A DNA stretch of 64,000 nt. Origin: Spongilla lacustris. Taxonomy: Eukaryota; Porifera; Demospongiae; Spongillida; Spongillidae. This document shows, piece by piece, positions 1 to 64,000 of the stretch. Numbering within the stretch: the first letter of the stretch is position 1; each line of letters begins with the position of its first letter. Position numbers and translations under genes: made by a program. Under the pieces are notes generated by a model. It was given only the letters and a program-made list of their open reading frames with translations. It did not search any database and had not been told where the DNA came from. Location: positions 10,829,071 to 10,893,070 of the forward strand of contig OX442415.1 of the NCBI GenBank assembly GCA_949361645.1, read 5' to 3'.

Positions 1-93
1 CATCAACACACTGTTTTTATCAACTCCACCTGAGCAAGCACTTCCCTACAAGTCTGTGATGAACCTCATCGACATGTATGATGTGAATATCAG
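1..93 (+). CDS. possible internal exon, gene unknown (partial)
   Basis: Frame 2 is open from the window edge to position 93, where an AG|GTAACA donor follows. It encodes about 30 residues including TPPEQALPYKSVMNLID. The composition looks protein-like and the donor is good, but there is no upstream context and no recognised domain. It could be the 3' end of a host exon or transposon debris. Confidence 0.25.
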
Positions 94-289
94 GTAACAT
101 AATGATGGGACCCTATATGTTGTCTACTGTCATTGCTAAATAGATAGCGTCTAATTGATTAGTTTACTATTTTATTTTATTTTATTTCTAATATGACATA
201 AATACAGGTAGAATCAGAATAACAATATACTACCACTAAACATCATGCAAAGGAGAGGAGAGGGTTGGAGGCAAGTTCCCAAAACAAAT

Positions 290-1230
290 GCAGCATTACC
301 CCCTCTGAATGGCCACTGAAAATTTTAGCATGACGCATGCCAGAGAGCTTTTGTCCCCAGTGGTGTTCACAATGCGGCAACCCAAGTCCATCAAGAATGG
401 CATGGAGCGAGGGCCGCAGACTTCAAAGGCAACAGGTGTGAAAGAATGGTGTGCATGTGAGGTGATGTAACTGTACTTCTTGATCTTGGTCTGCTCCACC
501 TGTTTCGCTGCTGCACTCACACTTCAGAGGCTGTCATGGATAGATGGGAAGGGGCAAAAGTGTCTAGCTACACAGGTTGCATCCCAGACCAATAATCTGC
601 CCTTTGACCAATGGTGATTCCATCAGCACGCTTACCATCTGATCGATCGGGACCAGTGGGCTCAAGCCAAGAAGGAACATTGGCAGAAGCCAAACCTTGT
701 GAAGACTGTCACTATGCATAGCATGGCGAAAGTGACGACCAGCACTAAAACGACAACCGATCCCAGACGAAAACCAATGGATATGCAAATAGCGTTATCA
801 TCCATTCGAAGACCCAGGGAAGTAACCAGTAGAGTGTGTAACCAAGACAAACAAGATTCCATTTTAGAGGCTGATAAATTGGACTAAGGATCACGGGCAG
901 TGGCCATGAGTTCAGCTGCAATGGAAGAAACCCTTAATTGGTATAGATCCCATGATTTCTGTTGATGTGACATAGGGCCAGAAGGAGGAGGTTCATTATG
1001 ACCTGTGGACCATTCAGCGATGGCAGAATCCCAAAGTGAGAATGGTAACTCCTGGAAACAAGGTGGTAGTATGATAAAGGTGAGTTCTCTAGAACCCGCA
1101 AATGAGGCTAAATATGCAAGGTGAACAGCACTTCTTATTCCGAGGCCTCTGAACTTCACAGGGGGTGAGGCTTGCAACCATGCACGATCATCAAGAAGGG
1201 TGTTTTTTATTGAACTTAACATGTTATGCA
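290..1230 (-). pseudogene. LINE-like pol C-terminal region, broken (family 1)
   Basis: Read on the minus strand from 1230 down to 290, successive frames carry a familiar order of motifs from the part of LINE-like pol proteins that follows the reverse transcriptase in marine invertebrates. These are a segment ending FRGLGIRSAVHLAYLASFAG, then SLGLRMDDNAICISIGFRLG, then a histidine/cysteine region, and lastly a tail with KIKKYSYITSHAHHSFTPVA and TGDKSSLA...ISVAIQRG-like residues. At least three frame changes separate them, so no intact protein is possible. Assignment to a non-LTR element is family knowledge. The exact clade cannot be settled by eye. Confidence 0.75.
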
Positions 1231-1529
1231 GTTCATTGTCATAAAGGTGGCAGGAAACAAGGTGATGTCCTTAACAGGTACATTAAATTAGGAATTGCAA
1301 ATGCATTACTTAGCAGTAAGAGGCTGTCATAAGTACAAAGGCATTTGAGACTCTCCTCCATGACCTGCAAGAGAGTTATCTTGTCACAAATGGACAAAGA
1401 AGTAGATCCACATTCCCAAGAGGAGAACCTACAAGTGTAGCACTCTGTGGTTCAACCACAAGGGCATCGGGCATTTGAACAAGGATGGAGGACCTGGATG
1501 AAGGATCGTTGGTAATGATTTAAGAATTT

Positions 1530-1960
1530 TTGTGGTTCAGTACAAGACATAGCTCTCCAGCCTAACGTTCAATACAAGCAACATCATGCTGAACATCTTC
1601 CATGTGCCTCCAAAAGTGCTTCTGGTCTGGGTACTGAAGACTTCACAGTAAGTCTGGTGGCCGATCGAGAAAACATACACTAAGCCTCCTCTCCCCAAGC
1701 TCCATTTACCTCCACAGCCATTGGGACACATACCAGTTGAGCTCGGTACACTTATGGTCATTGTTGGCACGCTTCCTTTCTTCTGCAGAGAGGGCAGCTG
1801 ACCCAGCTGTGGTACCCTATTCTACAATATGGATTGAACCAAGCACTGAGACCACAGTGAAGTCAAGGGGGTGCAGGTTTGGAGCAGACCCAATTTGGCA
1901 AAAGGACATCGGCAGGTCTGGTATGCAGGTACTCATGTCCTAGTCCACTCCCAGCTTCAA
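1530..1960 (-). pseudogene. LINE-like pol C-terminal tail, broken (family 2)
   Basis: The minus strand shows a second pol type: a PDLPMSFCQIGSAP-like start, TAGSAALSAEERKRANND, then CTELNW and a GAWGEEA-like block in shifted frames. The better preserved copy at 24301-25000 has the same order (TAGSAAFAAEERKHRSND, CAELGWVSIPLAVETYG). Frameshifts and stops make it a relic. It lies between a family 1 relic on the same strand and one on the opposite strand, so the first 2.3 kb is a pile-up of fragments. Confidence 0.7.
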
Positions 1961-2019
1961 TGCTAGCACTAACACCTGCAAAACAGCTTGTCTGCACAAA
2001 GAGTGGTAACTCCCATTTT

Positions 2020-2247
2020 CCAGATACAGTAAGATCTTCCATTCTTCCTAATCTGGATATCCTGGGATTCCCAGACTTCGTTTACTGTTCTCAATTCTTT
2101 GCTGTGAAGTGCAGCCTTTTCAGGGCTTTGCTGGGAGCCTTAAATGATGTCTCTGCTGTTGACCTCCACGTTGCTATTTCACTTCTTCGCATGTGTGGTG
2201 GTTATTGCAAGTTAGTGCATCTAGCTAGAACCACACATGGTGCTTGA
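2020..2247 (+). pseudogene. LINE-like pol central fragment (family 1, opposite strand)
   Basis: The plus strand encodes VDLHVAISLLRMCGGYCKLV and HLARTT, preceded by FAVKCSLFRALLGALNDVSA. This segment normally lies between the reverse transcriptase core and the GLGIRS block in the same pol family as the relic at 290-1230. It is truncated by a stop at 2247 and inverted relative to that relic, so the two are not one broken gene in place. Confidence 0.7.
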
Positions 2248-2449
2248 CTAGCTGCCCTAAACAAAATGAAAATAGTGCACTCACTGACATTAGACCCATT
2301 GCCGAAAAAATGAAACTCTAAGCTGACTGATAGGCAAGTGCATCTGTGCTATTATGAGGGATAGGTTCTCATCCTTTATCCAACCATCTCAGTTTGCTGC
2401 AGCATGCAAGGCAGGTGTAAAGAAAGTTGTCCTCAGTTTCAGAAAGTCC

Positions 2450-5400
2450 ATTGAAAATGGCAAATCGCTATGCATGGTTATGCATAAGGGCCATTGATAC
2501 AGAATGTGTCATACAGGCAAAGTTGGTCCCCAGGCCTTTCAGGAGGAAGCTAGAAATAAAACTATGGTGAAAACCATACATCTCTCAGTGCCATGACCAC
2601 TTCATCATTGTGCTGATACACTACGCCAACGGCTATGCATAGTTTCACATAAGTGCAATTGGTACAGAATCTGTCACACAGGCAAAGTTGATCACCAGGC
2701 CGTACAGGAGGAAGCTAGAAATCAACCTATAGTGAAAACCACACATCTCTCAGTACAATGACCACTTGCTCAGTGCGCTGATACACTAGGCCAATAGCTA
2801 TGCATGGTTTTACATAAGTTCCATTGGTGCAGAATGTGTCACACAGGCAAAGTTCGTCCCCAGACCTTTCAGGAAGTTGCTAGAAATCAACCTATGGTGA
2901 AAACCTAACATCTCTCAGTGCCATGACCACTTGCTCAGAGCGCTGATACACTAGGCCTACAGCTATGCATGGTTTTACATAAGTGCCATTGATACAGAAT
3001 GTGTCTCACAGGCAAAGTTAGTCCCCAGGCCTTTCTGGAGGAAGCTAGAAATCAACCTATGGTGAAAACCACACATCTCTCAGTGCCATGACCACTTGTT
3101 TAGTGTGCTGATACACTAGGCCAACAGCTATGCAAGTGCCATTGATACAGAATCTGTCACACATGCAAAAATGGTCCACAGGCCTTTCTGGAGGAAGCTA
3201 GAAATCAACCTATGGTGAAAATCACACATCTCTCAGTGCCATGACCCCTTGCTCAGTGTGCTGATACACTAGGCCAACAGCTATGCATAGTTTCATATAA
3301 GTGCCATTGATACAGAATCTGTCGCACATGCAAAGATGGTCCACAGGCCTTTCTGGAGTAAGCTAGTAATCAACCTATGGTGAAAATCACACATCTCTCA
3401 GTGCCATGACCACTTGCTCAGTGTGCTGATACACTAGGCCAACAGCTATGCATGGTTTTACATATATACAGAATGTGTCACACAGGCAAAGTTAGTCCCC
3501 AGGCCTTTCTGGAGGAAGCTAGAAATCAACCTATGGTGAAAACCACACATCTCTCAGTGCCATGACCACTTGCTTAGTGTGATGATACACTAGGCCTACA
3601 GCTATGCATAGTTTTACATAAGTGCCATTGATACAGAATCTGTCACACAGGCAAAGTTGGTCCCCAGACCTTTCTGGAGGAAGCTAGAAATCAACCTATG
3701 GTGAAAACCACACATCTCTCAGTGCCATGACCACTTGCTTAGTGTGCTGATACACTACGCCAACAGCTATGCATAGTTTCACATAAGTGCCATTGGTACA
3801 AAATCTGTCACACAGGCAAAGTTGATCCCCAGGCCATACAGGAGGAAGCTAGAAATCAACCTATAGTGAAAACCACACATCTCTCAGTGCCATGACCACT
3901 TGCTCAGTGTGCTGATACACTAGGCCTACAGCTATGCATGGTTTTACATAAGTGCCATTGATACAGAATGTGTCTCACAGGCAAAGTTAGTCCCCAGGCC
4001 TTTCAGGAAGAAGCTAGAAATCAACGTATGGTGAAAATCACACATCTCTCAGTGCCATGACCCCTTGCTCAGTGTGCTGATACACTAGGCCAACAGCTAT
4101 GCATAATTTCATATAAGTGCCATTGATACAGAATCTGTCACACAGGCAAAGTTGATCACCAGGCCGTACAGGAGGAAGCTAGAAATCAACCTATAGTGAA
4201 AACCACACATCTCTCAGTACAATGACCACTTGCTCAGTGCGCTGATACACTAGGCCAATAGCTATGCATGGTTTTACATAAGTTCCATTGGTGCAGAATG
4301 TGTCACACAGGCAAAGTTCGTCCCCAGACCTTTCAGGAAGTTGCTAGAAATCAACCTATGGTGAAAACCTAACATCTCTCAGTGCCATGACCACTTGCTC
4401 AGAGCGCTGATACACTAGGCCTACAGCTATGCATGGTTTTACATAAGTGCCATTGATACAGAATGTGTCTCACAGGCAAAGTTAGTCCCCAGGCCTTTCT
4501 GGAGGAAGCTAGAAATCAACCTATGGTGAAAACCACACATCTCTCAGTGCCATGACCACTTGTTTAGTGTGCTGATACACTAGGCCAACAGCTATGCAAG
4601 TGCCATTGATACAGAATCTGTCACACATGCAAAAATGGTCCACAGGCCTTTCTGGAGGAAGCTAGAAATCAACCTATGGTGAAAATCACACATCTCTCAG
4701 TGCCATGACCCCTTGCTCAGTGTGCTGATACACTAGGCCAACAGCTATGCATTTTTACATATAAGTGCCATTGATACAGAATCTGTCACACATGCAAAAA
4801 TGGTCCACAGGCCTTTCTGGAGGAAGCTAGAAATCAACCTATGGTGAAAATCACACATCTCTCAGTGCCATGACCACTTGCTCAGTGTGCTGATACACTA
4901 TGCCAACAGCTATGCATAGTTTCATATAAGTGCCATTGATACAGAATCTGTCGCACATGCAAAGATGGTCCACAGGCCTTTCTGGAGTAAGCTAGTAATC
5001 AACCTATGGTGAAAATCACACATCTCTCAGTGCCATGACCACTTGCTCAGTGTGCTGATACACTAGGCCAACAGCTATGCATGGTTTTACATATATACAG
5101 AATGTGTCACACAGGCACAGTTAGTCCCCAGGCCTTTCTGGAGGAAGCTAGAAATCAACCTATGGTGAATACCACACATCTCTCAGTGCCATGACCACTT
5201 GTTCAGAGTGCTGATACACTAGGCGTACAGCTATGCATGGTTTTACATAGATATAGAATGTGTCACACAGCAAAGTTGGTCCCCAGGCCTTTCTGGAGGA
5301 AGCTAGAAATCAACGTATGGTGAAAACCACACATCTCTCAGTGCCATGACCACTTGCTCAGTGTGCTGATACACTCGGCCAACAGCTATGCATAGTTTTA

Positions 5401-6150
5401 CATAAGTGCCATTGATATAGAATATTACACACAGGCACAGTTGGTCCCCAGGCCTTTCAGGAGGAAGCTAGATATCAACCTATGGTGAAAACCACACATC
5501 TCTCAGTGCCATGACCACTTGCTCAGAGCGCTGATACACTAGACCTACAGCTGTGCATGGTTTTACATAAGTGCCATAGGTACAGAATGTGTCACACAGG
5601 CAAAGTTGGTCCCCAGACCTTTCAGGAGGAAGCTAGAAATCAACCTATGATGAAAACTACACATCTTACAGTGCCATGACCACTTGCTCAGTGGGCTTAT
5701 AGACTAGGCCATCAGCTATGCATGGTTTTACATAAGTGCCGTTGGTACAGAATCTGTCACACAGACAAAGTTGATCCCCAGGCCTTACAGGAGGAAGCTA
5801 GAAATCAACCTATGGTGAAAAACCACACATCTCTCAGTGCCATGACCACTTGCTCAGTGTAATGATACACTAGGCCAACAGCTATGCATGGTGTTACATA
5901 AGTGCTATTGTCACACAGGCATAGTTGGTCCCCAGGCCTTTCAGGAGGAAGCTAGAATTCAACCTATGGTGAAAACCACACATCTCACAGTGCCAAGACC
6001 ACATGCTCAGTGTGCTGATACACTAGGCCAACAGCTATGCATGGTTTTACATAAGTGCCATTGATACAGAATGTGACACACAGGCAAAGATGGTTCCCAG
6101 GCCAACAGCTATGTATGATGTTACATATATAAGTATCATTGAGTAAAGAA
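2450..6150. repeat. satellite array, ~165-bp monomer with higher-order repeat
   Basis: About 22 tandem monomers. Each contains the landmarks GCTATGCATGGTTTTACATA, a GATACAGAATCTGTCACACA-like block, GGAAGCTAGAAATCAACCTA and CATCTCTCAGTGCCATGACC. Landmark spacing is about 162-168 bp, and some monomers lose ~30 bp (for example near 3128 and 3455). A variant-rich stretch starting GATCACCAGGCCGTACAGG at about 2690 recurs at about 4154, an offset near 1464 bp. The second copy has one additional monomer near 4745-4905. No long open frame exists inside. The array decays into diverged half units near 6100-6150. Confidence 0.95.
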
Positions 6151-6640
6151 TGTAAGAATTCAGTAACACGCATCTCAATTTACTGTTGCCTGGCCAACTT
6201 TCCAAATAGGCTTTGTGATCGTATACTTTTACTTGTTTCCTATTCTTTTCCTCCACCCAACCTACACCCTACAATTCAAATCACTTTATCGATAGAAATA
6301 TGCAGCAATGTAATATTGTCATAGCTAGCTAGTAGTAGTATTACGATCGCGCAAGCGCTGATATTGCGTTGAAATTTTCTTGAAACGTACCAACGATGTC
6401 TTTGACATTGAGGCAAAGAAAAAAATTGACCGAACAACAAAGTGAGTTTATCAATAATGCACGCAATGATACTTGTGTACGTGCATGCTGCCAACATTGG
6501 AACATATGCCTTGGTGCTGTGGCCTGAAGAGATTGGTTACACGTGTGTCAGGAACAGGTGAAAATTAATGAGTTTCTAACGTTTAAAAAAATTATTAATG
6601 ATTATTGCAATGCAAATCGCTATGTCTGTCTGTCTTTAAA
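6150..6640. other. no gene seen
   Basis: AT-rich sequence after the satellite array. Short open frames only and no recognised motif. Pyrimidine-rich stretches near 6235-6260 could belong to an intron upstream of the exon candidate at 6669. Confidence 0.4.
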
Positions 6641-6668
6641 TACATGTGAATGTCTTATGTCTGATAGG

Positions 6669-6908
6669 AAGATTGAGTGAAATGGAACGTCTTGAAGGGC
6701 TGTATGAAGAGGAAAAGTGGACTCCATTTAGTGAAACAAATACTGAATCTGGAGAGGCATCTGCTGCATTAAAAGAACCAGCTCTTGGCAACAAATATGC
6801 CACCTCTGAATCTGAGTGTACACCAACAACTGGTCCAGATAGGACACAAAAACCACACACAAAGGCTAAACAGGCAAAAGCATCAGAGAAACCATCTGAA
6901 GTGGCACA
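6669..6908 (+). CDS. candidate internal exon, acidic low-complexity protein
   Basis: An AG acceptor (TGATAG) at 6668 precedes an open segment that begins around EMERLEGLYEEEKWTPFS and continues with ETNTESGEASAALKEPAL and Lys/Ala-rich TKAKQAKASEKPSEVAQ. It ends at a CAG|GTACCT donor at 6908. Composition (Glu, Ser, Lys, Thr, Pro) suggests an intrinsically disordered segment. No partner exon was found on either side, so gene identity and phase are unknown. A homopolymer T run follows the donor. Confidence 0.4.
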
Positions 6909-7224
6909 GGTACCTGCAAAAAAAATGGAGAATTCGCTGTTTTTTTTTGTAATTAGAGTACACCATCTTAATTCACGAAGCGTGGCCTTGGAATAAACAA
7001 CCTTTTCGTGGTTGAAGTGTACATATAAAACTAAAAGGTGAACTTCATTCACACGTCGTTTCGTTTAATCGAATCGTACAAACTGTACGGAATGTTAAGA
7101 CGGTGTAAACGAAGAATGAACCCGTACACAGTTTAGTTTAAACTTGGTTTAAACTATGTATAAACTACGTGAAAACGATACGATTCATTTCGTAGCACGT
7201 AGTTTAGACGATGCGAAATGTAAC

Positions 7225-7420
7225 CTTTATCGCGTCCTCTACTGTACATGCAGTTATGCGTAATTAAGCTAATGTGGTTTTAAATTAAGTCGTACTACTC
7301 TACTGCATAGAGTACTATTTACAACTTGATAAAGGAAGACCGGTAAGCCATTTTCATTATTTTGGTTCATACATGCAAAGTACTAAATCTGGCTAATGCC
7401 TTATGATTGAATAAGTGTCT
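7225..7420. repeat. interspersed repeat R1, copy at 7.3 kb
   Basis: The block with ACAACTTGATAAAGGAAGAC followed by TTTGGTTCATACATGCAAAG is shared with 29460-29600 and with the flanks of the fold-back element (29690-29772 and 31459-31500). In those copies the middle reads GGTACCTATTTCATT. No coding capacity is visible. It could be a solo-LTR piece, but no LTR termini were identified. Confidence 0.6.
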
Positions 7421-7439
7421 AGAATGTTTTGCAATTGAG

Positions 7440-7560
7440 TACTGAAAATTGTAAGACTGACTCAAAAATTGCAAAGCTGCTGGGGCTCTGACCCAGATGC
7501 CTTGATGGGGGAGCTTACCCACTTCATACATTGTTCCTCCCTGTTGTTACTAGTTAGTTA
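7440..7560. repeat. interspersed repeat with GGGGCTC(T/G)GCCCCAGA core
   Basis: TTGCAAAGCTGCTGGGGCTC followed by a GATGGGGGAGCTTACCC-like part matches a second copy at about 26825-26940 (TTGCAAAGCGGCTGGGGCGG). Non-coding. Probably the end region of a transposable element. Confidence 0.5.
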
Positions 7561-7734
7561 TTTCCACCATTAATGTTTTCCCTCTCTATATAGCCTATGG
7601 GCCAGTATCTTATCATAAGGTTCAAGATGTTTCAACTGTACCGCTAACAAATTTTTTAATTAAATACAGACAAGATGCACATTCTATACTTCTCTTGATC
7701 TGTTTTACCTCCTCAACTATATTGCACTATAGTC

Positions 7735-7860
7735 CTTGTGCTGGGAATAGTGCTGAATTGATGCATCAGAGAAGTCTTCCAAATAATGAAGAGGGAGAAG
7801 AAGTACAGTTACCAAATTTGCACTTCTAAGGCCACAACGAGGCTATAGCTACAAACGCAA
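7735..7860. repeat. interspersed repeat R2, copy at 7.8 kb
   Basis: GATGCATCAGAGAAGTCTTC, then GAGGGAGAAGAAG, then TTGCACTTCTAAGGCCACAA recur in the same order at about 31520-31630 and more weakly near 41725-41800 and 14625-14670. Dispersed, same order, no coding sense. Confidence 0.5.
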
Positions 7861-8289
7861 AGGCTGGCATCGTCCATGTAGGGACGATGCATCATCTGAA
7901 ACAATATTTATGCTCCTGGAAGTGATGAGGCGAACAAATCGTATATTTTTGTCTTAATTACAACTTCTAGACGACAGGATGTTTCATCAGATACACGTGT
8001 AGCATCTCTGCTAGTTCTGCAGAAAACACTTGCAAGCAGAAATACATAAAATAATATTAGGATGCTGATGTATTCATTAAACAATTTGTTCAGCATTAAC
8101 TGACTATTCCAAGTTGTCATAACCGTCTTGACATCCAAATATGACTTTAAGTGATGTAAACTTTGCATGCAGGAAGTGTGCATCAACTTCAAACACAGTT
8201 GAGTGAGGCATGTAGCAGTGCCTTAGAAGTACTCAAGGAACTATTGTGCTTTAGTCAACCTTCATCTTACTAACTACATACTGCTTCAT

Positions 8290-8470
8290 GCCAAACTGGC
8301 ACTTGTTGGTTTTACTGGTGCAATGAGATCATCCAAATAAACATCAGCAAAATTGCTGACAGCCTTTTATCAGCTGGTCCAAATAAGCAAGCTATAGGAC
8401 TCCACTGAGACCAAATGGAATTACTCTAAACTGGAACAATCCTCCAGGAGTACGTTTATACCATGCAATT
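8290..8470 (-). pseudogene. Ty3/gypsy-like reverse transcriptase fragment
   Basis: Minus-strand reading gives an FQFRVIPFG-type block (the usual F.V.PFGL motif), a LDQLIKGC segment, then FADVYLDDLIAPVKPT, which contains the YxDD catalytic signature of reverse transcriptase, and a QFGMKQ segment. A stop and frame changes separate the blocks. The same sequence occurs degraded at 28530-28830 (minus) and 9480-9680 (plus). Truncated relic without protease or RNase H. Confidence 0.65.
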
Positions 8471-8599
8471 GGGAAATAATTCAAATTCAGTCGCTTTGCA
8501 ATCTAGTTGCTACATGCATGTAGAATGCATTGCAAGGTGCATGCACGATCTGGGCATGCAGACAGTAGTAAACTTTATGACTCAGTGAAAGCACAACAT

Positions 8600-9440
8600 A
8601 TGTCAGGCTTTACAATGGTACTATGTACGTACAGTTGTACACCACAGAGCTTACAAACATCCAATTATTAGCATCGCTGAACAAATTTTGATCGTGTATT
8701 ACAAAGTCGAAAAAAGAAAAGTGAGTTTGACTAATAAACAAATGTGTATTTATTATTGGCACATATACGATAAAATGTGCCATCTTTTGTCTTTTGATAA
8801 CATACATTAACAATAGGTCGACCACTACAGTTGAAGGCGCGTTAACCGACATGTAGTCGTTACAAATCGCGTTCCAAACAATGAACAAATAGCCAACGCT
8901 TGAAATAAGCATAATCAGTACAGTAAAGAGGGCTACTTGCAAGGTGGCATCAGAAAACAACGCCAGCTACTACGTACGCTCTGGTTCGGACGCGCCCCTC
9001 TTTTACTCAAGTTGTTCCAATTATCACAAAACCTTGCTACAAGCTTTTTCGTTGTTTAGACAGATATTTTTCGACCTCCTGTCGCCAAACACACGCGATT
9101 TCCATCTTTTATGCCATCCGCCATCAAGATCGTTGGCAATTTTTATACGCTCCTCCATCTCGATCGAATATCAACAGAGCCGAAGGCTTAAGAGTCTCCG
9201 AAGCGAATTAAAAATGAAGCCCTATGGTTTAGTGGTACATTATTAGAGCTAAAAGTTTTATGCGGCATTCAATGCGAGGACCAGAGGTCGCAATATAACG
9301 CCTATATGTAGCTTAAAACCATGCACGTTTTTCGCCTATACGTATACGTCATGTAGGCGTGCCTCGTTAACAAACACTCGTATGCTTATTTAGCCCTTTA
9401 AAATATGTACATTGTTTTACAGCTCATTTTCTTTGCCATA
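8600..9440. repeat. repeat shared with 28870-29150, with ~550-bp extra segment
   Basis: 8600-8818 matches 28940-29095 closely (TATACGATAAAATGTGCCAT and neighbours). The match resumes at about 9375 with AACACTCGTATGCT. The middle 8820-9370 is absent from the 29-kb copy, so it is either an insertion here or a deletion there. The join falls at a TTAAC found on both sides, but I see no terminal inverted repeats. Confidence 0.5.
8806..8958 (-). CDS. candidate exon encoding a membrane segment
   Basis: Within the extra segment of the 8.6-9.4 kb repeat, the minus strand has an open stretch with a strongly hydrophobic run (TVLIMLISSVGYLFIVWNAI) followed by CNDYMSVNAPSTVVVDLLLM, ending at a GTATGT donor at 8805. 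An in-frame ATG lies at 8910-8912. One or two membrane passes are plausible, and the pattern recalls the first two helices of a seven-helix receptor, but that is a guess from hydropathy alone. No other exons were found. Confidence 0.25.
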
Positions 9441-9479
9441 CATATATGGCCAACCGTCATAAAATTATAACACACTTTC

Positions 9480-9680
9480 AAAATGATGCCAGTACACAAA
9501 CTTTTACGCCGATCAGCCAAACTAGACCAGCTGATAAAAGGCTGTATAAGGAGTTTGCTGATGTTTACTCGTTGCATCAATAAGACCAACAAGGGCCAGT
9601 TTGGCATGAAGCAGTATATACAGTTAGCAAGGTGCATGACGGCTGACGTAGCATATGGAGAAATGGTCCATACATAGGCG
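9480..9680 (+). pseudogene. Ty3/gypsy-like reverse transcriptase relic, inverted copy
   Basis: The plus strand keeps SAKLDQLIKGC, a FADVYSLHQ remnant of the YxDD region in a neighbouring frame, and GQFGMKQYIQ. It corresponds to the minus-strand relic at 8290-8470, so related fragments flank about 1 kb in opposite orientations. Too short and shifted to encode enzyme. Confidence 0.5.
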
Positions 9681-9719
9681 GTCATCTTGCTTTTTTTTTT
9701 CAATTGAATTTTAAACACG

Positions 9720-11060
9720 TTTATAATTTACGATAAATCAAACTGATTGTCAATCTGTGCTTTATAAGATTATACCATGAACCATTCGTAAACTAAAATC
9801 AAGACAAGAAATTAATTTCTACCGCGCATAATTTATTCTTAAACGAAGTAGTCATTGCGTAATACCTTGCGTCATCTAGGAATAAAAGTTACAATTATTA
9901 AAATTATGTCGGCCGGGTAACTATATATAGTACTATTAGATAACTCAAAGAATTACAATTATAATATTAATTGTAACGATACACAAACTACACAACCAGT
10001 TCTACACACTTGTGAATCTCTCGTGATAATATGATCTCGGGCGTTACGGTTGTGATATTACAGACGTAGCAGGGGTGATCTCCGAAAGGCTGGGATTCAG
10101 ACCGTATATATCAGGTGTGAATCACCTGGAGTCGATCGTGGAATTGTTTATCCATTGTTAATTACAATTAACTTGAATTCACAACGAATACACGGCTGGG
10201 TAACCGCTCGCGTATTAAAGCATGTTTGATCACGTGACCACGATTGCAATTGTTCGAGAAAGTTAAAGAGCGCCCTTCAAGCTTGAATTGGAGTTCAGAA
10301 GCGTCTTCTGCAAGCGGCTCGTCACGATGCCTTCAGTATATCATAATAGGTGAAGAAACCAGCACAGCCGTATTGTCACACGGCCACATGTGCAGCCAAC
10401 CGATTGTGGTTCAGCCAGTTCGCCTGCTGCATGTCCTGATGCTGATAATTCAGATATTGGCCCGGCCCCAGAGGATGAACCCGAAGCCTGCTTTTGTAGG
10501 TAGGCCTAGCCGTCTTCTTTATGACAATTCTCGTTAGCAGAAATATGTAATCAGCTCTGAGCACCAGCGGTGATGTATTGCAGGACTTACACAGTAAGCG
10601 CCACTCTTATATTGAAACTGCACTTACCCAATTGTCCTTTTCATGTCAAGGTTGATGTCCAGTGCATTTGCAATCTCAGCTAGGACCAAGCCAGATACTC
10701 TAGCTCATACCATCTCTGCCAACTAAGAAGGAGCAGAAGGAGCAGCAGGCACAGAACTTTAGGAGCAAGTTGCAAACCAAACTGAATGCTTGAGCTAGCT
10801 GTGGATGCACATCAGTAAGTGGTTGGTTTACACAATGCAGTTTCATTGACATTTTGCGGTCTTGCACACTCTAGTTCTGGGCCCAAACAAGTATCTACTT
10901 GGTTCCCTGCATGATGGTCCACAGCTATGCAAGTAAGTTTTGGCACTCATTTCCACATCTCCTTTCTCTGGCTTTGCATTGCGTCTTAACACCTACTAAT
11001 GAAACTGAAGTGTGGGTGTGGTGGGCTCTTTAAAAGGTATGTTACTCATTGATACGTGTG
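9720..11060. other. no gene supported
   Basis: AT-rich to mixed sequence with only short frames. Repeated GGTGA(T/A)TC-type words near 10070-10130 resemble the GTGATTCACC words at 12130-12230, possibly ends of a mobile element. A Glu/Gln-rich stretch near 10730-10790 is too short to call. Confidence 0.4.
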
Positions 11061-11081
11061 CCTGAATGCATATCTATACAG

Positions 11082-11244
11082 GTGTATTCAAGCTTGTGTG
11101 TTGTAAGCGATTTACACCGAACAAGATTGAAGTCTGTGTGTCTTGCGAGCTGTGGTGGATAAACCAAGTTAAGGAGAAGTTCAGATTCCATCTCCTTCCT
11201 TCACTGCTTCAGTTTGGTCGAGCATCAGGGCTCAACACTGAAAG
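11082..11244 (+). CDS. candidate exon, gene unknown
   Basis: A TATACAG acceptor at 11081 and a GAAAG|GTAATG donor at 11244 bound an open frame including CKRFTPNKIEVCVSCELWWI and FRFHLLPSLLQFGRASG. Several cysteines occur without a recognised zinc-binding spacing. No neighbours confirm it. Confidence 0.25.
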
Positions 11245-11249
11245 GTAAT

Positions 11250-12410
11250 GGTGTGATCAGGCCTTAACATATATGCCGATACACTTGCTCCTACATGTAG
11301 CAAAGACACATATGGATTTTTCTGTCATTTTAAATCAATCAGAAATGAAGTGAGTATTGATTTTTCTCGTATTTTAATAATGTCTCCTCATCAGGTGTGC
11401 TGATGGTGTGATGCAGGTATATCAGTAGATAAAGCCATCTATTGTCACGGGCACTTCGTAAGGTGATCAGTCAATTTTTTTTAACACTGTGCTGGTACAT
11501 TATGCTAATGCTCTGCAACCCTAGATCAGTGTACGTAGGCCAACTCAGTTGGGATCTGTATTGCTTCAAACACAGGAACTTGGGGAGATGTCTATCACCA
11601 CTCCGATAGATGAACATGTTCATTGCAGGCTGCTTCTCCCTCCCACTGCAAGCTTGTGTCACCTGGGGCAAAGCAACAGTGACAGCAGAACTTAATGTCA
11701 GTTACTTTGTGCTCTACGTAGACAGAGTTGCATGGATCTCCAGTAAGTCCACCAAATAGTGTGTCCTTTATTACATGTATAGTGCTATAATAGATTTATG
11801 AAGTTAGGATCTTACTGAGCTGCTTCGAAAGTGAAAGCACCCGCTACTGTATAGTACACCATATGGATCCTCACATGGCAACCCGTGCAACAGCCATTGT
11901 TTGGACTGTTTCAGTGGTACAATCAGTGCACCTCAACGTGTGTTGTGGATTCTCTGCTACCAGGATGAAACGACAGAGAGTAACTGAAAACACATTGCGT
12001 TTGAAACATGTCTGTGTATTGTTATAATGTTTACTGCATTGCAAATAATATTTTTTAAAAAATGATTTTAAAGCGAAGAATAAAAAAACATTAGATGCGC
12101 GCTAAATAAGGATTACGGTATAGCTTTGAATTTCACGGGTGATTCATCAGCTATTTCACACATGAATCAGGTGCGGTTGATAATGATTCACCCGTGATAT
12201 CCCGAAAACTTGTGATTCACCCGCGTACTAGTAGAGACGCTACGCAAGCGTTAACGTCTGTGATTCATTGTTAAAAAGCTGGCCGTGTATGTAGAGCCAG
12301 AGATGTGGAGCGCATCAATTAGGCATGCAGGGCGGCCCTTCATGATTTCATCTTCCGAGACGCAGGTGTTTTGGTGAGTATACTATGTGAATTTAGTAGG
12401 GTAGCGTAGG
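11250..12410. other. no gene supported
   Basis: Short frames only. Around 12130-12240 the word GTGATTCACCCG recurs three times in both orientations, which may mark the end of a non-autonomous element. Nothing else was recognised. Confidence 0.4.
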
Positions 12411-12466
12411 GTATGTTCGGTAGTGGACGTGCAGAACAGGCATATCTTCGATGCAGTGAAGGAGGA

Positions 12467-12940
12467 GATATGGCCTTCTCCCTATACTACTGGCCTTCTC
12501 CGTATACAACCCCTATAATGGTGGGCTTCTTATACTGTTGGCCTTCTTCCTATACTATTGGACTGGTGGCCTTCTCCCTATACTGCATGTTGGCCTTCTC
12601 CCTAGACTGTTGGCTTTCTCCCTATACTGTTGGCCTTCTCCCTATATTGTTGGCCTTCTCCCTATACTGCATGTTGGCCTTCTCCCTATACTGTTGGCCT
12701 TCTCCCTATACTGTTGGCCTTCTCCCTATACTGTTGGCCTTCTCCCTATACTGTTGGCCTTCTCCCTATACTGTTGGCCTTCTCCCTATACAGTTGGCCT
12801 TCTCCCTATACTGTTGGCCTTTTCCCTATACTGTTGGCCTTCTCCCTATACTGTTGGCCTTCTCCCTATACTGTTGGCCTTCTCCCTATACTGTTGGCCT
12901 TCTTCCTATACTGTTGGCCTTCTCCCTATACTGTTGGAAG
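12467..12940 (+). repeat. 20-bp minisatellite, ~22 copies
   Basis: Tandem units of GGCCTTCTCCCTATACTGTT, almost invariant between 12670 and 12930 and more variable before. Because 20 is not a multiple of 3, the array is open in all three plus frames and gives overlapping nonsense proteins rich in SLYCWPSPYTVGLLPILLAF-type residues. Those long frames are a property of the repeat, not evidence of a gene. Confidence 0.95.
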
Positions 12941-13517
12941 AGCTTGCAGAGCAAGATGGAACATGCAGAATACAAAGGTATGTATATTACATTATGTGCA
13001 TATGTACATGTATTGAATTGTGCATGTACTGCATACATATGTGCATATGTGCACTGGACATGTACATGTACATGTTTTTTGTACACACTGTTCTTTTGTC
13101 TTACAGTGTAAATAATGTGCAAAATACATGTCATATGTGTTGTGCAGTGACTATTCATGTACTTATTGCAGTCTTCACAGCTGGAGAAGTGTGTTGAGGA
13201 GTCATCATCCGTCCTTGAATTCCAGCTGAAGGGGTCATCATCCTAATGTCAGCTCCTGCAGTTCCAGCTGACTGAGTTGGAGGGCAAGATGGCTCAGGCA
13301 GTGAGCACAGCTGTGGAGCCTGCAGGGGAAGGCTAGGACTGCCAGCTCCAATGAGAGGCTTGCCACAGCTAGAGTGGGCCTTGCACGAGGTACATGATGC
13401 ATGCTAATCATGCATGTGTGCGCTCTACATTGTACATGTACAGGTGCATGTATTTATAATGTATGTACATGTACATGTACTATGCACAGGTACACATGTG
13501 CATATATATATATATAT

Positions 13518-13574
13518 CATACTTAGACATGCATGGCTTAGTCTCAAGGACTAAGCCATGCATGTCTAAGTATG
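13518..13574. repeat. perfect 26-bp inverted repeat at the edge of an 18S fragment
   Basis: Arm 13518-13543 is the exact reverse complement of 13549-13574, with a 5-nt loop TCAAG. The right arm and the loop are 18S rRNA sequence (see 13541-13795); the left arm is an inverted copy of it. This is a fold-back joint, not the natural structure of 18S. Confidence 0.95.
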
Positions 13575-13795
13575 AACGGTTCATACAGTGAAACTGCTAA
13601 TGGCTCATTAAATCAGTTATAGTTTATTTGATGGTTCCTACATGTAATTACTATATGGATAACTGTGGTAATTCTAGTCAAGAGCTAATACATGCAGAAA
13701 GTCCCAACTTTGCGAAAGGGATGTATTTATTAGATCCAAAGCCAATGCGGGGGGCAACTCCCAGACCCTTGGTGATTCATGATAAGCTATGCTGC
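13541..13795 (+). pseudogene. 18S rRNA 5'-domain fragment
   Basis: Recognisable small-subunit rRNA from about nucleotide 25 to 280: AAGCCATGCATGTCTAAGTA, GTGAAACTGC..ATGGCTCATT, TTAAATCAGTTATAGTTTAT, AGCTAATACATGC, GGGATGTATTTATTAGATC and TTGGTGATTCATGATAA. Deviations from the universally conserved core (CTGCTAATGG for CTGCGAATGG, four extra bases inside the TTCTAGAGC block, additional G) show it is a decayed fragment, not functional rDNA. No further 18S, ITS or 28S sequence follows; sequence after 13795 is unrelated. Confidence 0.9.
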
Positions 13796-13976
13796 AAAAT
13801 TCTTTTGGTATTGATGCCAACAATGATGGCTAGTTGACTTCCTAAACACTTCTGTCCATCTTGCAAACTTATATTAGTCATGCAGAAGAAAATTCACTAC
13901 AAAGGTGGCGCTGTTTCCTTTCAGTGGAGATGCATTGAGATCTGGAATGAAAGGTAGATGACTTCACATGAGCCCT

Positions 13977-14050
13977 TGCAAGACGCCCTTCTCCACACAG
14001 GCCTAAAGCCCTTCTCCGCACAGGCCTAAAGCCCTTCTCCACACAGGCAT
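13977..14050. repeat. 24-bp short tandem repeat, 3 copies
   Basis: Three units of the AAAGCCCTTCTCCACACAGG type in direct tandem with single-base differences. Non-coding. Confidence 0.85.
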
Positions 14051-14920
14051 GCTGTTTACATTTATGAATATATATGGTTTTTATAATCACTTTGAATACC
14101 AGAATACTTGCACTTCTAATACTGCCAATAACACACACAGCCATTAATTTAAATAGCTTCCTATCTGAGACAGGGCAACTGAAATCTGTCAAAGCACACA
14201 TAGAGTTAACAAAGGACGCGCATGATAACGCCGTACAATTGCTGGTGTATGCATGCATGGTGTGACAATCTACTCCCCCCCCCCCCCCCTCCGCTTTTTG
14301 CCTTGTGGGCGGACCCCGGCCATTTGGCAACCCTGCATGACAGTTGTTCATATGCATTCATAAATGTAAACAGCATGCCTGATCACATACAGAGATGTAG
14401 GCCCAGGCGCATTTCAGTGTCAAGTGTTTCACATCAAATGTATCCTGATACATATTGTTGCAACTACCAGCCATTTTAAAGGTGGCCAGCAACTCTTAAT
14501 CCTTTTAAATGTACTTCAAATGTTGTGGGTTACAGATTACTGTTCCAAGTGATTAACATGTACATGTACCATTAGTGAAGTCACGCGAATCTAGTGCAGT
14601 TCTTTAGCATGGTCAATTGCGCCCGGGACTCATTTTGTAGTAACCAAATATGTACTTATAAGGTTTCAAACGCAGCTCTTGCATGGAATTCTGATCAACA
14701 CTTTACTTTAAAGATCCAGATTATGAGCGGTGGTGACACAGATACATGTATGGCACTCTTGATGATGTAAGCGCATGGAGCCTTTTTAGCTTTTAGAGTG
14801 CTTTGTTGATCGTTGTGGGCAAGAGCAATAATTTTAAAATAAATACAACACAATCCAAAACATGCCTGTGTCGGAGGGGTGAACTTGTCTGATGTCTCAA
14901 AGTATATTTAGTATTGCCAC
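14050..14920. other. no gene supported; C-tract
   Basis: Contains a 17-19 nt C run near 14274-14292 and a weak copy of repeat R2 near 14625-14670. The short open frames look like chance. Confidence 0.4.
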
Positions 14921-15071
14921 AACTTCTCTAATAAATATTCAAATTGATTGTAAACAAATGAAAAAGAGAAAGAAAAAAAATTTCCCATGTAAACGCATGT
15001 GCTACTCTACGACATTGTTTCATTCGGGTCGCTACATGTTAATTCACATTATTCGAATTCTGGTTCGCCAG

Positions 15072-15567
15072 TTAGCCCCACGGATGCACAGCATTCAGGA
15101 CCGTATTGTGGAAATTGACATAGTTTGCAGGGGACACAAAAAACCACTCCGTGCCTCCGTTCACACCGAGTCGATAATGTTGAGCCGCGTGAAGAGCAGC
15201 AGCCTCGGCTGCTACGTTAAAATTAACGTTAAATGTTTGAACTACATCAAGACGTAGAGGATTTCCTACTTGAAGTTCGTCACGGCGTTCGATTGCCGTT
15301 CTTGTTGTTCTTCCAATCTTGTAATAATTTGTTCCGTACATATGTATGATGTAAACGACTCCAGGTCCATCTTGCGTAACGATCTCGTCATCCTCAGAGT
15401 ACAAGGCCTACATGTGATGCGTACAATGCATGCATGCACAATTATATATAGATTTACATATTATGTACATGTATCACTGATTCACTCACTTGACCGTGGC
15501 ATAACAGTATTATTTCGGAGAAGGCTGTCAACATGACAAACATCAAAGCAGATCCCTTGAGCGGCAT
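15072..15567 (-). CDS. predicted secreted GIY-YIG (T5orf172/MUG113-like) protein, copy 1
   Basis: Two exons on the minus strand. Exon 1 (15567-15490, 26 codons) starts MPLKGSALMFVMLTAFSEII and ends LLCHGQ before a GTGAGT donor; it reads as a signal peptide. Exon 2 (15407-15072) follows an acceptor (CATGTAG) in phase 0 and begins ALYSEDDEIVTQDGPG. The predicted 137-residue protein carries, near residues 43-125, GVVYII..YYKIGRTTR, ERRDELQVGNPLRLDVVQTF and GGTEWFF, the order seen in the T5orf172/MUG113 branch of GIY-YIG nuclease-like domains, including the Arg pair and the Glu of TEW. Such domains normally sit in phage, fungal or nuclear proteins, so secretion is unusual. Activity is inferred only. 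Both copies of the block keep it open, which argues against random decay. Confidence 0.7.
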
Positions 15568-17069
15568 TTTGAATTAAAAGAGTTGGCTCAGACAGGATTT
15601 CAAAATGCTGCCGTCAGTTGGTATAGTGATTGCTTATATATGCACGGGCATCTATGCATGTAAATGTCACGTGCATTCTAAAGCCATACATATATGCGGA
15701 ATTATGTAATTGTATGCGGAAGAAGGGAATTGGCATTTTTATGGCAGCTGCATGCATGAGTGAATTAACTTTTCGAGCCTTGTTGAGGACATACCATGTA
15801 CATGTATTGTGACGGTTGTTATACATGTAAGCTGAAATAGCACTTATGTATTCGACTATCTTGTATACTGACATTATGTAAGTACATGTAGAGTTATTAT
15901 TTTTATTTTATTTTTTACCTTGTCTTCATTTGTTAGGGTCAACTATCGATACGGTTGTGAGCTTTATTAAGAGACATTTCTCAACGACTCCAAAGCTTAC
16001 GGATAAGCTTCCTCACTGAACGGTACATGAATTAACGATTAATGTTCAGGAAGAGGCATGGTTACGTGGTTTAATTCTTTTCTAAGATGCACAATCATGC
16101 AATTTGTCAACATCGAAGGCTGTGCAAACCTTATAGAGTGTGTACGTACGCATATATTGGTTCAGTCTAGTATTTTAAGACCTTTGAAACTTTATTCTTC
16201 CTTATATGAACGTGGCTTCAGTTTGTTCTGCTAGAAGCCCTTCGTTCGGCTCCAAGGGCCATGTAGCCATATTCATTTAATGAATAAGTGCCGAACGCTA
16301 GGTACACCTAGCCTACCGCGTTCGCTAAGTTAAGCCAGGTCCTAGTGTTTTTTGAGGGGTCAATCGGCTTCCATCAAAGATGCATGACGCCTATAGTACC
16401 GGGAGAAGAATATTTGTTCCATCCGGCAAACCGCCGCGAACGCTAGCTAGGTTAACCTTGCGTTTCTGCCGGTGTCGCAGGCGTGTGGCCTGGGTCTTTT
16501 TAACGAAGTAGTGACTTTATATAACACACTTTATGAGGCTATCTTTGAAGGGAACCTCTTGAGATGCATGCAACAAATTCACTGATCGAAGGTTAGACTG
16601 CCACAGAGAACCTGACTGGGTCTACTGGGGGAGTAAGCATGTGCTAAGTGTTTCATCTTTCATGGCTTCATCATGCTCTGTAACAGACGGGATTTGCGAT
16701 GTAAAATACTGCGATTTCTAGGCTGGTTTTTAATTTCTTGTTTGGCACAAACTACTGAGACTTCGGCATATTTCATTTGGTCCTTGTGATGCCTTTTAGT
16801 TTGTCTAGAAAGAGTGGAGTGTATACTCTGGAGAACGGCTTGTGGCAATAATCACACCAATCTTTATCTGTATACCCTTTCTCCTTCGATGTATGGACCT
16901 TGAAATAAGATTATAAGACCAGACAACGGATGCTACTGTTAACCTTCGCAAAGGCGCGAATCTCATAAGTTCCTTGGATTGTATTTCTACAGATCCGGGT
17001 TTGAAACAGGTTTCAGCCACTGAGCATATGGTATAGGAATCGTTTAAAGCGACGGAGATGAGTTATACG

Positions 17070-17091
17070 ATAGATAGTTTAAACTATCTAT
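17070..17091. repeat. 22-bp perfect palindrome
   Basis: ATAGATAGTTT and its exact reverse complement abut, and the same palindrome is kept in copy 2 near 44136-44157. It could be a binding site for a dimeric protein or the centre of a small element; nothing decides. Confidence 0.7.
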
Positions 17092-17654
17092 GGTTATACG
17101 CTAAGTTGATTGACATACACATGTAGTATTTAAAATTATAATTTCCATTCTAGGCCGGCCGGGCCTACGGCAGCCTTAATGTGGCCCCCCCCCCCCCCCC
17201 CCCCCCCCCCGCCCCCCATGCAGTTTGGGTCCAGGGGAACCAAATCCATCTAGGCATCTAGGTTCAGCTGCAGGTAGGGGATGCGATTTCTGATGCATTC
17301 GCCGGTTTTTATATGATTTACACATTTCCTCAACAGTAAGTTTTTCACCAGACAGATTTATTTATGTATATAGTCAGCTGTGAACGGGGTCATAAAAAAT
17401 GCTTATCGTGCTCTATTCTGATGTACAAGTGCAACGTACAGTGCGAGTAATACAAAAAGGTTCCAATAATTATTATTTAATAAAAGCTAGCATCCATGTG
17501 ATATAAAAAGAGTACGTTTGTGCCTATTCAAGATAATGTATCATGCATGCCAACATGTGGTTCAAGTATGCACAACTGGTCCTTCATAAGCTCATCTCAG
17601 CTAACTAGTGCAGCCATCAGCTACGGCACATAAAGAATAGCATACACATATATA

Positions 17655-17740
17655 CTTCTGGAGACAGTACATCCCAGGCAAAACTCATTGCTAGTATCCT
17701 CATCAATGCTGATTTCATACATAAATTACCTCACAGCTTA
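17655..17740 (-). pseudogene. fragment related to the exon at 36260-36351
   Basis: Minus strand reads SALMRILAMSFAWDVLSPEV, resembling PLMREGYGG..ILAWDVLYPEV at 36260-36351, where a donor follows. The copy in the second block near 44712-44795 is similar. Family unknown; probably part of a mobile-element gene. Confidence 0.35.
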
Positions 17741-19059
17741 AACCTAAAATTGACCATGCATTGATATAACTGCATGAATGAAATCTCTCTTAAGACGCCG
17801 CTCTATCTGATTTTGATTTTTGAGGTGTCAATGCAGTCTCATAAACATACACATGCATCATTTAATGTTTACAGGTTATTCTAAGACCTTTTTAATTTTT
17901 AACTACATGCGCATGTAATTTACTCTTCCTCATGTATGAGCATGATGGCTTCAGTTTGTTCTGTCAGTATTGCAAGACCTTTGATAATTTACACTTCCTC
18001 ATGAACATGGCTTCAGTTTGTTCTGCAAGAAGTCCTTCATTCAGTTCCTAGGGCCATGTGGCGACATCAATCTTTATGATGGTTTTAAAACATCATCTTG
18101 TGAATCCCTATGGCTAAGGTGCGGCTCCATAAGATATTGCAGGTGTCAATGCACATCGCATGACATACATTTTGTACATGCATGTAGTCGGATATACATT
18201 TTTTTTAATTGTGATTTATACTATACATCATTGGAAAGAGCAAAAACTCTACATTACTCTGTTACGTTATTTCGTGGTGATGCGTTTCCTTGCGAGCACC
18301 ATGCTATTTGAAAAATCAAAAATAAAATGAATAGGGTATGCGAAACAAAAACTATCCTGATTGAGTTTAAAATCAGTATGAATAAGTGGGTAGCATTGAC
18401 CGAAACCTTAAATCACATACATGTATCCTCACTAATATTGTACATACAAATGCATAAAATTGTGCTTCAAGATTGAAGTAAATTACACTTATTATTGGTC
18501 ATGATAAGGCTCCAGGAAGGTCATTCTGCCAAATAGTACGTGTCCATCAGTTATAAAGTAGTATTGGGGTTATGACATTATGGTCATCTAAATACCAAAG
18601 ATGTTCAATATGAAGACCAATAATGGAGGATATATCTTGCAAAACGTTGAATATTGTAGTTTTTTGAGCCTCATAAAGTTCATTTCCTAAATTTTATTAC
18701 TGTCTCCTCTTCGGTTTCCCTGGGCCAAGAAGGGTTACTGGGCAAAGCTTGTCGAATTTTGATGTCTCCAGGCCACTCACCAATCTGTGCCACCATACAA
18801 GGAGTTGTTTATGTTTTGACATCTGGTAAGGCCCCCCCATATATGCAAATTGTACATGCCTGGATGAATGCATTAACTAATAAGTTGCATCCAAATGCAT
18901 AAGACATGCATATCTCAGTCAAAAAGCAATTGGGCCAGTGTCACTAGATATTTTATTCCTCCGAACATTTTATCCGGCGGATAATTTGTACTAGTATACT
19001 TGATCCGATGGGATATATCATCCTAGGATACTTTAACCTACCCTGGGATGCTGATGACC

Positions 19060-19945
19060 CTCATGACTGTACCTGCACGTCCATTACCTGAAAGATATAG
19101 GCACAATAAATATATTGTGACTGCAACTGACTACTTTTCATGCCTGGTCTGATGTACAATCATATCAGATCAAGGAAGGGAATTTGTTGATCATCTATCA
19201 AATTAATTTCCTTCCTTTTTAAAAAGTATCCATACATGCTCACTGGGCAATTCCTTTTCAGCTGTTTATTTAAACTCACTGTAATTGAGCGCAGGCAAAC
19301 CAATGGTTTGGATGAGCGATTGAATCAAACGCTGACAAGAGCTCTTATAAAAATTTCTAAAGCCAAGGAAAACTGATGAAAACATAGATGCAGCCTTATA
19401 TGCATATTGCATTGCTAAGCATGACTCATCTGATCGCAATTTAGCCCCTTCTTCATGATGTAGAATTGACACCCTCATATGGCAATTGACCATGAAATCA
19501 GCCCCAAGACTAACACAGGTGCAAGCATGCCTACAAGTGACATGGAGGAAACTCTTGGTAACCTTGTATCAATCAGAAAGAAATATCATCTTGAAGCTCC
19601 TAAAAACATTCTATGCGCTCAACAACGACAAAAATCACAATGTGATGCCAAACATGACACATTCATGTAAAGGAGGGGTGATAAACTTTAATTGTTTCAC
19701 ATATTAATTCTATTTCTCAAATTTCCTGTAGAATTTAGTACTGGTACTACGGTTTTGTTGAAGAATATGAGAAACACACATAGGATGGGAGGAAAATGGA
19801 TACCAAGTGGCAAGGTCCTTATGAAGTTGTCCAAAGTTTAAGCAAAGGACGTTGCAAATTGAAGTTAGCTAGAGTTTGTATTTTGAAAAAGGCTTACAAT
19901 AGTTTGGTACTGAAAGAATTTCTTGTACCAATAAAGGTGGGTAAA
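19060..19945 (+). pseudogene. Ty3/gypsy-like integrase, broken, copy 1
   Basis: Plus-strand frames carry KYIVTATDYFS, SDQGREFV, NGLDERLNQTLTRALIKISK, ENIDAALYAYCIAKHDSSD, MAIDHEISP, then QCDAKHDTF, GTTVLLKN..HRMGGKW and a chromodomain-like tail KGRCKLKLARV. This is the catalytic core and C-terminal part of a gypsy-class integrase (DD35E type; the D and E positions fall in TATDYF, SDQGRE and the ERLNQTL helix). Frame changes and stops occur, and a GTAAAG...CTGTAG intron-like insert of ~75 bp separates DTF from the GTTVLLKN part. Copy 2 at 45900-46773 shares the same breaks, so decay preceded duplication. Confidence 0.8.
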
Positions 19946-20008
19946 TGATTACTGCACAATATGGTATGCTGTGAAATAGTTGCATGTAAACAATGATTTT
20001 TTCCACAA

Positions 20009-20464
20009 TGTACATATCAAAGCCTACATGGTACACACACAGTACAGTGTACATATCAAAGCCTACATGGTACACACGCAGTACAGTGTACATATCAAAG
20101 CCTACATGGTACACACACAGTACAGTGTACATATCAAAGCCTACATGGTACACACACAGTACAGTGTACATATCAAAGCCTACATGGTACACACACAGTA
20201 CAGTGTACATATCAAAGCCTACATGGTACACACACAGTACAGTGTACATTTCAAAGCCTACATGGTACACACACAGTACAGTGTACATATCAAAGCCTAC
20301 ATGGTACACACACAGTACAGTGTACATGTCAAAGCCTACATGGTACACACACTACAGTGTACATTTCAAAGCCTACATGGTACACACACAGTACAGTGTA
20401 CATATCAAAGCCTACATGGTACACACACAGTACAGTGTACATATCAAAGCCTTCATGGTACAGT
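20009..20464. repeat. 39-bp minisatellite, ~11.5 copies, copy 1
   Basis: Tandem 39-bp units containing GTACATATCAAAGCCTACAT and GGTACACACACAGTACAGT. As 39 is divisible by 3 and the unit lacks stops in several frames, it yields periodic 13-residue frames on both strands (for example YMVHTQYSVHIKA). These are repeat artefacts unless expression is shown. It sits directly after the integrase relic in both blocks. Confidence 0.95.
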
Positions 20465-20549
20465 GTCCCCGTTTTTAAAAGGGAGTACAACCATTAATTG
20501 AGAGGAAACAGTTGAGTAAATTAAATTTGTTTAGTTACTGTGGAATTCA

Positions 20550-21177
20550 GCGGTGTTCTTTCTGCCAGATGATGTTGACAGGGATTTTGGTGTCTGCAGT
20601 CATAGTTGTGATGCAGCTGGGGATGGTGATCGTGATGATGGTGATGGTGATGATGATGGTGATGATGATGGTGATGGTAATGGTGATCATCATGATGGTA
20701 GTGATGATAAAGAAGCCTTAGATAATGGTGTTTGCATGCACATCATCTACATGAGGAATTGTATTCATCACAACTGTTACGTTTGTGGGGAACTGGTGCT
20801 GATACATGTATGTTGTGCTACAGAGCAGATGAAGATGAAGACTTTGATGTAGGTAATCAAATTATTTGTGTTCATAAATAAATTTAAATACATCTCAAAG
20901 CATATGAACAGTGTGAATCATTAGGATTGCAGGAAGGTGAATATGCTCAGAATAAAGATACAACTGCTTCCCTTTGGGTTGATTTCAAAAAGTTCTATGG
21001 GAAAGAACCACTAAGGGAAGCGAGCAATGGGGATTTTGTTATTGTTAATGAAGACTATCAAGCAGAATTTGACAAATTAAAGGACAAAGTATTCACCATC
21101 CTTTCATTAAAGCCACTGACCTCATCAATATTTGGATGCAATTGCGTAAAACATCATTGCAGTCAGTGCATTTAGAA
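20550..21177 (+). pseudogene. acidic-protein gene remnant, copy 1 (frameshifted)
   Basis: Exon A opens after a GAATTCAG acceptor near 20550 with VFFLPDDVDRDFG, a Cys-containing CSHSCDAAG and a long Asp/Gly run from GATGGT repeats, ending at a GTAGGT donor (20849). Exon B (20933-21177) follows in phase 0 with EGEYAQNKDTTAS, WVDFKKFYGKEPL and a Cys/His-rich end CNCVKHHCSQCI. An ~11-nt loss near 20732 breaks exon A here, while copy 2 (47389-47967) keeps exon A open but lacks 57 nt of exon B. Function not recognised. Confidence 0.45.
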
Positions 21178-22044
21178 ATGTACTATTTAATACCTCAAGC
21201 TCAAATGGATCATCTATGTCAGTGGATTTAAGATGCCACGGAACATTGTTATGTTGATGCAGTGTTTCAGAGGAAAGATTGCTCTCCATGAATACTGATG
21301 ATGTAGGGATAGTGATGGATCATCACATAGATTCAGTATACTATACTTACCTGTAGGTACTGGTTGGCAACAACAGAAATCTTTATATTTCTCCATGGAA
21401 ACAATGATTCGATGCGAATAGGAATATAACAGGCTCGTAAGGCAAATTTTTGAAGCAGAGGAGATGGGAACTATTATTGCACAGATTCTAACGGGGTCAC
21501 CAATAGGTTCGTCTTCTAGTAACTTCTCATATGTCCCATAATCTTACAATTACTGACCATGCATGCTTACGGACCCTAATGAAACGATGGAAATTGACTT
21601 GGTGCAAACAAGGATGCAGTCGATTGGTGAATGGGCAACAGATAATTGAAATCAGTGCAGCTGCTTCCATGCTCAGTACAACCATTTACACATTTTCACC
21701 TAACGGGGGGCACTTGAGACACGCATCCTTTGAAAAGGTTGGTGAAATTCTATTTAACAGATATCGGAAATCATTTTTGAACCTGTAAGGCGAATGTAAT
21801 TCTTTCCCCCTGTAATTCATTGTTCATTCATACATGTATTGGTGTTTATACATGCATTTGCTCATTCAATCTGAATAAATCATCAGCATGATAGATGACT
21901 TTGGCAAGATTTCTTCTGTTATTCTATAACTAACCACCATGCATCACAAAGATATATCCCTCAAAAAAAAATTATAAAGCCGAAATCATTCAAACACAAG
22001 ACTCTACCGGAGTGCCAGTGATTCCTGGCGATCGTTTATCTTAA

Positions 22045-22176
22045 GGTGTCTGAGATAAAATTTCCTGGGGTAGGAATCCCCGTAGGATAAATTGTAAAAG
22101 GATATATACCGGTTATTATATCTAGTGCAATTTATCCGGGCGGATAAAATATACTGGGATAAAGTGTACCGTGACA
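22045..22176. mobile_element. short TGTC...GACA element with GGATAA modules
   Basis: Begins GGTGTCTGAGATAAA and ends ATAAAGTGTACCGTGACACC. Between are inverted and direct GGATAAA/TTATCC modules (TTTATCCGGGCGGATAAA at 22132). It resembles a small fold-back or MITE-like element. The duplicate is at about 54178-54325. Relatives with the same design lie at 18943, 27722, 35548, 37280 and, with other core words, 29773 and 62636. Confidence 0.55.
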
Positions 22177-22399
22177 CCAGGACATTAATTAAATAGAGCT
22201 CTTCGCCAGGTCTAGCTAACCGACAACTTACTTCTAGCATAGCTGGTTAAAGCTAAACGGTCCTTTCTCACTACCCGTACACTTTTGGCAAGGCCGGTAG
22301 ACTTAGCAGCCTCAGACTTAGGGAGCCCAGACAATATTCATCTACAGCAGGCTGTTTCCCATTTTAACACCCAGGTGTGGAGGCAGTGCTTAACACTCC

Positions 22400-23010
22400 C
22401 CCTCAACAGAAAGCCCTATCTTTAAAACTTGACATCCACATTTTCCAAACTTTTGTTTCGTCTGCTTCTCCAGCGAACAAAACTCGCATGCTGTCAGTTT
22501 CTGCCCCCCATGGTCTCTGCCATCCCCTCTGTAGGCTTGAACATGCATCTACATTCAGAAGAGTGCCACGTGGCTATCAGATGGTGGCTAGGCCTCAACA
22601 CATCAACTGCTTCTTCTTGCCCCTTCTGCCCTGGAGCTGTACTTGACCCTCTTGGTCACCATGCAACCTCGTGTCGGCATGGTGGAGATGTGGTCACCCG
22701 TCATAACCACCGTAGGGACACCTTTGCCGAATTTTGCCACCGAGCTCACCTGCCTGTAAGGGTTGAAGTGGGATATGGACTATCTGGGGATCACATCAAC
22801 ACATGCCCAGCTGATGCGTTGGTTCGAGTAGAGACCTTTGGGCATTGGAGGAAGGAGGCCCAAAACATTTTCTCACATCTGGCGTCTTTACTGTCCATGC
22901 ACCAATGTCGCCCCAAATCTGTTACCCTGTTTGACATCTACAGCAGAATGAACATCTATATATCGGTATCCAGGGCCAACATCAGAGTTCTTTACGGCAT
23001 TTGTACGTAG
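22400..23010 (+). pseudogene. LINE-like pol C-terminal region (family 2), copy a
   Basis: An open stretch of ~190 codons ending near 23008. It contains CHVAIRWWLGLNTS, the zinc-ribbon-like CPFCPGAVLDPLGHHATSC (C..C...H...C), RHGGDVVTRHN, LRD/HRRDTFAEFC, the CPADAL block, and a tail with HWRKEAQNIFSHLAS and MNIYISVSRANIRVL. The last part skips ~70 residues seen in the copy at 24301-25000 (the GKP..DLTVTS and TAGSAAF segments), so it carries an internal deletion. Confidence 0.75.
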
Positions 23011-23100
23011 TGTAGTGTAGAGTAGTTTGTTCTTTGTTCTTGTCTATGTTCGATAATAATGTATTATACATTCATTTTTAATTATATTCATCTTGATGTT

Positions 23101-23880
23101 GTGATGCAAAGATCTCGGTCTGGCAAGATTGAAGATCATGATTTATGTGTGTTACTTGACAAGGTCTCCTTGCCTGACAATGCATGTCTGCTATCCATTT
23201 CTTCACCACATGCAGCTGCTTGGCTCTCTGTGATTCCTTCCCTAAGGCTCAGTCTCCATCTTGAACCTGCTGAGTCTCCGATTGCTGTAGAGTGGTGGTT
23301 GGGCATTGCTGTTACTGATAATCCAGTTTGCTCCTTTTGCCCATCCCATGCTTTGGACCCTTTAGGCCACCATGCCTTAACATGCAAGCACAGGTTGCGG
23401 CATAGCAGGCTCAGGGATGTCCTCTTAGAATCTTGCCGAAGGGCCTGTTTGGGTCCTCAAGTTGAAGCAGGAAGTGGTTTGGGGCATGAAGGACATAGAA
23501 CACGGCCAGCAGACATCCTTATCCCTCATTGGGATTTGGGCAAACCAGCAGCTCTAGATCTGACTGTCACATCTATGCTAAATTGAAGTAAATTAATGGA
23601 AGCGAGTGTGATAAGTGCATCTGCATGATGCCAAGTGCTCAGAGCTTGGCTGGACATGTATCTCCATAGCTGTGGAGACTTATGGGTACTGGGGTGCAGA
23701 AGCCATGCAGACTTTATCCTACCCCTAGCTATGAGGGGAAATTGCTCCAAGTCCCATGCTACTTTATTGTATGGCAGGCTTAGCCTGACTTTGATGTGAG
23801 CCAATGCACGGGCACTCCTGTCTCGAGCAGGATCATTTGTGGAAGATCCATAGAACTTATTGTAATATTAGTCCTTTTGT
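23101..23880 (+). pseudogene. LINE-like pol C-terminal region (family 2), copy b
   Basis: Starts MQRSRSGKIEDHDLC, then SLPDNACLLSISSPHAAAWL, SPIAVEWWLGIAV, the CSFCPSHALDPLGHHALTC zinc-ribbon-like motif, RDVLLESCRRACLGPQVEAG, RTRPADILIPHWDLGKPAAL and DLTVTS, then a stop at 23584. A continuing degraded tail in other frames runs to ~23850 and ends near an (ATT)n tract at 23915-23945, as is common for LINE 3' ends. It follows copy a directly in the same orientation. Confidence 0.75.
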
Positions 23881-24300
23881 TTGTAATGTACAGTTAATAT
23901 GTGTAATGTATATTATTATTATTATTATTATTATTGTTATTATTAACCATGGTGAATAAATGTAACTAATAATTATTGTTACATTTACAGCAGGATAAAT
24001 GGACAAACAACAACACGATACTTATCCTAACACTCATTCACTCACTCACACAATATACATATTTATACAAAAAACTCTTCCTCCTGACTGCCCATCTTCA
24101 TTGTTCCCAACACAGAAGCTGCATTGCCACATTGGACGGCAACTGAGAGTCTCTGAGTGAGATATGCAAAGGAGTAGGCTTCTCCCGACAACTGCCTCAA
24201 CCGATGTCCCAAAACTTTCATCATAATTTATAAAGAACGTTACAGGTTAAATGAACGTACACAACATTATTATTAATCTATCAGTTATGGTTACTAATAG

Positions 24301-25000
24301 TTAATGGTCTTGGAATCCTCTGTTAAGGATTACCTTGACATTTGCCCTAACAAGGGTCAGGTTCAGCCTCCCATATAAAGCTGCAATGGCTATGGACTTT
24401 GGGCAGTTCTGTCTTGTGGCCAATTTGAAAGTAAGCTGAGAAAATGCCCACTTAGTCTCTGTACCCCAACAACCATATGTCTCCACTGCAAGTGGGATGG
24501 ACACCCAACCCAGTTCAGCACATTTGGTGTCATTGGACCTATGCTTGCGCTCCTCGGCAGCAAAGGCTGCAGACCCTGCTGTCACACTCGCTTCAGGTAA
24601 ACTGTTAGAAACTAGCGGTGATGTGACAGTGAAGTCGAATGCAACCGGCTTGCCCAGCATCCAGTTTGCAGCAAGAACATCCGCTGGTCGTTTGCTGTGC
24701 TCATGAAGTCCATAACCACTCCCTACCTTTACCTGAACACCAATGCAGGCTCTCTGGCATGATTCCACAAAAACATCCCACAGCCTGATATGGCAGGTGA
24801 CCACATCACCTCCGTGCTTGTAAGTCAAAGCATAGTGACCCAGGGAATCCAATGAATGAGCTGGGCAGTAGGGACAACTAGTACGCTGAGAGTGAGTGGA
24901 GCAGCGACAGCATTCTCTGTAGGCCTCCATTGCTGGAACTGGACACATGTGCCTGCCTTTGGTACGCTCAACACACCTGCCCATCTCTTTGGTTTTGGTC
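24301..25000 (-). pseudogene. LINE-like pol C-terminal region (family 2), copy c
   Basis: The best preserved copy: 227 open codons on the minus strand with SCPYCPAHSLDSLGHYALTC, KHGGDVVTCHIRLWDVF, KRPADVLAANWMLGKPVAFD, FTVTSPLVSNSLPEASVTAG, SAAFAAEERKHRSND, CAELGWVSIPLAVETYG, QLTFKLATRQNCPKS and a C-terminal LYGRLNLTLVRANVKVILNR. The reverse transcriptase core upstream is missing. It converges with copies a and b. Confidence 0.8.
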
Positions 25001-25059
25001 CACTTGATGAAAATGTGTGTTTTTTAATACCAAAGTTCTCCTGCTATACGCAGCAACAG

Positions 25060-25140
25060 ATTAGGCTAACCACAGTTTACATTGCACACATGTATTGGTG
25101 AAGGTCTGAGCACTAATGAATTTATTTTCAGGGCAAAGTT
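25060..25140. repeat. repeat shared with 27570-27665
   Basis: AACAGATTAGGCTAACCACA, then GTATTGGTGAAGGTCTGAGC and GAATTTATTTTCAGGG occur at both places in the same order and are followed in both by CA-rich low-complexity DNA. The second copy has ACCCTACATG extra. Non-coding. Confidence 0.8.
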
Positions 25141-25350
25141 GTACATCACATGTACACACAACACATAAACATGCACACACATACAACATACATGTATACT
25201 ACACACATGCACACACATAAAATTATACATACATGTACCAACATTCACCCACACACATTCACACTGCACATACATAACAAGCACACTAACAAGTACGCAA
25301 ACACATGCAAACAGATACATGCAAATACACACACAAACGCACAAAACCCT
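25140..25350. repeat. CA-rich low-complexity tract
   Basis: Irregular (AC)n/(CATA)n sequence. The open frames on both strands are compositional artefacts. Confidence 0.85.
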
Positions 25351-25947
25351 CTTAGCTCTGCCCAGTAATGACTCTAGTTCACTCGTTCAGCTCGTAGTCC
25401 AGCATCAGGCCCAAAGCACACTCCATTCCCCTCCCATCATGTACTAACACAGCAATTCAGGCGTTTTTAGTAAGGCTCCATATCATTGTTCAGAACTTCT
25501 ACTCGGTAAGGAGAAGTGCACGCATATATACGATTTGGTAGGTAATTGCTGCTACTCGTCGTACGTATATAGAGTTGCTGAATCATCGTCGGATATAATT
25601 TGCAAAGGTACTGATGTACTCTGGTACCACCTTGTAAGTTGGTGCGATTTATGTGGTCTATATGTATACGTGATGCGTGTTCCACCAATAAAGGTTTCTA
25701 AACCACCTAGCTTTTTTCGTACTCACGGATTAAAACAATGGCAGTGTCGCGAGCGTATCAAGTTATCTGGTAAGTCATTTGTGTAGGCTAGCAGCTTACA
25801 TGCTTAGTGTTCTGCAGGCCCGGCTTTCAAAAATCATACGGATATAAAAGGTTCGATTCGAGGAAATTACGTTTACATTCTTATATTGTGTCTTATTGTT
25901 ACAGGGAGTCAGTGCTTGATGTTACACAAGCTACAGTGGCGAGGTGG

Positions 25948-25980
<33 letters not shown>

Positions 25981-26680
25981 ATTGCCCCCCAGCGGGCCTT
26001 AAAAGGGGGGCGGCAAAATGACTATAGGGGCGGCCAGCCGCCAAGCGAATCGCGTTTATTATTAGAGGATTGCACTGACGTCACGCGCATCGTGTTTTGT
26101 TTACATGTAATTACGTAACTTACGTCGCATGTATGTTGCATACAAGTTGCTATAAATATGTACCACGTGAGCGTATGACACCACCTTCGCTTCTCCGATA
26201 TTCGTTACCGTCCGGTTATTGTTTATTTCGTACGCACGCCGTGTGTATTTAAAGTTGTATGATGTAAGCTGCGCGTGACGTCAGGGTGCAACTCTCTATT
26301 AAGATGATCATTAGTATATACTGTATAGTACAGTTAAGTTGTAATACGTTTCAGATGAATTTTGGCTAGATTGATGTCATGAGAATCGGCTACGTAGAAA
26401 AGCCCCCACTGTCGATGCATGTGGTTCCAATTGCAAATACCAATCATCAGTAATGCGCAGTCATTCTGAAGAAAAAAATATTATTACCGGTAGAGCTTCA
26501 AGATATTTACTGGGGTCATTGGAAATTAAAATTAAGCACGCCAGGTCCGGGAGTACATTATTGAAATGGACAAGATAAAAGTTATAAAAATTGCTTCTAT
26601 CCGCTGGGTGTAACTGATAACCTTAACCAAGTTTGGACTTATGGATGAATCCTTATTGCATGACACATAGATTGATATAC
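25350..26680. other. no gene supported; long G-run
   Basis: Contains a G homopolymer of about 29 nt at 25950-25978 followed by CAATTGCCCCCC, and CpG-bearing sequence to ~26300. No open frame of quality. Confidence 0.4.
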
Positions 26681-26681
26681 A

Positions 26682-26735
26682 ATGGACAGGGACGAAGTAT
26701 TTGGTTTGCGAGACTACAGGAAAGTCTGGAAGCAA
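26682..26735 (+). CDS. candidate first exon, 18 codons
   Basis: ATG at 26682 opens MDRDEVFGLRDYRKVWKQ, ending exactly at a CAA|GTAAGT donor. Start context (ACAATGG) is fair. Downstream sequence from ~26820 is an interspersed repeat and no second exon was identified, so the gene may be truncated or the call may be chance. Confidence 0.25.
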
Positions 26736-26819
26736 GTAAGTAACTGATTCTTGTCGTAATATATGAATTTAAATCTGTTACTACGCAATTATGCTATGTC
26801 AGTTTTGGGACTCGAAAAG

Positions 26820-26960
26820 CGTGAAAGTTGCAAAGCGGCTGGGGCGGAGCCCCAGACCCCGATGAGAGCGCTTGCTCCCCCATACATCCTTGTGTGGGGT
26901 GTGGGAGGCCCTTGCCCATCCACATAAAACGCTGGCGGAGAAACGAGCGCATTGTCGTAA
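26820..26960. repeat. interspersed repeat with GGGGC(G/T)GAGCCCCAGA core, copy 2
   Basis: Matches 7440-7560 (TTGCAAAGCGGCTGGGGCGG, GCTTGCTCCCCCATACATCC). Non-coding. Confidence 0.5.
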
Positions 26961-27721
26961 CCATTAACGCTAGTGTCTAAATAAAATTTCTGGAACTCTT
27001 TTGAATAATGGCGCGCGCAGCAGGCGCTCGAGATTATGACAATACTCGGCCCCAGACACAAAGGCTTACTGGGAGAGGCTTGGCTTTGTGTCTTATTAAT
27101 GCTGTACAAATATAAAAATCAATAAACATTTTGTTAACTAACACTGAAGTTAAAGGGCTGGGCCATGTTTATTAATTCATTAAGTTTTATAATCACAAAC
27201 ACAAATTAAACTAATGTGACAACTACTGTGGGGACGAGAGAAATCAGGATGAAATAACGTAAGCTCGCGGTATTGTTCACGTACTCGCGCGGATGAATGT
27301 CACGGCCCGCAATACTGTTCGTGAGTAATCGGGCCGAACGCGGGTAGGTGAGCCTGAATTCAACGTAATCCGTTACGTCAGGGACCAGCAGCAGGGCAGT
27401 CGAATTGCTGTGTAAATTTATGGCACCAGGACTAATACAAAAGGCCCATACCATCACCACCAAAACCCTCTCTGCATACAATGTATGATTTTATATACAC
27501 GTTACGTATGTGCGTACATATGCACGGCTAAACATCTCCCTAGTACCGAGCCCAGTACAGTAAGTTCTCTTAGCATCAGATTAGGCTAACCACAGTTTAC
27601 ATTGCACACAATGACCCTACATGTATTGGTGAAGGTCTGAGCACATAATGAATTTATTTTCAGGGTACATGCACACACATACACATGCACGCACACACAT
27701 ATACACACATGCAAACACGCA

Positions 27722-27783
27722 TAACATGCGGAATAGATTATCCGGGGGATAATTTATTACGGGGGATAATCTATATCGTGACA
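27722..27783. mobile_element. GGATAAT-module repeat ending GTGACA
   Basis: GAATAGATTATCC and GGGGGATAATTTATTACGGG, then GGGGATAATCTATATCGTGACA. Same module style and same GACA terminus as the elements at 22045 and 37280; the left end is not clear. Confidence 0.4.
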
Positions 27784-27784
27784 A

Positions 27785-28310
27785 CGGCTCCAAATAGTGT
27801 TAGGCTCTTTTCCAGTCTTGATTGGTTTGGGTTCTGAGCGCTCCCAATCATCATCACGTAGTATCTCCTCAGCATTCCCATCATCGCCATGTAGTATCTC
27901 CTCAGCATTCCCATTATCATCATGTAGTATCTCCTCAGCATTCCCATCATCGCCATGTAGTATCTCCTCAGCATTCCCATTATCATCATGTAGTATCTCC
28001 TCAGCATTCCCATCATCATCATGTAGTATCTCCTCAGCATTCCCATCATCGCCATGTAGTATCTCCTCAGCATTCCCATTATCATCATGTAGTATCTCCT
28101 CAGCATTCCCATCATCATCATCACGATCTTCTTTCTTCTTGTTCTCTTGGTATTGTTTTGAAATGTGAGCGGTTCCTCCTCACTTGACCAGATGGGATGT
28201 TGGCATGCATAGTAAGACCTTGGGGGTAGTAGCTTGGCCTCTAACTTGTACCTTGACCATCTTATCTCCTGTGTGACCCACACATCTTTCTCATCCTCCA
28301 ATGTACTTCG
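27785..28310 (-). CDS. acidic repeat protein fragment with 33-bp minisatellite
   Basis: Eight 33-bp units between 27850 and 28125 give, on the minus strand, an 11-residue repeat GNAEEILHDD(D/N), acidic and helix-prone, in one of two open frames; the other open frame gives a Met-rich artefact. The acidic frame starts after QYQENKKKEDRDDDG and ends ERSEPKPIKTGKEP. Upstream, in the other frame, WVTQEIRWSRYKLEAK and SYYACQHPIWSSEEEP look protein-like, implying a frame change. No family recognised; possibly a mobile-element protein. Confidence 0.35.
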
Positions 28311-28529
28311 CAGATATGCTTGCCTGCATGTTTCCTCTTGAATTAACCCTCCTTCATATTTGCAAAATGATGGTAGAACATGTGTGCTAAATATAGGACT
28401 ATAGTACTATTGCATTTTCTCTCATGATTAGACTCTTATTTCCTTCCCTTTTACACTACCATTGCATTATACCACCAACTTTCTCATAGATGATGTTTTT
28501 TTATTTATAATATTCATACACATATGCAT

Positions 28530-28830
28530 TTACATATAGGTACTTGCATGTATTCGTAACGTATACCTTCCGGTGTCACAAGAAAAATGGAATCCCTGAA
28601 AATTTTGCACCCTGGTGCCATTTTTCGTAGGAATTTTGGCTCCCACACTCAAGCTTTCCTGGGAAACTCGGCATGCCATTAGGAAAACAGGCATCCCTTC
28701 AGTATCAAAATAAACATCAGCAAACTGCCTACAGCCTTTTATCAGCTGGTCCAACGAAGCAAGGACTCCACTGACACCAAATGGAATTACTCTAAACTGG
28801 AACAATCCTCCAGGAGTACCAATTGGGAAT
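28530..28830 (-). pseudogene. Ty3/gypsy-like reverse transcriptase fragment, copy 2
   Basis: Minus strand begins MFQFRVIPFGVSGVLASLDQ, then LIKGCRQFADVYFDTEG, where the YxDD signature is mutated (YFDT). The remainder, MPVFLMACRVSQESL onwards, is unrelated. Relic of the same subfamily as 8290-8470. Confidence 0.6.
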
Positions 28831-28869
28831 GAATTTAAATTCAGTCGCTTTGCAATCTAGTTGCTACAT

Positions 28870-29150
28870 GTAGAAGGTATTGCAAGGTGCATGCATGATC
28901 TGGGCATGCAGACAGTAGTAAACTATGACTCAGTGAAAGCAAAACATATGTCAGGCTTTACAATGGTACTATGAACAAATTTTGATCGTATTTTACAAAG
29001 TCAAAAAAAGAAAAGTAAGTTTGACTAATTGCCAAAGGTGTATTTAATATTTGCACATATACGATAAAATGTGCCATCTTTTGATAACACACATTAACGA
29101 CTGATGAGGTAAACACTCGTATGCTAATATAGCCCTTTAAATACAGATCA
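28870..29150. repeat. repeat shared with 8520-8820 and 9375-9410
   Basis: Contains GCATGATCTGGGCATGCAGA, CAGTGAAAGC and TATACGATAAAATGTGCCAT in the same order as the 8.5-kb copy but without its 8820-9370 segment. Confidence 0.7.
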
Positions 29151-29154
29151 TTTT

Positions 29155-29243
29155 CTTTGCGTATGATGTGTGTATGTGTATGTGGTGTGTATGTGTGGTG
29201 TGTGTGGTGTGTGTGGTATGTGTGTGGTACATGTGTGGTGGTG

Positions 29244-29275
<32 letters not shown>

Positions 29276-29278
29276 ATT
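29155..29278. repeat. (GT)n microsatellite
   Basis: Interrupted GTGT/GTAT tract ending in about 14 uninterrupted GT units. Frames on both strands are artefacts. Confidence 0.9.
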
Positions 29279-29459
29279 TGATTGATCTGCATAATACATA
29301 CTGAGGGCTAGCTTGTAGTTGCCATGCACTGATGTATGAGACACCATGCAGGGGTGTATATGGCCAACCGTCATCGTACACACTTTCAAAATTATGTCAG
29401 TACACAAACTTTTATGCCCATCAGCCAAAGTAGACCAGTAGATTCTTCATTGTGTACCA

Positions 29460-29600
29460 TGCAGTACCTTCTATATTATTTATTGTGGCGCAAATGTGGT
29501 TAACGTCGTCCTCTACTACGTAGTCCTATTTACAACTTAGTAAAGGAAGACTGGTACCTATTTCATTATTTGGTTCATACAAAGTTGTAAATCTAGCCAC
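29460..29600. repeat. interspersed repeat R1, intact copy (empty site)
   Basis: Carries TTTACAACTTAGTAAAGGAA, GACTGGTACCTATTTCATT and GGTTCATACAAAG without interruption. It is the empty-site counterpart of the R1 copy split by the fold-back element that begins at 29773. Confidence 0.75.
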
Positions 29601-29772
29601 ATGCACGAATTTTATGCAACTGGACACAAAATTGCTATTGATACCAAAAAATTGCAAAGACTGAATTACTAGATATATGAAAGCAAATATATGACGAAAA
29701 AGTGGTAACGTCTTTCCTCTATTACATAGGGTCCTATTTACTACTGGTAAAGGAAGGCTGCATGCATGGTAC

Positions 29773-31454
29773 TGTCACGCAAAAATTGATCCGGGTAAAA
29801 AGTGATCCGGCCGGATCACTTTTAGTTGCAATAATTGATCCGGCCGGATCACTTTTGGCTGCAAAAAGTGATCCGCCTCTGCAAAATGTGATCCGGGTAC
29901 AAATTCTCGTCGATTCAAGTTTGTTTTGATAGTTATACATGTATACAAATCTTAGCAATATGCTGATCGGCCGGGCTCCAATTCACCAGTTGTTGTTCAC
30001 TTCTGCAGTATAGGGACAAATCCATTTCGTATCGATTCTGACGGATAACAGCACGCATGCATGCATGAAAAAACATCCTTTTTCAGCCAATACATGAACA
30101 CAAGACAGGTCCACGTACATTTAGTGCATGCGTGGCCCGCTACTGCCAAAACTGATCCAGACCTGGTAATTTTCATATGAACATGCGTATATGCATAAGG
30201 TACGCCCGGATCACTTTTTGCAGCCAAAACTGATCCGGGTAATATATACGTATGAATGTACGTATAAGGTACGCCCGGATCACTTTTTGCAGCCAAAACT
30301 GATCCGGGTAATATATACGTATATATGAATGTACGTATAAGGTACGCCCGGATCACTTTTTGCAGCCAAAACTGATCCGGGTAATATATACGTATATATG
30401 AATGTACGTATAAGGTACGCCCGTTTCACCTATTACAGCCAAAACTAATCCAGGTAATATACGTATGAATCTATACATGCATGTAAGGTGCGCACCTTTT
30501 GCAGCCAAAACTGCATTATCCTAATTATACATGTACATGTATAATGAATGCATGTATAAGGTATGCCCGGATCACCTTTTGCAGTCAAAACTCATCCGGG
30601 AAAAAAATACGTATAAGTATATGTATTATATATGCCCGCGGATCCTTTTTTACTCATTGTCGTCGATCAAACTTGATTCATTCACACTTGCCGAGCCGTT
30701 GAGTTCATCCATTCTCATATCAAACAACCACGTGCATGGTTGAGATAACTAACCCAATTAAGCAAAATTCTGTATCATTTGCGAGTCAGATTAAAAACTA
30801 TCAGTGATTTTGCATGCTTTATGCGTAGCTTTTGCAAATGCATTCATATTTAATATTACCCGGATCAGTTTTGGCTGATCCGGGCGTACGTACCTTATAC
30901 GTACATTCATACGTATAGGTATATATTACCTGGATCAGTTTTGGCTGCAATAGGTGATCCGGGCGTACCTTATACGTACATTCATACGTATATATTACCC
31001 GGATCAGTTTTGGCTGCAAAAAGTGATCCGGGCGTACCTTATGCATATACGCATGTTCATATGTAAATTGCCAGGTCTGGATCAGTTTTGGCAGTAGCGG
31101 GTCACTCATGCACTAAATGTACATGGACCTGTCTTGTGTTCATGTATTGGCAGAAAAGGGATGTTTTTCATGCATGCATGCGTGCTGTTATCCGTCAGGA
31201 TCGATACGAAATGGATTTGTCCCTATACAGAAGTGAACAACAACTGGGGAAATGGAGCCCGGCCGATCAGCATATTGCTAAGATTTGTATATAACTATCA
31301 AAACAAACTTGAATCGACGAGAATTTGTACCCGGATCACATTTTGCAAAGGCGGATCACTTTTTGCAGCCAAAAGTGGTCCGGCCGGATCAATTATTGCA
31401 ACTAAAAGTGATCCGGCCGGATCACTTTTTACCCGGATCAATTTTTGCGTGACA
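29773..31454. mobile_element. 1.68-kb fold-back element with GATCCGG modules
   Basis: Termini are TGTCACGCAAAAATTGATCC and its reverse complement, bounded by GTAC at 29769-29772 and 31455-31458; the nearby uninterrupted R1 copy has a single GGTACC there. The outer ~390 bp of each arm are unique sequence, nearly complementary (for example TGAACACAAGACAGGTCCA on the left). Inward come tandem ~65-75-bp units of GCCCGGATCACTTTTTGCAG plus CCAAAACTGATCCGGGTAAT, about six on the left and three on the right. A loop of ~240 bp (30611-30850) has no long frame. No transposase is encoded, so it must be non-autonomous. Frames read from the arms are artefacts. Confidence 0.9.
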
Positions 31455-31499
31455 GTACCTATTTCATTACTTGGTTCATACAAAGTAGCAAGTCTATGT

Positions 31500-31900
31500 A
31501 AGCCATGCGAATTTTAACATGCTGAAGTGATGCATCAAAGAATTAAGTCATCCAAATAGTGAAGTGGGAGAAGAATCATAATTACTTTGTAGTAACCAAA
31601 TGTGTACTTCTAAGGTCGCAAGGCCATAAGATATTTGGGATCCAAATGATAGAAGTAAAAAATGTTACGACCGTTTGAATCACCATACATTGAAAGGCTC
31701 GTTTCTCCTGTTAGGATTAAGCTGCAAAAATAGATCTAGAAACCAAATATGATCGCATTTGGTTGCGCGTGAATTTACTTTCGAACTTTGTTGTGTGCGC
31801 GTATAATACCATAAACACTTGCAACAGGAAGCGCCTTTGTGTGAGGGACAATAGTGTAGTAAACTCGGGGTTTTGTTTCGTTTCACGTTTTTCAGTAGAG
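31500..31900. repeat. R1 right half and repeat R2 copy; no gene
   Basis: 31459-31500 completes the interrupted R1 repeat. 31515-31640 is an R2 copy (GATGCATCAAAGAATTAAGT, GTGTACTTCTAAGG). The remainder to the promoter of the microexon gene holds no convincing frame. Confidence 0.5.
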
Positions 31901-31906
31901 ATACCA

Positions 31907-31913
31907 TATATAG
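31907..31913 (+). promoter_or_regulatory. possible TATA box for the microexon gene
   Basis: TATATAG lies 75 bp upstream of the ATG at 31988, placing a transcription start near 31935-31940 and a 5' leader of about 50 nt. Position and sequence fit, but AT-rich DNA makes chance matches common. Confidence 0.35.
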
Positions 31914-31987
31914 ATCAAAGTACATGCATATATAACGCAGGTGGTTGTAATACTTTTTCTATCAGCCGAAGAATTTCGCCTACCGAA

Positions 31988-34499
31988 ATGATCAAGATAC
32001 TGATAGTTGTTGCCGTTCTGATGGCAGCCTCTCTGGAGGCCCGTGAGATAATAGATGGAAACAAAGCTGCTGAAACGGTGAGAATGTACACGCGTGTATA
32101 CGGGCATGCGCAATTTAACATTTTGCGCTTAATTTTGCATACTTTTCAGGAACAAAATAGCAGTGCGTTTCAGTTTTAGCGTTCGCTCCAATCACTTTAG
32201 CTAACATTTCTGCAGAATCGCAATACTATATCGCTATGGGAGCTGATGGCCAAGCCCAGATACGTAAGTGGTGAAGAGTTAGGGCATGAAACGGGCATCA
32301 ACTGCGCATGTAAACGTGCAAGTATATACTAGCCAATTTGTTTAGGAGTACTTATGTTTTGCTATATCAAATATACATTGTACATGTACATGAATTTTAT
32401 TTTATTATAGGCACCCGTTCAGAGTAAGCTATTTGCCGCCTACTGTATACTTGCAAATTACCTTTGTTGAAATCACTTAGTGGGACAGTTGAAAGCCAGG
32501 TACTATGTTGCATATTGTATGCGTGTACTCTCTGTTTAATTTCATCTAACATGCGCATCGCGTCGATGAAATATACAAGTCATGTACAGTAAGCGTCAAT
32601 ATTGTAGTTCAGCTTCAATAAACTGTACACTCCCGAAATTTCGTCTGTCATACCGAACAGAAAGTAAGTAAACTTTGCGCAATTAACTGATATTATGCTT
32701 CATGTCACTCTTTATCTCACTTCTGCATTGTTTGTAAGTGCGGCGTACGTTAACATTATATTTATCGGTTAAAAACGTTTGCTCATGCAAATTCCACCTT
32801 CGCCTGGCATACATGTAACGCAGTGGGTAAGGACCTGTACAGATTACACTATCGTGTGCGTTCATTTAACCACTTTTGTATACCGGCCGTGTTTAATTAT
32901 CAAAACAACTTATACAGCTTGTAAGAACATGTACGTATGGATTTCTTGTGTAATTTATGTTTCTGCATCATACTGCATTTCCGATTTGGGTACGTCATGC
33001 ATATGGTCAATGACAAAGGACTTGTGTGTAAGTACACGCGTTGCATAGTGAATTTCAGTCATTACCGATGTTTCCACTGCCACACAGCCGGTATGTATAT
33101 AGATATACATGTACATATAAATTTTACTGCGAGGTATTTCACTTCAATACTACCTTTTATGGTTCGCTTTCATCATCTATAGCCTGTATGTCGAAGTAGT
33201 AACGTTTTTAGAGCATATATATGTTTTACGCACCAGTGTTTGCATGATTTTAGTTCACCGTAAGTGCGGCTCATTGTGCAGGATTAAAAATATCGTGACA
33301 TAAACCACCCAATAACGAATGGCTTTGCCGGGATGATAAACGTAGAATGTAAGTGAATTGCTGTATAATTACTGAACAATAAACAATGTATTTCTTCCAT
33401 CAGTGCGTAAGTACATCTACTCAGAGACACCTAGGAGCATTTACATGTATACCTTTTTCTCGTTCTACGCCATTTAACAATTCCTGCAGTGTAAAGTAAG
33501 TCCATCTGAAAGTCTGCATTTCAGCGAATTCATGCGTGCATTTATACATGTCTGTGTTGCAAATAAACGATGCAGAAAGACGTAAGGAAATCTATTTTAA
33601 CTAAATAATATCTATATCGAACTAACATATACCTCTACACTTTTCAAAATGAAGGGGGTAAGTGCAACTCGGGTGTGCTATACCAAAGTCGTTAATTTAC
33701 CTTTTGCGTCGCTACTTTGTTACTCTCAAAGTGTGTAAGTACATCAATTGCTCCTAAGCACCATGATATTTTTCACATGATGCATCCTTTAAATGATCGA
33801 TCGCAAACTATAACTATTACCAGTGTGTAAGTTCCTTAGCTGTGCATTTGATTTCACTATAGGCATACCACTTACCTATCTCACCACCACAATACATGCA
33901 TGTGCATGGCTGAACATTATGTACAGTGGGTAGGTGCAAATCGCTAGAACGCTCACACTACTTTGTACTGATTTCCTATTGGCTGGGTATCGATCACGGA
34001 TTATTTAGGCCTTTCTTGTAAGTTTAATAATTTATCATTTGCTGTTTTTGGGACCCTTTATTTCTTCGACACATCGATCGTTGTGAAATAATGAAAATCA
34101 AAAAGCATCCGGACAGCGTAAGTGCTTCTATATACAGTTTACACTGACTGTCACATATATGTGTTTTGTTCTGGCTTGATGGAATGCTCAGCCTGTAAGT
34201 GCTAATATTGCGTTTTGGCATGATCGTTATAATGAATTCTAATAACTCATTTAAGTGCTTCGTAAGTTTTGTTTTATCGAACGAATCCAAGAAAGCATTA
34301 AAAACTTTCACCATGCCCACAGATCGGCTAAACAGAACGGGTAAGACGTTTAACTGATTAATTTGTGTCACTATCTACCATACTTGCATCTGAACAGGAA
34401 TCAGCAATGGGTAAGACAGGATGTGTTTAACACTATCACCAGTCCTTCTGTACAACCAAAGACATCCAAACAGATTGCTTCAATTGGACAACATGCTAA
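31988..34499 (+). CDS. microexon gene: secreted cysteine-containing peptide, ~27 exons
   Basis: Exon 1 (31988-32077) encodes MIKILIVVAVLMAASLEARE, a clear signal peptide, and ends at GTGAGA. Exon 2 is 32216-32263 (48 nt). Then come tiny exons between strong splice sites, mostly AG|NNN|GTAAGT: 32411-32423, 32489-32499, 32580-32588 (weak), 32661-3, 32824-6, 32918-20, 33019-27, 33088-90, 33183-5, 33254-9, 33346-8, 33404-6, 33490-5, 33576-81, 33655-7, 33732-4, 33824-6, 33927-9, 34009-17, 34106-17, 34192-4, 34256-61, 34336-40 and 34398-410. Most lengths are multiples of 3; the others pair to keep phase (13+11, 5+13). Introns are mostly 55-160 nt. No in-frame stop appears. Six Cys codons fall in the exons at 33019, 33404, 33490, 33732, 33824 and 34256. 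The last exon is ambiguous: 34443-34499 (three Cys, 32-nt intron) or 34474-34527 (no Cys, 63-nt intron). The product would be ~110 residues. The architecture recalls schistosome microexon genes; function is unknown. Confidence 0.8.
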
Positions 34500-34580
34500 G
34501 CGCTTATACGTGATTGAGCAGCTATAATTTTGAGTAATTTTAATTTCAAATAACACGTACAGAGTGCGCAGTGCCGATAA

Positions 34581-34853
34581 CATGGGCGTACCGCGCAAGG
34601 GGGTCTATGGGTTCGAACGACCCCCCCCCCCCCCTCCCCATAACGAGGTCAGCATCACACTTAAAAAGTTTTACTTACTCCACTTGTATTTACTACATAC
34701 ACATGCATATACGTACGAAAGTGTACATGTACGCGTATACATGTACATACATTTAGTAATGATTACGTAATCCATAATTTTGCGTGACTAAAGGTCACCT
34801 ATTATAAAATTTCGACCCCCCCCCCCCTTCCCCGAAGGCTGCGTACGCCCATG
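34581..34853. mobile_element. MITE-like element with CATGGGCGTAC termini
   Basis: CATGGGCGTAC at 34581-34591 is the exact inverse of GTACGCCCATG at 34843-34853. Just inside are C-runs (34619-34635 and 34816-34828). About 273 bp, no coding capacity. No convincing target duplication was seen. Confidence 0.65.
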
Positions 34854-34859
34854 AATCAT

Positions 34860-35545
34860 ACCAATTATCGGTTGTATAAACGTCCACATACGCGGTAGTG
34901 CATGCAGATTGGGTCATGCATGTACTCGGTTCTAAACACACTTTGTAAATTGGTTACCGTGCGGTTACTCGTTAATTAAATGTTAGGCATGAAATCATTA
35001 ACGATTTCATGTCTACACACAAAAGGGTCCATAATTGGACAATAACAAAAATCCATTGCGGCTTGATGCGCCATGGCCTCATTAAAATGTTGTTTTTTTG
35101 AGAGAGAGCTGTACCTTGTTCATTTTACCATCATCCCTCAGTTTGGTGTATAGAGGCTATACCATATGCGCACTCCTCATATCGCAATCCTTAATAACGC
35201 GCAGCCAATTTATATACGGATATCGTAAGGGAGAGGGGTAACTTTAGGATGAAAACACCAAGCACAGACAAATTCTCATGCAAGATGGTTGGTATGCCGC
35301 ATTGTAACTGAACTACACACAATTAGGTGTACAGTAATACCATTCAGATGCAGCCATACTTTTTATTCATCACACAATAAACGGTTTTGTGAATAATGTA
35401 GTAAACATGCAGAGATTCCCTAGTTGTTGTAGTAGACTTATAATTCACGGTATATACATGTAGTCTACAAAGAGTTTGCACTTTGCAATATACGTATGCG
35501 CACGTATGTGTGTAGAATACATGTGTGTGTATTTGTTTTGTGCAG
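34860..35545. other. no gene seen
   Basis: AT-rich sequence with short inverted words (GAAATCATTAACGATTTC at 34991). No exon candidate. Confidence 0.4.
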
Positions 35546-35547
35546 AA

Positions 35548-35772
35548 TAGTTTATCCCCCGGATAAAGTATTCCGGAATAGTTTATTCCCCTTCGGAATA
35601 AATTATACTCCCCCCCCCCGTTCCCTTTTCTTCCTCTCCCTCTACCCCATGCCCCACCCCTTCCTCTCTCTTTCTCTCTCTACCTATATTTCTCTCTCTC
35701 CCTTCCCCCCCCTCTCTCTCTCTCTCGCTCTCTCTCTCTCTCTCGCTCTCTCTCTCTCTCACTCTCTCTCTC

Positions 35773-35824
<52 letters not shown>
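35548..35824. repeat. GGATAA-module tract followed by (CT)n microsatellite
   Basis: 35548-35610 has TTTATCCCCCGGATAAA and GGAATAGTTTATTCC palindromes of the TGTC/GACA element style. 35640-35824 is a (CT)n tract, nearly pure from 35710. The 110-codon frame across it is an artefact. Confidence 0.85.
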
Positions 35825-35829
<5 letters not shown>

Positions 35830-36255
35830 CTTATTTGTACGTGTGTGTATATACTGGGTATGCTATACGTGTACCACTGATGTCAGAAGTAAAACATAAT
35901 CTGGAGGCAACATGGACTCTTATTTTGAATCGATCTATCACACTATTCCATTAACACGTTTATTACGGCTCAGCTATATATATAGAGCACTGCTGGTGCA
36001 TCGTACTTCGCTCCGTGTGTGAGTTAAAGTTCTCCACATAATTTTTTTTATCTGCTGCTGATGTGCATGTTCTTGCATGGAATTACTGCATATTATTCAA
36101 GGTTCAATAATAATCCAAACTTACAGTTCAAAAGGTTGTCCACATAATATAATACTGCTTCTTCATAATTCATTTCTTTGCTCTTGGAAATAATTGAAAT
36201 CATCAGCTATAAGTGACAGAAACATTGAATTAAAAGCATTATGTATAATAATAGA
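35825..36255. other. no gene seen
   Basis: No motif or exon recognised between the CT tract and the minus-strand exon candidates. Confidence 0.4.
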
Positions 36256-36259
36256 TTAC

Positions 36260-36840
36260 CTCTGGGTACAGAACATCCCAGGCAAGGATGTTTGCTCTGT
36301 TGCCTCCATATCCCTCCCTCATCAATGGCAATTCCATGTAAAAAGTGCTGAGCTGCATAAACCTTCATGAAGAATTTAACAGTTTCTAATTGATAAATGC
36401 ATAACTACAGCATATACCACTTTGCAGTTAATGATGGGCCACTTTCTAAAGAGAGGCTTAAGCTAAGTAGGATTTATTGAGCTAAACACTCCATCATGCT
36501 TTCCTTGAATGTAAACATCAAAGAAGCCTGACTTCACAAGGTTTTTGCAAATCAGCCGCAGATGTTCCTAACAAGTGATATGCATGTTAGTAACAGCACA
36601 TATACACATTCTAACCTCATAATCATGGCAAGATTGTACAAGATCTTCAAAGGACAAGTGCTGATCCCTGGTGATGTTCAGCTTATCATTATGTAATGTA
36701 TTCCAATTTTTTTAACGTTTACCTGTCTACGAATGCTGGAAGTGGTTTCTTCCTTCTTAGCATAAAAGCACCTTTCATGATCAGGTAAAGGTCTGGATCA
36801 ACTGGACTAATTTCCTCAGGCAGTGGTGTATTGAACTTAG
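36260..36840 (-). CDS. four candidate exons of an unrecognised gene
   Basis: On the minus strand: 36840-36722 FNTPLPEEISPVDPDLYLIM then RRKKPLPAFVDR before GTAAAC; 36681-36616 LNITRDQHLSFEDLVQSCHD before GTTAGA; 36569-36463 EHLRLICKNLVKSGFFDVYI then a stop; and 36351-36260 LSTFYMELPLMREGYGGNRA then AWDVLYPE before GTAATC. Each has a plausible AG acceptor. Phases between the first two do not join simply, and the third ends in a stop before the fourth, so this is either two genes or a decayed one. The last exon resembles 17655-17740. It lies downstream of gypsy integrase remains on the same strand and may be element-derived. Confidence 0.35.
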
Positions 36841-36849
36841 GCAATCAAC

Positions 36850-37255
36850 TTTTGTATTTGTATGTCTTCACTGTGTGGATTCCATAACAATTGTTTATAT
36901 AGTAATTCCTATAGTGAAACCAATTCACAACGTATAATACAACGTAGATTTTATGAACTCCCAAACTGACCGCCTGCTGGATCTTTGTGAACGGTGTCAA
37001 GTAGTCTAACCTTCTCGTCAACCGTAACAACTCGATACATTTCTTCCTCCTGTACAGACGTCAGCCCTTTCTTCCGCCTTTTTGTCTTGAAAAGCAAGCC
37101 ATCTTCGGTTATGAAACCCTCACATTTCTGTCAATAAGCCCTTTTAGCATATTTTGACTCCAACACATCCCGAGGCCAACTTCGCCCGCTCACTGTCTTT
37201 GCTCTCAAGGAAACGAACAATTTCGTCGTATTCTTTTACATCCATATGCATCCGT
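36850..37255 (-). pseudogene. Ty3/gypsy-like integrase N-terminal region, broken
   Basis: Minus strand: MDVKEYDEIVRFLESKDSER, then in another frame KCEGFITEDGLLFKTKRRKK, YRVVTVDEKVRLLDTVHKDP and AGGQFG. This is the region leading into the H2C2 zinc-binding motif of gypsy-class integrases (the D.VH.dp.gGhfG block). The chain stops just after GGQFG, before the metal-binding cysteines and the catalytic core. A one-base frame change separates the two parts. Confidence 0.6.
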
Positions 37256-37269
37256 TATAATGGGCGTTT

Positions 37270-37402
37270 TACGAAGGGGGTGAATCTATTCCAAGGGATG
37301 ATAAACTATTCCGGAATAATTTATCCTAGGGGGATAATCTATTCCAGAATAGATTATATCCGGGGGATGAATTTTTGGGGGGATAATCTATTCCGAGACA
37401 CC
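37270..37402. mobile_element. GGATAAT-module repeat ending GAGACA
   Basis: Repeated AATCTATTCC, GGAATAATTTATCC and GGGGGATAATCTATTCC words in both orientations, ending CCGAGACACCG. A further member of the TGTC/GACA group with modular palindromic interior. Confidence 0.45.
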
Positions 37403-37409
37403 GTATCAT

Positions 37410-38520
37410 GAACTGGAACTAGCACCAAATCGTTACCGAAAAAGGGGGTATGTGACATAATGTAGACATCTGTGTGTAATAATATATATGATCACGCGAA
37501 TTTGTCTCGTAATTATTTGCGTGTTTGTAAGGATGTAGAGATATATCATTCACCATCCGTCAAATACTACTAGACTACAAGTCAGACCTAACTGATTCAT
37601 GAGTTTACTATTTTTACTTTGTTTATGCTGTATACAAACCAATGACAATTCAAGCATTACATAAAATCACGCATCAAAGATGGACTTATTAGCTACAAAT
37701 TGCAATTCCGAACGAATCCGACATAATACAATAACATTTAATTAAATGGAAACAGTATTAATTACTTATAGGCAATACAATGCTATATAATACTTAAATC
37801 ACAATAAACACACTTTAAAATACCAATTTGTTCCGAAGTACCAATGATATTGACTTATACTGCTCGAGTTGGAATCTTCATTCATTCAGTCTTCAAGACA
37901 TAGAAAAAAATTCTCGGTAAAACAGACCAGTTATTTTAAATGAGGCTTTGGTTAAAGATGGATCACATGTGTCAAGCAGTCTGAACATACAACTACATGT
38001 ACCTGCCATGGTAAAGTACGTAGCTATATGTTATGCATGTGGCCTGGCGTACTACATGTACCAGGGACTAGTGTATAACAATGAATAACATTGTGCACGT
38101 GCGTATAACGTCCCTTTCATGTGACATCAAGCATTTATTTAGTTGAGGTTAATTCAATTCATATTCAATGTTGCCCGCCTTATTGGTGCTCAAGTAACTA
38201 TAGAATGGTATATGGGGAATTTACAGATTATTGTTATTTATGCGCGTTTTGGGTCTCGCAATAACTTTTATATCCTTACTATGGAATGATGGTAAAAAAT
38301 AAAATAAAATAAAACCAGTCTACATGTATATAGTTTATACACTAGTCTATGTTTTACGCAGTGCAGGATTTCTAGTCGAGGGCGGGAGATATTTCTGAAT
38401 TGAATACACCCGCCGATTGTTCTTCAACAATTGCAGCATCCTACTGACACCCCGAGAATCTCCCGTTTACGTGCGTGGGTGTATGATTAATAATGCAATT
38501 ATATGTATTGCGTATGAATA
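37410..38520. other. no gene seen
   Basis: AT-rich; scattered ACATGTA words; no exon candidate. Confidence 0.4.
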
Positions 38521-38523
38521 TAC

Positions 38524-38823
38524 ATGTACAATGTAATTCGTGTTTCAGTTCCAAGCAAAGGTGAGGGCGTGTCTATTAGCATCGCTCGTGATTCGTTACT
38601 TATAAAATCTTTTTGCAGCTGGTTTCTTGGAGAGATGACGGCTGATGAAGCCATCAGTTTTATGAAAGAAAGGCTTGAGATAATGACGTTCGCGGTGTAC
38701 AAAAACTTGGACCGGCAACAATACATACTATTCGCATCTAAATCTATTGACACTACTATTGAAATGAGAGAGATAAACAGCTGTGATTCGAAGTATGGTA
38801 TCAGCGGTGAGGTTACAGTGTAG
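38524..38823 (+). CDS. hypothetical 99-codon frame, possible last exon
   Basis: Open from 38524 to a TAG at 38821-38823. A TTTCAG acceptor at 38548 suggests the real exon starts there (VPSKGEGVSISIARDSLLIK). Further on: FLGEMTADEAISFMKERLEI and NLDRQQYILFASKSIDTTIE. Balanced composition with alternating hydrophobic residues looks like a folded protein. No family recognised and no upstream exon found. Confidence 0.35.
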   Translation: MYNVIRVSVPSKGEGVSISIARDSLLIKSFCSWFLGEMTADEAISFMKERLEIMTFAVYKNLDRQQYILFASKSIDTTIEMREINSCDSKYGISGEVTV

Positions 38824-38971
38824 TCGCTGTTAGTGGAATGTAGGAAAACATGTGCAACGTACGTTCGCATACGTGTGCAACTTTGTACGATATAATGGTG
38901 CACATTGATCCATTATTCCATTACACATTTATACAAGTTATCCAAGCGTTTTCGCAACGCGAACGGTAAAT

Positions 38972-39795
38972 GGGACAGTGTCCAGCAAAATCGGGCTTGT
39001 GGGGTTATAATTTTATCACTATAAAAATTGCACGTTGTACTAAACAACACATCTTCGCGACGGTACTACGTTTTCCTTTCAAATTTCGTATACTTGTTCC
39101 CACACCATTTTTTCTGTGTGAAAATCGATTTTTGTGATCTACACATTTTTCTTGCCGTGGATACAACAATCGTTATTCCCGCGGGTTAGAATTCCTCATT
39201 TCTCCACGTACGAGTGTTGAAAACGCGTCAAATTCGGGTTGCACATAGAAGAGTCCTGTAGCTATTGATTTGTTCTGTTGGTTAATTTCTATATCATCCG
39301 TTACGGAGGTACAGTTGAACAAACTACGGGCACGTTTTCCCGCTTGATTCGCGCCAATGATTTTGGCAAATCGCGTCCCGCTCAGTGAATGGGAAGGCGG
39401 TGATTATATCATTGGCGCGAATCAAGCGGGAAAATGTGCCTGTAGTTTGCTCAACTGTATCTCCGTAACGGATGATTCAGAAACTAACGAACAAAACAAT
39501 TCAATAGCTACAGGACTCCTCTATGCACACTCCGAATTTGACACGTTTTCAACACTCGTATGTGGAGAAATGTGGTTTCTAACCCGCGGGGTTAACGATT
39601 GTTGTATCCACGGCACGAAAAATGTGTAGATCACAAAAATCGATTTTCACACAGAGAAATGGTGTGTGAACAAGTGTACGAAATTTGAAAGGAAAAAGTA
39701 GTACCGTCGCGACGATGTGTTGTTTAGTACAACGTGCAATTTTTATAGTGATAAAATTATAACCCCACAAGCCCGATTTTGCTGGACACTGTCCC
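38972..39795. mobile_element. 824-bp near-perfect hairpin (fold-back) element
   Basis: Arms 38972-39360 and 39409-39795 are near-perfect inverted copies, with a 48-nt loop at 39361-39408. Termini are GGGACAGTGTCC/GGACACTGTCCC, flanked on both sides by AAAT (38968-38971 and 39796-39799), a likely 4-bp target duplication. Arms differ by scattered substitutions and small indels only. The frames inside (for example 39357-39629) arise from the arm and have no family match. No transposase is encoded. Confidence 0.9.
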
Positions 39796-39799
39796 AAAT

Positions 39800-40220
39800 G
39801 TGCAGACGCGAGACACATCACCAGTATACATCTTTTATTCCAGCATTGTAGTTTGTTTCCGACCTTTAAAAAAAAAGTTTACCACAGCTAGTCATGCATT
39901 TACATGCAGCTGCAGCCGCCATGGTGTTCACGCACGTACTACCGTATAATATTATAAAGGCAGATATATCAGCCACACTGCAAGACAAATGTAAACAGTT
40001 CCAAGCGGCTAGCACCATACCCAGATAATCAATAGTTCATGTATATAAAGCAAGCACTTCCTCTTGTACCCTAGGCTGTTGCCAGCCGGTGATTACGTTA
40101 TTATCTATAATTATAGACATATAGTGTACACATACATGTAGACTGATGCGCGTATACATGTACATATTTAGTGTTTATATAAATCATTCATTAAGTATGA
40201 TTTTTTAAAATTATACATAG
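39800..40220. other. no gene seen
   Basis: Ordinary AT-rich spacer with ACATGTA words. Confidence 0.4.
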
Positions 40221-40226
40221 CCAAAT

Positions 40227-40370
40227 ATGTTCATTGACGCCATTGAAGCAGTGAAAAGCTATGCTGCATCTCAAAACCTAACTCCAGCATTTTGGTGTTT
40301 TAGACTTTTAGACGGTCAAATTGCTAACAATGCCCCACCCCCTTCCTATCGGCAATTGATCGTATTGCAA
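40227..40370 (+). CDS. candidate first exon, gene unknown
   Basis: ATG at 40227 starts MFIDAIEAVKSYAASQNLTP, then AFWCFRLLDGQIANNAPPPS and YRQLIVLQ, ending precisely at CAA|GTAAGT. 48 codons, phase 0. The N-terminal part looks helical. No second exon was identified before the LINE relic at 40740. Confidence 0.35.
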
Positions 40371-40739
40371 GTAAGTACAAGCACATACATGGTAGGCTGT
40401 AGAATAGTGAGTAGTACTAAATGAGCAGATGAATATAACTTTATTATTATTCCCGCATATTAATGTACCTGATCTGTATATAAGTAGATGCTATGATAAA
40501 AATTATTGTATCAAGAATAATGTAAAAATTATATGTATATTACTTGGTCAGGGGTGATCAATTTTGTATCATTAATTAAAAATTAATTTGTATAACAAAC
40601 AATACATACAGCAAGGTAACACACAACAACAGGATAAATGCACACTTTTCAGTCAAGAGGAAAAACACAAAACTTGCACTACAGAGTTATATGGGCACAA
40701 CCTTATATTAGATCCTGGTTAGGGTCAGGCCATATTATG

Positions 40740-40930
40740 CTCACTCAAAACCTGACCCTAACGTTTATGGCATAAAGATCAGCAACTGTGCATGGTTTTC
40801 AGCAAGTAAGCGGGATACTAGCTGGGAAAATGTCTCTTGGGCATAATTCCGATAGGTTTCTACAGTCAATGGAACCCAGGTCCACCCCAACTCAACACAC
40901 TCTGGGTCATTAGTGCCATGCATGACAATA
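40740..40930 (-). pseudogene. LINE-like pol tail fragment (family 2)
   Basis: Minus strand reads NDPECVELGWTWVPLTVETY followed by AQETFSQLVSRLLAENHAQ, matching CAELGWVSIPLAVETYG...FSQL in the copy at 24301-25000. A GGTTAGGGTCAGG/CCTGACCCTAAC inverted pair lies beside it at 40718-40764. Truncated. Confidence 0.6.
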
Positions 40931-40939
40931 AATGCCCAG

Positions 40940-41964
40940 CTCAGGATATATGATGATGAATTTTTTCAAACTTCATGGTATCTCATTGTACCAGTAGGAC
41001 ACGTTAAAATGACCCACTCATGATGGCATCTCCACATAACAGGATATCTTTAAAAGACCATAATTGGAAGCAGTGGCCTTGGACTTGGTGCTCCTCATGG
41101 GTAATTAAGTTCCAGTTAACAAAATATGTTCTGTTTGTTGTGCAGTTAAGTTAAATAAATCCATTGCATTTTCCAAATTCTTTCAGTTAATTTATTAGTT
41201 AACTAGCATTTTTTTTTTGCCACAACCCAATTAAGTTAAATTGACAATTTAGTTAAACAGTCACACGAAGAAATTCCAACCCAAAGCAGCAGCACCCATT
41301 TCTCCATCTCTTGCAGTTTTGGAAGTAACACTTCAAATACATTTTATTGCCAAATTTAATTCACCTAGCTTAACTCTTTGCATAAACGCCAAGTGCATAT
41401 ATGCATGCATTCTCACACTGCCATGTAACCAGATCTGTTGTTTTTATTACAAAGAATTGCTTTGGATAGTACCATTTACATTTACATGCGTGCATGCAAG
41501 TCAGTGCAATATACTAACATGCATGTAACCAGTATGTAGATGCAAAATCCATCAACCTATAAGTGGGGGTGTAAGCACATCTTGTGTTGGAACAACCCAA
41601 TTATGAACTGGCTAAAGGCAGATGGAGATGGAGTGATCTGGCATTTACGTGGGCTACACATTCCGGTTCTTGGAGTAAATATTTGGAGTGATGGATTAGT
41701 GATTTCTGTTCTTGGAGTAAATAAATGGAGTGCTGAATTAGGGAAGTCATCTGAATAATGTATTATTGAATAAAAGCATAATTACTACAGTTGTAACCAA
41801 TCATGTCATGTACTAGTAACTTTACAGGTGTATAGCAACTATCTGCATCATGAAGGTCCCCACATTTTATTTACACTGTCATATGGTAAAATCCATATAA
41901 CGGTTATGTGCATTGCATGCCGGAATTCACTTGCATGGCGTCCAAAGAGTTAATTAACATAGCT
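40940..41964. other. no gene supported; weak R2 repeat
   Basis: Short frames only. 41670-41760 repeats TTCTTGGAGTAAATA(T/A)TGGAGTG twice, and 41725-41800 weakly matches R2. Confidence 0.4.
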
Positions 41965-42140
41965 TCTCTCCATTTAGTAATATTCAAGTTTGATTGTTTA
42001 CAAAGAAATCAGTGAAAAAGAGAAAGATATTGTAAACGCAGGTGCTAATGACTATACATGCATGTATATACTCAGCCGGTCTCTACGACATTTCATTCGG
42101 ATCACTACATGTTCACATCATTCGAATTCGGGTCAGCCAG

Positions 42141-42660
42141 TTAGCCCCACGGATGCACAGCATTCCGGACCGTATTGTGGAAATTGACATAGTTTTCAGG
42201 GGACACAAAAAACCACTCCGTGCCTCCGTTCACACCGAGTCGATAATGTTGAGGTGCAGCTTTAGCCGCGTGAAGAGCAGCCGCCTCGGCTGCTTCATTC
42301 AAATTAACGTTAAATGTTTGAACTACATCAAGACGTAGAGGATTTCCTACTTGAAGTTCGTCACGGCGTTCGTTTGCCGTTCTTGTTGTTCTTCCAATTT
42401 TGTAAAAATTGGTTCCGTGCATGTATATGATGTAAACGAGTCCAGGTCCATCTTGCGTAACGATCTCGTCATCCTCAGAGTACAAGGCCTATATGTGATG
42501 CATATAATTCTAATATCATGCATATATGCACAATTATATATAGATTTACATATACATGTACATGTATCACTGATTCACTCACTTGACCGTGGCATAACAA
42601 TATAATTTCGGAGAAGGCTGTCAACATGACAAACATCAAAGCAGATCCCTTGAGCGGCAT
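42141..42660 (-). CDS. predicted secreted GIY-YIG (T5orf172/MUG113-like) protein, copy 2
   Basis: Same two-exon structure as 15072-15567: exon 1 42660-42583 (signal peptide MPLKGSALMFVMLTAFSEII...) and exon 2 42488-42141 after a CATATAG acceptor, phase 0. It predicts 141 residues with GLVYII..FYKIGRTTR, NERRDELQVGNPLRLDVVQ and GGTEWFFVSPENYVNF. Compared with copy 1 it has four more residues (an AAKAAP stretch before QHYRLG), and several changes are conservative (for example YYKIG/FYKIG). Intact in both copies, so constraint since duplication is possible; a substitution-ratio test would decide. Confidence 0.7.
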
Positions 42661-45600
42661 TTTGAATTAAAAGAGTTGGCCCAGAGAGGATTTCAAAATG
42701 CTGTCAGTTGGAAAAGTGATTACTTATATATGCACGGAAATCTATGCATGTAAATGTCACGTGCATTCTAAAGCCATACATATATGCGGAATTATGTAAC
42801 TGATATGCGGAAGAAGGGAATTGGCATTTTTATGGCAGCTGCATGCATGAGTGAATTAACTTTTCGAGTCTTGTTGAGGGCATACCATGTAAATGTGTTA
42901 TGACAGTTGTTATACATGTAAGCTGATATAGCACTTATTTATTCGACTGTCATATATACATTGGGAGTTATTATTTTTATTATTTTTATTTTTTACCTAG
43001 TCTTAATTTGTTAGGGTCAACTATCGATACGGTTGTGAGCTTTATTACATTTCTCAATGACTCTAAAGCTTACGGATAAGCTTCCTCACTGAACGGTACA
43101 TTAATGTTCAGGAAGAGGCGTGGTTACGTGGTTTAAATCTTTTCTAAGATGCACAATCATGAAATTTGTAAACATCGAAGGCTGTGCAAACCTTATAGAG
43201 TGTGTACGTACGCATATATTGGTTCAGTCTAGTATTGTAAGACCTTTAAAAACTTTACTCTTCCTTATATGAACGTGGCTTCAGTTTGTTCTGCTAGAAG
43301 CCCTTCGTTCGGCTCCAAGGGCAATGTAGCCATATTCATTTAATGAATAAGTGCCGATCGCTAGGTAAACCTAGCCTACCGCGTTCGCTAAGTTAAAGCC
43401 AGGTCCTAGTGTTTTTGAGGGGTCAAACGGCTTCCATGGATCAAAGATGCATGACGCCTATAGTACCGGGAGAAGAATATTTGTTCATCATCCGGCAAAA
43501 CGCCGCGAACGCTAGCTAGGTTAACCTTGCGTTTCTGCCGGTGTCGCAGGCGTGTGGCCTGGGTCTTTTTAACGAAGTAGTGACTTTATATAACACACTT
43601 TATGAGGCTATCTTTGAAGGGAACCTCTTGAGATGCATGCAACAAATTCACTGATCGAAGGTTAGACTGCCACAAAGAACCTGACTGGGTCTACTGGGGG
43701 AGTAAGCATGTGCTAAGAGTTTCATCTTTCATGGCTTCATCATGCTCTGTAACAGACGGGATTTGCGATGTAAAACACTGCGATTTCTAGGCTGGTTTTT
43801 AATTTCTTGTTTGGCACAAACTACTGAGACTTCGGCATATTTCATTTGGTCCTTGTGATGCCTTTTAGTTTGTCTAGAAAGAGTGGTGTGTACTCTGGAG
43901 AACGGCTTGTGGCAATAATCACACCAATCTTTATCTGTGTACCCTTTCTCCTTCGATGTATGGACCTTGAAATAAGATTATAAGACCAGACAACGGATGC
44001 TACTGTTAACCTTCGCAAAGGCGCGAATCTCATAAGTTCCTTGGGATTGTATTTCTACAGATCCGGGTTTGAAACAGGTTTCAGCCACTGAGCATATGGT
44101 ATAGGAATCGTTTAAAGCGACGGAGATGAGTTATACGATAGATAGTTTAAACTATCTATGGTTGTACGCTAAGTTGATTGACATAGTAACATTGATTGAC
44201 ATTTTAAAATTATAATTTCCATTCTAGGCCGGCCGGGCCTACGGCAGCCTTAATGTGGGTCCCCCCCCCCCCGCCCCCCATGCAGTTTGGGTCCAGGGGA
44301 ACCAAATCCAGCTAGGCATCTAGGTTCAGCTGCAGGTAGGGGGTGCGATTTCTGATGCATTCGCCGGTTTTTATATGATTTACACATTTCCTCAATTAAC
44401 GGTAAGTTTTTCACCAGACAGATTTATTTATGTACATAGTCAGCTGTGAACGGGGTCATAAAAAATGCTTATCGTGCTCTATTCTGATGCACATGTGCAA
44501 CGTACAGTGCGAGTAATACAAAAAGGTTCCAATAATTATTATTCAATAAAAGCTAGCATCCATAGAGTGCGTTTGTGCCTATTCAAGATAATGTATCATG
44601 CATACCAACATGCGGTTTCAGTATACACAACTGGTTCTTCATAAGCTCATCTCAGCTAACTAGTGCAGCCATCAGCTACAGCACATAAAGAATAACATAC
44701 ATATATATACTTCTGGAGACAGTACATCCCATGCAGGCAAAACTCATTGCTAGTATCCTCATCAATGCTGATTTCATACATAAATTACCTCACAGCTTAA
44801 ACCTAAAATTGACCATGCATTGATATAACTGCATGAATGAAATCTCTCTTAAGACGCCGCTCTATCTGATTTTGATTTTTGAGGTGTCAATGCAGTCTCA
44901 TAAACACACACATGCATCATTTAATGCTTACAGGTTATTCTAAGACCTTTTTAATTTTTAACTACATGCACATGTAATTTATTCTTCCTCATGTATAAAC
45001 ATGATGGCTTCAGTTTGTTCTGTCAGTATTGCAAGACCTTTGATAATTTACACTTCCTCATGAACATGGCTTCAGTTTGTTCTGCAAGAAGTCCTTCATT
45101 CAGTTCCTAGGGCCATGTGGCGACATCAATCTTTATGATGGTTTTAAAACATCATCTTGTAAATCCCTATGGCTAAGGTGCGGCTCCATAAGATATTGCA
45201 GGTGTCAATGCACATCGCATGACATACATTTTGTACATGCATGTAGTCGGATATACATTATTTTTATTGTGATTTATACTATACATCATTGGAAAGAGCA
45301 AAAACTCTACATTACTCTGTTACGTTATTTCGTGGTGATGCGTTTCCTTGCGAGCACCATGCTATTTGAAAAATCAAAAATAAAATGAATAGGGTATGCG
45401 AAACAAAAACTATCCTGATTGAGTTTAAAATCAGTATGAATAAGTGGGTAGCATTGACCGAAACCTTAAATCACATACATGTAGCCTCACTAATATTGTA
45501 CATACAAATGCATAAAATTGTGCTTCAAGATTGAAGTAAATTACACTTATTATTGGTCATGATAAGAAGGAAGGTCATTATGCCAAATAGTACGTGTCCA

Positions 45601-45899
45601 TCAGTTATAAAGTAGTACCAGGGTTATGGTCATCTAAATACCAAAGATGTTCAAAGTGAAGACCAATAATGGAGGATATATCTTGCAAAACGTTGAATAT
45701 TGTAGTTTTTTTGAGCCTCATGAAGTTCATTTCCTAAATTTTTTTACTGTCTCCTCTTCGGTTTCCCTGGGCCAAGAAGGGTTACTGGGCAAAGCTTGTT
45801 GAATTTTGATGTCTCCAGGCCACTCACCAATCTGTGCCACCATACAAGGAGTTGTTTATGTCTTGGCATCTGGTAAGGCCCCCCCATATATGCAAATTG

Positions 45900-46773
45900 T
45901 ACACGTCCATTACCTGAAAGATATAGGCACAATATATATATTGTGACTGCAACTGACTACTTTTCATGCCTGGCCTGATCTACAATCATATCAGATCAAG
46001 GAAGGGAATTTGTTGATCATCTATCAAATTAATTTCCTTCCTTTTTAAAAAGTATCCATACATGCTCACTGGGCAATTCCTTTTCAGCTGTTTATTTAAA
46101 CTCACTGTAATTGAGCGCAGGCAAACCAATGGTTTGGATGAGCGATTGAATCAAACGCTGACAAGAGCTCTTATAAAAATTTCTAAAGCCAAGGAAAACT
46201 GATGAAAACATAGATGCAGCCTTATATGCATATTGCATTGCTAAGCATGACTCATCTGATCGCAATTTAGCCCCTTCTTCATGATGTATAATTGACACCC
46301 TCATATGGAAATTGACCATGAAATCAGCCCCAAGACTAACACAGGTGCAAGCATGCCTACAAGTGACATGGAGGAAACTCTTGGTAACCTTGTATCAATC
46401 AGAAAGAAATATCATCTTGAAGCCCCTAAAAACATTCTATGCGCTCAACAACGACAAAAATCACAATGTGATGCCAAACTTGACACATTCATGTAAAGGT
46501 GGGGTGATAAAATTTAATTGTTATACATATTATTTCTATTTCTCAAATTTCCTGTAGAATTTAGTACTGGTACTAAGGTTTTGTTGAAGAATATGATAAA
46601 CACACATAGGATGGGAGGAAAATGGATACAAAGTGGCAAGGTCCTTATGAAGTTGTCCAAAGTTTAAGCAAAGGACGTTGCAAATTGAAGTTAGCTAGAG
46701 GTTGTATTTTGAAAAAGGCTTACAATAGTTTGGTACTGAAAGAATTTCTTGTACCAATAAAGGTGGGTAAATG
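45900..46773 (+). pseudogene. Ty3/gypsy-like integrase, broken, copy 2
   Basis: Same blocks as 19060-19945, including ATDYFSCLA-type start, GLDERLNQTLTRALIKISK, ENIDAALYAYCIAKHDSSD, QCDAKLDTF and the GTTVLLKN tail, with the same stops and the same intron-like insert. The shared damage dates the loss of function before the block duplication. Confidence 0.75.
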
Positions 46774-46834
46774 ATTACTGCACAATATGGTATGCTGTGA
46801 AATAGTTGCATGTAAACAATGATTTTTTCCACAA

Positions 46835-47305
46835 TGTACATATCAAAGCTAACATGGTACACACGCAGTACAGTGTACATATCAAAGCCTACATGGTACA
46901 CACGCAGTACAGTGTACATATCAAAGCCTACATGGTACACACACAGTACAGTGTACATATCAAAGCCAACATGGTACACACGCAGTACAGTGTACATATC
47001 AAAGCCTACATGGTACACACACAGTACAGTGTACATATCAAAGCCTACATGGTACACACACAGTACAGTGTACATATCAAAGCCTACATGGTACACACAC
47101 AGTACAGTGTACATATCAAAGCCTACATGGTACACACGCAGTACAGTGTACATATCAAAGCCTACATGGTACACACACAGTACAGTGTACATATCAAAGC
47201 CTACATGGTACACATACACTACAGTGTACATATCAAAGCCTACATGGTACACACACAGTACAGTGTACATATCAAAGCCTACATGGTACACATACAGTAC
47301 AGTGT
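46835..47305. repeat. 39-bp minisatellite, ~12 copies, copy 2
   Basis: Same unit as 20009-20464, with different positions of the variant units (ACACGCAG, GCCAACATGG, ACATACA), so the arrays have rearranged or exchanged units since duplication. Confidence 0.95.
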
Positions 47306-47388
47306 CCCCGTATTTAAAAGGGAGTACAACCATTAATTGAGAGGAAACAGTTGAGTAAATTAAATTTGTTTAGTTACTGTGGAATTCA

Positions 47389-47967
47389 GTGGTGTTCTTT
47401 CTGCCAGATGATGTTGACAGGGATTTTGGTGTCTGCAGTCATAGTTGTGATGCAGCTGGGGATGGTGATCGTGATGATGGTGATGGTGATGATGATGGTG
47501 ATGATGATGGTGATGGTAATGGTGATCATCATGATGGTAGTGATGATAAAGAAGCCTTAGATAATGGTGTTTGCAGAGGAAATCATGCACATCATCTACA
47601 TGAGGAATTGTATTCATCACAACTGTTACGTTTGTGGGGAACTGGTGCTGATACATGTATGTTGTGCTACAGAGCAGATGAAGATGAAGACTTTGATGTA
47701 GGTAATCAAATTATTTGTGTTCATAAATAAATTTAAATACATCTCAAAGCATATGAACAGTGTGAATCATTAGGATTGCAGGAAGGTGAATATGCTCAGA
47801 ATAAAGATACAACTGCTTCGGGGGATTTTGTTATTGTTAATGAAGAATATCAAGCAGAATTTGACAAATTCAAAGACAAAGTATTCACCATCCTTTCATT
47901 AAAGCCACTGACCTCATCAATATTTGGATGCAATTGCGTAAAACATCATTGCAGTCAGTGCATTTAG
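47389..47967 (+). CDS. acidic-protein gene, copy 2 (exons A and B)
   Basis: Exon A (47389-47697, after a GAATTCAG acceptor) encodes VFFLPDDVDRDFGVCSHSCD, a Gly/Asp tract from GATGGT repeats, then KEALDNGVCRGNHAHHLHEE and CMLCYRADEDEDFD, ending at GTAGGT. Exon B (47782-47967) continues in phase 0 with EGEYAQNKDTTASGDFVIVN, FTILSLKPLTSSIFG and CNCVKHHCSQCI before a stop. Compared with copy 1, exon B lacks 19 codons in frame and exon A lacks the frameshift. Cys/His content hints at metal binding, but no known spacing is met. Earlier exons were not identified. Confidence 0.45.
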
Positions 47968-50584
47968 AAATGTACTATTTAATACCTCAAGCTCAAACGG
48001 ATCATCTATGTCAGTGGATTTAAGATGCCACGGATCATTGTTATGTTGATGCAGTGTTTCAGAGGAAAGATTGCTCTCCATGAATACTGATGAAGTAGGG
48101 ATAGTGATGTATCATCACATAGATTCAGTACTATACTTACCTGTAGGTACTGGTTGGCAACAACAGAAATGCGAATCACTTGGCTTAATATTTCTCCATG
48201 GAAACAATTTAAAATGCAAGGATATACGATGCGAATAGGAATATAACAGGCTCGTAAGGCAAATTTTCGAAGCAGAGAAGATGGGAACTATTATTGCACA
48301 GATTCTAACGGGGTCACCAATAGGTTCGTCTTCTAGTAACTTCTCATAGATGTAGTCGATTGGTGAATGGGCAACAGATAATTGAAATCAGTGCAGCTAC
48401 TTCCATGCTCAGTACAACCATTTACACATTTTCACATAACGGGGGCACTTATCAGTGGTTGAGACACGCATCCTTTGAAAACGTTGGTGAAATTTGATTT
48501 AACACCGGATCCGCGAGAACTAACCATTTTTTAAGGGGTGTTTTGTAGAACCGCGTTTTGAAAAAAATAGTCGGAAATGTTCTAAAAGTTATAAAACATA
48601 TCTAGTATAGTGATTCAACCTTAATTATGATGTATGAGGAAATTTTAAGCTTTTTATCTACCTCGTAGGCTACCCAGCATTCGTACAAAGCGGAAAGGGT
48701 AAGAGCCGTCACCGTTATCGGTACACTTTTTTTCTATGGCATTCTACATGCTGAAAAACATCACATATGTCGCTTTATGTATTAAGTATGTCAATTTCAT
48801 ACTAAGGTTGGCTCTACATGACTATACCAGCACAAAACAAGTGTTGTAGGACAACAATGTATTTTATAACGGTCTGAGGCGAGGCAACGAATTGCGCATG
48901 CGCACACGGACTTCTTTTCAGGCCGTAGTTAAATTCATGCAGCAGCGCGCAACGAGCACTTCTAGACAATGATGCTAGCAAGGAACTAAATTTAACAGTG
49001 CAAGTGCAGTTACGTGTACAGACAATATATGGATTGAGTTAACTAAGTATTCATTGAGAAAACATGTGTTCTTCGATGCGCTTAATGAGCTCAGGCTTGT
49101 TTCCTGATTTCTTCATGCCATAGTTGTTAAGATACGCCTGTAGTTCAGACGTCTTCCACAAGGAAAGGTCCTTTGCATGGTCAAGATCCTCAAAGGAAAC
49201 TCTAGCCTTCTTCTTCTTGCCAATTGATCCTTCAGATTGAGGCCTTGGACCACGCTTACATCCACTTGTAGAAGTAGACACTTCTGTCATCTGGCCAATA
49301 GTTTGGTAGACAGCACGAATTTTCCCGGACAACGGTAGCTCACTTAATCTGATGGTCTTTTGTTTCTCCATCTCTTCAAGCCTGGAATACACTCCATCAG
49401 CAGATATTATTGATTTACCTTGCTCTTTGCTCTCACCAACTTTCCAGCACTCATTGATGATGATTTTTACCCTTGTTGTGAGTTCTGGTTGCATGTTCTT
49501 CCTTACATATGCCCATCCAGAATAGAAATTGGGCTCAAAAGTTGCAAATGCATCCTCATCATCTGTGGCAATGTGAGATGCTCTGTCAATAGCACTTGAA
49601 ACAGTGAGGTTCATTTGTCCCAGGAGTTTATCAGCATGCCTCATTGCATTACTGAGTGCATCATGGTACTTGCTGTTCTCCACCACAGATGTGCTTGTCA
49701 AGCAACTTTTGGGACTTGTAGTGATAGAAACACTTTGAACATTGCGGATAAACAGCTCTAATCTGCCTCAATGCCTCCTCATGTTCTTTTTGCTTTTCCA
49801 TTTTCTGCAACTCCTTGTTGGACTTGGTTCTCTCTGTGTACCTCTTCTTCACCATCCTGACCTTTGTGCACGCATCATTGCTGTCACTATTCAGTAACAC
49901 CGTTACTCCCGTGAAATTGATGCCATCCTCACCCATTGGAGTAATGAGTGATGATGCATGGCATGAAGGCACATGCACACTGAGAGATGGTATTTTCTGC
50001 CCAAGGCAATTGTAAAAAAGAATTTTCTGCTGGTTAGAAGCAGTTGTGATATACTGAGCAGCATAGAATTGTGTGATTCCATTTATGGAAGGGCATTTTG
50101 CAGATCGATATGGAGCGCAAAAATCTGGCTTTATCAGCAGCACAGTAGTGTTGGTGATGGACTTCTCCATCAATGCCACTGCACGCTGTTTTGGAGTGGA
50201 CACCTTCCGTCCACCATCTCCCTGCCTCAAATATGCTTCGATGTGTGTCTGCTGGTGAGAAAAATGAGTATCACAAACATCTTTCCCACTTTGTGCTTCA
50301 TTGTGGTAGTATGCCACAAGTTTGAAACCAGCAGCTGAGCACACATGAGGAAAAAGTAGCTTTGTTTGCTTTCCAGCAAGATTTCTGGCGTTGTCACTTT
50401 GAATGATTAACCTTGTAACATGAGGAAACCGAAATCTCAAAGCGTGCAATGCTGCCTCAAAGCATGACAGCACAACATTTGCGTCACATTTTTGCTCTCC
50501 TTGAACAATACAGTCTAAGAAGTGGAGAGTTGGTTCATTCTTTTCTTCATCGTCACGATATGCACCCACTTCTTCAGACTCAAT

Positions 50585-50950
50585 ATTGCCATGCTCACTA
50601 CCCTCACCCCCCACCTCATGCTCACTTCCCTCATACCCCCCTCATGCTCACTTCCCTCACCTCCCACCTCATGCTCACTTTCCTCACCCCTCACCTCATG
50701 CTCACTTCCCTCACTCTCAGTCTCATGTTCACTTCCCTCACCCCACACCTCATGCTCACTTCCCTCATCTCCACCTCATGCTCACTTCCCTCACCCCTCA
50801 CCTCATGCTCACTTCCCTCATCCCCCACCTCATGCTCACTTCCCTCACCTCCCACCTCATGCTCACTTTCCTCACCCCTCACCTCATGCTCACTTCCCTC
50901 ACCCTCAGTCTCATGCTCACACTCAGTCTCATGCTCACTTCCCTCACCCA
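50585..50950 (-). repeat. 27-30-bp coding minisatellite (acidic repeat)
   Basis: About 13 units of TCATGCTCACTTCCCTCACC plus a short variable part; on the minus strand they give GEGSEHEV(R/G)-type repeats. Unit lengths differ (26-30 bp), so the frame is lost and regained within the array, which makes it the main site of frame change in the transposase gene. Confidence 0.9.
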
Positions 50951-52705
50951 CAGTATCATGCTCACCATCTTCATCCCACCCGTACGTTTGTACTTGACCT
51001 TCCTCCTGCTCATATCCCATCTGATGCCTTTCTCCTTCAAGCACACTACCCTCATCCCACTTCTGTGCACCTTCCTCCTCACAAACATATTCATGTCCCT
51101 CACCCCATTCTTGCTCATCTCCATCATCCTTTACCTCATCCTCATCAAGCTCACTCAGAACACAACCATCACCCTCATCAAAATCGCAATCCTGTTCGAT
51201 ATCCACTGCCTCTGTCTGATTCTGATTCCGCAATCGTGCTTCTTCCAAACTGTAATCTATCTCTACATAGTGTTTGTCAGTACTTTCAGATGGACTGCTT
51301 ATCACATCCTCTTGAGTAGTGCTTGGTTTTATGAAAACACCAGCTCCCCACCACATCATTCCTTTTTTACCGTAATAGGAGTCACCTCCCTCTCGAAATC
51401 CCTTTGCTAGAAATTTCTGTTTGAAATCGTATACAATGTAGGCGGTACTTGAGTCCATTTCAGCAATGGCAAGCTTCATCCTGCGGGCTTGTTGAGCAGC
51501 TTGCATTACATGAGCCATATACCTGTATGAGCGACGCTCACATTGGTGTATGGTAAGGAGTAAATCAGCTATTTCCGGGAGCCGGGTAGGGTCAACATCA
51601 AGTTTGGTCACAGCCACATGCCTCAACCTGTCATAAAAGAGAAACGGACTTCGGCAAGCATAGCACTCAAGCCGCCCACCAGCCTTTGGGTTCTTATAAG
51701 GCTTCCTGTGAGGCACAAGATCAAGAGCATATACAGGTGAGTGTGTTGTAGCATTGTTGCTCTGCTGCACTACTGATCCCTTAGCCTGAGCACAACAGCT
51801 GAGCTGGCTTCGAACCATGCTTACTAAGGCCTCCTGTGTTGCTGGTTCATCCAATTTTTCCGGCAATGACACCAACTTCTCCAGCTCCTGATATGCCATG
51901 AACTGCTGGGCTTCATATTCTTGAGGCTGATGGAAGTCCTCACATTGGTCTTTGGTGTTCTCTCATGCCTTCACACCTTCTCTTGCATGCAGCACATAGC
52001 CGTAGCTAAGGAAGGTGTACACATCAGCACGGAGGCCACGCAGCTCATCACGCAGGGTGTGATCTACATCTGATGGAGGGGCAAGTGCATTGATCACTTT
52101 GTCCACAATGCTGAAATTGTCTATGTGAAAGTTCACCTTAATGTAATCCACCCCTGCCCGTGCCTCTTGTTGCTTACCACCACCAGTGATGTGTTTCACT
52201 ATGATGTAAAACAATGACCTGCTTATGTGTGCCTTTCCAGGTATGGCACCTTCATGCTTTGCAACGTACTCATTGTACATTGTTGCAATGTCATTTTTCA
52301 GTACAAGAGACCTCATTGCAAACACATTCTCGAGCTTCTTCCACTTTTCCTTTTTATTGGGGGTACGCTTTATAGCTTCCCATGCTAGCCGGCTGATGTT
52401 CTCATCACTATAGATGAATTCAACAGCAAATTCTATTACATCCTTAGGCACTCAAGACTGTGTTTTGCTGAAGTGTTGAATCTTTATGCCATGATCAAGG
52501 TATAACTTGTCGACCTTTGCCTGGAACATCAGCTTAGCTGCATGGTCTTTGTTGAGTGACAGCAAAGAAGCCACATACGTTATGGGAACATCAACAAAGG
52601 TAACAAGAAGCATCCTTGAATTGTAAGACGTGAGGAGCTTCTCTCCTTTTAGTATGTCGCTGAGGTTGGTTGGTATTGTGGTTAGTACCTGAGAATCCAT
52701 CATAT

Positions 52706-52963
52706 CACTGGCGGACGCAGGATTTAAAGAAAGGGGGGGTTGTAGTGGAGGGTGATCACCAAAAGGGGGAGGGTGCGGGAGGGGGATGTGCCCCCTCCCG
52801 CGCGAAGCGCGGAAGCTTTTGAAAACGTTAATTCGGTGTGCTAAAATGCATGAAAAAATTACGAGTTTTCAACTAGCTGAGCATGCTCGTTACTTTTTCA
52901 TTTACTTATGCCGCATTTTGCGTATTATGTAATAGGAGGAAAGGGGGGGTTGCAACCCCCCAA

Positions 52964-52998
<35 letters not shown>

Positions 52999-53005
52999 GC
53001 CAGTG
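52706..53005. mobile_element. 300-bp MITE inside the transposase gene
   Basis: Ends CACTGGCGGACG and CGTCCGCCAGTG, flanked by CATAT at 52701-52705 and 53006-53010. Next to the ends are G and C runs (AAGGGGGGGTTG and a 30-nt C tract). Removing it and one CATAT joins the flanking transposase frames without a shift, so it entered a then-open coding region. No coding capacity; the mobilising transposase is unknown. Confidence 0.92.
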
Positions 53006-54469
53006 CATATCGATTTGAGTTAATCCATGGCCAGCAAGAGCTTGGAGGCTGAATGACTTCTTTGAACCCTCATTGAGTCTCAAATTAGGTAGATGCACAT
53101 GCGCCCATGCCTTGATGCCTTTCCAAAAGATATTCTGTATTCTGGTCATACTGGCATGGTCGATCTCCTTGTCACTAGCGCATTCCACCTGCCGCCTAAT
53201 TTCAAGGAAGTGTTCGTATACTTTTTTCATACTCGTCGCAACCCATTGTCTTTAGCACGTGACAAATGTGTATTTGCGTCGATGATGCATAGTTGCTAGA
53301 GGCTTCATTCATCGTATCGAGCTCTGATGTCGGTTCGGCAACAAAATGTGATGTGCATGAAGCACGCCGCTCAGGATTTAACCGATGTGGTGTTTCCTGC
53401 TCTGCGCTAGCCTTCTTCGGGCGACCACGCGTACGGGGTTGGCACGTACAACACTTTGTGCAACTAGTCCCAGCATCGCACTTGTCACAAACGGGCTTCT
53501 TATGGATGCTGGAACAAGCAAGCGACATGATCGACTGCAATGACGTAACATTTCGGTCTGGGAACAAGTAATGACGGTAGGTTTTTTTTTTTTTGGTGTG
53601 CGAACAGAGCTTACTCTGAACATAAAATTGCTGTGCCATGTACATGAGTTAGATACAAATGAAATGGCGCGCTCAGAGTATTATAAAACATCCGTTTAAA
53701 AAAGTGTATATTTTTACTTGCGACAATCGCGATATTGCAAACCGCGTCTCTTCAAACAAATGCAGGTTGGTGTGTGTACTAGATATGTGGTTGAAAGATG
53801 CACTAAAAGACTCAGCGAGAGTTGGGCTATCCGAATATGTATACCAAAATGCAATAAACACGTTTCCGACTAATTTTCCAAAAAAGATGTTCTACAAAAA
53901 AAATGGTTAGTTCCCGTGGATCCGGTGTTAACAAATATCGGAAATCATTTTTGAACCTGTAAGCATACATGTATTGGTGTTTATACATGCTTTTGCTCAT
54001 TCAATCTGAATAAATCATCTGCATGATAGATGAATTTGGCAAGATTTCTTCTGTTAACTATAACCACCATCGCAAAGATATATCCCTCAAAAAAAAAATT
54101 ATAAAGCCGAAATCATTCAAACACAATCATAGACTCTACCGGAGTGCCAGTGATTCCTGGCGATCGTTCATCTTAAGGTGTCTGAGATAAAATTTTCTGG
54201 GGTAGGAATCCCCGTAGGATAAATTGTACTACAGCTAGGATATAATATCGGGCCGGTTATTATATCTAGTGCAATTTATCCGGGCGGATAAAATATACTG
54301 GGATAAAGTGTACCGTGACACCAGGACATTAATTAAATAGAGCTCTTCGCCAGATCTAGCTAACCGACAACTTACTTCTAGCATAGCTGGTTAAAGCTAA
54401 ACGGTCCTTTCTCACTACCCGGTACACTTTTGGCAAGGCCGGTACACTTTTCAAACTACAATTGTCAGT

Positions 54470-54795
54470 ATCGTGCGGTACAATTTTCTCCCGATATGAT
54501 TTTTGTGTGACAGCCCACATGTACAGCCGCAAAAATCTGAATGCTCAACTACTTAGTAATAGAGTGAGAGAGTTTCTAGCTCAATGTTGGCGTGAGGGAG
54601 AGGCAAAAAATGTTGACGGGAGGAAAACCAAATCTCGTACAAAAGTCAGTATCTGCGGAAGCTGTACAGTTCAGAAATGACCCATTTGAAGGCGCCCTTG
54701 CTAAAAAAAATACAGCACAAGCTCAAGACCTCTGGCAACAAAGCAGATTTGATAGAACGCATACATAAGCATCTGAATTGTATTGCATTGCAAAG
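54470..54795 (+). pseudogene. SAP-domain fragment of a related transposase
   Basis: The plus strand carries LLSNRVREFLAQCWREGEAK, then after a one-base frame change LKKIQHKLKTSGNKADLIER and IHKHLN. These align in order with the C-terminal end of the 5.4-kb element's gene (NECWKVGESKEQGKS and the SAP motif ELQAYLNNYGMKKSGNKPEL). It lies just beyond the right edge of block copy 2, in the opposite orientation to the insertion, so it comes from a separate, older element of the same family. Confidence 0.6.
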
Positions 54796-54964
54796 CTGAC
54801 TTTTGAAATGCAAACTGCTCATGACATTATACCCTTTACTTCTATATTCTCCTTCATATAGGGTATTTATGTAGATGCTGAGGATAAAAGGAACCCATGC
54901 ATGTACTTGCCTTGTGTATATATGGCCAAATACTAGTTGCAACTGCTGAATTATAGCAGAAAAA

Positions 54965-55170
54965 GAATATGACCAAGAATGGCCCAGCTTGGGCGGGAGT
55001 TCATTCCCCCAGCTGTAGAGACTTATGATGGTTGGGGCTAAGAGAAAAGGCACAGGACACTTTATTCAATTGTACCAGCAGGAGGTTAGCAGTATACATG
55101 TAGGTTCAGCCTCCATGTAGTTTGATGGAGAATGCTCGGGCTGTCCTTGCAAGGTCCAGCTGGCCTGCTA
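54965..55170 (+). pseudogene. LINE-like pol tail fragment (family 2)
   Basis: AQLGREFIPPAVETYDGWG corresponds to CAELGWVSIPLAVETYGCWG of the copy at 24301. The following GGTTCAGCCTCCATGTAG matches the LYGRLNLT-encoding end. Stops within; a short relic. Confidence 0.5.
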
Positions 55171-55386
55171 GCTGAGCTATTATATTGCTTGTGTGCTGAC
55201 ATAATGCTTATGTGGTTGTGTAAAATAAAATCTTTCTGTCGTAATTACTGATTTACAATAAAAGTTTTACAACTGTACATGTACGTGTGATGTACACATT
55301 TATAATGATGTATTTACTAAAATTTGTAATGAGAAATTAGTACGTTCGGCATATATATCTGCATGTCTATCTCCGCATATCTTATA

Positions 55387-55434
55387 CATATCGCGCGATA
55401 TATATAAGATATCTTATATATATCGCGCGATATG
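55387..55434. repeat. 48-bp perfect palindrome
   Basis: CATATCGCGCGATATATATA plus AGAT followed at once by its full reverse complement, without a loop. Contains two CGCGCG cores. Could be a cruciform-forming site or a miniature element core. Confidence 0.9.
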
Positions 55435-55460
55435 ACCAAAAAAAATCGCTATCAGTTGTC

Positions 55461-55980
55461 ATGTCGTTGAAGCGTATGTGGGGAAAACTGCATAAAAAGG
55501 TCAAGGCAACAGCTTGCATGCTGACAACTTTTGACATTGATCATGAGCGATGCAAGTTAAGGGAGATCCACCCACCCACTTTGCATGTATGCCACAATGC
55601 TACATGTATGACAATGAATCTGTATCAATGGAATCAATACAAGTGCTACATGCTAGCAAGGTGGTATGAGAGAGAACTTATATCATCAGTGCATGAGATA
55701 GTGCATGTACCATGTGTATCATCAGTACATGTACATGTGTACAGGGAATTCAGATATGTGTTTGCACGGGTGCCCTGGTATGTTTTACTCAGTATCGAGG
55801 CATGCATGCAGGGCATTGGATGGGGTGTACATGGAGGTATTGGATGGGTGTACATGGGAACATTGGATGGATGTACATGGGGGGGGGGGGGGGGGGGGGA
55901 GGGGGACATTGGATGTTGTGCATGGGGAACATTGGGTGAGTGGTGTACATATAGGGGCATTGGATGGAGAGCATTCGATG
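55461..55980 (+). repeat. short frame and GTACATGG minisatellite with G-run
   Basis: An ATG at 55461 opens MSLKRMWGKLHKKVKATACM, but the frame runs into a degenerate minisatellite (55805-55980; units of CATTGGATGGGTGTACATGG) with a 19-nt G run near 55880. No family and no splice context, so coding status is doubtful. A 27-bp duplication (TGGTTCCAGTC..CTCCAGCAG) follows at 56028-56085. Confidence 0.45.
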
Positions 55981-56611
55981 AGTGTGCATGCTTGGCCCTC
56001 GTACGTTCCATTCCAACTTCATGGACCATGGTTCCAGTCAAACTCCAGCAGGCCTTGGTTCCAGTCCAACTCCAGCAGACCACATTCACAGCACTATATG
56101 CAGGATACTGTCACATGGGAGAACAGCCGGGACAGAGTCTTTCATTCCCAATCAAGTTTTAATATAGCCTATAAGACTATTCCTGGCCCCTTTGAGAGGC
56201 GTCGCAGGAGGGTTTCACCTCACAATTTAGGGTGTATAACCGGTTATCAGGTTATTCGGGTTATTCGGATATTCGCAAAAACCTATCCGTTCGAATAGTA
56301 ATTTAGCATTACTCGGAAAAATCGGTTATTGGATTTGTTCTATTCGAAATAACCGGTTTGTGCATCTCCATTCGGAGGTACTTAGGTATTCGTCATCCGT
56401 ATCGACAATTCGCCCATTATTCGAATACCGTTTTATGACGATGTCCGGATACGCGTTTATGATATTACCCATACTAATTACTTCCAATTTGAAACGTAAC
56501 GTCATTGTTAGTACTATTTATATATACGTGGGGACAAGATCAGATGAAGTTTACATGCATGTACGGACAGTAAATTGTCCGAACTAGCCAACAGATCTCC
56601 ATCTTCACGAG

Positions 56612-57342
56612 CAGGCGCGGCGGAGCAGGGGGGGCTGGGGGGGCTATTGCCCCCCCAGATATCGAGGTGGAGGGGCTCAGCCCCCCCTTGCGCTACCATC
56701 AGGTTATGAATAATCTTATTGCGAGCGCGTGTTCTTCGAGATTGCTGTACTGTCAGTGGGTTAGTCTCGCAAGCCAGACCTCGTTATTGACGATCGATAC
56801 AATGGACTGGGGACCAGGAAAAGTGCGACTTCTCCTGGTCCCCAGTCCATTGTAATCGATCGTCAATAACGGGCTTGCGAGACTATTAAACTGTGAATGA
56901 CTTATTTATAGGTGTGGATGAAACGAAGGCAGGTTCTATAGCATGAATCATGGTCCATTCCGAAGAAGGATACTGAAGCCTGAGCTGTGTTGGAGAGTTA
57001 AGGTACCGCCCGTTACAAAGTGCGGTTTTGAATTCGAAGAGAGTAGCTCTGTGAGTTGTCGAGGGCAGTACCCTTGAAAACTACAGGACATCAATGCCAA
57101 ACGAATTTCGACGATGAAACAACTGCTCACCTATTTTAGATCCTCCATGCAGTTGTCTCTTTGACAGAAAGACGATTTAATAACTGCTTCATCTTGCATG
57201 TGGCCCATGTTTTATTTTATAAACATGCATGGACCATTTTTTATCGGTGGGGGCGGAGGGAGGGTCACGGTGTATGGGTATGAATATGATTATCTTTTAT
57301 AACCACTGCCCCCCCAAATATGGACACCCTCCGCCGCCCCTG
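56612..57342. mobile_element. 731-bp element nested in copy A
   Basis: Ends CAGG(C)GCGGCGGAG and CTCCGCCGCCCCTG, inverted, bounded by ACGAG at 56607-56611 and 57343-57347. The corresponding site in copy B is uninterrupted. Contains G/C runs near both ends and the TA-flanked MITE at 56764. Possibly a short minus-strand frame (57130-56948) without known family. Confidence 0.75.
56764..56883. mobile_element. 120-bp hairpin MITE with TA target duplication
   Basis: GTCTCGCAAGCC...CTCGTTATTGACGATCGAT pairs with its inverse across a ~12-nt loop. TA flanks both sides (56762-56763 and 56884-56885), as for Tc1/mariner-type MITEs. The centre contains ATGGACTGGGGACCAGGA and its inverse. Confidence 0.85.
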
Positions 57343-57589
57343 ACGAGTCATGACGACGGACAGCTCCAGCTACAAATCAAAGCGAGTTTATCTCTCTAAG
57401 CTGATATTGCCACGATCGCACTTACGCATACTTAGTTTCTAGTATTTTCAAAACTCGCGATGGTGAAATAGAGGCTGCATGGCCGGTGGTGCGTAAACAT
57501 CATCTGTCGTTCGTAGTGGCCACGCTAACTTAGGCCAGACACGCCCATCTAGGTATGTGGTTAGGCCAAGCGATTTAGGCCTATGTAGG

Positions 57590-57960
57590 TAGCTGTGGTT
57601 GTGTGCTGAGTGTATCTGGTGTGATGTTGGTAGCTGTGGATGCATGCTGTACTGTTCTGGTGCAATGCGAGTAGTTGCAGGAGGGTGTCTGGTGTGATGG
57701 GGTAGAGCTGTGGTTATGTGCCTCATGAGGGCATCTGGTGTGATGCCGGGGAGTAAGTGTGGTTCTGTGCTGAGGGCATCTGGTGTGATGGGGGAAGCTG
57801 TGGTTGTGTGCCTCATGAGGGCATCTGGTGTGATGGGAGTAAGTGTGTTTGTGTGCTGAGGGCGTCTGGTATCTGGTGTGATGCGGGTAGCTGTGTGCTG
57901 AGGGTATCTGGTGTGATGTGGGTAGCTGTAGGAGGGTCTCTGGTGTGATGTGTACATTTA
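57590..57960. repeat. minisatellite with ATCTGGTGTGATG core, copy A
   Basis: Irregular units of 30-50 bp built on GGGCATCTGGTGTGATG and GTGTGCTGAG. It belongs to the TAGGGTGT-ended element; the counterpart in copy B is at 61845-62180. The His/Pro/Thr-rich minus-strand frame is an artefact. Confidence 0.85.
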
Positions 57961-58109
57961 GGTGGCTCAGTGAGCAGAAAACCTGAATAACCTAGGTATT
58001 CGGCTGGCAAATTGTCAAAACCTATTCGGAAAAATCGATTTTCTTTTTTCAAGTATTCGGAAAAATCGATTTTCATTATTCAGGGGAGGTTACACACCCT
58101 ACCTCACAT

Positions 58110-58785
58110 GCATCCAGAGTGCAATCCTTCCAAAGCCCTAATGGTTTACCAATGCATAGACAAATACCATCGAACAATTGTAACAAGTCAACACACTATC
58201 ACAATATATGGCGTCGCGGGTAATCGCTCTAAAAGAAAACAATATTCTGAAGGCTCACAACTGACTTATAGTAGAATACACGGCACCACGGTTTGACATT
58301 TAACTATATAAAGAAACCATCTACCAGCTTTAAACTTTTAAAATTTCAACGTACTTTATAAGGGTGGAAACTTTACCAGGGCAACGTTTTATATCCTCCT
58401 TTATATATACAGGTCCGAGAATCACACCAAGCTAATGCCACATCCAGGGATTGAAAGATAGCGCCAGAGATGCACATCATATTAATACCAGTAGACATTA
58501 CATAGAAACTCAAAGGCAACGCTGCAGCTGGTACTGTATCGAAACGCCCTGTGTAAAAAGATCCATCCACAAGAACAGGTGCATGTTTTGCATGCTAATT
58601 AAGTCCGTTGCAATGAAAAAAAATTGTATCAAAGGGCGTAGACTTTTTGTCCAACGTTTCAACGCAATGAAACGACCGTGGGGTGTACCCCCACTTTCTA
58701 CATTGCTACTCTCCCTGGCCTCTTCCCGGCAAGCATATACATCCGGTCCTCATACCATGCACGCATGCGCAAAACAAGTTTTTAG
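58110..58785. other. ferritin upstream region
   Basis: No gene seen. CACCACGG, ACGCATGCGCA and similar words near 58250-58770 may be promoter elements for ferritin. Confidence 0.3.
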
Positions 58786-58789
58786 TTTC

Positions 58790-58797
58790 TATAAAAA
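58790..58797 (+). promoter_or_regulatory. TATA box of the ferritin gene
   Basis: TATAAAAA 48 bp before the ATG implies transcription start near 58820 and a leader of only ~20 nt. I see no CAGTGN iron-responsive-element hairpin in that span, so translational control by IRP would need a longer leader or an upstream exon. Confidence 0.5.
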
Positions 58798-58837
58798 ACA
58801 GCCAAACGTTTCGATCGTGCAGTTATCACAGTAAAGA

Positions 58838-59487
58838 ATGAGCGTGAGTCGTGCAAGGCAACACTTTGGCGCAGAATGCGAGGCTGCAGTTAACAAGCAG
58901 ATCAACATGGAGCTGCATGCCATGTACACCTACACCTCGATGGTGGGTGATAAAATGTACCCTAATGGATAGTGCAGGTTGGCTAGCTTGTACTTATATA
59001 TACAAACAGGCATATTACTTCGAGCGTGACGACGTTGACCTGAAGGGGTTCGCCAAGTTCTTCCGAGACTCAGCCAAGGAAGAATTCGAGCACGCCCAAA
59101 AGTTTATGAAATTTCAGACGGATCGAGGAGGAAGGATCGTTCTCCAGGATATCAGGAAACCGGAGAAGGACGAGTGGGGAACTGGTCTGGACGCCATGGA
59201 GGCCGCCCTGGCTCTGGAGAAGACCGTGAACCAGGCTCTCCTGGACCTGCACACAATCTCGGACAAGCACAGTGACTATCACGTACGTTTCATGCATGAA
59301 TCACATCCATCTTCTATACCCATTAGCTGTACTGATCCATCTATAGATGTCGGAATTTATAGAGAGAGAGTATCTAAATGAGCAGGTGGAATCCATCAGG
59401 AAGATTGCTGGCTATGTCACCAACCTGAAGCGTGTTGGACCTGGTCACGGAGAATACCACTTCGACCGTGAAACCCTAGACCACTAA
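58838..59487 (+). CDS. ferritin, H-type, cytosolic (three exons)
   Basis: Exons 58838-58942, 59010-59282 and 59347-59487, each ending on a codon boundary with GTGGGT and GTACGT donors and CAG and TAG acceptors, give 172 residues, the usual ferritin length. It opens [20 protein letters not shown] and has no signal peptide. Ferroxidase-centre residues of H chains are present: Glu in NMELHAMY with Tyr of MYTYTSM, the EEFEHA helix (Glu and His), Glu in LALEKTVNQ, and Gln in YLNEQVES. The GRIVLQDI strand and [14 protein letters not shown] helix are also typical. Oligomerises into a 24-subunit iron-storage shell that oxidises Fe(II), by family knowledge. It is flanked on both sides by related mobile elements but is itself intact. 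Confidence 0.97.
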
Positions 59488-59489
59488 TC

Positions 59490-61130
59490 TCTTCCCTTAA
59501 GTAGTGCACGCGATGAACTCTCAGTGCATGTAACTGAACTGCAGTCTATATATAGCGCACTTATATTATCTATATATATATATATATATTGTCTATTATT
59601 ATCTCGAGGGTGGTGGAGTGCTCGGGCTCTCTGGGTGAAATCAAATACACTCTCGTTGCGCTAGTGATGCCTACAATAGATGACACAAATAAGAATATTA
59701 TAAAATGCACCGCATGTGAATAGTATTGTGTATAAGATATTGTTGTTTTCACTCGCAATTCTTTTTTGCGATCGTTTAACGCAATAGGAGCTTTTTCATC
59801 ACGTGATTTTGCCTGTGCACCATGACAACGGAGTGGTCGCACGACTCATGCAAGTGACATATTGTTATAATCAACATGGCACTTATAAGGCGTACACCGT
59901 ACACGCTAAACATTGGACATGAATTAAACATGCATGCGTATATAAGTGTAACCATCATGCACGCTCGGTATACGGTCACACGCAAGCCGCGGGTGCGCGA
60001 GAGCGCCGTGCATGACTGTATGCATGTCGTTTTAAGCTGCGAAGGCATGTTATTGCAATGAACAATACAATATTGTTCCGTCGTGGTAGAGTATCTGCTG
60101 TTAAAGCATGTGAAGAATCGATATGATACCGCAATCGAACAAATGCACACAATAGCATATGCACCCATGCAGCTAGTGTGGTCATTGAGTTGCAAGTTGA
60201 GCGTCCTTATACGCACTATAGCTAGAATAGATCTTCAGCCTAGTATTCAAATGCACTGGAGCCGCGGCCTGTTATTGGCTCTTCAAGCCGGTTGCATGCA
60301 TGAGCACTCAGCCTCACTGCACGCTATTCATGCTGCAGGAGCTATAGGCAAATTATCACCCGAATAGCTACGGGGTCCTGGCATCAGTGCAGTGTCATAC
60401 AAATTTTGGCATGATATATGAGGATGGGTACAATTAGATAACGGTTAGAGCTACAGTGTAGGTGAAACGTGTCATGTTATATACTAGCTGTAGACGCAAT
60501 ATAATTAATGAGCTTGCATGTCAACGTCACAAGATAACCATGCATGCATGCATGCAGCCTGCAGCCGATAAAGCCACGCACCATCTGACTTGCACAGTCC
60601 AGTTCATCTATTGGACAAACACATATGCGACAGACGCTGCATGTTGCTGCATGTATGTATATATACACAATCACGTTTTATTTTATATTTCCACTCCATT
60701 GCTGAAACGGAACACACTATCCCATACAATGTACTCTTTACATGGCTCAAGCTCAAGTCTCCTATATATATTGATCCATAATTCGATGCAAACATGGTGG
60801 TCTGAATTAGTCTTTCGTCATGGCAGAGAGAGTGTATATAGGTCTGAAATTCTGAATAACCCGTGCTCTTGTGCAGGCACGTGTTATGTCTGTACCTCAA
60901 AGTTGGAGCAAACCGCAACGTTTATCGCAATCGTTAGAATAGCATGCATGCATGCATGGGCGCCCCCAGTGTTGTTTCGAAAAGCGAAGGGGGAGGGGGG
61001 GGGGGGGGGGGCCAGCAGCAGGATGAGGGTGAGTGGGCGCCAATTGACGCAGTCAGCGGCACAGCCCCGGGGTATGGGGGGTCAAAATTCACACCCCCTA
61101 CAATCACTGAGGGAGGGGGGGGGGGGGGGG
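59490..61130. other. no gene supported downstream of ferritin
   Basis: Contains (TA)n at 59572-59590, ATGCATGC runs at 60540-60556 and 60945-60957, and G-runs at about 60990-61010 and 61114-61132. Many short frames, none with splice support or family resemblance. No clear AATAAA close to the ferritin stop. Confidence 0.4.
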
Positions 61131-61132
61131 GG

Positions 61133-62393
61133 TAGGGTGTGTAACCGGTTATCAGGGTTATTCGGATATTCGCAAAAACCTATCCGTTCGAATAGTAATT
61201 TAGCATTACTCGGAAAAATCGATTATTGGATTTGTTCTATTCGAAATAACCGGTTTGTGAATCTCCATTCGGAGGTACTTAGGTATTCGTCGTCCGCATC
61301 GACAATTCGCCCATTATTCGAATACCTTTTTATGACGATATCCGGATACGCGATTACGATATTACATGCACGATCATAATTACTTCTAATTTGAAACGTA
61401 ACGTTAAATAACGTAACTGGTGTTACTATTTATATATACATGGGGACGAGATCAGATGCGTACGGGCAGTAATTCGAGCTAGCCAACACTCGGACGGGCC
61501 CTAGTACCTACTACGGACGGCTCCAGCTACAAATAAAAGTTAGTTCGCTTAGTGCATTTCGAACTGGCTGGTTTCTTGCATCAATCTCACCGAGCTGATA
61601 TTGCCGCGATCGCATTTAGGCCTGCTTATAATTAGTTGCTAGTATTTTCAAAACTCGTGATGGTGAAATGGAGGCTGCATGGCTGGTGGACAGTGGTGGT
61701 GCGTAAACTTCATCTGTGGTTCAATTCTTTTGGCATCAAGTGCGATGTGTAGGTAGACTTCAGCGTGGCCACGCTAGGACACGCCTGTCTAGGTATACGT
61801 GGTTAGGCCAAGCGATTTAGGCCTATGTAGGTAGTTGTGGTTATGTGCTGAGTGCATCTGGTGTGATGTGGGTATAGCTGTGGATGCAAGCTGTACTGAT
61901 CTGGTGTGATGTGGGTATAGCTGTGGATGCAAGCTGTACTGATCTGGTGTAATGTGAGTAGGTGTAGGAGGGTGTCTGGTGTGATGGGGGTAGCTTTGGT
62001 TGTGTGATGGGGGTTGTGTGCCTCATGAGGGCACTGGTGTGATGGGGGTAAGTGTGTTTGCGTGCTGACGGCATCTGGTGTTATGGTTTAGCTGTAGGAG
62101 GGTATCTGGTGTGATGTGGGTAGCTGTAGGAGGGTATCTGGTGTGATGTGGGTAGCTGTAGGAGGGACTCTGGTGTGATGTGTACATTTAGGTGGCTCAG
62201 TGAGCAGAAAACCTGAATAACCTAGGTATTTGGCTGGCAAATTGTCAAAACCTATTTGGAAAAATCGATTTTCGATTTTCAAGTATTCGTAAAAATCGAT
62301 TTTCAGATCCAGAAAAACCTGAAAAATCGATTAGTGTTTTTAAAGTATTCGGAAAAATCGATTTTCATTATTTAGGGGAGGTTACACACCCTA
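61133..62393. mobile_element. TAGGGTGT-ended non-autonomous element, copy B
   Basis: 1261 bp, ends TAGGGTGTGTAACCGGTTAT and AGGTTACACACCCTA. Uninterrupted relative of copy A. Both flanks are long G runs (to 61132 and from 62394), so it sits within a G homopolymer, and an 8-bp all-G target duplication cannot be told from the run. Contains the ATCTGGTGTGATG minisatellite (61845-62180) and three GGAAAAATCGATTTTC words near its right end. Confidence 0.85.
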
Positions 62394-62424
<31 letters not shown>

Positions 62425-62635
62425 ATGCAATGTTACAGATTATGACATAAGACAAGCCCAACCTCCTTTCCATACTGTTGGAAACTAGGACCTGCGTTTG
62501 TAATATTTGTGATAATTCGCCTGGTAAAGGGTTCTTCCATCACTCGTCGTCGACATGTGTTATCGACGCCCCAGTACCAACACAGGATGGTAGAATCGCT
62601 GGCGTATCGCGAGATTCTAGGTCTACCGGTACCTG

Positions 62636-62731
62636 TGTCGGAGGATATAATGTCCCCCTGGAAAAAGTGTCCCCCCGGACAATATACCCTAGGTTATATT
62701 GTCCCCCGGACAATATACCCTAGGATATATT

Positions 62732-62767
<36 letters not shown>

Positions 62768-63845
62768 TGGATATACTGTCCTCCTCCCCGGACACTCTAA
62801 CCTAGGGTATAATGTCCCCCCCCCCCCCCCCCCTCCCCCCCGATTAGCACAACAAGTGAGGTGGGGGTGGGGTGCCAAAATGGGAGAAGGGTGGGAGGTG
62901 GTCAATATAGCCTTGCTCGTTGTACTCTTGCATGGTAATGGTAGTTATCCAACTGGGTATTCCAAAGACCAAAAGCGATAATTCAGTAGAAAAGCGAAGC
63001 TTAGCTTTCGAGTCAAATCTGGCCTGGTGTCCTTTAATTGCTATTATGCCACTTCGGTTTCGGCGCGGCGGAAGAACGGCGATTGAGTAGAGTAATAACA
63101 GTAGAAGAAGAGCGTCATCGCGTCATCACAAGCGCTATAGCTGTCATGCATCTGCTGAAGGTAAGCATCGCGGTGATATATCATTATGTTGGAGCAGTCA
63201 CTATAGAATGGCGGCTATTCTAGAAAAGATCCATTTTAAACACTGTAAATATATTTGGACGCAAAGTAAGGTTGATAATAGACCCTGTTTTACTATCAAA
63301 CTGCTGATCATTATGTTTGCATTTGGGGAGGTACAAAACTCTAGAGAAGGTTACCTCGAGATTTTTCTGGGAAGATATGATTGATGATATATACGTCAGT
63401 TTGAAATCTTAATTGTGATACCTGCCAGCGAGCTAAGGACACCACATTGATGCTGCTCTCCACCCTAAAGGCAAAAAGGTTCTAATGACTGTTATGTGTT
63501 TGCTTTGGCGTTTGCCACTACATTATTATGCATGTTAGGCGGGTGTTTATATAACTGATGCTCAGAGGGGGACAATATAACCTAGGTTATAGGGGGACAG
63601 TTTCACCAGGGGGAGGGGGGGGGGGGGGGGGGGGGACATTATATGCTAGTGTAACGACGCTAATCCGCTGCTATCAAGAACGCGCACCAAAAAGGACAGA
63701 ATCCAAAATCATCATCATTCTACGCATGCGCAATGCAATGTACATGTACATGTTACACTAGGGTATATTGTCCGTGGGGGACAATATAGCCTAGGCTATA
63801 TTGTCCGGGGGGACAGTATAAGGGGGGACAATATATACTACGACA
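62636..63845. mobile_element. 1.2-kb fold-back element with GGACAATAT modules
   Basis: Left end TGTCGGAGGATATAATGTCC, right end ATATATACTACGACA, inverted and imperfect. The arms (62636-62830 and 63565-63845) are tandem palindromic modules such as GGACAATATACCCTAGGTTA and TATATTGTCC, interrupted by C runs (62738-62767, 62816-62833) or G runs (63610-63636). The ~730-bp middle carries an exon-like segment (63036-63160). Target duplication not clear. Confidence 0.7.
63036..63160 (+). CDS. candidate exon inside the 63-kb fold-back element
   Basis: Open frame LLCHFGFGAAEERRLSRVIT then EERHRVITSAIAVMHLLK, ending at AAG|GTAAGC. Amphipathic and charged with no family match. It may be captured host sequence or chance. 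Confidence 0.25.
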
Positions 63846-64000
63846 ACGGCACTGATAAACCGGTAGGTCACTTCAGTAAATAATTAACTGGGGTCGGACG
63901 GTTCGTAGGTCAAAGCTGGTTGTGTAGTTCAGGTGAATTCCGCAAATAACTAAAATCTAAAACCAAAAATTGATTTGGCATCTGCATTATTTAAACCAAT

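Follow-up and report, generated by a model that had tools for sequence, protein, structure and literature searches.

A predicted secreted eight-cysteine peptide gene of Spongilla lacustris with a core of microexons, likely one of a demosponge class of genes with single-codon exons

The window analysed here, a stretch of 64,000 nucleotides of the Spongilla lacustris genome (contig OX442415.1), carries on its forward strand a gene model extending from 31988 to 34527, composed of 29 inferred in-frame exons separated by introns of 53-147 nt (Table 1). The product of the first exon, judged by eye, is a textbook signal peptide, and the coding sequence of 360 nt contains a single stop, at its end, in agreement with an earlier, sequence-only reading of the region in which no stop arose. 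Twelve exons measure 3 nt, five 6 nt, three 9 nt and one 12 nt; the remaining inner exons are of 13, 48, 13, 19, 5 and 13 nt, and two end exons complete the model. From e6 to e27, 21 phase-0 exons of 3 to 12 nt encode a core of 35 residues (SCT K CG W L DLC P P FT N C CK KD G C C W AFL HPDS P CF), with eight cysteines, one exon apiece. The product of the gene is predicted, from its sequence, to be a small secreted 8-cysteine peptide.

The exons of this gene (copy A) were placed with its paralogues as a guide, by alignment with copy B and by reading of the copies on contig 6 (C6). The 9-nt exon e6 was added because its cysteine recurs in copies B and L028; in the C6 copies it is fused with e5. 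Some donors are weak, and an alternative acceptor for the last exon (start at 34462) is also in frame. The placement bears out the at least twelve single-codon exons previously counted, as well as the downstream pair of 5 and 13 nt that restores the phase. The upstream pair of 13 and 11 nt, proposed at the same time, gives way to exons of 13, 13 and 19 nt, and GTAAGTGC at 32734 does not serve as a donor in the model, where it contains the acceptor AG of e8 (TGC GGC).

Table 1. Inferred elements of the window gene (copy A), in window coordinates, with their state in the other copies.
Element	Position	Strand	Length or product	Remarks
TATA-like box	31928..31935	+		sequence motif about 50 nt upstream of the start codon; conserved in copy B
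e1	31988..32077	+	90 nt; signal peptide MIKILIVVAVLMAASLEA + REIIDGNKAAET	ends in phase 0
e2	32150..32162	+	13 nt	weak donor GTGCGT
e3	32216..32263	+	48 nt	B 21 nt, L028 18 nt; unplaced in L025 and L027
e4	32411..32423	+	13 nt
e5	32481..32499	+	19 nt	restores phase 0; weak donor GTACTA
e6	32580..32588	+	SCT	Cys 1; Cys in B and L028, absent in L025 and L027
e7	32661..32663	+	single codon K
e8	32739..32744	+	CG	Cys 2; Cys also in B, L025, L027, L028
e9	32824..32826	+	single codon W	A and B only
e10	32918..32920	+	single codon L	A and B only
e11	33019..33027	+	DLC	Cys 3
e12	33088..33090	+	single codon P
e13	33183..33185	+	single codon P
e14	33254..33259	+	FT
e15	33346..33348	+	single codon N	B: L; L025 and L027: H; L028: K
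e16	33404..33406	+	single codon C	Cys 4; also in B, L025, L027, L028, L029
e17	33490..33495	+	CK	Cys 5
e18	33576..33581	+	KD
e19	33655..33657	+	single codon G	B: N, 3/3 nt changed
e21	33732..33734	+	single codon C	Cys 6; also in B, L028, L029; absent in L025 and L027
e22	33824..33826	+	single codon C	Cys 7; also in B, L025, L027, L028, L029
e23	33927..33929	+	single codon W	C6 copies: 12 nt
e24	34009..34017	+	AFL	B: LIG; unplaced in C6 copies
e25	34106..34117	+	HPDS	B: 6 nt; C6 copies: 3 nt
e26	34192..34194	+	single codon P
e27	34256..34261	+	CF	Cys 8
e28	34336..34340	+	5 nt	identical in B
e29	34398..34410	+	13 nt	with e28 restores phase 0
e30	34474..34527	+	54 nt	last exon; stop TAA

The motif GTAAG occurs 22 times on the plus strand of 31988-34499 and once on the minus strand, and elsewhere in the window about 2.3 times per 2.5 kb. 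For 16 of these 22 donors the nearest upstream AG is found at 3n nt (3n>0). The shuffled-sequence test named by the sequence-only reading was run, and it puts the density of AG-3n-GTAAG units far above chance: whereas 16 units were counted here, 1000 dinucleotide shuffles yielded 0.41 on average and never more than 4, and none of the 90 other window tiles exceeded 4 on either strand. Chance or low complexity as the source of the array is ruled out by these shuffles and tiles and by the controls with reversed patterns given below; the dense array behind the signal-peptide exon is real, and sequence and paralogues agree on a signal-peptide gene having such an array as its body. Two tiles near 24-28 kb contained 3 and 4 units, and inspection of their sequence by eye recognised no array.

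As for the rest of the window, an ORF with a ferritin exon, whose named relatives are ferritins, lies at 58848-59381 (+). Two separate copies of one tandem repeat (19869-20501 and 46695-47369) have several open frames (e.g., VYHVGFDMYTVLC), and a long tandem repeat at 12410-13197 (+) is open in three frames (CWPSPYTVGLLPILLAFSLY). A cluster of long ORFs at 49051-52868 (-) is possibly a mobile element; one of these ORFs ends in a stretch that we take to resemble a SAP-type DNA-binding motif. In the wider genome, COX1 on contig 51, translated with code 4, shows 95% identity to a cluster named Demospongiae, which marks the genome as a demosponge's. Fragments of COX1 were also observed beyond contig 51, on C15, C2, C3, C1, C12 and C17, and are probably nuclear copies of mitochondrial DNA.

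A search of the assembly (248.6 Mb, 51 contigs) located paralogues of the window gene on contigs 1 and 6, namely copy B (C1:10.72 Mb, minus strand) and copies L025, L027 and L028 on C6, together with partial matches (copies C, D, E and L026). The CDS is divisible by 3 and has a single terminal stop in five of six gene models (A, B, L025, L027, L028); the sixth copy, L029 (C6:533001-541000), misses its 5' half, carries an insert in one intron and has no complete CDS. By eye, this insert, at about 2920-3520 of the locus, has inverted ends. In the order A, B, L025, L027, L028, the lengths of e2 are 13, 22, 22, 22 and 22 nt and those of e4 are 13, 16, 22, 22 and 22 nt, always 1 mod 3, while e5, of 19, 22, 28, 28 and 25 nt, varies by multiples of 3. 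Copies A and B agree on the 3' end (e28-e30), which is less certain in the C6 copies. The cysteines of e8, e11, e16, e17, e22 and e27 are present in all five models; the total number of cysteines varies, e6 and e21 being without Cys in L025 and L027.

The recent duplicates L025 and L027 differ at 99 of 1683 intron positions (5.9%), at none of 105 positions of exon 1, at 0/44 acceptor AG positions, 1/110 donor positions and 0/18 positions of Cys codons, and at 27 of the 94 other microexon positions (Fisher 3e-11). Between A and B, the differences amount to 380/1924 in introns, 2/24 in Cys codons, 30/77 at other microexon positions, 3/53 in AG and 11/140 at donor positions; between L027 and L028, to 271/1546, 0/16, 49/93, 1/44 and 9/110, respectively. 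Copies A and L028, with an intron divergence of 45% and an unreliable alignment, differ at 7/22 Cys, 37/62 other, 18/50 AG and 39/127 donor positions. Splice sites are imperfectly kept in the older pairs (A/B, L027/L028 and A/L028). Exon positions that change faster than introns, accompanied by cysteines and splice sites that change more slowly, point to a diversifying disulfide-rich peptide, and by this comparison of sequences the microexons are coding exons under diversifying selection. At that level of evidence the positions of the exons, their splice-site motifs, their frame and the selection acting on them are established.

Six core cysteines are constant across the models of this family, and most other residues are variable. 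In L025 and L027 the arrangement is C-x6-C-x5-CC-x9-C-x6-C, a knottin-like spacing with the order C-C-CC-C-C and short loops; the window gene retains the knottin cysteine order, with two extra Cys. A profile search of the PDB returned six sequences at E<=10, none of them significant: trichomaglin (E 0.16, the best), granulin A (0.82), granulin-4 (2.8), Jingzhaotoxin (7), a venom polypeptide (7.6) and a granulin (9.8). A protein search that relies on shared 5-residue words alone found no spliced relative; its finds were three exon-1 ORFs of this family that read through unspliced.

The paralogue search for which the sequence-only reading had called led further, to a whole class of such loci, in which as many as 40 single-codon exons follow one another. 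The pattern CAG-NNN-GTAAGTATCA occurs 757 times in the genome and once in the reversed control. With gaps of 2, 4 and 6 nt in place of 3, the counts are 5, 12 and 34 (reversed controls 15, 4 and 5), so that codon-sized exons are the rule for this donor. The genome-wide count of stops covered TAA and TGA, which were found at 1 of the 757 units, about 21-24 being expected by arithmetic from the pattern and codon counts. A second pattern, a pair of AGNNNGTAAGT separated by 45-75 nt, gave 698 matches against 55 in the reversed control; a cluster at C1:19059k, inside the 698, is a plain tandem repeat and was excluded from reading as an artefact. The pair-pattern matches listed are the first ones, on contig 1. 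Of the array loci read (L033 onward), more than 12 have, like the window gene, single codons between splice-site motifs, here in runs. In 13 C1 loci the nearest AG lies exactly 3 nt upstream of 198 of the 229 donors in the longest runs. L033 presents 40 consecutive single-codon exons, spelling RRCPSHCFPDCCGPDPCFDIQCPPECCGCPPAGEGCGPRG, and its paralogue L043 has 39, spelling RRCPSHCFPDCCGPDPCFDPRCSPECCACPGEGEGCGPG. Elsewhere the runs are shorter or broken (6 units in L038, 7 donors in L035); L048 spells GPP runs (GPPGPPGPP) and L047 IPPIPPIP. The longest run of L040 (C1:987001-994000) reads Y followed by six GAT codons, a homopolymer made from separate exons.

Among 365 units of 17 loci, Pro (74), Cys (57) and Gly (54) are the commonest residues, and one stop occurs. 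A TGA unit is present in the array of L037 and an additional one on C5. In 301 strict units from 19 loci, single codons strongly prevail for Pro (CCT, 67/68), Cys (TGT, 39/44) and Asp (GAT, 18/19), GAA is found 9 times and GAG never, and other residues have mixed codons (GGA 27 and GGT 21; CGT 16/25 of Arg; AAA 5 and AAG 3). The third codon base is T in 216 of the same 301 units, although the donor consensus usually has G ahead of GT; perhaps the choice of codons in the arrays is constrained by the way tiny exons are spliced. As regards divergence, the two 15.1-Mb arrays, L033 and L043, differ at 116/3207 intron positions, 11/120 codon positions, 0/80 AG and 1/200 donor positions, with Cys kept in 10/10; L034 and L035 differ at 122/2279 intron positions, 10/57 codon positions, 0/38 AG and 2/95 donor positions, with Cys kept in 3/3. 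Codon positions differ at 0/42 between L041 and L044, and at 3/18, third positions only, between L038 and L039.

A signal exon of the type MLKELxLLVTLLALFADARPQ was found upstream and on the same strand in 14 of 17 array loci, within the sequence fetched. L035, a broken array locus, has this exon without ATG, L045 matches it in part, and for L046 a candidate lies just beyond the fetched stretch, at C17:7869385. Candidates for this exon occur genome-wide at 61 places on 17 contigs at E<=1 (48 at E<=0.01), and the window gene is absent from these 61. Two such places were fetched regardless of arrays: L051 carries about 30 units in a run, L050 four scattered ones. The loci share an exon 3 of 53 or 38 nt, in either case 2 mod 3. 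As read by eye in six of seven loci compared (L033, L042, L043, L047, L048 and L049, the seventh being L051), it shifts the frame from phase 1 to the phase 0 of the array that follows. Readings by hand of the 15.1-Mb array in phase 1, which gives a stop, and in phase 2, which gives a hydrophobic string, were dropped because the common exon 3 fixes phase 0. An acidic propeptide exon and exon 3, common to the same six loci despite their different cores, constitute a prepro organisation upstream of the arrays. The introns of the window gene compare with the array intron at a mean identity of 0.58 (random 0.57) and a maximum of 0.69 (random 0.63), there is a small excess at intron 3' ends, and the signal exons share 47% over 19 residues (E 0.67). 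What links the window gene to the main arrays is thus mainly architecture, sequence support being weak. The gene is likely a member of a demosponge class whose genes have many codons standing between splice-site motifs of their own.

The introns of L033 are near-copies of one another (mean pairwise identity 0.79, n=40), and at least 776 genomic matches to their 88-nt consensus were counted, with 40 of 165 candidates scored; among the matches listed, copies of the array intron cluster in arrays. Some array introns are 100% identical and exactly 3 nt apart, which gives a period of 91, and blocks of three units are repeated (PPI in L047, GPP in L048). Near-copies, period and block repeats all speak for a non-adaptive ratchet, in which a strongly spliced 91-bp tandem repeat of intron plus codon multiplies by unequal exchange and single-codon exons are tolerated, not useful, an account to which we give serious weight, somewhat short of even odds. 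Against it stand the codons themselves. The codon is shared in 74% of 27 unit pairs with identical introns, but in 33% of 39 pairs with an intron divergence >0 and <1.5% and in 46% of 61 pairs at 1.5-3%, all these pairs being non-independent. Codons that differ between units with near-identical introns imply that duplication spreads the units and that something recodes them, most simply selection; these differences and the near-absence of stops from the array units indicate that the codons are at least selected.

The interpretation preferred here, with a probability of about 0.88, is that the window contains a gene for a small secreted 8-Cys peptide, belonging to a class characterised by splice-flanked codons, stepwise splicing and duplicable cassettes. 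That this demosponge would encode secreted peptides of a large class one residue at a time, with a splice-flanked 3-nt exon in a duplicable cassette for every core amino acid, is probable too, if slightly less firmly so. Because a 3-nt exon hardly leaves room for spliceosomes on both sides at the same time, splicing would proceed stepwise and by intron definition, each removal adding one codon to the end of the growing exon and keeping the following GTAAGT donor available. Single units of intron plus codon (88+3 nt in young arrays), or blocks of them, would behave as cassettes that can be duplicated, lost or recoded, and such changes would alter the peptide by whole residues without frameshift. 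The peptide would then be exported and lose its signal and propeptide, and its Cys-rich core would fold by disulfides, in a knottin-like manner in L025 and L027. By analogy, other Cys-rich peptides of sponges (PMC13418204) make an outward role, in defence or signalling, seem likely.

One alternative concerns how many products a single gene would give. Any subset of the core exons stays in frame, since in the window gene all 21 core exons have phase 0 and a length of 3n, and one array offers 40 single codons; subsets joined per cell or individual by combinatorial alternative splicing could yield a large repertoire from one gene. This is rather doubtful, as the aligned Cys codons are kept in recent pairs (0/18, 2/24 and 0/16 differ; 10/10 and 3/3 kept), which argues for one main product. 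An introner-like invasion, in which copies of one intron entered an older, ordinary gene between its codons, would account for a single intron family with so many matches; insertion predicts varied exon lengths and phases, however, and the spacing is 3 nt (757 cases, compared with 5 at 2 nt and 12 at 4 nt), the intron matches listed cluster in arrays, and for the one core tried, that of L033, a contiguous ancestor sought in the genome was not found in a search rated uninformative, so that we consider this origin improbable. A chance likeness to splice units in a satellite or noncoding repeat is hardly credible, for although the young arrays are regular tandem repeats, stops are nearly absent from them, Cys codons and splice sites are kept in recent pairs, Pro, Cys and Asp show a strong one-codon bias, and a signal-peptide exon lies upstream.

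If the cassette interpretation is true, proteins can grow, shrink and diversify by single residues, the smallest coding module possible, which suggests a way of building proteins with one residue as the unit of duplication and would explain the hypervariability of these peptides around fixed cysteines. A row of 40 single-codon exons defies the expectation that exons need room for the spliceosome, and the ordered splicing of tiny exons becomes directly testable. A further implication is that whole families of peptides can escape gene predictors and RNA aligners.

In the literature covered, outside whose scope were subscription journals and preprints, no account of runs of single-codon exons was found, and among the matches listed for microexons, also in combination with sponges or knottins, none was by title on such genes. 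The microexon genes (MEGs) of schistosomes, to which the sequence-only reading had likened the window gene, are a fair analogy: they too have a signal peptide, many short exons that are mostly 3n, and fast-evolving secreted products, and in the window gene most of the CDS lies in symmetric short exons behind a signal-peptide exon. Exon size leaves membership unsupported, as 12 of the 27 internal exons of the window gene are of 3 nt and none is of 15 nt. MEG exons are mostly of 15 bp (PMC10526429), with a range that the abstract of that paper puts at 3-81 bp and its text at 6-81 bp. MEG introns extend from 100 to almost 5000 bp, whereas those described here measure about 50-150 nt and in young arrays are copies of one 88-nt intron; unlike those of MEGs, the sponge products are Cys-rich or Gly/Pro-rich, and many of their exons are single codons. 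MEG proteins were not found by the search for shared 5-residue words, and MEGs are here regarded as an analogy, not as a family match. The bicycle genes of aphids, according to extracts of PMC9168663, encode fast-evolving putative effectors and have many small internal exons of one phase, and a relative with over 100 microexons is reported there; their internal exons are almost all in phase 2 (PMC9168663), whereas the sponge core exons are in phase 0 and often single codons. The stryphnines and asteropsins, knottins of demosponges, are likewise small Cys-rich peptides, and stryphnine precursors comprise signal, intermediate and mature regions (PMC13418204, in part); neither group was found by the same 5-residue-word search. 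Finally, isolated tiny exons, such as the 1-nt exon of Arabidopsis APC11, for which successive removal of the two flanking introns is proposed in PMC4674806, or 3-nt alternative exons, are similarly too small for exon definition, but they are single cases in ordinary genes, whereas the sponge arrays form runs of up to 40.
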